A stretch of 64,000 nucleotides of DNA, taken from contig OY811992.1 of NCBI GenBank assembly GCA_963681505.1, positions 806,001 through 870,000 on the forward strand, written 5' to 3'. This document shows positions 1 to 64,000 of the stretch, one piece after another. The stretch is from Eunapius fragilis. Taxonomy: Eukaryota; Porifera; Demospongiae; Spongillida; Spongillidae. A program made the translations under genes and the position numbers. Under the pieces are notes generated by a model, which had not been told where the DNA came from, did no database searches, and was given only the letters and a program-made list of their open reading frames with translations. Positions within the stretch are counted from its first letter, which is position 1; each line of letters begins with the position of its first letter.

Positions 1-154
1 AATCTGTATAATCGATAATGATTTCTTTTTACTTGTTATAAAAATAATACAGTTCAATAGGTACCAACTCATAATTATGTGCATATTATTTATTATTATT
101 GTATTCACTGCTTATATAATATTAATAAATTCCAACATTAATGCATACAATGCT

Positions 155-445
155 CACATACATACATACATACATACATACATACATACATACATACATA
201 CATACATACATACATACATACATACATACATACATACATACATACATACATACACACACATACATACATACATACATACATACATACATACACACATACA
301 CACATACATACATACATACATACACACATACATACATACATACATACATACATACATACATACATACATACATACATACATACATACATACATACATACA
401 TACATACATACATACATACATGCATACATACATACATACATACAT
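155..445. repeat. (CATA)n microsatellite
   Basis: Nearly pure tetranucleotide with a few CACA interruptions, ending about 20 bp before the USP3 splice acceptor. The long open frames over it are artefacts. Confidence 0.95.
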
Positions 446-465
446 GCACACACGCATACACACAG

Positions 466-3400
466 GTATGTCAATGGCCATGCAAAGCAACATGCTGAGA
501 CTAATCCTGGCCATCTCCTTTGCATGGGTGCAGACTTGAGCCTATTCTGGTATGTGTTTGTGCCTAATGAACTCAAAGTGTCACATCCTGTGGTCACATC
601 CAGCTATGATCATAATGAATATGTGATAAATGAAACACCCTGTATCCAAGAACTAAGGACAGAGATAAGATGTATCGGGTATGTACCCACTGTCTGTACA
701 TTTTCATATATGTACGTTGGTGGCTTGTTAGTGCTACTTCAATTCAGAGCTCTAGGTGCTCATAAAGTCTAAATAAAGGCCTACTTTTGAAGGCCTACTA
801 ATGAGGTGACCTCTGTTATATAGCCTGCAGTGGTACTCTTCGTACAGGCTTTGAAGCTAAATCAAAGTGCCTTTACAAAAACAGAGCCTTTACAAAAACA
901 GAGCATTTCGGTATCAATGTAGGGATTCAAAAAGGTTACCTTGTAACCTTATGGCCAATTTTTGTCTGCCATTGTTTTGCAAACCTTATGGCTTCATTTG
1001 TAACAATAGTCCTTGTTTGATGACACCAACTTTGGGTGAATGGGAGCATTGAATGTGTGGTATGCCATAGTATGCCATGGTATTCTTGTATTGGTATGAT
1101 GATGACGTTGGTATGAGGGCCAGCCGTGATGACGTTGGTATAAGGCTAGCCATCATGACGTTGGTATGAGGCGAAGGCAAACATGATGTAATGTTTTAAG
1201 GCTTAGGGGAAAAGCGAAAAGACTGCACAGATGATGAAGTGATAGGTGGACTATATTGATTACTGGGTTTTTTACTGGATGTTTTACTGGATGTTTTACT
1301 GGATGTTTTACTGGATGTTTTACTGGGTGTTTTACTGGATGTTTTACTTGGTGTTTTACTGGATGTTTTACTCTCAGTAAATGAGAATGAACATTCTGAA
1401 CTTACTACCACATGATATGAGCCAAAAATTGTGCAAAGCAAAAGATAGAAACCTATTACAACAGGTTAAAATGCTTCCCTAAGCCTACAATAACCACAGA
1501 TAGCACACCACTTTGCTGAAAGGTTCACACCACATATCCACCACATAAATAATGTCTGACACAAAGCCAGTGTGGGGGGTATGTTAATGTGATAAGGGTA
1601 CTTCACACCAAGTAAGGTCTCATGTAGTGGTACTTGTGTGGGTGAAGGTGACCAGAGCAGACAACCAAATAAAACATGGTTTCACACTACGCAGCTGGTG
1701 TGGTATCACCACCATTAGTCGACCCTGCCCATCCTATCTCATTAGACTCTCTCTCTCCTTCTCCTTGCTTCACTCCCCTCTTCCCTTTTCCTCCTCCTTA
1801 TACATCCTCCTTTCCACCTTCCTCCTCCCCACTCCTTACACCTTCCTCCTCACTCCTTACACCTTCCCCCTCCCCACTCCTTACACCTTCTTCCTCCCCA
1901 TTCCTTACACCTTCCTCCTCCCAAATTCCTACACCTCCTCCCAACTTCCCCCCCACTCCTTACACCTTCCTCCTCCCACTCCTTACACCTTCCTCCTCCC
2001 ACTCCTTACACCTTCCTCCTCCCCACTCCTTACACTTCCTCCTCCCCACTCCTTATACCCCCACTGCACAAATGGTGAAGGATCACTTATATTTTAGTGC
2101 ATTTGTTTGGCCATGAGGTTGTATGTCACGGCTTATCCTGTTGCATTGTCACCTGCTCTTGTATGTGTAACAGCCGGCTGGATTTAGATGATGATGATGG
2201 TGATGATGATGGTGTCTCAGTTTCCAAGGAGACATCAGGTGATGATAGTAGTCCTCTAGTTTCCAAGGAGACATCAGGTGATGATGACCCTCTCCCAGTT
2301 TCCAAGAAGGCAAAGTTGAATGTAAGCAACTCCTCCAGGTCCCTTGCCTTCAAATAGTTAGACCTATATGCTATTCCCAGAATGGACAGAACAGACCTGT
2401 CAGAAGAGTAGGATTGCTAAATCTTGGCAATACTTGCTTCATGAACGCAATTCTGCAGTCATTGTGGTAAGTCATCTTAGTGGGTGGGGGGCGCAGGGTT
2501 GGGGGTCATTTTGCTACTGTTAACCATGGAAGGGGCTGCAAGGGGGTGGATCTCATCCCCAGGCCATGGAGGGGGCTGCAAGAGGGTGGCTCTCATTCCC
2601 AGGCCATAGAGGGTGGTTCTCATCCCCAGGCCATAGAGGGTGGCTCTCATCCCCAGGCCATAGAGGGTGGTTCTCATCCCCGGGCCATAGAGGGTGGCTC
2701 TCATCCCCAGTCCATATAGAGGGTGACTCTCATCCCCAGGCCATGGAAGGGGCTGCAAGAGGGTGGCTCTTATAGACAGGGCTGCAGTGACTCTCATCCC
2801 CAGGCCATAGCTGCATATGACCTGGGAAATTCTTTACTTAAAAAAAGAGTAGTATACCTTCCTTCTCCCATCCACCTCACTGCTTCCTTCTCCCATCCAC
2901 CTCACTGCTTCCTTCTCCCATCCACCTCACTGCTTCCTCCTCCCATCCACCTCACTGCTTCCTCCTTTTTCTTAGTAATATTGCACAGTTCTGTGCATAT
3001 TTTCAGACCCTTGAGATGGTTTCCCTTGGACCAGCTGAAATGGAACTGAAGAAACCAGTTCACCAATATCTCACCCGTAACCAATGTTCAACTGACAGTG
3101 TGTAAGCACACGGGGGGTGTTCAGCAAGGAAGGGGGTGTGGCCTAGGATTTGAGGTGTTCACACTATATATTCAGGTCACTTGTTGGGGAGATGCAGAAA
3201 GTACTCATTGCTCTTTTGGACAACGAGAGCTGTACATACTCCCCAAACTCTTTTCTGTCTGCAGTGTGGAAATTAGTTCCTAGGTTTAGGTAAGTTCTGT
3301 ACAACACATCATAGTCACCATCTAGTCCACCCTCACATCCCTCCCATTCCCCATTAACCCTCCGACCTTTCCTCTCTTTCCCTCCTTCACTCCTTCCCTC

Positions 3401-6400
3401 ATCCTCCCTCCCATCTCTTCCTCCTTCCCATCTCTTCCTCCTCCCTCCCATCTCTCCCTCCCTCCCATATCTCCCTCCCTCCAATCTCCAATCTCTCCCT
3501 CCCTCCCTCCCATCTCTCTCTCTCTCCCATTTTTTCCCTCCCTCCCATCTCTCCCTTCCCTCCCATCTCTTCCTCTCCCTCCCTCTCTCCTCCCTCCCAT
3601 CTGTCCCTCCCTCCCATCTGTCCCTCCCTCCCATCTCTCCCTCCCTCCCATCTCTCCCTCACTTCCCTCTCCTTCCCTCCTTCTCTCTCTCCCTCTCACC
3701 TCAGGGGCTACCATCAGCAGGATGCACATGAGTTCCTTAGGTATATCATGGACCAGTTGCACACTGAGCTGTTGAGAAGACCCAACCCAGCTGTTGGAGG
3801 GGATTCCCCCCAGGGCAGCACAATAGTCTCCAAACTATTTGGAGGCAGGCTTCAGAGTGATGTGAGGACCCTCTGCACACATAACATATGCACACACGCA
3901 CACAGCATTGATATGAACATATACCCATTGTAGCTTGATATATTAGTTATGCACGTGTACATGTATGTGTATGTATATGTATGTATGTGTATACATATGT
4001 ATGTATGTGTATGCATATGTATGTATTTGTATGTGCTATTGCATGCTAATTAGTGGGCTGTGTAGAGGAAATTTTATTATTCCAATATGTCTGTACCCTG
4101 AGGGAACAGGTCTAGCTGGGAGACTTTATATCATTTGAGCCCACAGTATGTTGGGATAATTAACATGTTGGTGAAGGTGGTATGTCTGTGTGTTATCAGT
4201 TGGTGACATTCACTCTACACAGTAATTGGATATAACTGGCTGGTGCATAAACCAATCACCTGTCCAGATGCTTCGTTTGTTCCAATCCAAAGATTTAGTT
4301 TTGTACACTTGCAAACACGTGTTAACACCACCACTACCCACATACACATGCTAACACCACCACTACCCACATACACATGTTAATGCCACCCCGATACCCA
4401 CATACACATGTTAATGCCACCAATACCCACATACACATGTTAACAGCACCAATACCCACATACACATGTTAACACCACCAATACCCACATACACATTTTA
4501 GTGCAAACGTTTGCTCAAGCTTTGTATTGCCATGTGTGTTATCCCATGAGGGTGGACATGTGTGGTGGTAGTCATCCCATGAGGGTGGACATGTGTCAAC
4601 CCATGAGGGTGGACATGTGTCAACCCATGAGGGTGGACATGTGTCAACCCATGAGGGTGGACATGTGTCAACCCATGAGGGTGGACATGTGTCAACCCAT
4701 GAGGGTGGACATGTGTCAACCCATGAGGGTGGACATGTGTCAACCCATGAGGGTGGACATGTGTCAACCCATGAGGGTGGACATGTGTCAACCCATGAGG
4801 GTGGACATGTGTGGTGGTAGTCATCCCATGAGGGTGGACATGTGTCAACCCATGAGGGTGGACATGTGTGGTGGTAGTCATCCCATGAGGGTGGACATGT
4901 GTCAACCCATGAGGGTGGACATGTGTGGTGGTAGTCATCCCATGAGGGTGGACATGTGTCAACCCATGAGGGTGGACATGTGTGGTGGTAGTCATCCCAT
5001 GAGGGTGGACATGTGTGGTGGTAGTCATCCCATGAGGGTGGACATGTGTGGTGGCAGTCATCCCATGAGGGTGGACATGTGTGGTGGTAGTCATCCCATG
5101 AGGGTGGACATGTGTGGTGGTAGTCATCCCATGAGGGTGGACATGTGTGGTGGTAGTCATCCCATGAGGGTGGACATGTGTGGTGGTAGTCATCACATGA
5201 GGGTGGACATGCAAGGGAAGTGTGGATATTGGCTCACCAAGTACTTCACCACCTGAGGACAGAACTGCCCCCTATTGATGGAAGGGGGGAGGGGCCAAAA
5301 GGACCATTGGGGTGGGATGGGATGGTGTGAGGTGTGGAGAGGGTGTAGGGTGGGGGTTGAGGTGTGAGAGTGGTGGTTGAATGAATGTGGGGGTGAGAAT
5401 GCATTATTTCTATGGGAAAGAGGACAGAGAAGGAGGGTAGAGAGGGGTAGGTCAGAGAGGTAGGTCAGAGGGGCATACATACATGTACTAGTTATTTATG
5501 CATAGTAAGAAAATTATTGTCATGTCATTATGATGATGTGGTGAGATTATGGTTGTCTAGCAGAGTTATCTTGTTACATGTATGCAAACAGCTTTAACCA
5601 ACTAAGGAATGTGTTTATAGTGCCTGGTGACATGAGGCTACTGTAGCTGGTGACATGAGGCTACTGTAGCTGGTGACATGAGGCTACTGTAGCTGTTGAC
5701 ATGAGGCTACTGTAGCTGGTGACATGAGGCTACTGTAGCTGGTGACATGAGGCTACTGTAGCTGGTGACATGAGGCTACTGTAGCTGGTGACATGTGGCT
5801 ACTGTAGCTGGTGACATGAGGCTACTGTAGCTGGTGACATGAGGCTACTGTAGTTGGTGACATGAGGCTACTGTAGCTGGTGACATGAGGCTACTGTAGC
5901 TGGTGACATGAGGCTACTGTAGCTGTTGACATGAAGCTACTGTAGCTGGTGACATGAGGCTACTGTAGCTGGTGACATGAGGCTACTGTAGCTGGTGACA
6001 TGAGGCTACTGTAGCTGGTGACATGAGGCTACTGTAGCTGGTGACATGAGGCTACTGTAGCTGGTGACATGAGGCTACTGTAGCTGGTGACATGAGGCTA
6101 CTGTAGCTGTTGACATGAGGCTACTGTAGCTGTTGACATGAGGCTACTGTAGCTGTTGACATGAGGATTCCCAATAGTGCAATGCTGTTAATTCTTATTG
6201 GGGCAGAGTTATTCTGAAGCCCCTCCAAAAATTTAATAATGACCAAATGTTATGTTCCTCTCTGCTTATCCATTCATCTTGTATATCTGCTTTTTAAAGT
6301 TCAGAGTTATGAATGCCCTATCTTGATGATGTCAGATGTGTAGGATATTTCCATGGTTTAGTTTTATTTAAACAAGGTGCCTTTGACATTGGGCTGCAAT

Positions 6401-8640
6401 TTAACCCCAAACAGATGTGACATCCTTTTTGTGCATCCTGATTCCACATTCTCTCCCTAGTCCCTGGTGCAAGGGATCCATATGACCCCCCTCCTAGTCC
6501 CTGGTGCAAGGGATCCATATGACCCCCCTCCTAGTCCCTGGTGCAAGGGATCCATATGACTCCCCTTCTAGTCCCTGGTGCAAGGGATCCATATGACCAC
6601 CCTCCTAGTCCCTGGTGCATGGGATCCATATTACCCCCCCCTCCTAGGTTCACAAATAGGCAATGTGCTTGGTCCTCAAATGTTGATCAATTATTTAAAA
6701 GCACCTTACAGTGCATCACGTGTGGCCCACAATTTCAAGAATAGCTAAGTGCACACGTGATTGAACATGATTGGCCCACAATTTCAAGAATATGGTTCGC
6801 CCAATTCATGCTGTATCCATTTAAATCAAATAAGTGGAGAAAAAAAAAAGATTAAAGAAATTGCAGTTATATATTAGCATGGCTTGACACTTTCTGATAT
6901 AATAGTAATTTAATGTATTCTAAACAAATGCAAATCATAATAAACGTGTGCACTGTGCTATTCTTGAAACTATGGGCCTAACGTGATGCGCTGCTATTCT
7001 TGAAACTATGGGCCTAACGTGATGCGCTGCTATTCTTGAAATAGTGGGCCAACCACGTGATGTGCTGCTATTCTTGAAATAGTGGGCCAACCACGTGATG
7101 TGCTGCTATTCTTGAAATTGTGGGCCAACCACGTGATGTGCTGCTATTCTTGAAATTGTGGGCCAACCACGTGATGTGCTGCTATTCTTGAAATTGTGGG
7201 CCAATCACGTGATGCGCTGCTATTTTAAAATTTGTGCCAACCACATGCACACATGTTACAATATAATCTGCTGGTTTATTTTATTGTCCCTTTGGTGGTC
7301 AGTCAGGTCTGTGTAGGTTCCTTTGGTGGTCAGTCAGGTCTGTGTACAGGTTCCTTTGGTGGTCAGTCAGGTCTGTGTAGGTTCCTTTGGTGGTCAGTCA
7401 GGTCTGTGTAGGTTCCTTTGGTGGTCAGTCAGGTCTGTGTAGGTTCCTTTGGTGGTCAGTCAGAGGTCTTTGTAGGCTCCTTTGGTGGCCAGGTTGTCAC
7501 ACACCCACAAAGGTAGACAAAGTAGTAAATTTAATGTACTCATTTGTAAGGAAATGAGTACGTTAAATTTCCACCTTTGTGGTTGTGTGATGGGATAAAT
7601 GTTGTGCTGGTGTGTATGGCATATGCGTGTGGTGCAAAGGGGTTTTGTACAACCTTGCGTGAAATGTCACACTACCTCTCTGCTGTGTCTACCACACCTT
7701 TGTGCACATGTTCCTAAAGACACATGCACACACACACACACTGTCTACACGTTTCACCATCCCATGGTGTAGCGTGCACACATCACATGCTCTCATATAT
7801 CACATTGGAGGGCTGAGGTATAACCATGGCAGTGCTGAGGTATAACCATGGCAGGGCTGAGGTATAACCATGGCAGTGCAGAGGTATAACCATGGCAGTG
7901 CTGAGGTATAACCATGGCAGTGCTGAGGTATAACCATGGCAGTGCTGAGGTATAACCATGGCAGGGCTGAGGTATAACCATGGCAGTGCTGAGGTATAAC
8001 CATGGCAGAGCTGAGGTATAACCATGGCAGAGCTGAGGTATAACCATGGCAGGGCAGAGGTATAACCATGGCAGGGCTGAGGTATAACCATGGCAGTGCT
8101 GAGGTATAACCATGGCAGGGCTGAGGTATAACCATGGCAGGGCTGAGGTATAACCATGGCAGTGCTTCCATCTCCCTTGTGGTGAGTATGTACAACCATC
8201 CCTTAACATGTTGGATAGGATGGGGGGAGGAGAGGATCCTTCACATGTTGGGGACCCTAAGTATATACTGTATTCATGCTTGAAATGACTCTTGTGAGTC
8301 ATCATGCATGTACAAGGTCAATACACACACGATGACATGTTAAGGTCCTGCTTTACTTTCCCCATTCATCCCTCTCCTCATCCCTACTCCATCTCATCTC
8401 TCCTCCCCATCCCTACTCCACTCTCATCTCTCCTCCCATCCCTCCTCGCCATCCCTACTCCCCATTCCTCATCCCCATCCCTACTCCCCATCCCCTTTTT
8501 CTCTAGGTGACCTGCATGGTATGTAAGAAGGAGTCATGCACATTTGACCCAATCCTTGGTGAGTTTTGTATGTGCCTTGTACAGCAAACCAGACATATAT
8601 GTACCTTGACTAATGGCCCATTGGTAGGGATGACCTTGAG

Positions 8641-8699
<59 letters not shown>

Positions 8700-11600
8700 T
8701 GTGTGTGTGTGTATGTGTGTGTGTATGTGTGTGTGTGTGTGTGTGTCTAACGTTCTATTTACACATGCGTTACAGATATTTCATTGGACATTCAGGAGTG
8801 TAAAAAAGGAGATGCACCAAGCTGTTCACTCATAGGTGTGCTCACCCTAAACAATTTTCACCCCTCCCATTTGCCATCTTCCCTTTGCCCATCCCTCCTT
8901 ACTCTTCCAACCTTCCTATTACCTCCCTCTCCTCCCCTCTCTCTCCTCCCCTCCCTCTCCTCCCCCTCCCTCTCCTCCCCTCCCTCCCATCCACTGCCTC
9001 CCCCTCCCCTCCCATTCACTGCCTCCCCACCCCTCCTCTCCACCACCTGTCCCACCCTCCCTCCCCTCCCCTCCACCCTCCCCTTCCCCTCCACCCTCCC
9101 CTCCACCCCCTCCCCTCCACCCTCCCCTTCACCCTCCCCTCCCCTCCACCCTCCCCCTCCCCTCCACCCTCCCCCTCCCCTCCACCCTCCCCCTCCCCTC
9201 CACCCTCCTCCACCCTCCCCACCTCTCTCCCTCCACTCCCTCCACCACTCACCCTCCACTCCCTCGCTCCCCTCACCCTCCACCCCCTCATCCTCTACCC
9301 ACTCACCCTCCACCCACTCACCCTCCACCCCCTCACCCTCTACCCACTCACCCTCCACCCACTCACCCTCCACCCACTCACCCTTGTTCCTTTCTTCTCC
9401 AATCACTTTACAAGACTGCCTGGCTAGTTTCACAAGATTGGAGACACTTGATCAAACAGAATGGTACCATTGTGTTCAATGCAAGTGCAGACAGCCATCT
9501 TTGAAACAGCTAATTATCGAGTCCTTACCCAATGTGAGTACCTAATGTGAGTACCTAATGTGAGTACCTAATATGAGTACCTAATGTGAGTACCTAATGT
9601 GAGTACCTAATGTGAGTATCTAATGTGAGTACCTAATATGAGTACCTAATGTGAGTACCTAATATGAGTACCTAATGTGAGTACCTAATGTGAGTACCTA
9701 ATGTGAGTACCTAATGTGAGTACCTAATATGAGTACCTAATGTGAGTACCTAATATGAGTACCTAATGTGAGTACCTAATGTGAGTACCTAATGTGAGTA
9801 CCTAATGTGAGTACCTAATGTGAGTACCTAATGTGAGTACCTAATGTGAGTACCTAATGTGAGTACCTAATGTGAGTACCTAATATGAGTACCTAATGTG
9901 AGTACCTAATATGAGTACCTAATGTGAGTACCTAATGTGAGTACCTAATGTGAGTACCTAATGTGAGTACCTAATGTGAGTACCTAATGTGAGTACCTAA
10001 TGTGAGTACCTAATGTGAGTACCCAATGTGAGTACCTAATGTGAGTATCTAATGTGAGTACCTAATGTAGTGTGGGACCTCATGTTCGTTGTTACCCAGA
10101 GGGTCATGTGTGGTGTTACCCAGGGGGTCATGTGTGGAGTTACCCAGTGAGTCATGTGCTGTGTTACCCAGGGGGTCATGTGCGGTGTTACCCAGGGGGT
10201 CATGTACAGTGTTACTCAGGGAGTCATGTGCGGTGTTACCCAGGGGGTCATGTGCGGTGTTACCCAATGAGTCTGTGTGATCTGATGTTTATTTATGCAC
10301 AGATCAAAATTAGAAGTATCATGTATATGTATGGGTTTGTGATGTTTGCAATGTCTTATCATCTCAGCATGGCTAGCCCCTAAGGTACACGCACACACAC
10401 GCACATGCACACACACACACACACATATACACAAGAGCATGGCTAGATGCTTAGTACACATATGTATCTCGCCATGATATGTCTGTTTCATTGATACTTT
10501 TGTCCAGATAGTTCTTATTGATAAGTAGCCCTGCTTAAATTTTAGTATGTCTGTGCAAAGCCCCCCAGCTTAGTATGACTATGCAAACTTTGGCTTGTCT
10601 GAGGCTGCTTATCTGAATGGAACTTAAACAATGTCCATCTGTTGTACTAGGGTAAGGGGTAGTCATGTCCACCCACTGCACCACACTACAGTATCAGACA
10701 TCATATCTCCCATGCATACTCACCAGCACACCTCCCATGCATACACCTCCTACACATACTCACCAGCACACCTCCTACACATACTCACCAGCACACCTCC
10801 CACACATACTCACCAGCACACCTCCCACACATACTCACCAGCACACCTCCCACACATACTCACCAGCACACCTCCCACACATACTCACCAGCACACCTCC
10901 CACACATACTCACCAGCACACCTCCCACACATACTCACCAGCACACCTCCCACACATACTCACCAGCACACCTCCCACACATACTCACCAGCACACCTCT
11001 CACACATACTCACCAGTACACCTCCCACACATACTCACCAGCACACCTCTCACACATACTCACCAGTACACTTCCCACACATATTCACCAGCACACCTCC
11101 CACACATACTCACCAGCACACCTCCCACACATACTCACCAGCACACCTCTCACACATACTCACCAGTACACCTCCCACACATACTCACCAGCACACCTCC
11201 CACACATACTCACCAGCACACCTCTCACACATACTCACCAGCACACCTCCCACACATACTCACCAGCACACCTCCCACACATACTCACCAGCACACCTCT
11301 CACACATACTCACCAGCACACCTCTCACACATACTCACCAGCACACCTCCCACACATACTCACCAGCACACCTCTCACACATACTCACCAGTACACTTCC
11401 CACACATACTCACCAGCACACCTCTCACACATACTCACCAGCACACTAGCAAGTTGCCTTTTGTGTCATTTGTTTCCACCTGACTAACTTCTTTGCTTAC
11501 ACTGCTTACCAAATGAACCTTTTCATGCTTGTATATGTATGGTTGCATAGCTATCTAAGTGATGTGATGTATGATGGTGATGATGTGTTTCACATGGCTG

Positions 11601-14059
11601 AACCCCCCCCCCCCCCCCCACTCCTCCACTCCTCCATCTCCCTTGTCAGGTGGAATGATGCATCTCACTCACTTTTAAAGTGCATCTATTGGTGCCACCT
11701 CCCACCCCTCCCACACCCTCCCCACACCCCATCCCATCTATTGCATTATCAATTATTTCTTTCCCTCCTGTTCCTTTCCCATTGCTCCACCCACCTCCCC
11801 GCCCTTTCTCTTTGCTCCACCCACCTCCCTGCCTTCCCCTTTGCTCCACCCACCTCCCCGCCCTTTCTCTTTGCTCCACCCACCTCCCCGCCCTTTCCCT
11901 TTGCTCCACCCACCTCCCTGCCTTCCCCTTTGCTCCACCCACCTCCCCGCCCTTTCCCTTTGCTCCACCCACCTCCCCGCCCTTTCCCTTTGCTCCACCC
12001 ACCTCCCCACCCTTTCCCTTTGCTCCACCCACCTCCCTGCCTTTCCCTTTGCTCCACCCACCTCCCCCGCCCTTTCCCTATGCTCCACCCACCTCCCCCC
12101 CCCCCCCTCTCATACAGGTTCTCTGCCTCCATCTCAAAAGGTTCAGGTATACCACATTTGTGCGTACAAAGCTGAATACCCAGGTGGCCTTCCCCCTGTG
12201 CGGTCTGGACATGACCCCTTACACAAGTAGCAAGATGGAAGCCATCTATGACCTCACCTCTGTGGTGGTACACCATGGAACAGGGTTTGTTGGGGAGGGA
12301 GGGGGAGGGAGGGGGGGGCGAGGGGGAGGGGAGGGAGAGGGGAGGGGCTTGTGTTGTTACTTTCAGATTTCAATGGCCCTTACGACAAATATGGTTTATA
12401 CTTGTATGTCTCCACCATCTTCCACTCCCTCTCTCCCTCCCTTAGTGCTGGTTCAGGCCATTACTCCATGTATGCTCACAATGCAGCCACAGGTATGCAT
12501 AAACTTGGTGATGGTAAGTGTACCTAGTTTAGCCGAGGGTGTGATGGTGGTAAGTGTGCCTAGATTAGCTGAGGGTGTGATGGTGGTAAGTGTGCCTAGA
12601 TTAGCTGAGGGTGTGATGGTGGTAAGTGTACCTAGATTAGCTGAGGGTATGATGGTGGTAAGTGTGCCTAGTTTAGCCGAGGGTGTGATGGTGGTAAGTG
12701 TGCCTAGTGGTAAGTGTACCTAGATTAGCCGAGGGTGTGATGGTGGTAAGTGTGCCTAGATTAGCTGAGGGTGTGATGGTGGTAAGTGTACCTAGATTAG
12801 CTGAGGGTATGATGGTGGTAAGTGTGCCTAGTTTAGCCGAGGGTGTGATGGTGGTAAGTGTGCCTAGTGGTAAGTGTACCTAGATTAGCTGAGGGTGTGA
12901 TGGTGGTAAGTGTACCTAGTTTAGCCGAGGGTGTGATGGTGGTAAGTGTGCCTAGTTTAGCTAAAGGTGTGATGGTGGCATATTTTATGGTATGTTGATG
13001 ATGGTAGACTAAAAAGGTTTAGAATTCTTCAAGGGTTAAGTGATGGCCATACAAGTATATGTGTGTGTGGGCTTGTGTTGGAGAGCAATTATTCTTCTGT
13101 TGCTAATATGCATACCACTAGGAGGTCGGAAGGTTGGCATTAAATGGAATGTCATTATGTATAGGTGCATATAGTCATATGAAGGAGTGAGCAGCTGTGT
13201 GAAGTCTGTGAATAGAAAACATGATGCATTATCTACTGAAATGGGAAGATTAGAACCATAGCTTTCAGAGACTTCCATGTTCAGTATAATCCATTTCTTG
13301 GTCTCCCTGATGACACCTCCATTTCCTGGTCCATGGTCACCCTCCATTCCCTGGTCCATGGTCACCCTCCATTCCCTGGTTCATGGTCACCCTCCATTCC
13401 CTGGTTCATGGTCACCCTCCATTCCCTGGTCCATGGTCACCCTCCATTTCCTGGTCCATGGTCACCCTCCATTTCCTGGTCCATGGTCACCCTCCATTCC
13501 CTGGTCCATGGTCACCCTCCATTCCCTGGTCCATGGTCACCCTCCATTCCCTGGTCCATGGTCACCCTCCATTCCCTGGTCCATGGTCACCCTCCATTCC
13601 CTGGTCCATGGTCACCCTCCATTCCCTGGTCCATGGTCACCCTCCATTCCCTGGTTCATGGTCACCCTCCATTCCCTGGTCCATGGTCACCCTCCATTCC
13701 CTGGTCCATGGTCACCCTCCATTCCCTGGTCCATGGTCACCCTCCATTCCCTGGTCCATGGTCACCCTCCATTCCCTGGTCCATGGTCACCCTCCATTCC
13801 CTGGTCCATGGTCACCCTCCATTCCCTGGTTCATGGTCACCCTCCATTCCCCGGAGGTTCATCACATCCATACCTCCTACCTCCTCTGTCATATTTGACA
13901 TTCTAGGCTGCTGGTAATTGAAGCAGTGAAGCAGAACAGCTGCTGTCACTGTACATGCAAAACATCTCAACTCACATTCCTGCAGTGTGAACTGCTCCAC
14001 TAAAGTTATTAGTAATATGATTTCTGTTGACATTGTAACATTACAAGATAGCTATTGTG

Positions 14060-14114
<55 letters not shown>

Positions 14115-14314
14115 TCATGTATGCTGTTTTTGTGATTAGGGGGGTTGTGGTTAAGAATACACTATGTTGGCTGCTGGCATACAAAGCTGTGTGTTGGGCA
14201 GAAACATAGCCATACTTTGTCCATAACACTAACCACAACCCCCCCCCCCCCCCCCCCCCCCCCATCTCCCCTCCTCCTGGTTTATGTATTGCATCTGATG
14301 TCCTCACAACATAT

Positions 14315-14358
<44 letters not shown>

Positions 14359-14467
14359 AGGATCCTGGTTCCACTTCAATGATGGAACAGTCATTGATGC
14401 CAACTCACAAGCAGTGGCTGCTGTAAAAGCGTACATACTTTTTTACGTTAGAAGAGACCTCAGATAG
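466..14467 (+). CDS. USP3: USP3-like ubiquitin carboxyl-terminal hydrolase (5' end outside window)
   Basis: Cysteine protease that removes ubiquitin; vertebrate USP3 acts on nuclear histones H2A/H2B. Exons read: 466-549, 604-678, 2174-2321, 2381-2466, 2976-3101, 3176-3289, 3705-3861, 8507-8558, 8776-8835, 9415-9533, 12118-12284, 12446-12492, 14361-14467, with all phases joining (about 447 residues seen). The first two exons hold the end of a UBP zinc finger (RYVNGHAKQH, then LFCYDHNEYVINE). An acidic linker with repeated VSKETSGDD follows. The catalytic domain shows the Cys box NLGNTCFMNAILQSL, the QQDAHEF box, two CxxC pairs (CMVC, CVQCKC), LCLHLKRF, the His box GSGHYSMYAHN and the closing WFHFNDGTV...AYILFYV. 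Catalytic Cys, His and Asn/Asp are present. USP3 fits better than USP44/49 because of the FPLCGLDM and VVVHHGTG segments. The N-terminal first part of the zinc finger must lie upstream of base 466. Introns are packed with tandem repeats. Confidence 0.93.
1260..1370. repeat. 12-bp minisatellite in USP3 intron
   Basis: About nine copies of ttttactggatg. Confidence 0.85.
1740..2060. repeat. Pyrimidine-rich repeat in USP3 intron
   Basis: Irregular 20-25-bp units built on ccactccttacaccttcctc. Confidence 0.8.
2540..2770. repeat. 27-bp minisatellite in USP3 intron
   Basis: About eight copies containing ccaggccatagagggtgg. Confidence 0.85.
2862..2965. repeat. 25-bp minisatellite in USP3 intron
   Basis: Four copies containing cccatccacctcactgcttc, ending at the splice acceptor. 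Confidence 0.85.
3360..3700. repeat. Pyrimidine tract (CCCTCCCATCT-type)
   Basis: Purine/pyrimidine-asymmetric simple repeat filling most of a USP3 intron; it doubles as the polypyrimidine tract of the next exon. Confidence 0.85.
4300..4500. repeat. 28-30-bp minisatellite in USP3 intron
   Basis: About seven copies of a unit with acccacatacacatgttaa. Confidence 0.85.
4540..5215. repeat. Compound minisatellite, 24- and 39-bp units
   Basis: A constant segment catgagggtggacatgtgt is followed alternately by caaccc or by a longer gtggtggtagtcatccc spacer. The first half is mainly short units and the second half mainly long ones, with an alternating zone between. Open frames on both strands are by-products. 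Confidence 0.95.
5612..6165. repeat. 23-bp minisatellite, about 24 copies
   Basis: Unit core ggtgacatgaggctactgta in USP3 intron; very homogeneous. Confidence 0.95.
6455..6645. repeat. About 31-bp minisatellite, six copies
   Basis: Unit core ctagtccctggtgcaaggga, in USP3 intron. Confidence 0.85.
6700..7240. repeat. Inverted and direct 38-bp repeats
   Basis: Two copies of a unit (gcccacaatttcaagaata) at about 6720-6795 face seven copies of its reverse complement (tattcttgaaattgtgggc) at about 6958-7225, so the region can fold back around an AT-rich centre. Confidence 0.85.
7285..7490. repeat. 31-bp minisatellite, six copies
   Basis: Unit core ttcctttggtggtcagtcag, in USP3 intron. Confidence 0.9.
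7498..7595. repeat. Imperfect palindrome (hairpin)
   Basis: Left arm cacacacccacaaaggt...aaatttaatgtactcattt pairs with right arm aaatgagtacgttaaattt...acctttgtggttgtgtg. Confidence 0.75.
7805..8165. repeat. 22-bp minisatellite, about 16 copies
   Basis: Unit core gctgaggtataaccatggca. Confidence 0.95.
8642..8746. repeat. (GT)n microsatellite
   Basis: Dinucleotide run just before USP3 exon 8776-8835. Confidence 0.95.
8860..9400. repeat. C/T-rich low-complexity tract
   Basis: CCCTCC- and CACCCTC-type units fill the intron between exons 8776-8835 and 9415-9533. Confidence 0.85.
9534..10070 (+). repeat. 13-bp splice-donor minisatellite, about 41 copies
   Basis: Unit gtgagtacctaat starts at the first base of the intron, so the first unit is the active 5' splice site. 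Most copies keep GTGAGT; a minority read atatgagt and have lost GT. Confidence 0.95.
10075..10270. repeat. 24-bp minisatellite, about eight copies
   Basis: Unit core gttacccagggggtcatgtg. Confidence 0.9.
10700..11445. repeat. 25-bp minisatellite, about 28 copies
   Basis: Unit core catactcaccagcacacctc. Confidence 0.95.
11760..12105. repeat. About 29-bp pyrimidine-rich minisatellite
   Basis: Unit core cccacctccccgccctttcc, running into the acceptor of exon 12118. Confidence 0.9.
12505..12985 (+). repeat. 33-bp minisatellite with donor-like core
   Basis: About 13 copies, each containing gatggtggtaagtgt (GTAAGT consensus donor). The array starts close to the end of exon 12446-12492. Confidence 0.9.
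13315..13855. repeat. 25-bp minisatellite, about 22 copies
   Basis: Unit core ccatggtcaccctccattcc, highly homogeneous. Confidence 0.95.
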
Positions 14468-14908
14468 AATTTTATTTTCTCGAATATCATTATTTCGCGG
14501 TATCGTTCTATCTGGCGGGCTTCTAGCGATTGTTGTTCGAAGTGTGTACCTAATCAGCCCATTGCGAGCGTTAATTATTTACACCCCCCCCCCCCCCCCC
14601 TTAACCGTTCCCTTCCACCTTGGCTTTTATAAATATACCCTATTGTTACAGAGAAGGATGATAAGGTTCACATACCAATGTACAAGAAGATAAGTGGACA
14701 GGTACACATGTATGTACACAGGATGTAGCGGGGTAAGTGTCTGATGCACTGCAGAAGAGGCAGGTTGAAGGAACGAAAAGCTTCCTTGTCACAACCGGCG
14801 TTCTTTAAGATGAAAATAATAATAATAACAATGAAAGAACCAGCACAGAGATTGAATTGTCGACGATGGTGTGTATGCGTCCTGAGGCGGCAAAGGATTC
14901 CTTTAATG
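14468..14908. other. USP3 / Rap-like convergent 3' region
   Basis: 441 bp between convergent stop codons. It has a C-run at 14584-14600 and an exon-like 50-bp stretch near 14652-14701 that was not supported (see rejected list). Confidence 0.6.
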
Positions 14909-15625
14909 TCACATGATTAGACACTTCGCCTTCTTATCATCCTCGCTATCGGCGACCGGTGCGACGGCGGGTACTTTGTAGAGCTCCGTAGAGTAGCAGC
15001 TGAGGTCGGGCTGTGACCGGCTCCTGGACTTCCTCTTCGCGATTGATCGCAACGACGCCATACCTTTGCTTCCGCGCCGTACCACATGGTTACCGAGCGA
15101 GGCCTTCATACGGCTGTCCAGCCCGGAGACTAGCGCAGAAAAGAACTCGTATATGTTCGTACCGTCTTTTGCCGATGTTTCCATGAACGGGCAACCCTGC
15201 ATCTCTTTGGCCGCCAGCTGCCCTTCTTTGTAGTCCACCACGCGTCTGTCATGGAGGTCGCACTTGTTACCGATCAGTATTATCGCAATTTGGTCTGGCG
15301 ACTTCAACTCTCTGATGTTTCTGTACAGTTCTTGCGCCTCTTCGAAAGAAGCCCTGTCATCTATCGAATACACCAACGCAAAAGCCTGAGCACTCGTAAT
15401 ATACAGCTGTCGCATAGAAGCGAACTGCTCTGTTCCCGCAGTGTCCAGTATCTCCACGATGCACGGGCCCACGCCGTCAATGTTCGTATCGTGGCGGTAA
15501 TAGTCCTCGATTGTCGGACTGTAGGTAGGCGTGAACACGCCGGAGATGATCCGCAGCGTTAGGGCGCTCTTTCCGACACCCCCAGCTCCTAGTAGTGTCA
15601 ATTTGTATTCTGGCTTCACAGGCAT
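14909..15625 (-). CDS. Rap-like small GTPase, intronless, with CAAX box
   Basis: Ras-superfamily GTP-binding switch protein, 238 residues from MPVKPEYKLTLLGAGG; an in-frame Met 24 bases upstream (15649) is an alternative start. G1 is GAGGVGKS, the effector loop has PTIEDYYR, G3 is DTAGTEQF, G4 is NKCD and G5 is ETSAK. Threonine after DTAG, where Ras has glutamine, is the hallmark of the Rap branch. The C-terminus adds a basic, serine-rich extension (KRKSRSRSQ) and ends CLIM, a CAAX prenylation motif whose terminal Met predicts farnesylation. At 238 residues it is longer than Rap1/Rap2 (about 184). There is no intron, while every neighbour is intron-rich, so a retroposed copy is possible. Its start lies only about 100 bp after the stop of the same-strand LRR gene. 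Exact subfamily is uncertain. Confidence 0.9.
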   Translation of the reverse strand: MPVKPEYKLTLLGAGGVGKSALTLRIISGVFTPTYSPTIEDYYRHDTNIDGVGPCIVEILDTAGTEQFASMRQLYITSAQAFALVYSIDDRASFEEAQELYRNIRELKSPDQIAIILIGNKCDLHDRRVVDYKEGQLAAKEMQGCPFMETSAKDGTNIYEFFSALVSGLDSRMKASLGNHVVRRGSKGMASLRSIAKRKSRSRSQPDLSCYSTELYKVPAVAPVADSEDDKKAKCLIM

Positions 15626-15726
15626 GTCGGTATAAGTGAGGTAATACAATTGCGGCGTTAATATATTCTCTAGCTAGATACATTCCCACGGGCGGGGCTC
15701 GAAGGCGCATGCGCACAAATGCATCA

Positions 15727-16717
15727 TTATGGTATAACTCGTTCACCATCGACTTTAAGTAAAGCAGGTGACAAGCGCGTAATATGTTCCAGTTGAGTAA
15801 GTACCGATAGAAGTCTCTGCAGTGCTTGTGACTTGGTCTGTCCAGGGAATAAAGACGCAAATATTTCCAGTGAGAATACTTCATCAGTACCAGTATGTGC
15901 TGCCTTTAGTCTTTTCCTCATAAGAGACACAAACCTTCCAGCTTCTATCTTATCTAAATGTCCATTAATGCACATCATCGCGGAGGCCGTTGTAAGTGGC
16001 AAACTGTTGGAAAAAGGGTTACCACCAAGGAATGCTTCTTTCAGGAGTGGAGCCATGGCAACCAGCTTTAGGACATCAGCAAACTGAAGCTGGAAGACAT
16101 TTATATTGCTTACAGAAATCAAATATAGTAAACATACCTGATTGTTATACAATCCTAAGAACGTGAGATGTCTTAATTCTGGCAGCTCCTCCCAGTTGAC
16201 TTCAACTATATCATTGTTGGACAAGGTTAGTCTATAAAGGAGGTTTTGAGCATTACGTAGAGCCCATGTAGTGAACATGGAAATTACCTTTCCAGTAAGA
16301 CATTCGACTTCAAATTACCAATGCATCTGATCCGATTGCATCGCAAATTCAAAATTTTCAACTGGACCAATGTCTCCAGGTTTTCAACCACACGTATCTG
16401 ATTGTTCGACAGGTGAAGTTCCTGAATTGTCGGCACACACCTGAGCTCAGAGGGGATGCAGACAAGACAATTGCAGGTCAACGACAGCACAGTAAGACCG
16501 TCAAATCCCTTCAAAGTTCCTGGAGACAGCTCTGGAATGAAATTGAAGCTCAGATGGAGCTCCTGTTTACAAAATAGGAAACATAATTGCCTTTGTGACG
16601 AACGGACCTATTCAATATTACACGTACCGCTATGTTACATCTGTCAGTAAAATCTTGATGATTAGCTAACGCTGATAGGTCTTGCAAATACCTCCTATTC
16701 CAGTTCACACAACACAT
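15727..16717 (-). CDS. Leucine-rich-repeat protein, 273 residues, function unknown
   Basis: Four exons on the minus strand, 5' to 3': 16628-16717, 16288-16562, 16138-16231, 15727-16089; phases join and the total is 822 nt. Consecutive LRR units are visible: LHLSFNFIPEL, LTVLSLTCNCLVCIPSEL, IQELHLSNNQIRVVENL, LKILNLRCNRIRCIGNL, LERLTLSNNDIVEV, LTFLGLYNNQL. After the repeats comes an LRR-cap-like stretch (LKEAFLGGNPFSNSLP) and a C-terminal tail of about 85 residues (FVSLMRKRLKAAHTGTDEV...) that I cannot assign. The spacing of the repeats resembles SDS22-like LRR proteins. The start chosen is the MCCVNWNRRYL methionine; a short upstream coding exon cannot be excluded because an AG lies just before the arginine pair. 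Divergent from RIOK2. Confidence 0.72.
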
Positions 16718-16833
16718 GCTGTTGACTTGTGGCGACCAAACATAAGTAGCCTCCGAGCAGAAATTTTCTAAATGATACTCACCACCACGTGGATAATACA
16801 AAGCGAGAAAGCCGTACCAAATCACACGAAGGA
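16718..16833. promoter_or_regulatory. Putative bidirectional promoter, LRR gene / RIOK2
   Basis: Only 116 bp separates the two start codons of divergent genes, so both transcripts must initiate from shared or overlapping sequence. No core motif is assigned. Confidence 0.5.
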
Positions 16834-24526
<7,693 letters not shown>

Positions 24527-24699
24527 TGTTAGGGATTGATATGCGTGTGCCTTTCAAAATCATTTTTAAAAGAAACTCAGTAGCCAATTTTAGTAAAACA
24601 TAATTATAACATGTTATTCAAGTTCAGCTGTCCTCTGTTAGCTAACCCAAAGAGGCACTACATATTTACCACAGTTAATGGAAGTGCCTCTACCCATAA

Positions 24700-25307
24700 C
24701 TAGCTAGCCTCCAGGTCTGGCCACTCGTAACTGCAGTAGCTTGGACCGGAAGCAGGTTCTGCCGGGATGCCACGAGACACCAGCCTGCACTCAAAGTGGC
24801 CAAGACGTGTCCTAGCATACCCCACGTCAGTCACACTCTGGTCACTCCACAGCCTCTCCCCCACTGCCCCAGCTCTGGGCCACATGCGGGACAGAAAGTT
24901 GGTGGAGTCGACATACTCCGCCCACAAGCAGGCGTGGCCACCCAACACCAGTGCATTTTCAGCAGGTGTGCCTTAAATGGAAGAAGCAGCTGGTGCACAC
25001 AACCTCTGGCATACGCATATCCTTACCTCCAAAGCTTTGTGGATCACAATTGTAATACTTCACATGCATAAAGGGAAGCATGTAATTCATAGGGAGTACC
25101 TGTCATAAACTTACATTGGGCCAGTCTTCCCCATAGCTGATGTAATTGAGGTACCAGCAGGTGGACAATATAGCATGAAGGTTAGCCTGTGTAACACTCT
25201 TCATCTCATTCTGCCAGCCATCCTTCCAGACATCTATAACAGTGGCAGGGAGTACCTGGAACAAAACAAAAAAAAAGAACCATCAAACGCTGATAGTGCA
25301 CACTGAT

Positions 25308-25355
<48 letters not shown>

Positions 25356-27661
25356 ACACCTTTACACCATTGTCAAAAGGTTCCTGCCATATAACATACT
25401 GCTTTCCTAGATTACCAACAAGAGTGAGCAGTCTGTGGACATGGAATCAATCTCATATGAACATTATTGCTTGTCCCTCCCTCTTCACAGCCCCACTCTT
25501 CCCTCTTCACAGCCCCACTCTTCCCTCTTCACACCCCCACTCCTCTGTTCTTAAAAGTAAAAGCTTTAGAGACACACTGCATGTGAAAATATCAGCACAC
25601 AAACCCTCACTTCACTATAGAGGAAACAGTTTTGATTAACACATCATGGTTGTACCTTTGCTCATAGTAATTTTCAAGCTGACTGTAGTCAGTGAAGTTA
25701 TTCTGGGCCATCCACTGTTGAATGGAAGGGTTGCTTTGCCTGTAATCACGTGATAGGAAGAGCAATCATGTGACAGGAAGAGCAATCATGTGACAGGAAG
25801 AGCAATCATGTGGTTGAAGTGCATTCCTACTCACCAGCAGCTGAAGTCTACTTCATCTCCACCCAGGTGAAGATATGTATCAGGGAACACACTGGCAACC
25901 TCGGCAAAGAAAGCATTGAGAAATGTCCACGTAGCATCCTCAATGGGATTGACAGGTCCATATCCCCTGCACATGGTGATCACACGGGTGGTCACGTGAC
26001 ATGGTAGTGGCCTTCTCTGAGGTGCTTACCCATTGGGCTTGCCTGCATCATAGCAAGGAGTTAAGAAATCGGGCTGTCCTAGTCCCCAGGACTCTGTGTG
26101 CCCCTGTATAATTTAAACAATAGCAAAAGTGTTGTGGGTGGAGATGGGGTGTGGCTTACAGGAGTGTCAAATTCAGGGACCACCCTAATGCCCCTCTCCT
26201 TTGCATAGGTTATAATGTGAGCGATGTCTTCTTGGGTGTAGACATGGGTGTGGTCATAGGCTCCCTGTGTAGAGGGAAGGGCAATGGGTGTGGTCATAGG
26301 TTCCCTATTTAGAGGGATGTGCTAACTTTCAGGCTAAGGTTGGGGAACGTGATACTGTCATAAGGGAAGGACTGGTCGTCCACTATGTGCCAGTGGAGTA
26401 CATTGAACTTTGAGTAAGCCATGGCATCCTGTGGGGTGGAGGGAAAGGTGGGGGTAGGATGAGTGAGCGAATGGTACAGAAACCACTCACCAAGTGAGAC
26501 AAGATAGTGTTGAGAGAAAGGAAGTGTCTGGAGCTGTCAATCATCACGCCTCGATACTGGAATCGCGGGTAGTCCACTATCTCTATGACCTCATTAATGG
26601 CATACTGCAGTTAGAGGTGAGGGGTAAGGACATGAAGGAGGTGAGGGGTAAGGACATGAAGGAGGTGAGGGGTAAGGACATGAAGGAGGTGAGGGGTAAG
26701 GACATGGAGGAGGTGAGGGGTAAGGACATGAAGGAGGTGAGGGGTAAGGACATGAAGAAGGTGAGGGGTAAGGACATGAAGGAGGTGAGGGGTAAGGACA
26801 TGAAGAAGGTGAGGGGTAAGGACATGAAGGAGGTGAGGGGTAAGGACATGGAGGAGGTGAGGGGTAAGGACATGGAGGTGTGGGGACACAGGTGCTTACA
26901 CCACCATCGGCCGATCTGTAGACCAGCTGACTGAAAGTCTCCAACCCTGTGGTCACGTGGCGGTGTTGATGATTAAAACCTGGTACACTTGCTAACATAG
27001 TTACCTCTCAGGGCTCCATATACAGTTAGGGCTGTAATATTCCCCTGGCCTCCCGTGATTGACAGTGCGTCTATTTAAATAGAATAACTGCGGTCAGCAC
27101 TTGTGTTGCTTCAGGTCACCATGGCAATGCACAATCAAATGATCTCTACAAAAGGCGCATGTCAATTTTTTTTTAAAATTCGTTTTCGTGGCAGCTGTCA
27201 CTGAATGCATAAGCCTAGGAACTAAGGGGAAGAAGGGAGGGGGGAGGGGAGGGGAAGGGATGGGGGGGGGGGGGGGGGGGGTGCTCCTGTACACAACGCT
27301 TACATGTTTCGTTGGTGTTTTGCGAGAGATCTTCGCTGTCACTGCTCACGTACACGTTCAAAGACGGAAGGACCTGAGTTGCGAGGTTGCCGGCCGCATA
27401 GAAGGGAACCGGGGTCTTGAATATGAGGTTCAAGTAGCGCACGAACGCCCCTTTCACAACATTGCTGCTACCACCCAGTCCTGATCCGGTGAAATAGAAG
27501 TTTGCAGGCTGAAGCGAGTAGACTGTGGCCCCGAAGTTCATTGAGCGGGGAAGTGGCCATAGGAGGTCACTTGTCGTGCTCGTGTCACCATTGGCCAGGC
27601 TCAACGACACCGCCAACAGCAACGGAACGATCATATCGCGTCGAAGGCTTAATACGGTCAT
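24700..27661 (-). CDS. Beta-hexosaminidase (GH20), lysosomal
   Basis: Removes terminal beta-linked N-acetylhexosamine from glycans and gangliosides. Thirteen exons, 5' to 3': 27304-27661, 27005-27070, 26900-26946, 26491-26604, 26327-26428, 26160-26264, 26030-26103, 25835-25966, 25656-25739, 25360-25432, 25115-25255, 25027-25057, 24700-24971; total 1599 nt, 532 residues (human HEXA 529). A signal peptide follows the second Met ([16 protein letters not shown], start 27634), which may be the true start. Family blocks in order: [60 protein letters not shown], the catalytic pair in [10 protein letters not shown] (Asp326-Glu327), [24 protein letters not shown] and [13 protein letters not shown]. 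One exon is only 31 nt. Whether it is HEXA- or HEXB-like cannot be decided by eye. Divergent from agmatinase, convergent with RIOK2. Confidence 0.94.
26610..26880. repeat. 24-bp minisatellite in hexosaminidase intron
   Basis: Eleven copies with gaggggtaaggacatgaagg, filling the intron between exons 26491-26604 and 26900-26946. Confidence 0.95.
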
Positions 27662-27708
27662 GTGGTTGCTTTGGGGCGGGGCTCGTTGAACACGTGATCG
27701 GTAATTCC
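27662..27708. promoter_or_regulatory. Putative bidirectional promoter, hexosaminidase / agmatinase
   Basis: Forty-seven bases between divergent start codons (74 if the internal hexosaminidase Met at 27634 is used). It contains a GC-box-like ggggcgggg at about 27673. Confidence 0.5.
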
Positions 27709-28973
27709 ATGGGGTGGCTGGGTACGAGCACCATCATGTCCGCACGCTTCCTCAAGCAATGCCGCCTTTACGTCACGAACAGGTGGTCTTCTGGGCGCGC
27801 TGTGCACACGCAGGTGTGGAGTAGTAAATACAACCACTCTCTTCGGGGAGATGACATGCCGCGGGCGGGGGGGATAGCCACTATGCTAAGGTTGCCGTAC
27901 TTGGACAACAAGCCGCAAGGACTTAACGTCTGCTTCGTCGGAATCCCCTTCGATTCGGCCACTTCGCACCGCTCGGGAACTCGGCACGGACCGCGCGCCA
28001 TTCGGCACGAGTCTTCGCTGATAGAACCCTGCAATATTAAAGGAGCGGTGCCGTACGAATCCCTTCAGGTTGCGGACATTGGCGATGTCCCTGTTAACAC
28101 GTTCAACATATCAAAAACGGCGGACATAATTACTGAGTACTACGGTAATATACTGAAGGCCGACTGTGTGCCTCTAACCTTAGGAGGCGACCACTTCATC
28201 ACCTATCCGATCCTTAGGGCTGTGAAGGAAAAGTACGGACCAGTGGGATTGATCCACGTGGACGCCCACACAGACTTGGGACAAACTATGTTTGGAGAGA
28301 CGCTTGCGCATGGCACGCCATTTTATAGAGCTCTGGAGGACGGTGCCGTGGATCCGAATTATATGTTCCAGATCGGGATAAGAGCATCGTGCCTCGTGGA
28401 GGAATTTCATGATGCGTTCAAATGGGCCAAACAGAAGGTGGGCGTGGTAGCTTTGTTCTCACCATGACGTCATTTCAAAGTTGTTACACAGGGCGTTAAG
28501 ATTATACGTGCAGAGCATTGTTGGTACAAATCTCTGGCACCTCTGATGGAGGACATCAGGAAACAGATGGGCAGCAGACCTGTCTACCTGTCATTTGATA
28601 TTGATGGGCTGGACCCATCTTTCTGCCCAGGAACAGGTAGGTGTGGCTATAATGGTTTAATGCAGTTGTCATCAGTGTTTGGCTGGTATGAATTTTCTGA
28701 AGGAACGCCAGAGATAGGGGGACTGACATCATCTCAGGGACTGGAGATTGTGCAGGGATGCAGAGGACTTAACCTGATTGGAGCAGACCTTGTTGAAGTG
28801 GGAATAATAATAGACCATAATAATTATTCTGTATTTTGAGGACATGTTTTCTTCTCTTTCAGGTGAACCCGCTGTTTGATCCCACTGGAATCACTGCACT
28901 AACTGGAGCCAATCTCCTCTTTGAAATGCTATGTGCGTTACCAGGAGTGAAATATGTAGACCCTTGTTGTTAA
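27709..28973 (+). CDS. AGMAT: Agmatinase-type ureohydrolase, probably mitochondrial
   Basis: Manganese ureohydrolase; the vertebrate AGMAT relatives split agmatine or other guanidino compounds to urea. Exons 27709-28437, 28492-28636, 28703-28797, 28863-28973; 1080 nt, 359 residues. The N-terminus (FLKQCRLYVTNRWSSGRAV) is basic and Arg/Ser-rich, as for a mitochondrial presequence; a second Met (MSARFLK) could be the start. Metal ligands are present in LTLGGDHFITYP, HVDAHTDLG and SFDIDGLDPSF. The C-terminal block GTPEIGGLTSSQGLEIV, LNLIGADLVEVNPLFD and LLFEMLCALPGV matches AGMAT rather than arginase. The third intron has a gtggga donor. The longer upstream open frame overlaps hexosaminidase exon 1 in antisense and is not used. 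The exact guanidino substrate cannot be read from sequence. Confidence 0.93.
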
Positions 28974-29567
28974 GTTGTGAAAAATCATTCAATAATGGAC
29001 TATTCGGTAATTGACACTTCAACAGTGGTATTAGTTTCAAACTATGCACTGGTAATGGAAGTATCGCAATGCCACACTCATCTCTTGTTGAAGAGGTATT
29101 TATCTGGGACATTGTCCAGCATAATCATCCTTGTGATGCTTTTTCAAATTTTCTAAGTAATGCTCTCATTGTAATGTATGGCCAGTTATTAATTCAGTAC
29201 CTCATAATTTTATGATGGATAGTCCAATTCTTGATGCGTAATGAACATTTGATAGAAGCTCTTTTGCGGTTAACAGAAAATCAAAAAACTTGATTACTGT
29301 ATGGCTGACAACATAAGTGAGCACCAAAGTGCAACATGCCACCCACTGACTCCTACCACCAGGTTCACATAACCCCTACACCAACACCAGGTTCACATAA
29401 CCCCTACACCAACACCAGGTTCACATAACCCCCGCACCAACACCAGGTTCATAGTATAAATACATCGAGGATCAAACCTGCATTGATGTGCGCATCTACA
29501 ACTGCATGACTTGCAAAGTCAATATCATATGTTATGTTGGCATTTCTCTCTGGGCATTGTATAGAAA
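28974..29567. other. Convergent 3' intergenic region with short repeat
   Basis: A 594-bp region between the agmatinase and ETFA stop codons. It is AT-rich, with about four copies of a 28-bp direct repeat (core caccaggttcacataaccc) at roughly 29355-29455. No coding signal was recognised. Confidence 0.7.
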
Positions 29568-31558
29568 CTACAGCTTTTCCGTCATCTCTGGAACAGCCTG
29601 AATAGTGGCAAGATTCATCATCAACTGCTGCCATCTTATGGGGTTTTCCATACCTTAAACAAGTCCTCCACCAATCCAAAATCAGCAACTGAATAAAATT
29701 GTAGTAAAAATGTTTACTCATCTCACACACCGGTCCACACTTACCTTGGAAGATGGGTGCATCTGGATCTTTGTTGATGGCAACAATTACCTAATTGAAA
29801 AAATAAATGTACCCCATAATGTAACCAAGATATGGGAAAATGGACTATTCATATTGTCTATGTCACATTACATGTACTCATTTCAGTTTCATAACTGAAT
29901 ACACCATTATTACTGTTTAGACAACTGCTATGAATTATCGATACACATAAAGATTACAGCTATGACTATTTGATGCAAGTAAGGTAAATGAAAACACAAG
30001 AATTATAAATGTTTCAAATGCTGACCTTGCTGTCCTTCATGCCAGCCAAGTGTTGAATGGCACCTGATATTCCAACAGCTATGTACAGCTCCTGCATTTT
30101 AGCAGACACACTGCTGGTGACCCAGCAAGTTGATAAACACAGTACTCAACTGGTGCAACTATTTTCCCGGTCTGCCCTATCTGCATGTCATTGGGAACAA
30201 ACCCAGCATCCACTGCGGCTCGTGACGCACCCACTGTAACAGCCAACCCCACAACACTTTGGATGCTAAAACCAGCAAACAGTTAAGCAAATTGTCTGAC
30301 CAGCGGCTCCAAGCTTGTCAGCAAGGGAATACAGGAGCTTGAAGTTATCTCCATTCTTCATTCCTCTTCCTGGGGGGGGGGGGGGGGAGGAGGGAGGGGG
30401 GGGCAAAACAACAATGCAACCAAGTCAACACTGCCCTCCCTGCTGTGGGAAATATATCATATACCATATCCTTGACAGATAGAATACCATTACTGTACAA
30501 CACAAAGACAGCTCACTTTCAGATGCAGTCAACATAGCCCACCACCCACCACCCTGCCTCTCTCATTTAGTGATCCAAACCTTTCTCACCTCCAGATATT
30601 ACAATCCGTGCTGAGTTAAGCTCAGGTCTGTCTGACTTACTCAGCTCCTGCCCTTCCCAGGTTGAAAGGGCATTTGATGTGTCAGCCTCAGGAGCTGGTT
30701 TGTAAGGAAAATGTACATCTACAGGCAGTAAGACAATCGCACTGCCATATTCACCTGCTTCCTTGGTACTTTTTCCTCCAGCCTCCTTTGTTGGTGGGAA
30801 GGCCGTGCCTCTCACAGTGAGCACCTTCACTGAATCAAGCGACTTCACTGTCTGTACCGCATTCCCTGCGTAAATGGTTCGCACAAAAGTATCCTCTCCT
30901 TTGATCGCTGTGACGTCTGATATAGCAGCCACATCCAGTATGGCTGCCACTCTAGGCAAAACATTCTAAGAAATTTGGAAGCAAATTGGAGTGAGTGCAC
31001 CTATGCAGTTGAATTGCTCACCTTTCCAAATGAACCAGAAGCAGCCAGGATATGGGTGAACTTAAACTGCTTTTGCACCTCAAGAAGCAAAGGTGTCATT
31101 GTCTCTGGCATTATAAAACGATACAGCACATTGGAATGTGTCGGCATTTTTTTTTTTTTTTTTTTGAAAAAATTTACCCGGTAAAAATCCTCCGAAGCAC
31201 TTATGCTGGGCCACGATGACCTTAGACACCCCTTCTGCTTCGGCAAGCTGCCCTGCTACCTGAGCGGCCATCGGTATAATACACGCAAAGGCATTTAAAT
31301 ATATTTCGTTACTCACTTTACTGCAATCCGGCCCTACGACCAAAGCTGATATACTTCCTCCTATATGTGTAGCAGCCGAGATTGCGTTGTATGTAATGGC
31401 CGCGACTTTCTCTCCGTTGTGTTCAACAAGCACGAGAGAGCTGGCATTACGTACGGTTGCCTGCGAGAGTGACAGTGTAAAATTATATATGTGCCATAAT
31501 CACTCACAAGGCGGGAAATCTTGGCGCAATTGTACAGGTTCCTGAGTACAGCTGCCAT
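29568..31558 (-). CDS. ETFA: Electron transfer flavoprotein alpha subunit
   Basis: Mitochondrial matrix FAD protein that, with ETFB, passes electrons from acyl-CoA dehydrogenases to ETF-ubiquinone oxidoreductase. Eleven exons, 5' to 3': 31508-31558, 31317-31460, 31178-31259, 31022-31104, 30590-30965, 30301-30369, 30151-30233, 30026-30091, 29745-29790, 29654-29688, 29568-29597; 1065 nt, 354 residues (human 333). The presequence is [17 protein letters not shown]. Recognisable blocks: [78 protein letters not shown], then the FAD-binding C-terminus [50 protein letters not shown] and AVPEMTEKL. The last coding exon is only 30 nt. Divergent from an uncharacterised gene. Confidence 0.95.
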
Positions 31559-31665
31559 GGATGCTTCCAATGAATGCTCACCCACGGCTCCAATTAAAGC
31601 CAGCTGCATTTATCTTTCTATTTATATTAATTTAACTGTGCAACCCGCTGTAAAGGGGAGGGTGA
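31559..31665. promoter_or_regulatory. Putative bidirectional promoter, ETFA / unknown gene
   Basis: Spacing of 107 bp between divergent start codons. Confidence 0.4.
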
Positions 31666-33342
31666 ATGGATATCAACTCGCTACCGTTTGTCAGGTGAAG
31701 GAAAAAAAAAAAGTCATACGTACTCATATCCACTTCGTCATTGCTACCGTGTTGCGTATTTCCAGGTCCTCCTTTACCGTAAGGAGAGCGCAAGGTTTGC
31801 AGAGCTCGTTGTCGGAGAGCAAGCAAACCACAGACGTGCGTTACGAGCCAGACCTGCGAAGCAACGATAGGTTTGCAAGGCATGAAATGCTTGTTTCATA
31901 TTAGTAATTACGTACATATGGCGTATCACCTTATATTCGTCAGAAGTCATGCAGCACAGGTAACATGCACTATGACGATGCTAAAAACTTATGCGTCATT
32001 GCATATGATGTACCGTAGATGGATGGAGTATGGCGCGTTACTGTACATAGGCAGACTGCCAAATTGAAGGCAGCGAACTGTCCAACAGACATAGCAGTAG
32101 ACTCTCCCAATGATCTGCCAGCCCCCTCAAAGTTGAAAAGAAGGTGTGTTTCGTGCATCCATGTTTGAGAAGTTGAGCCTAAACGTATATTCCAGGCAAT
32201 CTAGCGTGGAAGGTACCATTCCAAGGAATGTTAAGCGGAGCAAAAGGATGGACATACGTGACCACCTTGCCCAACTCAAAAGAAAGCAGCTCCATTTTGA
32301 TCTGAAGTAAGCATGTTACCTTAATTGGCTGACACAAGAGTTACTATATTCTGACATGCTTTGGTGTGATGTTGTGGCACACAGCAGGGTCAACTCTATT
32401 GTTCATATATGCAGACATTAGCTATGATGTCATTTCCCAGCTGAAAAATTTCCATCAATTGTAACTATGTGCTTCTCTAATAACATTGTTTTAGCGGTGA
32501 CTTTTGTGATGATAGCCTCACTGAGTCTGTTGAGCCACAGCAAGTTCCAGGCTCACCTGAGCTTCACACACAGACTGCATGCTATAGTGATGACCCCACA
32601 ACCTCCGCTGCAGTGTATGGAGAGGCAGTTTTGGACTTTGAATCTGAAACTGTACAGAATTGGGAATGTGATTCTTTGCTGAGCCATAGTGATATAGTAG
32701 AAAGGAGATATGGGTACAATCAGTGTGAGGAGAATGCTTATCATGATCAATACCAGGAGAATGCTTATCATGATCAATACCAGGAGAATGCTTATCAGGC
32801 ACCTCAATCCATCCTGCTCACAGAGCCACTCAATGTGCCCACTGAGGTGGGTCTTGTGATATTTTGGGGTGCATGGCCAACATGATACCTGAGGCATGTA
32901 CCAGCATCGGTGGTAATCATTCCACCATTTAATATTATGTGTGTTGGTTTATTCTATGAGATATCCATGTGCCATTGCCTTATTCCTTGGTGCTGATCAC
33001 TAAGTAATGTTTTAAGACTTTGCACTGTATCTTGAATCATCTTTCCCTGCATGATACAATGTCACCTACCAGGGTTTGCCAGACACTGTCAGGTTGACAG
33101 ACAGACATCACGAAGAGGAAGATTTTGCTGAGGTTGTATCCTTTTAAATGTCATGCCTTCAGATTTTAGAATAATGTCTTATATTTTGCGATTTCCTTGA
33201 CTGTGTATGGCCCACTTTACATGGTAATGCCGTAACCACTGGGCTTCGCATGCCTGTGTTTGATAATGTGACCTCTGCTGAGCCATGCAGTGTTGATATT
33301 TCAAGTTTCAGTATTATAAACTACTACCCAAGAGAAGAGTGA
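31666..33342 (+). CDS. Unrecognised 269-residue protein, seven exons
   Basis: Proposed exons 31666-31694, 31766-31870, 32051-32143, 32196-32306, 32495-32846, 33073-33132, 33283-33342; all junctions are GT-AG, phases join and the sum is 810 nt. It starts MDINSLPFVRSSFTVRRAQG. A basic segment at about residues 90-125 (KLKRRQSS, NVKRSKRMDIRDHLAQLKRK) looks like a nuclear-localisation or nucleic-acid-binding patch. The large fifth exon is acidic and contains 2.5 copies of a 9-residue repeat built on ENAYHDQYQ. It ends SFSIINYYPREE. No signal peptide, membrane segment or known domain is seen. The first 29-nt exon and the last exon are the weakest parts. I do not recognise the family and assign no function. 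Confidence 0.55.
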
Positions 33343-33895
33343 AATGGTGGACTGTAATCTGCTTGACCACCTTATGGACCTATCCTATCCAAATTCAGTA
33401 TTCATTTTCATCATCTCATATGCTGGATTCGGACTGCCTACAGAACTATGCTGTATGCCTAAGATGTATCTGCCTAAGATGTATCAAACTTTGGTGCACT
33501 GCCACTTTATCGATTGAGTACTCGCATTTCACGCATGCGCAGTTTTTAAAGCAATCATATTTTAAAACGATCTTTAAAAAAAAAAAATACAAAAGGATGA
33601 CTTTTAAAAAAAAACAAAACAAAAATCGCGCGTACTGTTACCTTAAAAAAAAACACTCACACAATGTAGTACAGCTCTAAGAATTGTGAACTATTCAGAA
33701 AAATCATAGATCCTTGGTGGAACGACATTCAACCTGTTGCCGTATGCGGCAGCATTATTTACAGATATTCATAAATTGCGCCTTTGGTGCTGTCAATACG
33801 CAAGCCAGCACCAAACTCCCCCCCCCCCCCCCCCCCCCGCATGCACACGTTGAAGGAGATTCACTAACAACAGAGGGGCGTGGCTGGACAGGAAT
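33343..33895. other. Intergenic region without recognised gene
   Basis: AT-rich stretch with A-runs at 33575-33660 and a C-run at about 33820-33837. It must hold the promoter of the downstream hydrolase-ABC gene. Nothing else was recognised. Confidence 0.6.
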
Positions 33896-34013
33896 ATGAA
33901 GTGCTGGGAAGCGGTTGTTTGGGTTCTTATGATTTGTTCTTTCTACCGCGCGGAGTGCTGGTTAACTCTTACGTAAGCGACAACGTTTGTACGATCCCCC
34001 GATCCTCCCTCCA

Positions 34014-34053
<40 letters not shown>

Positions 34054-36205
34054 CCTTTCTATCCGTTCACTACCATCTAGGTCTATTTCAGCCGCGGAAA
34101 ACGTCGGTGCCTACTGCAACGACAAGAAGCCTGCAATATATTACATCGAAAAGAGAAACAGCAATGGCTGGGTGGTCCACTTTGAAGGTGGGGGCGGGTG
34201 CTACTCCTACAGAGACTGCAATGAGCGGTACAAGCAAGGGGCCCTCAAGAACCTCATGTCACCTTCCAACTACCCTGATTCCATCCAAGGAGCCGATATC
34301 CTGTCCAGCAGCCCCGACGAGAACGATGCGCTGGCGGGCTTTTCGCAGGTCCTGGTCCCTTACTGCAGCAGCGACGGGTGGCTTGGAAGCCGCTCGCTTA
34401 ACAACACCGGGGTGGCATTTAACACTTCGGCGGACGCAGATAATTTCGCCTTTAGAGGACACGTGATATTCCAGGCCGTGGTCAACGAACTGATCACCGC
34501 GTACAATTTGACGAACTCCTCCGAACTGATCCTCGTCGGGACTAGCGCCGGCGGGATCGGAGTCCTCAACCACCTCACGTGGGTGCGCGCGCAGCTACCC
34601 GGCGCGCTAATCAAAGTCGTCGTGGACTCTGCTTGGTTCATCGAATTCGGCGGGCGTACGGTATCTTCGTGGTCCCAGCCCGGCTCTGGCGCCTTCACAA
34701 ACCTCGAGGCCTGTGGAGATACCTCGCTCGGCTACCCTTGCTGCGTCTCCGCGGCCTGTCTCTTTGACAGGGACTACCTGACAGATTCACTTAACATTCC
34801 AATATTCCTCGTTTCCAGCATCTACGACATATACGTCCTCAAGGACACGCTGACGCCCCTCCTCCAAGGCGCTGAGGCGAGCAGTGACGACCTGCTGCGG
34901 ACGTTTAACTCCTATGGCGCCCTCATGAACGCAAGCCTCGTGCAGACCGCCTCCGCCCACAGGAACGTCTCCGTGTACGCTCCGTCCTGCACGCAGCACG
35001 TGTACCTGGCTACGTCATCGCTCTGGAGTCCCACGGGAGGCATCCTCAATGCAACCGAAAATGGAACGTACCAACAGGGCGACTTCTGGCTGACTAACTA
35101 CATCTTGGAAGGCATTTGGAACAGGGTCTCCATTTCCGCCAATGGGACTGACGTAACCCTTCACGAAGCTATCGTCAAGTGGTACAAGTCCGGAGGTGAG
35201 CAGGCGGTGTACGTGGATGGCTGCAAGGGCCCCGTTTGCAGCCGGACGTGCACCAGCGGCGTGGGAATCACTCTCGGCAAACACCAGTGGTCAAGCGCCG
35301 TCAACGTCACCGTGCTAGTTCTCGTGGGGGCGGAGGTCCTGGCGTGTCTGGCGGCCAAGCTGGTGATGTACGCGACCGCCAAGTACCTGCTGCTAAGGCA
35401 GCGAGGGTTCCTCCAGAGACGCAAGGTCCGTTTCCCCCCTCCACGGCACAAGGTGGGCATATCCTGCCTCAACCTGACGTACCGGGTGGAGACGGTGAGC
35501 AGGCCTAGGCCTGCATTGCACTGCTTGTCCTCTCTGTGCTACGGTCGTGCCAAATCGAAAGTGCTCCCGGTCATACCGAGAGTGACACCTGACAGCGGGC
35601 ATGAGAGCCTCGCCGACCATGGTTGCCATAGCAACATACGACACAGTGGCAACACCATCACAACTCTACTACAAAACCATAGCTCATTGGGGACGAAGAC
35701 CATCCTGAGGGATGTAAACTTCTACGTCAACCCGGGAGAGCTGGCGGCCATAATGGGACCCTCCGGCTGTGGGAAGACCACCTTGCTAGACATACTGCTA
35801 GGTCAGAGGGCCTCCGGGAGCATTGAGGTGGGTCACTGAACACTTTTTGCATCAATGTGGGCAATGTGGTCATGTGACTATGTCCCAACACACAGTAATG
35901 GTTCACAGCACTCCTTCCCAATCTTGCCTTCCTACCTAGGGTGATGTGTTCATCAATGGGGTGCCCCTGAAATCTGTGAAGGACTGGTTTGTGCTGAATG
36001 CTGGCTACGTGAGACAACTTGCTGTTTCATTTTACTCTGAGTTGACTGTTCGCCAGAACCTACTCCTATCCATGACGATGCAGTCACAGAAAGGACAGTC
36101 CACTTACCAAATCCTTGAGCGTGTGGAACAAGTGATACAAGAGGTGACGGCCTCTTCCCTCACTTTCCTCCTCCCCACTCCTCCCCTCATTTGCTTTGCT
36201 CTTCC

Positions 36206-36239
<34 letters not shown>

Positions 36240-36259
36240 CCTCCCTCTCTCTCCCTCTC

Positions 36260-36294
<35 letters not shown>

Positions 36295-39200
36295 TTCTTT
36301 TTCTCTCTCCCTCTCTCTCTTTCTCTCTTTCTCTCACGCACGCACATTTGTATATAAACTGCTCATTTATTTATAGACTGGTTTGCAAGAAACAGCAGAT
36401 ATTAAAGTTGGAAGTGAGAGTGGTCTTGGTATCAGTGGTGGGCAGGTAGGTCTCATGGGGATGTAATGAGGGGGATATTGTGGGGTAGCCCATTATGCAA
36501 GGGTTACATTGTGATTGCAATCTCTAATTAATGCCCTGTCTAAGTACCTGTAGTTAATAATGTCCCATCCCCATGTCTTGCAGAAAAGAAAATTGGGCAT
36601 AGCAGTGCAGCTGTTGAGTATGCCAAGCATACTGTTCCTGGATGAGCCAACATCAGGCAAGGGGGTGGGGATGAGCCAACATCAGGCAAGGGGGTAGGGA
36701 TGAGTCAACATCAGGCAAGGGGGTAGGGGATGAGCCAACATCAGGCAAGGGGGTAGGGGATGAGCCAACATCAGGCAAGGGGGTAGGGATGAGCCAACAT
36801 CAGGCAAGGGGGTGGGGATGAGCCAACGTCTGGCAAGGGGGTAGGGATGAGCCAACATCAGGCAAGGGGGTAGGGATGAGCCAACATCAGGCAAGGGGGT
36901 AGGGATGAGTCAACATCAGGCAAGGGGGTGGGGATGAGCCAACGTCTGGCAAGGGGGTAGGGATGAGCCAACATCAGGCAAGGGGGTAGGGATGAGCCAA
37001 CATCAGGCAAGGGGGTGGGGATGAGCCAACATCAGGCAAGGGGGTAGGGGATGAGCCAACATCAGGCAAGGGGGCAGCGCCTTTTCGTTCATTTTTATAA
37101 CTGTTCTGGTTACTGTTTTAACCTTTCCTTTTCAGCTTGATGTGTGGTGCTTCACTCCCCTGTATGTGTAGAAATCATAACTAGTAATAACTAGTATGTC
37201 TACAAGTAGCTATTGGCTTTTTAACACCGACTCCGTGAAAATCGAATACTTTTTTTGTCGAACCCCAGCTTTGGGAAAATTAGCAATTGCCGGTAAAAGT
37301 ATATTGTTAGATAGTTCAATCATCACCAAGACGTTTGGCATTGTTTCCTGCCTTGTATCTATAGTGGACCCTAAGCTATACCCATTCTAAGTGACGCAGT
37401 TCTAAATTTATCGATGTTGAAGCGTTGTCCAGGACACTTTTCCACGGATGATTAGTGCAAGTTTTATAGTTTAGAACGAATATGAGGCCACATCAGGAAT
37501 TATGCCTTCAGTTGGCTTAGTTCATGTACAAAATTCCAGCAAAACCCACATGCAGCCTCATGCCCTGACGAGAAACAAGTGACTGTAATTGATTTCAGCC
37601 TGGGGACTAGCAGGTCTGGGTACGTGACTATTGTCCCTCATATAGTAACATGCGAAGACTTCCACATAGTTTAGACGTGAAGTTATGCATCGGATACACG
37701 TCTTTAAAAGACGTATAATGGCCTTAGTTGTATATATTTTTTTACTTCTCGTTTTTTAAAATGTTACTGCGACTTGGGGATTTCAAAACGAAGCTACTAC
37801 TGGGTAGTCCACTACTACTGGGTAGTCCACTACTACTGGGTAGTCCACTGATTGGATTCACTGCTTTATCATGCTAGTGTCAAATAACGTCCATATTGAC
37901 TCGGCTCTGGACCCACAATATTGAGCCTGCACACGACCAATATTTGGGTCTGGAGTCGAGGCATAAGGGAGTTTAGTTCTTGTTTCGTCACTAGCATGAT
38001 AGGTAGGATATTGCAGAATTTGACCGAGCCTACCCATACTAACCAAGTGAGCAAGTTTAATGTTGTGGAAAAAAGTGTCCAGTACCGCCTCTCTGCCTAA
38101 ACGAACGCTGGTTCTGGGCGGTGATTTTAAAAATTTTGTGTGGTGCATCCCATGTGGTGTTCGGTGTTCAGTGACACTCCATGTGGTGTTCAGTGTACAC
38201 TCCATGTGGTGTTCAGTTTACACTCCATGTGGTGTTTTTTGTAGGCCTGCATCCCACCCTTGAGTGTAAATGTCATCTTTTCACTGGCCCACAGGATTTA
38301 TTAAATTCTCTCTTTCTCCTTTGACCTCTTGACCTTTTGACCTCTTGCAATGAATGTTCCAACAGGTCTGGACTCAGCTTCATCACTGGAGGTACTGCAT
38401 ACTCACACACACTAACACCTGACCTCTAACGCCTAACTCTTAACCCCTAACCCTAAGGTACTGCACACACTGAGGCAGCTGGTAGACACTGGACATACCG
38501 TTATTGTTACCATCCATCAGCCAAGGAGCAAAGTCTTTCACATGTTCGACAAAATCCTCTTCCTGTCAAAGGGAAACGTCGCTTTTTTTGGTTCCCCGCT
38601 GAAGGTGTTTGAGTTCATCAACACATCTCTGCGGCAGCAAGTGACGGTGTGTGAGATGGTGGGAGGAGGATGGGGAGGAGAGGGGGAGGGGCTGATGTGG
38701 AATGTGTGTGGCTGCTGACGTAGGAAAGTGTGATCATGACTGAGGTATGTCTGCTGTTTGCTTGACAGCTGCACAAAGATGTCAACCCTGCTGATGCACT
38801 GCTTGACCTCCTGAAGAAGGAGGACCTGCAGAAACAGCTGGTCTCCTCTTACTGGGACAGTGGGGACCCTCGTTCCATAGAACAGGCAGTGAATGCTGCT
38901 AGAGCACCCGTCTCTGAGGAACCTCTGGCTACCTTTAAGTATGGTTAATTAACTGCACCGTCAATTGGTCTAATCATTTGGCTATCCCTGCAGACGTAAC
39001 CCAGGGCTATGGCAGAGGATCATGTCCCTCGAAGCACGGGCATCTCTGCGCCAATCAAAATTCAGCATTGTGTACTTGCCTATCCTGTATCCCTTATTTG
39101 GTGTGGTCCTAGGTATGTTATCTCTTATTTGATGTGGTCCTAGGTATGTTATCCCTTATTTGGTGTGGTGTTATCCCTTATTTGGTGTGGTCCTAGGTAT

Positions 39201-42200
39201 GTTATCTCTTATTTGATGTGGTCCTAGGTATGTTATCCCTTATTTGGTGTGGTGTTATCCCTTATTTGGTGTGGTCCTAGGTATGTTATCTCTTATTTGA
39301 TGTGGTCCTAGGTATGTTATCCCTTATTTGGTGTGGTGTTATCCCTTATTTGGTGTGGTCCTAGGTATGTTATCCCTTATTTGGTGTGGTCCTAGGTATG
39401 TTATCCCTTATTTGGTGTGGTCCTAGGTATGTTATCCCTTATTTGGTGTGGTCCTAGATATGTTGCCGATTTTTTTGTCCTATAGCATTGGGATTTAATT
39501 ATGGAAGGATACCTAGCGACAGATGACTTATTTAATCTATGTCATGATTGCATTAAGCGATTCGATAGAAATGTGTAGCTCTAGTCATAGTAACAGCCAA
39601 CTATGAAGTATCAGCTTCATTATGAAACTATGAAGGGGGGTGGGGGGGGGGTCGGAACAGTGGAAAATTACAGCAATTCATTGCATATTTGTGGCCCGGT
39701 ATAAGTAAACGTTGGTTGCTGTTGCGTAATTGTCATCATCCTCAAAACATTTTAAATGCACGTCAACATCTATGATGCAATCACGATGTGGTCAAATGCT
39801 ATGGGCGCACAGTCATTACCGTGTCTATTTTTAGCCATTATGCAACTCGGACACCGTCTATAAGTTGAGGTTCAAAACATTGCATTTCTATTTAAGCTTC
39901 AGTAACAAAAGAAGGAACATGTTCAAGGCAGTGTGTCAGCACAATAAAGCACTCACTTACAACACCAAATGGTAAATAAATACTCATAACCTAAGCTATT
40001 CATTTGTCTGGAGCCTTGCTGGTTGATGTTCATTTTTAATGATATTCACAACATGGGTCAAATTCCCAGGAACTACTAACATGGTTGTTGATAACAAGGG
40101 GCCTAGCATTTTGCATGGTTTTTTGTCGAGGCGCCTTTGTGTCAACAAAGGAATAGGGCTGATAGGGCTGAACGACAAGCTAAAATACCTCAAGAGCCAA
40201 GAACAAGTATTAAAAGATCGGGTCATCAGAAGCGTGCAAAGCAAAAGCCCATGCTCCCTAATCATTAAGATAGAGTAAACAAATAAATAAATAAACATTC
40301 TGTAACAAGAAAGTTGATGGGATATAGGAATTGAAGGCGAGGAAACAAATTTTAACAGGCCTCATTTAGTAGGTCTATATGGTTGGCTAAAGCTTGTGTG
40401 CTGGATACAAGGTCTGTAAAAAATTGTTTCACTCACCCTTCTTCCTGGTTCAAGCCTTTGTTCCCTTTCTTTTTATACCTACCTTCAAAGGGTAAGACCC
40501 TGTTATAACATTAGACTGACTACTAGTGTATATTTTGGCATAATTTGCATTTTTACCCTACCTCCACCTCCTCTCCCTCTCCTCTCCCTCACACAAAGGC
40601 ACAACATATTACAACACCACTGCCATCCAAGTACTGTCTCTCACGTGTGTCCTGTGCTGTTCAAGTGCCCTGTTCATGAGTGGTATAGTCATGAACCTGC
40701 TCCTTGAACCACTGAAGATATTCCACCTTGAGTATGCTGACGGCATTGCTTACTGCTATGACATCATTTTCCACGTATTTGTGAGGATGACAGCTGTGTC
40801 ACTCCTCCCCCTCCTTGTGTGCTTCCTCATTGTATCTGGGCTCGTCTATCATATCTTTGGTTCAGCTTCATTCATGTCCATCCTCCTCATCTTCCTTGCT
40901 GACAACCAGGTGTGGGTGGCCCTCTTCATCGTGATAGGGGTTCTCTTTCCCCCTGGAGCGGCCAGGATATGTGCTGTCATGTCTGCCATTGGTGGCTTTT
41001 TCTGCGGGTTCATCGTTCCCGTAACAGTAATGCCCGCCTATTACAAGTGGATAACGTACATTAACCCCTCCTTCTACGCGTACTCTGCCATAGGGGCCAT
41101 TGTTCTAAGTGAGAGGGAACAGCTGGACTGTGGTAAGGACTCTAAGCTCGAGTGCTTTTCGGAGTCAGGACTTTCTCTGTTGAAGAGTTTTGGTCTTGAG
41201 TATACCAACCCTTTCATGAACCTGCTGATAATGGCAGCCATGACGGTGACCCTGTTGGTGCTAGCTGTGGTGGTGCTGATGTGTAGGATGAGGTATCAGA
41301 GCTTCCAGCTGTACTCCTGGCTGGCTAGGCTGTGGGTGGGCTGCCGTGGAAACTGTGGGAGGTGAGTCATTGTACATTATTGTCTGTCCCGAGGGACATT
41401 TTTAAATGTGGACTTTATCATGCGTCCTATTCACAGGAAAAAATGTCTAGGCTGGGTTTTTCAAACAACATCCAGGGTAAAAGGCAGCATGCTGAGTGCT
41501 TTCCCATCCTGGAGTTGAGCATCCAGATTGGGAAGAACATATAAACCATCCTGGTTTTGTGGAACAATAATCCCTGGTCGTTGTTCCACAAAACCAGGAT
41601 AGTTCTTATGCTTTTCACCATACATACTGGATGCTCGATTTCAGGATGGGAAAGACTGAACGTGTTGTGTTTTGGATTTAAACCACCCAGTGTTTTGTTC
41701 AGCCTAGACGTTTTCTTCCTGTGAATATCATTAGAAAACCATTTAATCTCTAGTGTCTAGCACGTTTAAGGCCCACCACACACGGAGCAATATCGCTGGC
41801 GATTCCGAGATTTCTTTTCTTTTTTTCCATAATTTATTAGACTACAAACAAAATACGGACAAAACGCAGGTATTGCCGGCAATATCGCCCTGTGTGTGCC
41901 GGGCCTTAGGACTAATTTAAAAGTGCTGATCAATGAGGATAGGTTTGAAAGTTTGATCTAAGCCGTACTGTTGTGTTCAGATACATCTTGTTATGTGAGA
42001 CAATTGTGTGGTGGCTAGTGTCTGTGATTAGGACTGGTCAAGTGTGTCCAGACCTCTGAAGGTACCGGGTATGTGGGATCAGCTTACCTAGTGCCCATGT
42101 GCAGAGCGCTGTGGGGATCATGGGGGATCCATTACACCCTTGTGTGGATCATGGGACATCCATTACACCCTTGTGGGGATCATGGGGGATCCATTACACC

Positions 42201-44757
42201 CTTGTGTGGATCATGGGGGATCCATTACACCCTTGTGGGGATCATGGGGGATCCATTACACCCTTGTGTGGATCATGGGGGATCCATTACACCCTTGTGG
42301 GGATCATGGGGGATCCATTACACCCTTGTGTGGATCATGGGGGATCCATTACACCCTTGTGTGGATCATGGGGGATCCATTACACCCTTGTGGGGATCAT
42401 GGGGGATCCATTACACCCTTGTGGGGATCATGGGGGATCCATTACACCCTTGTGTGGATCATGGGGGATCCATTACACCCTTGTGGGGATCATGGGGGAT
42501 CCATTACACCCTTGTGGGGATCATGGGGCATCCATTACACCCTTGTGGGGATCATGGGGCATCCATTACACCCTTGTGTGGATCATGGGGGATCCATTAC
42601 ACCCTTGTGGGGATCATGGGGGATCCATTACACCCTTGTGTGGATCATGGGGCATCCATTACACCCTTGTGGGAATCATGGGGGATCCATTACACCCTTG
42701 TGTGGATCATGGGGCATCCATTACACCCTTGTGTGGATCATGGGGGATCCATTACACCCTTGTGGGGATCATGGGGGATCCATTACACCCTTGTGGGGAT
42801 CATGGGGGATCCATTACACCCTTGTGGGGATCATGGGGCATCCATTACACCCTTGTGGGGATCATGGAGCATCCATTACACCCTTGTGGGGATCATGGGG
42901 CATCCATTACACCCTTGTGTGGATCATGGGGCATCCATTACACCCTTGTGTGGATCATGGGGGATCCATTACACCCTTGTGTGGATCATGGGGGATCCAT
43001 TACACCCTTGTGTGGATCATGGGGCATCCATTACACCCTTGTGGGAATCATGGGGGATCCATTACACCCTTGTGTGGATCATGGGGCATCCATTACACCC
43101 TTGTGGGGATCATGGGGGATCCATTACACCCTTGTGGGGATCATGGGGCATCCATTACACCCTTGTGGGGATCATGGGGCATCCATTACACCCTTGTGGG
43201 GATCATGGGGCATCCATTACACCCTTGTGGGGATCATGGGGCATCCATTACACCCTTGTGTGGATCATGGGGCATCCATTACACCCTTGTGTGGATCATG
43301 GGGCATCCATTACACCCTTGTGGGGATCATGGGGCATCCATTACACCCTTGTGGGGATCATGGGGCATCCATTACACCCTTGTGTGGATCATGGGGCATC
43401 CATTACACCCTTGTGTGGATCATGGGGCATCCATTACACCCTTGTGGGGATCATGGGGGATCCATTACACCCTTGTGTGGATCATGGGGCATCCATTACA
43501 CCCTTGTGTGGATCATGGGGGATCCATTACACCCTTGCACAAGTACAAATAGACGTTTTATTGACTGCCTTGCGTAGTGTACATGTACTTGTTGCTTGCA
43601 GCTCAAATGAATATTAGTAAAAGTTACGTTTCACAAAACTTATTAAATTGCGGGCACAAGTTGGCCTGTTTATGGCGTGTGTGTGTGTGTGTGTGTGTAC
43701 TAAGCATACTCATGAATATGGTTGGATAAACATATGCTGCATTTTCACACCCTCCTCCTCCACACTATATTCACTCAACCTTTCCCTCACTAAGTGTAGG
43801 TTTGCGTGAGAGCATGTGATTATGTACATGATCCCTTCATGATGGTGATCCCTTCATGATGGTGATCCCTTCATGATGGTGATCCCTTCATGATGGTGAT
43901 CCCTTCATGATGGTGATCACTTTATGATGGTGATCACTTTATGATGGTGATCCCTTCATGATGGTGATCCTTTCATGATGGTGACCCCTTCTTGATGGTA
44001 ACCCCTTCATGATGGTGATCCCCTTCATGATGGTGATCCCTTCATGATGGTAACCCCTTCATGATGGTGATCCCTTCTTGTGTTCCATAGTACACCCAGC
44101 ACCGGCGATGTGTTTGACCACACCCATCAGCTCACCACACATGTCAGGTGCCCGGCTCAATTCCTTGCAAACGGCGACGCCCATGTGATTTTCAGCGGAG
44201 AAGGGGAGGAGATGGGGGAGGAGACAGACGCACCCCCACTGGTAGGCAGGGGCAGGCTGCTCAGTGATCCCCGCGTACCCCCTCGGAGACTAACATCCAA
44301 GCTAGACCCATCGAACCAATCCGAAGTGGTCATTGTATTGGATGAGGAGGAAAGACTTAGGCTCACGGACCAGAAGATAAGGGAGAGAAGGGAACGTATG
44401 AACAACGAGATACGACGCCTGAAACACTTCAACAACATCATGGGTGGTAAGGGCATTCCTAATGCTTCAGTCAATGGCCACCCCCAAACCAGTGGCGAGG
44501 GTTGCCTTGGGAGGTCTATGGGCCTATCACAATTCCCCCGGGGGCCAGCCATGGTGCATCGCAGCTCGAGTGTGGACCCTTCAGTCCCGAGCCAACGCCA
44601 GGCAGACCTTGAAGCATCGGGGTATGCACTGCAGCCCTTACCTGAGAAGGATATGCCTGTGCTCGATGAAGGGTCTGGGAACCTGGAAAGCCTGGATCTC
44701 AATAGCATCCCTGAGAATGAGGTCAACCTCAGTGACTATGACGACAATGTTGATTAA
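33896..44757 (+). CDS. Secreted pectinacetylesterase/NOTUM-like hydrolase fused to ABCG half-transporter
   Basis: Exons 33896-33972, 34081-35827, 35940-36143, 36377-36445, 36584-36656, 38366-38391, 38458-38640 (or 38646), 38769-38938, 38994-39112, 40599-41361, 44091-44757; 1365 residues. A signal peptide (MKCWEAVVWVLMICSFY) leads into a PAE/NOTUM-type alpha/beta hydrolase (about 30-420) with EGGGGCY, VPYCSSDGWLG, nucleophile GTSAGG (Ser about 179), Asp in SSIYDIY (about 273) and His in SCTQHVYL (about 332). A membrane helix (about 433-460) follows. The ABC ATPase has Walker A GPSGCGKTT (about 584), Q-loop GYVRQ, signature ISGGQ, Walker B ILFLDEPTSGLDS and H-loop VTIHQPRS. An ABCG-type membrane domain with hydrophobic spans is in exon 10, and a hydrophilic, coiled-coil-like cytosolic tail (LTDQKIRERRERMNNEIRR) ends the protein. 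Topology predicts an extracellular hydrolase tethered to a transporter. Half-transporters dimerise; partner and substrate are unknown. Confidence 0.88.
36180..36340. repeat. (CT)n low-complexity tract
   Basis: CTCTCT/CCCTCTCT run in an intron of the hydrolase-ABCG gene. Confidence 0.95.
36641..37078 (+). repeat. 29-30-bp array copying Walker-B exon end and GC donor, 15 copies
   Basis: The first copy is the true end of exon 36584-36656 (gatgagccaacatcag) plus the intron start gcaaggggg. Fourteen further copies repeat the exon end (encoding DEPTS) and the GC-type donor. Confidence 0.93.
37868..38000. repeat. About 130-bp foldback element
   Basis: Ends atcatgctagtg and cactagcatgat are exact inverted repeats. 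Internal segments ctcggctctggaccc and gggtctggagtcgag also pair imperfectly. Confidence 0.7.
39085..39465 (+). repeat. About 30-bp array copying an exon end and donor
   Basis: The end of exon 38994-39112 (cttatttggtgtggtcctag) and its donor gtatgtta recur about nine times. Some copies drop the donor part, and the last reads gatatg. Confidence 0.92.
41430..41729. repeat. 300-bp long inverted repeat (foldback element)
   Basis: Left arm from attcacaggaaaaaatgtct, right arm ending tttcttcctgtgaatatc. The centre (about 41573) pairs aaccatcctggttttgtgg with ccacaaaaccaggatagtt. Pairing runs over nearly all of both arms. Confidence 0.85.
41767..41908. mobile_element. 142-bp MITE-like element
   Basis: Terminal inverted repeats of about 30 bp: taaggcccaccacacacgg at the left and ctgtgtgtgccgggcctta at the right, with gcaatatcgc on both inner sides. 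No coding capacity. Confidence 0.75.
42115..43535. repeat. 31-bp minisatellite, about 46 copies
   Basis: Unit core ggggatccattacacccttg in the last intron of the hydrolase-ABCG gene. As 31 is not a multiple of three and the unit lacks plus-strand stops, all three plus frames stay open for about 500 codons; these are artefacts. Confidence 0.97.
43825..44080. repeat. 17-bp minisatellite
   Basis: About 14 copies of gatggtgatcccttcat, ending just before the last acceptor of the gene. Confidence 0.92.
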
Positions 44758-45121
44758 TATGGGTTCAACTGCCTACTCCATAATTCAGTATTTATGTTAT
44801 CGGGATATATGGAATGGGTGGGGGAGGAGGTGGAGTATGACGAGGGGGAGAGGTGATGTAGGATGATGGTGGAGAGGTGGTGTAGGACACATTGCTGTAT
44901 TCCCTTGCCCCACCCCCTGCCATCTGATATTCTATTCCTGAGCAATTAATTAGGGCAACACACAAAACACCATATCCACACAAAAGATGGCATTAAAGGA
45001 AAGGCATTAAAAGTGAACGTTCAGTCCAAATAAATAGAAGTATCTCTTGAGGACAGCTGGCAAATAGTATGTCTCCGTTGTATTAAGATGTGCCCGTCTC
45101 AGTTGGGTTGTTTTTTTTTTG
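44758..45121. other. Convergent 3' region, hydrolase-ABCG / DAPK-type kinase
   Basis: A 364-bp space between convergent stop codons. An aataaa polyadenylation signal for the plus-strand gene lies at about 45029. No further gene was recognised. Confidence 0.6.
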
Positions 45122-47076
45122 TCACTTGAATGTGTCATCGTCCCCAATAGAGGCCAGCACTTTCCTTGCCTCCAAGTGCCTTGGAAGGGACATAGCCTTT
45201 TCGCCTTCAGAACTGGACGTGCTGGACTTAGACAGCTTCCCAAAGGGCTTGGAACCTGAACTTATGGAAGCAATGCGGGATATGGCACGTACAGCACATA
45301 TGGTAGCCTGCCAACAAATTGAAGACATCATCACAGACTTTCTCAGAGCAGGTAATTGAGTGGCAAGGGGGGAAGGGGGGGGGGGGGGGGGGGGGTACGC
45401 TTACACAGAACTTCCTTCGGGCTCTGAAGGCCTTTAGTCTGGCTGTGTTGATTTTGACTCCTTCCTGAAGTACACAAGAGAGTTACAAGGGTACAAGGGG
45501 AGGGGGGGGGGGGTGCCTCCAACCCACCCCCCCCCCCATCTATATGATAGCCCCACCCACCAGTAGCCCTGACTGCACACATGGATGATAGAGGACATAC
45601 CTCCTTCGCAAACCAGCTGTGAGCCAATGCTGCTTCAGCTGTCATACGATCCCTGCGCATATAAAAACATTAGCATACAGGCACCCCCTCATATAGGCAC
45701 CCCCTCATATAGGCACTCCCTCATATAGGCACCCCCTCATATAGGCACCCCCTCATACAGGCACCCCCTCATATAGGCACCCCCTCATATAGGCACTCCC
45801 TCATATAGGCACCCCCTCATATAGGCACTCCCTCATATAGGCACTCCCTCATATAGGCACCCTCTCATACAGGCACCCCCTCATATAGGCACTCCCTCAT
45901 ATAGGCACTCCCTCATACAGGCACCCCCTCATATAGGCACCCCCTCATATAGGCACTCCCTCATATAGGCACCCCCTCATATAGGCACCCCATGTACCGG
46001 ATTGTTGAGAGCATGCACACACATTTATACATGGTCACAGCTGCTACTTGCTTTGTTAAGGTGTGCATTAGTTAGAGGCTCACTTTGGGCGCAGTACAAT
46101 GAGCTGCTCGATGAAGTCCTGGGCTGGTGATGACAGCTCTTCAATCCCTTCATGGGGGTCTGCCTCGGGCCACTCAAACTCTCCCGATGTCACACTGCTA
46201 ATTGTCTCTATGTCATTGTCTCCCAAGAAAGGGGACATCCCTGTCAACCTAAAAAGGGTCACATGAATGGACAGATGAGGTAAAGGTCTGGTACAGACAC
46301 ACATGCAACTCGTTGGCTCAGGTGCATTTCATTGGTATGCATTAATAATATTCATTACATTTGAGGCAACATTACAAGACATGTCACCACCCCAAGTGAC
46401 CCAGGTATAGGTCTGGGTACCACCCCAAGTGACCCAGGTATAGGTCTGGGTACCACCCCAAGTGACCCAGGTGTAGGTCTGGGTACCACCCCAAGTGACC
46501 CAGGTGTAGGTCTGGGTACCACCCCAAGTGACCCAGGTATAGGTCTGGGTACCACCCCAAGTGACCCAGGTGTGGGTCTGAGTGCACACACACATGCAAT
46601 GATACTTAATGAAGTGCTAATGAGGTGTTACCTCAGGGGCATTTCATTGGTATGCATTAATAATATTCATTTGGTACACTTAAGAGGCAACACTTACAAG
46701 ACATATGTCACCACACCAAGTGACCTAAGAGTTGAGAAGGAAGGCCATATTTCAAATAGAGAGTATCCATCAATATACCACCCTCACATACCACATATCT
46801 GCTGCGCATGTGATTGGGTCATAGTTGATAACTTCTGGGGCTGTTAATGAGATCAAATTGTTATACATTAGATTAGTGGACTACCCGCAAGGCACACGAG
46901 ATCATGAGGGAAGCCTTACATACAAACTCTGGGGTTCCTGCCATCACTTTGACGTTGCGATTGGTTGAGAGGTCCTGGGCCATGCCCAAGTCGATTATCG
47001 TGAGATGCTGAGCACTGGGGTCCTTGAGGACGATGTTCTCTGGCTGTGTGGTGTGTGTGTGTATGTGTAGTGTGTG

Positions 47077-47116
<40 letters not shown>

Positions 47117-48757
47117 TGTGTGTGTGGTGTGTGTTGTGCATCATGGCATAAAATATGATTATCTAATCATGGACAACAATCTCCCCATCTCCTATAAACA
47201 ATAGTTCCCTTTATGTTTCCATGGAAATGTTCCATCATCCTTCTCATTGGTGTGCTGCTCACCTTGAGGTCCAGATGGACTATCTTCTTTGAGTGCATGT
47301 GGTGTAGCCCGGAGAGAATCTGCTTGAGATAGCTCTTGGCCTCAATCTCTGATAAGAAGTCCTTTTGAATCACGTAGTCAAACAGCTCCCCACCAGTGAG
47401 TCTGAAAAGAATAGGATAGGTACCTTAATAGTGGGAGTATCTGGTATTTGTAAACCGATAGGGAAATAAGTCCCACACATGAAGCAATATTCAAGAAATG
47501 CATTGATAGTGTGAAAATGATATGCCTCATAAAAGAAGAGGGTTAGTGAAGCTGTAGAATCCAATTACATGTGCACATGCAAGTACACATGATTGGTGAT
47601 ATACTACTTAGCCCATTGTTGAAAAGGTTCCTTCTCGAACATGGAGCTTAGTATTATCCGGAGAGGAAGAGCATTTCTTTGTCTGTCACTCACTCACTCA
47701 CTTTCACACAGACTCTTTACACAATTGCTTAATTTAATCAGCTGGAGCAGATGCAAGGGGCACCCATTAAAATTTTGGTTATATTTCTACGACAGAAAAA
47801 TTGTTCATTTCAGTTAATGTGCGCTATTGTGCATCATGATGACATCCCTAAGTCTATTCTTTTTGAAATCAGAAACAATCAATTAAAGGAAGATCAGTCA
47901 GTGAAAGTCCGACACATTGTAATGGGTGCGCCATTGTTACAAGCAAAGGCCATGAGTTTAGCGTATATCATTTCATACAAAATAGTTTGCAAGTTGCAAC
48001 CGAAGTCAGACGTAACTACGTATTACTACTTAGCCTCTGACGATAGTAGCATCGTAGGTGGTCCGTTATTTGTATAGGCGGCGAGGACATGATTTACGGG
48101 GTCTCAGCTAACTAACGGCGAAGTGGGTGATGTGTGACAAGTAACTAAGTGCTTGTTTAAGCGGAGATTAACCTAGGTAACCCATATAAGTACCTAATGA
48201 CCCATTCTTATCGTATACGGGAGACTACCGATTGGACAAATTAGAAAAGTAAACAAACACCTTCGGCTTTTCGCGCGCTCGCTAGTACGATGGCAATGGC
48301 TAACAACAGGCATATGGTTGTACGGGTACACACATATGCGCTCACAGAGCCTAACCCAAACAAATTTGCAGCTCCAGAGCTAAAACTTACAGTTCTGTGA
48401 CGAGGACGTATTGGTCTTTCAGTTCGTAGTAGTCGACGAATGCGATTATGGAGGGATGCGACAAGGATTTCATCACCCCGACCTCCCTGCTCACGTCGGG
48501 CTTCTTGTTGGTGCGTTTCGTGAGTACCTTTATGGCGCACGGCTCTTTGCTGCTCAGGACATGGCCCTTGTACACTACTCCAAAGCGTCCCCTGCGCACG
48601 ATAGGAGGTGTTAAGGCAAAGAGTGGATGCATAATACACGGAATCCTTGTACGCACGAGAGAGCACACACACGATGGATGTGTGCGACCGCATACCTCGC
48701 TATCTCCTCATTCTGTTCATACAGTTTAGCCGCGCCACTATTCTCTAGAGAAGCCAT
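45122..48757 (-). CDS. DAPK-type Ser/Thr kinase with calmodulin-binding tail, no ankyrin/death part
   Basis: CAMK-group kinase, 364 residues. Exons 5' to 3': 48696-48757, 48391-48591, 47263-47401, 46920-47043, 46792-46840, 46698-46724, 46084-46248, 45601-45652, 45405-45464, 45122-45337; 1095 nt with all phases joining. Start [18 protein letters not shown]. Kinase blocks: [12 protein letters not shown], Lys42 in CAIK, Glu in [26 protein letters not shown] (Asp132), DLG at 152-154 instead of [31 protein letters not shown]. After the domain, [16 protein letters not shown] (about 278-293) matches the DAPK calmodulin-binding autoregulatory segment, then 71 serine-rich residues and stop. The GTPEF/NYDP/SPFLGD set and this tail favour DAPK over MLCK or Trio. 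The Gly-rich loop lacks its first glycine. One exon is 27 nt. The gene starts 144 bp after the stop of the ankyrin-Roc gene. Confidence 0.9.
45680..45995. repeat. 17-bp minisatellite in kinase intron
   Basis: About 18 copies of ctcatataggcaccccc. Confidence 0.95.
46325..46600 (-). repeat. Duplicated kinase microexon region with 33-bp minisatellite
   Basis: Minus-strand sequence around microexon 46698-46724 and its flank (including attattaatgcataccaatg) recurs here. A fragment of the exon copy (gtcacttggggtggt) is amplified about six times in 33-bp units. Confidence 0.8.
47047..47135. repeat. (GT)n microsatellite in kinase intron
   Basis: Interrupted GT run close to the acceptor of exon 46920-47043. 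Confidence 0.9.
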
Positions 48758-48830
48758 TTATTCTCAAGACTAATAGTAAGCAACAAATGAAGCCTTATAT
48801 CGCCACCACCCCACAGCCCCCAAAGATGGA

Positions 48831-48844
48831 ATTTATTTTTATTA
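48831..48844 (-). terminator. Tandem polyadenylation signals of the ankyrin-Roc-COR-death gene
   Basis: On the minus strand, 58 or more bases past the stop at 48902, two aataaa hexamers occur close together (plus-strand atttatttttatt). Their position before the kinase start codon supports two separate transcription units. Confidence 0.6.
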
Positions 48845-48901
48845 ACAAAAAAAAAAACATTTTTAAAAACATTTTTTTTTAAAAACAGAAATATTATAAC
48901 G

Positions 48902-51900
48902 TTAACACAAATAGGATGTAAGAGGCACTCCAGAGACGTTCACAACGACCGAACTATTCGGGGTCCGAAATGGAGAAGTGCCTTCAATCAGAGCCTCAGC
49001 CGCGTCGGCCCGACCAATGCCTAACAGCGCGTCCACCAACACTGCTACAGTCGAACTGCTGGAGCGTCCCCACGCCGTTAGGAGTTTATCCGTGGGGCTA
49101 CCCTGGTCGCGAGCCGTGTCTATCGCCGGCACCTCCTCCGTGATGCCCAACTGTAGGGCCAGCAGGCACCAGTTCCTGCCCATCGGGTCCGGCGGGTCCA
49201 GCAACGCGCTCAGCTGCATGCGCGCGTGGAGCGGCGTGTCCCTGTAGGCTGCGTGCGGGGTCGACACGGCCGCCATGAGCAGGCCTGGGCACCCGCAGCA
49301 CACGAGGTCGCCTACGTGCTCCTGCACCCTACCGGTGGAGCTCCTTGCCACTCCCCCAGATCTCTCAGCTTCAAACACCTCCACAGCCGAGTAGACTGCG
49401 GGGTCCTGCCTGTGTTCACACAGCTGCCGTGCGCTCAGGATGTACCGTGAGACCTCTGTCCTGGGGTTGGCTTGGCAGAGGACTTCCGTGACTTGTGTGT
49501 AGAAGTGGTGAAGGAGGCTGGCGCACTCCCCCCGAGAACTCTCCGAGCATCTCACTAGGATCTCGATGCACCTGCTCGGCTCCAGGTGCCTGACGCAAGC
49601 CTCCACCATGTTGTCACGGCAACACTTCAGGCCTCCGTTCCACAGCGACAGCTCGTAACTCCCAGCGTCGGAAAATTGGTTTCGCACGAGCAGTTGCAGA
49701 CGAGGGAATAGCCCCGGAGTGATGATATCGGCTGGTGTCCTACACACGATACGGACTCCTGCATACACCTGGAACAGCTGGTCCCTCTCCCACAGTCCAA
49801 ACAGAGCTTGTGCTTTAATTAGAGCTGGAAACTCGTAGCCTCCGTGCCTTGGGAGGCAAAGGTTAAAATGTTGCAGCAGATGTGCAACTGATGTGACATC
49901 CCAATGAGGGAACACGTTGCAGAGATCTTGTAATGAAATCTGACCCGTGACAGTCTGCAGGGGGTGGGGTACCAGGGAATTCTTGGGGGACAGCAGGGGT
50001 CCAAATATCTGCGACCCAAGCCAGTTGGGATCCAGTACAACTATGTTACAAAGTGGATGCTCTTGGATGAAGACCACCTTTAGAAAGAGAGAGAGAGGTT
50101 ATGATAGGTATAACAGTAATCACCTATGTAGCTAATGTGGTGTCATTTTCTCACCTGTTTTTGAATATCATCATTACACACATACACAACCTTATATATA
50201 TCATCATTACACACATACACAACCTTATATATATCATCATTACACACATACACAACCTTACTCCTAGGACATGGTAACCCTCACCTCCTTCATCACAGCC
50301 TTCACCTTCCTCAACCTTACCTCTCTCACCTTCCCTCAACCTTACCCCTCACCTTCCCTCAACCTTACCCCTCACCTTCCCTCAACCTTACCCCTCACCT
50401 TCCCTCAACCTTACCCCTCACCTTCCCTCAACCTTACCCCTCACCTTCCCTCAACCTTACCCCTCACCTTCCCTCAACCTTACCCCTCACCTTCCCTCAA
50501 CCTTACCCCTCACCTTCCCTCAACCTTACCCCTCACCTTCCCTCAACCTTACCCCTCACCTTCCCTCAACCTTACCCCTCACCTTCCCTCAACCTTACCC
50601 CTCACCTTCCCTCAACCTTACCTCTCCCATGTCATGCAGAGACATAGCCATAGATTTCAGTTGGGTCTCGGTCACCAATGGGTTGATAAAACCTCTGGTC
50701 TTCTGATAGAAGTGATTCCACGTCATCACAGGAAGCATGTCTACTCTCCACTGAGCAACCACTTTTGAGAGCGTGTACACCATTGGAGGAACCCACAATT
50801 GGTACTGTGATGTGTGTGTGTGTGTGTGTGTGTGTGTGGTTGGTACATGTGGTTTGTACATGTCTATGTGTGGTTTTATGTGTGTGTGAGAAAGGGCTCA
50901 CCTTGAGGACCTGCTCTCTGAGTGTCCCTAGCAGCGACCTTAGTGCCTTCATCCCACGCGACTGGGGTACCCTCACATCCATGACGCACACCACCTCAGG
51001 GAACCGGAAGGTCTCTCCAAACACATCGACAGCCATTTGCATCACGGCGTCGCCACTGTTGGTGGTAGGGGAGGAGTCCACCTTGGAACTCAGCTGGGAC
51101 GCCACAAACGCCTCGCTGCTCTCCATTTGGAACTCCGGATAACGCTCCTGATCAGCGAAGCTGCCCACAAGAACAACGTGAGGCCTGCGACCGGAGCTCC
51201 CAGCGTACCCTGTCCCCTCCGCCCGTCGCTGGCTACACCTGAGCACGGACAACCAGAAGTGTACCTGTGAGAGCTGTACCTGTAGCGGGGCCCTCAGGCT
51301 GAACACAACCACGGCTATGGCGTTGGTGCAGTCGAGGAAGGTCTCGTGTACAGTGCAGTACTCCCTGAGGCCAGAGAAGTCCCATATGCTGAACTCTCCG
51401 GGGAGGGTGGCCGCTTGAACGCTGAAGCCGTGGGTGCGTCTCTGGAGCGTGTGGGCGTGGTCAGAGGACGGTCGGCGTCTGAAGAGGCCTCGGAGGGCGT
51501 GGCACTTGAGGGAGGTGACTAGCTCTGTCTTGCCCACACCTGAGGCTCCACACACCAGTAGCTTCACCCTGTTGAGGGGCAACTGGCCCAGTCCTAACTG
51601 GCTGATGTGATGGGTCCTACAGTCAGGCTGACAGGAAGTGGGGAGAGTGAAGGAAGTGGGAGGATTGAGAAATGCGGATAGATATATCCTTTTCTTAAAA
51701 TCCCTACTGCCCTGAAATATTAGTACTATGTGTGTATTCAGTAGTTGGAGGAACTAGGTATGCTTACATTCCATCTAGCTCAGGATACATCTGACCAGTG
51801 GGACTATCTGTTGTTAACAACTTCCACCCCCCCCCCCCCCCCCCCCCCCCCTTCCCTCAGATATAGCAATGATTGGTATGCATGACTGTGTGATTCTTGG

Positions 51901-54900
51901 GAAAGGAATTGATAGTGCAATACAAATTCTTCTTGACACAATGGTCACACATAAGCAAAGTCATTTGATGTCCCACATGAGGCATGGTGAGGCCTTCGTG
52001 ACATGAGGCATGGTGAGAGGCCTTCATGACATGAGGCATGGTGAGGCCTTCATGACATGAGGCATGGTGAGAGGCCTTCATAACATATACTTTTAAACTT
52101 GCACTCAGAAAGTGAAATGTAGCCATAGCAACAAGGATATTATCCTCAATTCAGATGCACTCAGGAACCAAAAGGTTAAATCACTTCTATAACACATAAC
52201 TAAAACATGGCCACCACCTACCTGCCTCAGGTGGTGGATGAGGGCAGCGACTTGTCGATGTCCAGCACAGGTTGCCACATCTTCAGCTGTCAGACCGTGC
52301 ATGTCCTCAAGGTCCATGGCACACCCAGCAGCACAAAGACATCTTACAACCTCCAGGTGACCACTCTGAGCAGCTAAGTGTAGGGGTGTGGCTCCATCCT
52401 GCATGTGGGAATGCTAGGATTAGTTCCTGGCTGCTAATTGATGTTGGTTAATTCTGAGAAAGCTTTGATGGTGGGTAGTTTCATCACCCACCCAAACTTC
52501 TCCGAATACACTAATTTCTCTGAGTAATGGGAGATGTCTGTATGAAGACGTACATGCAAGAATCATGATTGTTTATAAATTGTCAATTCATAAACAGTTA
52601 TGTAATCACTTGCATAGGTAAATGTAAGATAATACAAAAACACTTTTTATTACGGGGGGGGGGGGGCGGGGGGGGGGGGGGTGCATGTTTTGCAAGTCCT
52701 TAAAATCCAGTTTGTATTTGCCTGGATAGAGCCATGATAGTCAGTTATTAAAAGAAAGATTCTTGGTCTGCCCACGCAACAATTTGCTCCATTTACCCCT
52801 ACATGAGTCTAGAGACACTGTACGTCTTTTGTCGATAATTTAATTTAAATGTTCAACGGACACAAGTGATTGTATCAAATCAGAAGCGTTTTTAAAAATT
52901 ATTAAAGCTAGCTCCAGAATGCGTTTGGCGTTAATTATTGTCTTTGTCTCCTACTAACACCTGACCAGCTTTATTGTAAATGATACCCTGCTATGATGAC
53001 ATACATGTGGGGTTGCATCACGATAACTCACAAGACGGAAAGGATAAGAACATTTGGTGGAAGCAACTGAACTTATGCTGCCATCTCCCAATACAGGAAA
53101 TACCAACACATCATGTCTCTCTCCCTTATTTTTCTCTCCTCTCTTTCCTACAACACTGATTTCTCTTCTAAAGACCAGTTAAGCTGCTCTTTGAAAAATA
53201 AGGGTACGAGTGAGAAAAAGAGGACCCAAAAGAAAGGACAGGGGCATGGGGACCAGATAGCCAAAATGGAAGGAGTGTATACTTACGCAATTGGCAGTAT
53301 CCAAGCAGCATTTGGCAGCATACAGGACATGGACAAGAGAGAGGTGACCATCTTTGGAAGCATCATGAAGTGGAGTGTGTCCGTTCTGGTGCAGTTTAAA
53401 ATACTGTGATACGAAAAGTCGAAAACAAAGGAATGGGCCATACTTTGTCCTGGATGTCCACTTGGCAACCACACTCACACAGGTACTGGACAATGCTAAG
53501 GTGGTTCCTAGAAGTGGCCAGGTGAATTGCAGCACACCCATTCTGTGTGATGGGGAAGGTGGGGAGGAGGAACGCACATATATGTACACACAGCCATACA
53601 AACGCACACATGACACACAGCCATACAAACGCACACATGACACAGTCATACAAACGCACACATGACACACAGTCATACAAACGCACACATGACACACAGT
53701 CATACAAACGCACACATGACACACACACACATGCACACAGACCTGTATATAAGTATGCAATACAAACAGGGCCAGCACAATATACTTCAGAGGGGGCATG
53801 AATAATGTATTAGATGATAGTCCCTACCATAACCTTTCACATTATTGCAATGTTCCGAACAATGTACCTCATACACAAATGGTCGCTGACAATCTGAGGT
53901 GATGACTACATGATTTATATCAAAAAATAATTAGGTTACACATCTTTTCTTTTTTTTTTTTGTTGGAGGGGATGGGGGGGGGGGGGGGGGGGAAGGGAGG
54001 AAGACTAAAGCTGCACCAGCCCAGCCATATGCACCTACCCTGTAGCCCCACCCCCAACCATACACACCTACCCTGTAGCCCCACCCCCAACCATACGCAC
54101 CTGCCCTGTAGCCCCACCCCCAACCATACACACCTGCCCTGTAGCCCCACCCCCAACCATACACACCTGCCCTGTATAAGGCTCACAATCACACATTTCT
54201 CCACCCACTCCACCCACTCCACCCACATGCGACCATCACACTCACACAGTTGGTGCTATCAAGGTTGGCGCCACTCTCACAGAGGAGGCGGACGATGTCA
54301 GAGTGGCCTCTGACGGCAGCCACATGTAAGGGACAGTCCCCTTCCTTGCTAGGCGTGGAGAGGGGGCAGCCTGCACGCACCAGACATTCCACCAGTGTGT
54401 GGTAACCATGCCAACAAGCACACAACAGCGGTGTTTCGCCATCCTGCATGTGTGTGGGAGTGTGTTAATTACGGTACATTTTCTCACACACTTACACGCA
54501 CAAAGTGCATGTTTAATTAACAAGCACACACCCCCCCCCTTTGCGTACACACACCATGTCATCCAATCAATAGCAAGCATTTCATACATACCACCATTTA
54601 CACACATACCCCCCGTGTACACGCACCCCCATGTACACATACCACCGTGTACACGCACCCCCATGTGCACATACCACCATGTGCACATACCACCATGTGC
54701 ACATACCACCATGTACACATACCCCATGCACACATATTCCCATACACACATATTTCCATGCACACATATTTCCATGCACACATATTTCCATGCACACATA
54801 TTTCCATGCACACATATTCCCATGCACACATATTCCCATGCACACATATTCCCATGCACACATATTTCCATGCATACTCACCTTGTCCCTCAAGTTGAGG

Positions 54901-56868
54901 TTTGCTCCAGCCTTACCTAGCTGTACCATCACCTCTGGCTGGCCATACCTTGCAGCCACATGTGCAGCTGTCTCCCCAACCTGCTTAGCAACCCCGTCAC
55001 TAAGCAGCCCAGCAAGGGGGGGGGGGTCTGACCTTGTTCTGATGGTCCACCTCTGCTCCCTGTTCACATAGGTACTGGACAACCTCTGAACAGCCATACC
55101 TTGTGGCCCAGTAGAGGGGGGTGTCTCCCATCTAGGGGGAGGGGGAAAGAGCCAGGGCACTTGTTACGCACCCTAAATTATAGGTGACCCTGATTCAATC
55201 AAGTTAGTACATGATGTAAGTAAAATCATTAAATGGGAGGGGCTTGAGAGGTATAAGACGTAGGTAGAGCTTCAACCATGCAGACTTGTACAGGATGTTT
55301 TAAGACCTACCCCTATACACCCTAGGATACGTCCCATCGTGTATAAGGTTGAGCTTAGTATCCATCCTGAAGACTTGTATACTTCTATAGGATGCTTTAA
55401 AATTGAGGGAGTGGGAGGGGAGGGAGGGAGTGGGAGGGGAGGGAGGGAGTGGGAGGGGAGGGAGGGAGTGGGAGGGGAGGGAGGGAGTGGGAGGGGAGGG
55501 AGTGGGAGGGGAGGGAGTGGGGAGGGATAGAGTGGGAGGGAGGGAGGGAGGGAGGGAGTGGGAGTGGGTGGGGAGGAGTGGGAGTGGGGGAGGGAGCAGG
55601 AGGAAGTGGAAGAGAACTAAACTGGGTGATACCTTGCTATTCAATGATTACAAGGCTTACATTGAGTAGCCCATAGCAATGTCACTTGAAACTAAATGCC
55701 ACTTAGAATTACACGGATCAATTATATGGACAGTGAAATAAGGTAATCATCTGATTCATTATTGTACATATTTATTAAATGAAATTATTTTCTCAATGCC
55801 AATTATTAACACCTAATGCATTAAGGATAATGCATGTAACAAAATACACACAATACGTAAATACGTAAAATACTGATTCAAACACAATAATAGAATATTA
55901 AAACAACTTAATGTGACCTCACAATCAATAAGGGATTTCAATAACAGGTTGGCTAATAACCAAATGCAATTTACTAAACATTTCAATTCTGATCATTTCA
56001 TTAAAAAACCATGCACAGCACGTTAGAACACTCCCCTCCCCCTCCCCGTTTAACCCTCCTCCCCCCCCATATTCTAGGACCACTAACCATGTCCTGTGCA
56101 TCAACATATGCTCCCTCCTCCTCCCCATCTTCCTCCTCCCCATCCTCACCTTGTCCTGTGCATCCACATACGCTCCATACTGATGAAGCACTTTCACTAT
56201 GTTAAGGCTGCCATACCCTGAGGCAATGTGGAGAGCTGTCTCACCATGCTGGGGAAAGAAATATGCACTCAGCAAGGAGGGACTGGGGAGGAGGTACATG
56301 CACTGTGCACTGGGGAGGAGGAATATACACTGGGATGTGCACTGGGGAGGAGGAAGATATGTGCACTGGGGAGGAGGAAGAGATGTGCAGTGGGGAGGAG
56401 GAATGTATGTGCACTGGGGAGGAGGAATATATGTGTACTGGGGAGGAGGAAGATATGTGCACTGGGGAGGATGAATATATGCACTGAATAATTCAGTAAT
56501 GAATTGTATGCACATATATAATACAACTAGTTTGGTTGTTGCAGCTTTGCTTGCAGTATATATCCCGTTTGAAGCAATTGCACTCTACGTCGGGCGACTC
56601 AGGCCAAATTGTATTTTCCAACGTTAATCATTACGCCTAACTGCAAACTAATAACAGCTGCTAAACGTAACTATTGCGCGCCTATTGCGTAACAGCTGCC
56701 CGTATATTATTGACTGCCATGCAAGCTAATTTGCACAGAAAAAACACGAATAAAAGTTAATACTACTACAACACAGACAACATCCTTTGATAGAATTGCA
56801 CTCCCTGCTAAGAAGAGGATGAAGGGGAAAAAATTGACCTCATCAGGATTCGAACCCACAAGATGTGC

Positions 56869-56962
<94 letters not shown>

Positions 56963-59900
56963 ACCGTTATATATATATATATGGGACGGTGTCCAGCAGA
57001 ATCACCCTTCTGGCTAGTTTTTCAAGTTTTCAAATTTTTTGATTTTCCTTGAACACCCATGAGCTTCTGTCAAATGGTCCTTACGCATCCTAAATCGGAC
57101 TATCCATCACAAAGTTATTAGGCACTGAATTTATAATTAGCCATACATTTCAATGCGAGCGTTACTTTTCTTTTGCTTGTTCTGGAAATTTTGAAAAAGT
57201 ACCACAAGGGTGATTTAGCTGGACACTGTCCCATATATAGATATACAACATGAATAATTAATAAATCAGTGAAAAGAAAATGTAGCCCCCACGCCTGCCC
57301 CCATGATGGCTTAATGACCCCTGGCCCCTAGCCACCATGATGGCTTAATGGCCCCTGGCCCCTAGCCACCATGATGGCTTAATGGCCCCTGGCCCCTAGC
57401 TGCCATGATGGCTTAATAACCCCTGGCCCCTAGCCACCATGATGGCTTAATGACCCCTGGCCCCTATCCGCCATGATGGCTTAATGGCCCCTGGCCCCTA
57501 CCCGCCATGGTGGCTTAATGACCCCTGGCCCCTACCCGCCATGATGGCTTAATGACCCCTGGCCCCTACCCGCCATGATGGCTTAATGACCCCTGGTCCC
57601 TAGCCGTCATGATGGCTTAATGGCCCCTGGCCCCTAGCCACCATGATGGCTTAATGACCCCTGGCCCCTAGCCACCATGATGGCTTAATGACCCCTGGCC
57701 CCTACCCGCCATGATGGCTTAATGACCCCTGGTCCCTAGCCGTCATGATGGCTTAATGGCCCCTGGCCCCTAGCCACCATGATGGCTTAATGACCCCTGG
57801 CCCCTAGCCACCATGATGGCTTAATGACCCCTGGCCCCTAGCCACCATGATGGCTTAATGACCCCTGGCCCCTAGCCACCATGATGGCTTAATGACCCCT
57901 GGCCCCTACCCGTCATGATGGCTTAATGACCCCTAGCCCCTAGCCGCCATGATGGCTTAATGGCCCCTGGCCCCTAGCCACCATGATGGCTTAATGACCC
58001 CTGGCCCCCTAGCCGCCATGATGGCTTAATGACCCCTGGCCCCTACCCGCCATGATGGCTTAATGACCCCTGGCCCCTAGCCGTCATGATGGCTTAATGA
58101 CCCCTGGCCCCTAGCCACCATGATGGCTTAATGACCCCTGGCCCCTAGCCGTCATGATGGCTTAATGGCCCCTGGCCCCTAGCTGCCATGATGGCTTAAT
58201 GGCCCCTGGCCCCTAGCCGCCACGATGGCTTAATAACCCCTGGCCCCTAGCCGCCATGATGGCTTAATGACCCCTGGCCCTGGACACATAGTAAAAGTCC
58301 AATAGGCAGGTCCTACTGTCACATTCTTGTATAGGTAGATGCTACAGCTGTAGTTATGGTGTAGCCATGGTGCTACCACTACACTATGGTGTAGTCATGG
58401 TGCTACAATACACATTGTTGTAGCCATGGTGATACCACTACACTCTGGCTTAGTCATGGTGCTACCATTAAACTATGGTGTAGCCACTGTACTGCTACAC
58501 AGTACTAGAAAGCTTGTGAGTGCACGTATGTGTGTGAAAGTGCCTTTTTCATATGGGAACAATTAACTGAAGTGAAGAGATCTCCTACCTACCCTCACAG
58601 CTACCCTCCGTCACCCACCCTCAGTGACCCCCCTCACCCTCCCTCACAATGACCACACTTTGTATGCTCAAAGCAACGTCTCTCTCATATTAGCCCACCA
58701 CATGCACACATGCACACACACACATGTACCTTGTTAGGTTCATTCACGTCCACCCCAGGTTTATTCAATATCTTTATCACACCACCAAGGCTACCTTGGT
58801 CCACAGCAGAGAGCAGTAATCCACCAAGGGAGCTCTGCTCCTGAGAACAGGAAGAGGCAGGGCATCATGTAACAGGAAGAGGTGGGGCACCATGTAACAG
58901 GAAGAGGTGGGGCATCATAAAACCTTGCAACAGGAAGAGGTGGGGCATCATGTAACAGGAAGAGGTGGGGCATCATGTATATGTGATTAGTGATTCTAAT
59001 GGATTACACCAGTTGTGTAAGCGTTTCTCTCTTCTCTGTTACAGACACATCCACACAACTGCATTGCACAAGACCAAAACAGCACACACCCTTTCACACT
59101 TACAAAGCACAAACACCTATAAGTAACCCATTACATAACAGATTAGTGGGTTGCAAAATTGTAGTGTTTTTTAAAAGACTACAATTGCTTTATCCACCAA
59201 CTTCTCTCCCCCCCTCTCTCTCTCTCCTGCTCATTCACTGTTTCCTTCTCCCCTTCCCCTCTCTCCTCCTTCCTTTCTCCCCTCCCCCTCTCCCTTCCTT
59301 CTCCCCTCCCCCCTCCTCCCTCCTCCCCCCTCCTCCCTCCTCTCTCCTCCCTCTTCTCTCCCCCTCTCTCCTCTTCCTTCCTCCCTCCCCTAGAGCCATG
59401 TGGATAAATATGTGTTTTTGTTGATTTGAGCTCTGGAATCCAGAAGGAGTGATGTGAGGGAGTGGCCTTGTGACATGCAAGCCTTGTGTGGGGGGTGTGG
59501 GGTTACAAGACAGCAGTATGACACCAATATGCAATTGAGATGTATGTGGAAGGGTGGTATGCAGAGGGTAAAAAAAACTGGCCAAGTACACAGAGGTGGA
59601 AAAAGAAGGAAGGAGGAGGGTGGGTGTTTGTGTTGAAAGTTTGTAATGCTAGCTTACCACTTTTGGTCTTTTGCACTCAGCAGACATCCTCATTCAGACT
59701 AGACGTGTGCGTGTGTGTATATGTGTTGGTGATGCGTGCAAAAGAAGTCGATAATATACTATCTGAGACATCTTGCAGCTTCTATTCCTCCCCCCTCCCC
59801 CCCCCCCCCCCCCCCACCCCGTAATAATAGGATTCACGAGGTGCATCCAACGCTACTATTAGACTAATGAACGATGCGTTACGGTACGCGCATACCTGAG

Positions 59901-60211
59901 CGCGCTCGTAGCATGCAAGGCATGTAATTGCCCGGCTGTGGCCCGAAGATGTGTGCACACAACATAACAGCAGCAGCCTTAGAGAGGACGATTTACTGAT
60001 TGTAAAATTTTACGCCTGCAATATTTTTCATCCGTATTACAACCGATACTTTTTTTTTTTTTTTTTGCGTCATTGCGAAGTCTTTTCATCCTAGCATGTT
60101 GTATCATATATAATGCAGACAGGGGCGTGTTCAATGAGATAAGCTAATATCAATCCTTTGAGTCTAGCAAAGAAAATGAGAAGATCCTTACCTTTTCGAT
60201 ATCCTCTCCAT
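48902..60211 (-). CDS. Ankyrin-Roc-COR-death protein: DAPK C-terminal moiety as a separate gene
   Basis: Exons 5' to 3': 60192-60211, 59896-59935, 58730-58840, 56150-56248, 55033-55131, 54882-54980, 54246-54443, 53444-53542, 53287-53385, 52222-52398, 50902-51627, 50622-50804, 48902-50077; 3126 nt, 1041 residues. From the third exon on, the order matches DAPK1 after its kinase: KILNKPGVDVNEPNK, eight to nine 33-residue ankyrin repeats (most exactly one 99-nt exon, or two in 198 nt), TAEDVATCAGH, a Roc GTPase (P-loop GASGVGKTE about 374, WDFSG, VGSFAD), a COR region (VVLDPNWLGSQIFGPLL) and a death domain beginning LLDPPDPMGRNWCLLAL. The kinase that normally precedes these domains is absent; the gene opens with two tiny exons (MERISKS, RAITCLACYERAQ) next to divergent NCBP1. 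Those two exons are inferred from splice phase only. It could act as a death-pathway scaffold pairing with the adjacent kinase, but that is inference. Confidence 0.88.
50335..50622 (-). repeat. 23-bp array repeating a splice donor
   Basis: Read on the minus strand, the donor of exon 50622-50804 (gtaaggttgaggg) is followed by about 12 further copies of gtaaggttgagggaaggtga. Confidence 0.92.
51955..52085. repeat. About 27-bp minisatellite, four to five copies
   Basis: Unit core gaggcatggtgagaggcctt. Confidence 0.85.
53585..53725. repeat. 27-bp minisatellite
   Basis: About five copies with catacaaacgcacacatgac. Confidence 0.88.
54015..54175. repeat. About 31-bp minisatellite, five copies
   Basis: Unit core ctgtagccccacccccaacc. 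Confidence 0.88.
54600..54870. repeat. CACATAC / CACATATTTCCATG repeats
   Basis: 14-19-bp units adjacent to the donor of ankyrin exon 54882-54980. Confidence 0.85.
55405..55605. repeat. G/A-rich minisatellite
   Basis: Units of ggagggagtgggaggggag. Confidence 0.85.
56285..56475. repeat. 21-24-bp minisatellite
   Basis: About eight copies of a unit with gcactggggaggaggaatat. Confidence 0.88.
56870..56962. repeat. (CA)n microsatellite
   Basis: Pure CA run directly before a MITE-like element. Confidence 0.95.
56981..57234. mobile_element. 254-bp MITE-like element
   Basis: Inverted ends: atgggacggtgtccagcaga at the left, agctggacactgtcccat at the right; pairing extends inward (aatcaccctt with aagggtgatt, tttttcaa with ttgaaaaa). 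Flanked by TA-rich tatata on both sides. No coding capacity. Confidence 0.8.
57285..58280. repeat. 34-bp minisatellite, about 29 copies
   Basis: Unit core ccatgatggcttaatgaccc in an ankyrin-gene intron; four variable positions (tagcc/taccc, acc/cgcc, gacc/ggcc). Confidence 0.97.
58850..58978. repeat. 25-bp minisatellite, five copies
   Basis: Unit core aacaggaagaggtggggcat, next to the acceptor of exon 58730-58840. Confidence 0.9.
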
Positions 60212-60321
60212 TAAAATTAGGTGGTACGAAATTACGACCTGCCTTTTATATGTAGCGTGCTAACACACAAAATTGTATAGGCGGAGCTTAATTTTAACCC
60301 CGACGTGACTTGTGCAGGGAC
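60212..60321. promoter_or_regulatory. Putative bidirectional promoter, ankyrin-Roc gene / NCBP1
   Basis: 110 bp between the proposed divergent start codons. Confidence 0.4.
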
Positions 60322-62396
60322 ATGGCGACCGCTGGCAGAAAGCGCGCCCGAGAAGATAACAACCGTAAGGGGCATCATGAACGCATTTAGCTGCGTTCAC
60401 CTTAACCATACCTGCATCCCTATGAAAAATATATCTTTTCATGCTGCACGCGCACACGTGAAGGGGGTGATGATTACGGGGGCTCGTTTAAGCGGGGTCG
60501 GTATAGCGATCCAGGGAGGGGAACAGCACGTGAGCCAGAGAACACCGAGAAAAAGCTGGAAACTTTCATTACCCGCGTGGGAGAAAAGGTCTGCTTAATT
60601 CTACCTTTCCCCATCACCTTGTTGCAGTTACGGTTTTACTTGATATTGGCGTAGGGTCAATCACTCGAGAGTAGTTTGGAAACCCTTGCGAGCCTCATCC
60701 AGGAAGAGATTGTCAACTATAAGGAAAAGATTCTGAAGACCATCTGCAACTGGTGAGCCAGTTGGTGTATCCAGACTGCTCACCACACACCCCTTCTCTC
60801 TCAGCATTGGAACCCTTTATTACAAGACTACCATATACTCCACACTGGTTGGCATCATCAATGCACGCAAATTCGACTTTGGGGAGCAGGTACATGTAGT
60901 GGACTGGTGTGAATGAATATATGTGTTTGTGGCTATGTGTATTTGGACTTGTATATGCTGTTTGTGTGTATGCAAATATGTCCTTATCTGCTGTAATGTT
61001 AGGTTGTGGACATGACCGTTGAAGACCTCAAAACCTCACTGAATAGTCAGGATTTCGAGAAAGCCAGAAATCTGGTATGTGTGTGGTTAGGGTTAAAGTA
61101 CACTTCATAGGTGTGGTTGGCCTGGGGACTTGCATGCTCTGCTTACCCCTAGGGGAGGTCACCTGAGCAGTCAGCTGGTATGTGTGTGGGCAGTCCTGCT
61201 GTCACTACGGTTAGGGTTAAAGTACACTTCATAGGTGTGGTTGGCCTGGGGACTTGCATGCTCTGCTTACCCCTAGGGGAGGTCACCTGAGCAGTCAGCT
61301 GGTATGTGTGTGGGCAGTCCTGCTGTCACTACGGTTAGGGTTAAAGTACACTTCATAGGTGTGGTTGGCCTGGGGACTTGCATGCTCTGCTTACCCCTAG
61401 GGGAGGTCACCTGAGCAGTCAGCTGGTATGTGTGTGGGCAGTCCTGCTGTCACTACGGTTAGGGTTAAAGTACACTTCATAGGTGTGGGATTTGCATGCT
61501 CTACTTACCCCTAGGGGAGCAGTCAGCAGGCAATGAATACCTACATATATTTGCTGTTACCATATGCTTGTAAATATGCGTATAATCCTTGCATATAACA
61601 TATGGAACATTTTTGATGCGTTGAATTAAAGGATTTGATCGTGGGGGCGGGGCTCTCAAGAATTTGATAATGGGTGGGAGCGGAGCTCTCAAGGATTTGA
61701 TCATGGGGGCGGAGCGCTCATGGATTTGATCATAGATGTGGGGGCGGGGCTCTCAACCAGGTGCGATTCCTAGCTGACCTTGTGAACTCCAAGGTGGTTG
61801 CACCTGCATCACTGTTGGCCTTGTTTGACACCTTCATCACTGTCACGTATGAGCCGCAGGACAACACACAGGTCAGTAGTGTTGTGTGACCTTGACACAT
61901 TGTGGTCACAAAAAGGAAGTATTTCGATTGCAGCTCCGTTCAGACTGGTATGTCTATGCTGTGCTCTCTGCGTTGCCGTGGGTACGATCTCTGCGGATAC
62001 AGTGGGATGCTTGGGTGTTGATTATCTTTTGCCTTCCTAGGCGGGTAGCGAGCTGCACGCAAAGAAACCACAAGAACTGAAATGTTTGCTTGAGAACATC
62101 GAAGGCTACATGAGGTGAGACAACTTTTAAATGTTTGTGCTTTAAAAAAAAAAAAAACGAACTCACTGCTTTTTTTTTTTTGCTGCAGTAAGAGAGACGT
62201 AGCATACCTTCCCATTCTGCAAGTGTGGACTACTGAACATCCTCACGTGCAACAAGACGTATGTGTGACAATGCTGTAGTGTTTTCTTAAGTGATAGTGG
62301 TTGGTGGATGGCCCTGTGGCCCAACGGATAAGGCATCTGACTACGAATCAGGGGATTCCAGGTTCAAATCCTGGCAGGGTCGTTTTTGTTAATTGT

Positions 62397-62451
<55 letters not shown>

Positions 62452-63018
62452 GGGTGTACATTGTAATGTTAGCAGAATGTGTTTACTGCACATACTCAAC
62501 ATCCAGTACCTAGCCTTGCTTTGGAGCCAGGTGAAGAACATGAGAGAGAATGGCTGGAAGGTATAGGGCTGGCAGACAACGCGCATTGCCTCAGCAACCC
62601 ATTACTCTGTACTAACACACACACACTGTAGGAAAAGGTTCTTGACAGACCTTACCAATCCTTTGATTCTGATATTGGAGGAGCGTATTCTGTAAGGACG
62701 TTGTCTGCACGCAGTTCCCTCCCCCACACCTTCCCCACACACCTCCACACCCTCCACTTCTCACTCCCAAGCTGTGAGTCTTCTCTCTGCTCAGCACTCA
62801 ATATCCTCCATTACTGTACCAAGCCACACCCCTGGGACACATTACCCCTTACCTACTGCTGTCTTCAGAATCTTTGGATGTGAAAACATAGATTCAGTAA
62901 GAGTTAGAACTAGGCCTGAATGTGGGCATCTATGTGTGTGTGTGCTGGCATGTGTGTGAGTTAGAACTAGGCCTGAGTGTGATCATCTATGGGATTGTGT
63001 GCTTGCATATGTGTGTGT

Positions 63019-63064
<46 letters not shown>

Positions 63065-63267
63065 TGCATGTGCTTGCATATACATGTGTATATGTGCATG
63101 TGGTGTGTGCATGTGTGTTGTGTGCATTTGCTTTGGTTCTCTTGTTTAGTGTTTGGTATTATTATTCAGGAGTTGGCCCTCCCCCCTGAAGACTCCATAG
63201 ACCGTTACCTTGCTGAAGAACTTGTGCGGTGTACTGTACAAGCACACGCCAGCAACCGCAAAGAATG
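60322..63267 (+). CDS. NCBP1: Nuclear cap-binding protein subunit 1, CBP80 (3' part outside window)
   Basis: Large subunit of the nuclear cap-binding complex, a MIF4G/HEAT-repeat scaffold that holds CBP20 on the m7G cap and directs splicing, export and decay. Exons 60322-60364, 60515-60588, 60670-60752, 60805-60889, 61003-61074, 61761-61871, 61934-61981, 62041-62114, 62189-62258, 62507-62560, 62632-62691, 62795-62896, 63170-63267; the gene continues past 64000. Start MATAGRKRAREDNN supplies the basic nuclear-localisation region. Then LETFITRVGEK, YYKTTIYSTLVGIINARKF, NLVRFLADLVNSKVVA, LRSDWYVYAVLSALPWAG, YLPILQVWTTEHPH, YLALLWSQVKNM, DRPYQSFDS, LPTAVFRIFGC and DRYLAEELVRCT follow CBP80 in order. 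About 324 residues of roughly 790 are seen. An intron of this gene contains a tRNA gene. Confidence 0.93.
61070..61520 (+). repeat. About 128-bp tandem repeat repeating an NCBP1 donor
   Basis: Three full copies and a partial fourth. Each copy contains ctggtatgtgtgtgg, matching the end of exon 61003-61074 and its donor, and ggttagggttaaagtacac. Confidence 0.9.
62310..62382 (+). tRNA. tRNA-Arg (anticodon ACG)
   Basis: Seventy-three bases that fold as a cloverleaf: acceptor GGCCCTG with CAGGGTC (one G-U pair), discriminator G, D-loop AACGGATAA, anticodon stem TCTGA/TCAGG around loop CTACGAA (anticodon ACG, read as ICG), and T-arm CCAGG/CCTGG with loop TTCAAAT. Internal A and B boxes are intact (TGGCCCAACGG, GGTTCAAATCC). 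A T-run starts right after the gene, giving a pol III terminator. It lies in a sense-oriented NCBP1 intron. Confidence 0.95.
62383..62387 (+). terminator. Pol III T-run terminator of tRNA-Arg
   Basis: TTTTT directly after the discriminator base. Confidence 0.6.
62401..62450. repeat. Poly-T run
   Basis: About 50 T residues, 18 bp downstream of the tRNA-Arg gene. Confidence 0.95.
63010..63062. repeat. (GT)n microsatellite
   Basis: In NCBP1 intron. Confidence 0.9.
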
Positions 63268-63339
63268 GTATGTGTTCATCTGTTGGAGCTTCTTGAACTG
63301 TGTATATTATCTTCACACACACACACACACACACACACC

Positions 63340-64000
63340 TGCCACCTCCTCCCTCTCTCTCTCAATTTTCTTCCTCTGTGTTGTCTCTCTTGTCCCATTT
63401 TCTATCCTCTCACTTCCTTACACTCTCCCTCCCTCTTTCTCACCCCTCCCTCCCTTCTCCCTTCCTCATCCCACCCCCTCCCTCCCTCTTCCTCACACCC
63501 TCCCTCCCTTCTCCCTTCCTCACACCCTCCCTCCCTTCTCCCTTCCTCACACCCTCTTCCTCATCCCTCCCTCCCTTCTCCCTTCCTCACACCTTTCCTT
63601 CCTCTTCATCACACCCTCCCTCCCTCTTCCTCACACCCTCCCTCCCTTCTCCCTCTTCCTCACACCCTCCCTCCCTTCTCCCTCTTCCTCACACCCTCCC
63701 TCCCTTCTCCCTCTTCCTCACACCCTCCCTCCCTTCTCCCTCTTCCTCACACCCTCCCTCCCTTCTCCCTCTTCCTCACACCCTCCCTCCCTTCTCCCTC
63801 TTCCTCACACCCTCCCTCCCTTCTCCCTCTTCCTCACACCCTCCTCCCTTCTCCCTCTTCCTCACACCCTCCCTCCCTTCTCCCTCTTCCTCACACCCTC
63901 CCTCCCTTCTCCCTCTTCCTCACACCCTCCCTCCCTTCTCCCTCTTCCTCACACCCTCCCTCCCTTCTCCCTCTTCCTCACACCCTCTCTCCCTCTTCCT
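63340..64000. repeat. Pyrimidine-rich minisatellite to window end
   Basis: Units of about 30 bp with cacaccctccctcccttctc in the NCBP1 intron that runs out of the window. Confidence 0.93.

Follow-up and report, generated by a model that had tools for sequence, protein, structure and literature searches.

The locus analysed here raises the question of whether a PAE-type esterase and an ABCG transporter are encoded as one polypeptide in the sponge Eunapius fragilis and, if so, what such a protein might do. The window (the whole stretch of 64,000 nucleotides that was analysed) contains a stop-free frame of 620 amino acids at 33977-35839 of the forward strand, according to its list of open reading frames.

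Gene structure and domain content

A splice model derived from the genomic DNA places this frame in a gene of 11 exons (33896-44757, +) with a product of 1365 amino acids. The phases agree across all 11 exons; nine of the ten introns are of GT-AG type and the one after exon 5 is of GC-AG type. Exon 1 (33896-33972) carries the start codon and a hydrophobic, signal-peptide-like stretch (residues 1-25), and the start of the protein model P0114 is similar to it by eye. The single open exon 2 (34081-35827) is common to the esterase (Ser181, Asp275, His332), the membrane helix (residues 437-455), the first NBD strand, the linker and Walker A at residue 585, as judged from the open frame, the Pfam matches to PAE and ABC_tran and the residues themselves. 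The chance of 582 stop-free codons is ~7e-13 in DNA of even composition. The rest of the NBD is distributed over the following exons: the Q-loop lies in exon 3 (35940-36143), the signature GISGGQ in exon 4 (36377-36445), Walker B (LFLDEPTS) together with the GC donor in exon 5 (36584-36656), the D-loop GLDSASSLE in exon 6 (38366-38391; 26 nt, in agreement with DEPTSGLDASSSLE of P0002) and the H-loop TIHQPR in exon 7 (38458-38640). Exon 8 (38769-38938) leads from the NBD to the ABCG membrane domain, whose first helix is encoded by exon 9 (38994-39112) and the remainder by exon 10 (40599-41361). Exon 11 (44091-44757) encodes the tail, presumably cytosolic, with the stop codon at 44755-44757; it has a counterpart, by eye, in the similar tail of P0001. 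All exons are on the forward strand. Beyond exon 2 they rest on the splice model, supplemented by Pfam for exons 5 and 10 and by homology pieces for exons 3, 4 and 7-10.

The Pfam search of the translated sequence gives PAE (PF03283) in frame at residues 37-353 (profile positions 14-331 of 355, E 9.3e-46, 157 bits vs a curated cut-off of 26.6) and, in the same frame, the beginning of ABC_tran corresponding to the first third of the ATPase (E 3.2e-10). The triad residues and the helix are followed by Walker A at 585, the signature at 694 and Walker B at 715 (motifs GPSGCGKTT, GISGGQ and LFLDEP, then TIHQPR). Past the NBD come the hydrophobic stretches of the ABCG membrane domain (within residues 873-1116) and a tail of ~220 residues, so that the NBD precedes the membrane domain within a single chain, which is the ABCG order. 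The best NCBIfam match of the ABC half is TIGR00955 (residues 555-1122, E 5.5e-84), its 282.9 bits being below the subfamily cut-off of 736. For ABC2_membrane, exon 10 alone scores 25.4 bits vs a cut-off of 26.9; this cut-off is passed by 5 of 7 homologues (P0001, P0002, P0004, P0005 and P0006), with P0008 and P0009 below it. The initial annotation had read a signal peptide, an intact-looking Ser-Asp-His hydrolase, a membrane helix, an ABC ATPase with its motifs and an ABCG membrane domain in one polypeptide. Each of these elements, the signal peptide as a signal-peptide-like start, was located in the exon model, which also agrees to the base with the proposed gene span and with the proposed limits of exon 2.

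Several features of the introns deserve mention. An in-phase GT donor lies 39 nt upstream of the GC donor of exon 5 (36618-36657), and its use would drop 13 residues including Walker B. P0001, an Ephydatia-type model, has exactly the join of this upstream donor, which may reflect either an annotation habit or a splice switch. Minisatellites are present in two introns, at 36640-37074 (29 bp x 14.9) and 39088-39464 (31 bp x 13); the first copy of each starts within the upstream exon and covers the end of that exon together with the splice donor. Donor-like sequence therefore occurs many times over. Intron 10 harbors a 31-bp minisatellite of 46 copies (42110-43537), which is open in all three forward frames and gives repetitive ORFs of ~500 aa.

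P0114, a 539-aa model that bears the name Ephydatia muelleri and has the PAE domain only, corresponds by eye to exons 1 and 2 (76% identity in the esterase part); it includes the helix and stops short of Walker A, within the linker. An enzyme-only product is therefore possible: alternative splicing or choice of the 3' end would yield an anchored enzyme without the pump besides the full protein. Such a pair of products seems improbable to us. In a comparison by eye with P0001, the C-terminal residues of the gene model P0114 look like the linker translated in a shifted frame, and the metagenome relative P0115 (74% identity) continues through Walker A.

A family in the host genome and in other animals

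PF03283 matches were found in the host genome (219 Mb, 24 contigs) on contigs C22, C15, C2, C1 and C16. With the window protein and P0005 as tblastn queries, collinear PAE, ATPase and membrane-domain pieces were located once on C2, twice on C16 and four times on C1, with linker pieces in most of them. The fusion loci of the host genome are thus eight on four contigs, the window locus included. These collinear loci rule out a lone chimera; the protein is instead a member of a conserved multigene family, which also has homologues in sponges and cnidarians. Host ABC genes at C12, C19 and C1 17.1 Mb were considered as ABCG and rejected by eye.

The dN/dS values of the C1 copies were estimated by the Nei-Gojobori method on coding pieces, with few changes per pair, and are 0.00-0.09 for the PAE pieces (3 pairs among three copies; the fourth, with a split PAE, was omitted). 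They reach 0.07-0.14 in the Q-loop exon (5 pairs, the sixth pair being identical), 0.00-0.34 in the exon with Walker B (6 pairs) and 0.00-0.15 in the membrane domain (6 pairs). Judging from these sequences, both halves look to be under purifying selection in the tandem C1 paralogues.

The full-length protein search, in which just the 7994 candidates with most shared words were scored, gave 74 proteins, 8 of them with PAE and an ABC or ABC2 domain. The profile search gave 44, with PAE and ABC_tran in 26 and PAE and ABC2_membrane in 1 more. Among the 120 listed of 356 matches to the PAE-only profile, 72 have PAE and ABC_tran and 48 have PAE alone; many of the latter we take to be fragments of contigs. 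The fused proteins come from corals (Oculina patagonica, Porites evermanni, Stylophora pistillata, Montipora capricornis), from the hydrozoan Clytia hemisphaerica and from the sponges Geodia barretti, Oscarella lobularis and Corticium candelabrum. Taxonomy look-up assigns Corticium to Homoscleromorpha, Clytia to Hydrozoa, Geodia to Demospongiae and Oculina to Scleractinia. The same domain order, for which the initial annotation proposed a search in other sponges and early animals, is therefore present in demosponges and homoscleromorphs, in stony corals and in a hydrozoan, as well as in a deep branch, P0095-P0097, of single long ORFs, one of them with intein-like inserts. We assign the fused P0001 to Ephydatia muelleri from stretches that are shared by eye and from the style of its id, and the ids of P0083 and P0088 presumably point to Sycon ciliatum. 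The fused P0004 is labelled as a complete ORF from a single assembled transcript. The distances to the window protein are alike in both halves (28-45% for PAE and 25-52% for the ABC region, P0001 set apart). Bilaterian names are absent from the fused rows among the matches listed, which is weak evidence because the search requires shared five-residue words.

In the 3115-aa metagenome protein P0096, Walker A is interrupted by an intein-like insert (Pfam Hom_end_hint and Hom_end), and another insert follows the ABC signature, as judged by eye. A viral origin of the metagenome members was considered and rejected for P0076, the query of one scan of viral contigs that gave no relative. Plasmids yielded just ABC fragments, in 2 records. 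Two short patterns scanned against bacterial and archaeal contigs brought up one PAE relative, L027; in the phylum of its genome, 59 of 290 sampled genomes have stand-alone PAE.

That the fusion is an artefact of the gene model or the assembly is extremely unlikely. The model was read from genomic DNA alone and needs a GC donor for one intron; however, both parts lie in one open exon, as had been argued at the outset, and the eight loci and many species concur, the order of domains in paralogues and homologues being identical. The initial annotation knew of no described animal hydrolase-ABCG chimera. The literature agrees, since no paper on a PAE-ABCG fusion was found, by title and opening abstract, among the matches listed from the open-licence literature (most subscription-journal papers and bioRxiv lie outside it). 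The architecture itself, on the other hand, is already deposited in protein databases under such names as 'uncharacterized protein', 'ABC transporter G family member 8' (P0082) and 'notum-like' (P0009). The PAE-ABCG fusion is thus a real protein family, apparently undescribed in the open-licence literature among those matches, and the last two names should be taken as a warning that an annotation may describe one half only.

Relation of the esterase to NOTUM

The solved structures nearest to the esterase are those of NOTUM (E 3.8e-27, by profile E 2.2e-46). NOTUM (PDB 4uyz, 4uyu) resembles the fusion in its PAE family membership, Ser-Asp-His triad and alignable Cys-rich C-terminal end. In addition, the PF03283 matches listed for the host genome comprise the C15 gene and the eight fusions, which leaves no stand-alone NOTUM among them. 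Both observations speak for the fusion being a membrane-anchored Wnt depalmitoleoylase that would take the role of NOTUM in sponges and cnidarians, the ABC half serving either to anchor the enzyme or to export the freed lipid.

The stand-alone PAE of the host (C15:381686-383093) also has Ser, Asp and His in the triad columns. It differs from the fusion in that the 10 kb of sequence retrieved with it show no ABC match and in having an EGGGWC motif at the oxyanion glycines; it presumably resembles plant pectin acetylesterases.

The esterase tree was built from 49 rows: 25 of 33 family rows (P0001, P0008, P0077-P0079, P0091, P0093 and P0094 were excluded), three trematode NOTUMs, the C15 PAE and 20 bacterial rows (L027 and 19 loci from its phylum). 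P0009, which was retained, has no ABC_tran match, yet aligns across part of the ABC region. All 25 family rows fall into a single clade (95/87; 94% of bootstrap trees), next to which NOTUM, C15 and one bacterial protein are grouped, in a tree with two long bacterial rows, one family row of odd composition and NOTUM represented by the three trematode rows. The ABC tree (22 of 33 family rows and 10 others) likewise unites the fusion rows (88/99; 90% of bootstrap trees), with a poor outgroup of long, ill-suited rows in which the C12 host gene stayed; named animal ABCG1/2/5/8 are absent from this tree. The trematode NOTUMs (P0108-P0110) have PAE only, whereas the fusion family adds the ABCG pump. 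NOTUM is a soluble secreted enzyme without a membrane domain; in the window protein, by contrast, the esterase is followed by the helix at 437-455 and the ABCG half.

The triad alignment comprised 152 fusion-type rows (32 family rows and the 120 listed PAE-profile rows, PAE-only rows included). All three columns are filled in 151 of them and Ser, Asp and His are retained in 148 of the 151. The exceptions are P0087 (Gly for Ser), P0001 (Lys for Ser, in a damaged model) and P0097 (Asn for His), although P0097 reads CFNHMYL in the other alignment. Among 123 filled rows, the column of NOTUM Gly126, a position of the oxyanion hole, contains Gly in 72 and Ser in 51, and that of Gly127 contains Gly in all 123. 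The column of Trp128 contains Gly in 112 rows (the window protein among them), Ser in 7, other residues in 4 and Trp in none, as opposed to Trp in all three trematode NOTUMs. Trp128 is an oxyanion and pocket residue of NOTUM (PMC8172013). Moreover, Clytia has the fusion protein P0080 and is reported to have two Notum genes listed with signal peptides (PMC4169000), although P0080 may be one of those two.

Orthology to NOTUM is rejected because of the separate clade, with NOTUM sampled from trematodes only, and the Trp128 column: by the tests run the esterase belongs to the PAE family in a clade of its own. The description 'NOTUM-type' given initially thus holds for the family and for the nearest solved structures and fails for the position outside the sampled NOTUMs and the absence of Trp128. 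On these sequence grounds palmitoleoyl-Wnt is probably not the substrate, and we consider a Wnt depalmitoleoylase quite unlikely.

Topology and possible function

In 17 of the 33 family rows, N-glycosylation sequons occur at 1.84 per 100 aa before the helix vs 0.56 after it, and the charge after the helix is more positive in 13 of the 17, less positive in 3 and equal in 1. This asymmetry suggests that the esterase is outside and the ATPase inside the cell. ABCG proteins work as dimers, often exporting lipids, sterols or drugs. From this topology and this property we tentatively favour, at a little less than an even chance, an ABCG half-transporter with a tethered ectoenzyme that deacylates its own exported cargo. 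The protein would dimerise in the ABCG manner, with the esterase on the outer face of the membrane. The pump would export an amphipathic ester (an acylated lipid, sterol ester, acetylated glycoside or similar), from which the tethered esterase would strip the acyl group as the cargo emerges, and deacylation might make export irreversible or activate the product. Processing of a ligand at the mouth of its own transporter, as suggested initially, is plausible. Domains, motifs and their conservation are seen in the sequences, and the architecture as a single protein is near certain; dimer, direction, coupling and substrate are what we infer.

Against this coupling speaks the loss of the motif of one activity in some members. 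P0087 is devoid of the catalytic Ser, and the coral proteins P0089, P0090 and P0092 have NLTELQ, NLTKLQ or NFTELQ in place of LSGGQ while the triad, Walker A and Walker B are intact. Enzyme and pump can therefore part ways, or the members pair: the signature-less subgroup could form heterodimers like those of ABCG5/8 or be used as enzyme only. Further points against our reading are the P0114 model, the exceptions to the charge asymmetry (3 of 17 rows, with 1 more equal) and Ser at the Gly126 position in 51 of 123 filled rows.

The retention of the triad in these corals is also consistent with a tethered digestive or detoxifying ectoenzyme whose substrates come from outside (acetylated glycans of dietary or algal origin, toxins). 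The ABC half would then be an efflux pump working independently or a mere anchor, and fusion would just co-localise the two. The lineage-specific expansion, seen in the eight host loci and in neighbouring locus tags in Oculina, is consistent with this too. However, the halves are kept together across sponges and cnidarians, each forming one clade, and in the C1 paralogues the ABC pieces look to be under purifying selection, which is more than a mere anchor would need. We regard the ectoenzyme as rather unlikely.

The deacylating transporter can be extended to a wider statement, which is doubtful at present: that export-coupled ectoesterases, ABCG pumps deacylating their own cargo, arose once before the split of sponges and cnidarians, perhaps before animals (P0095-P0097 could be protist), that they are the sole NOTUM-like esterase family of the host sponge, and that some signature-less coral members with Walker motifs may form ABCG5/8-like heterodimers.

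The fusion shares with ABCG half-transporters (ABCG1, ABCG2, ABCG5/8; TIGR00955) the NBD before the membrane domain, Walker A, signature, Walker B and H-loop, and has beyond them a signal-peptide-like start, an enzyme domain, an extra helix and a variable insertion that separates the first NBD strand from Walker A. Yeast Adp1 and plant proteins of the ABCG24/28 type also consist of an N-terminal ectodomain, an extra helix and an ABCG half, a layout akin to the fusion when likened by description only; we know of no hydrolase in their ectodomains. As far as the open-licence matches listed show, the fusion would be an undescribed kind of ABCG transporter in sponges and cnidarians, with enzyme and pump in one chain. 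It would allow a direct test of whether a transporter is made directional or signalling-competent by chemical alteration of the cargo at its exit, and it bears on the removal of acyl esters in early animals beyond Wnt.

The C-termini of the family differ: P0002, P0003 and P0007 end with TRF, TRF and TTF, which we take to resemble PDZ-binding ends, and the window protein ends with DNVD.
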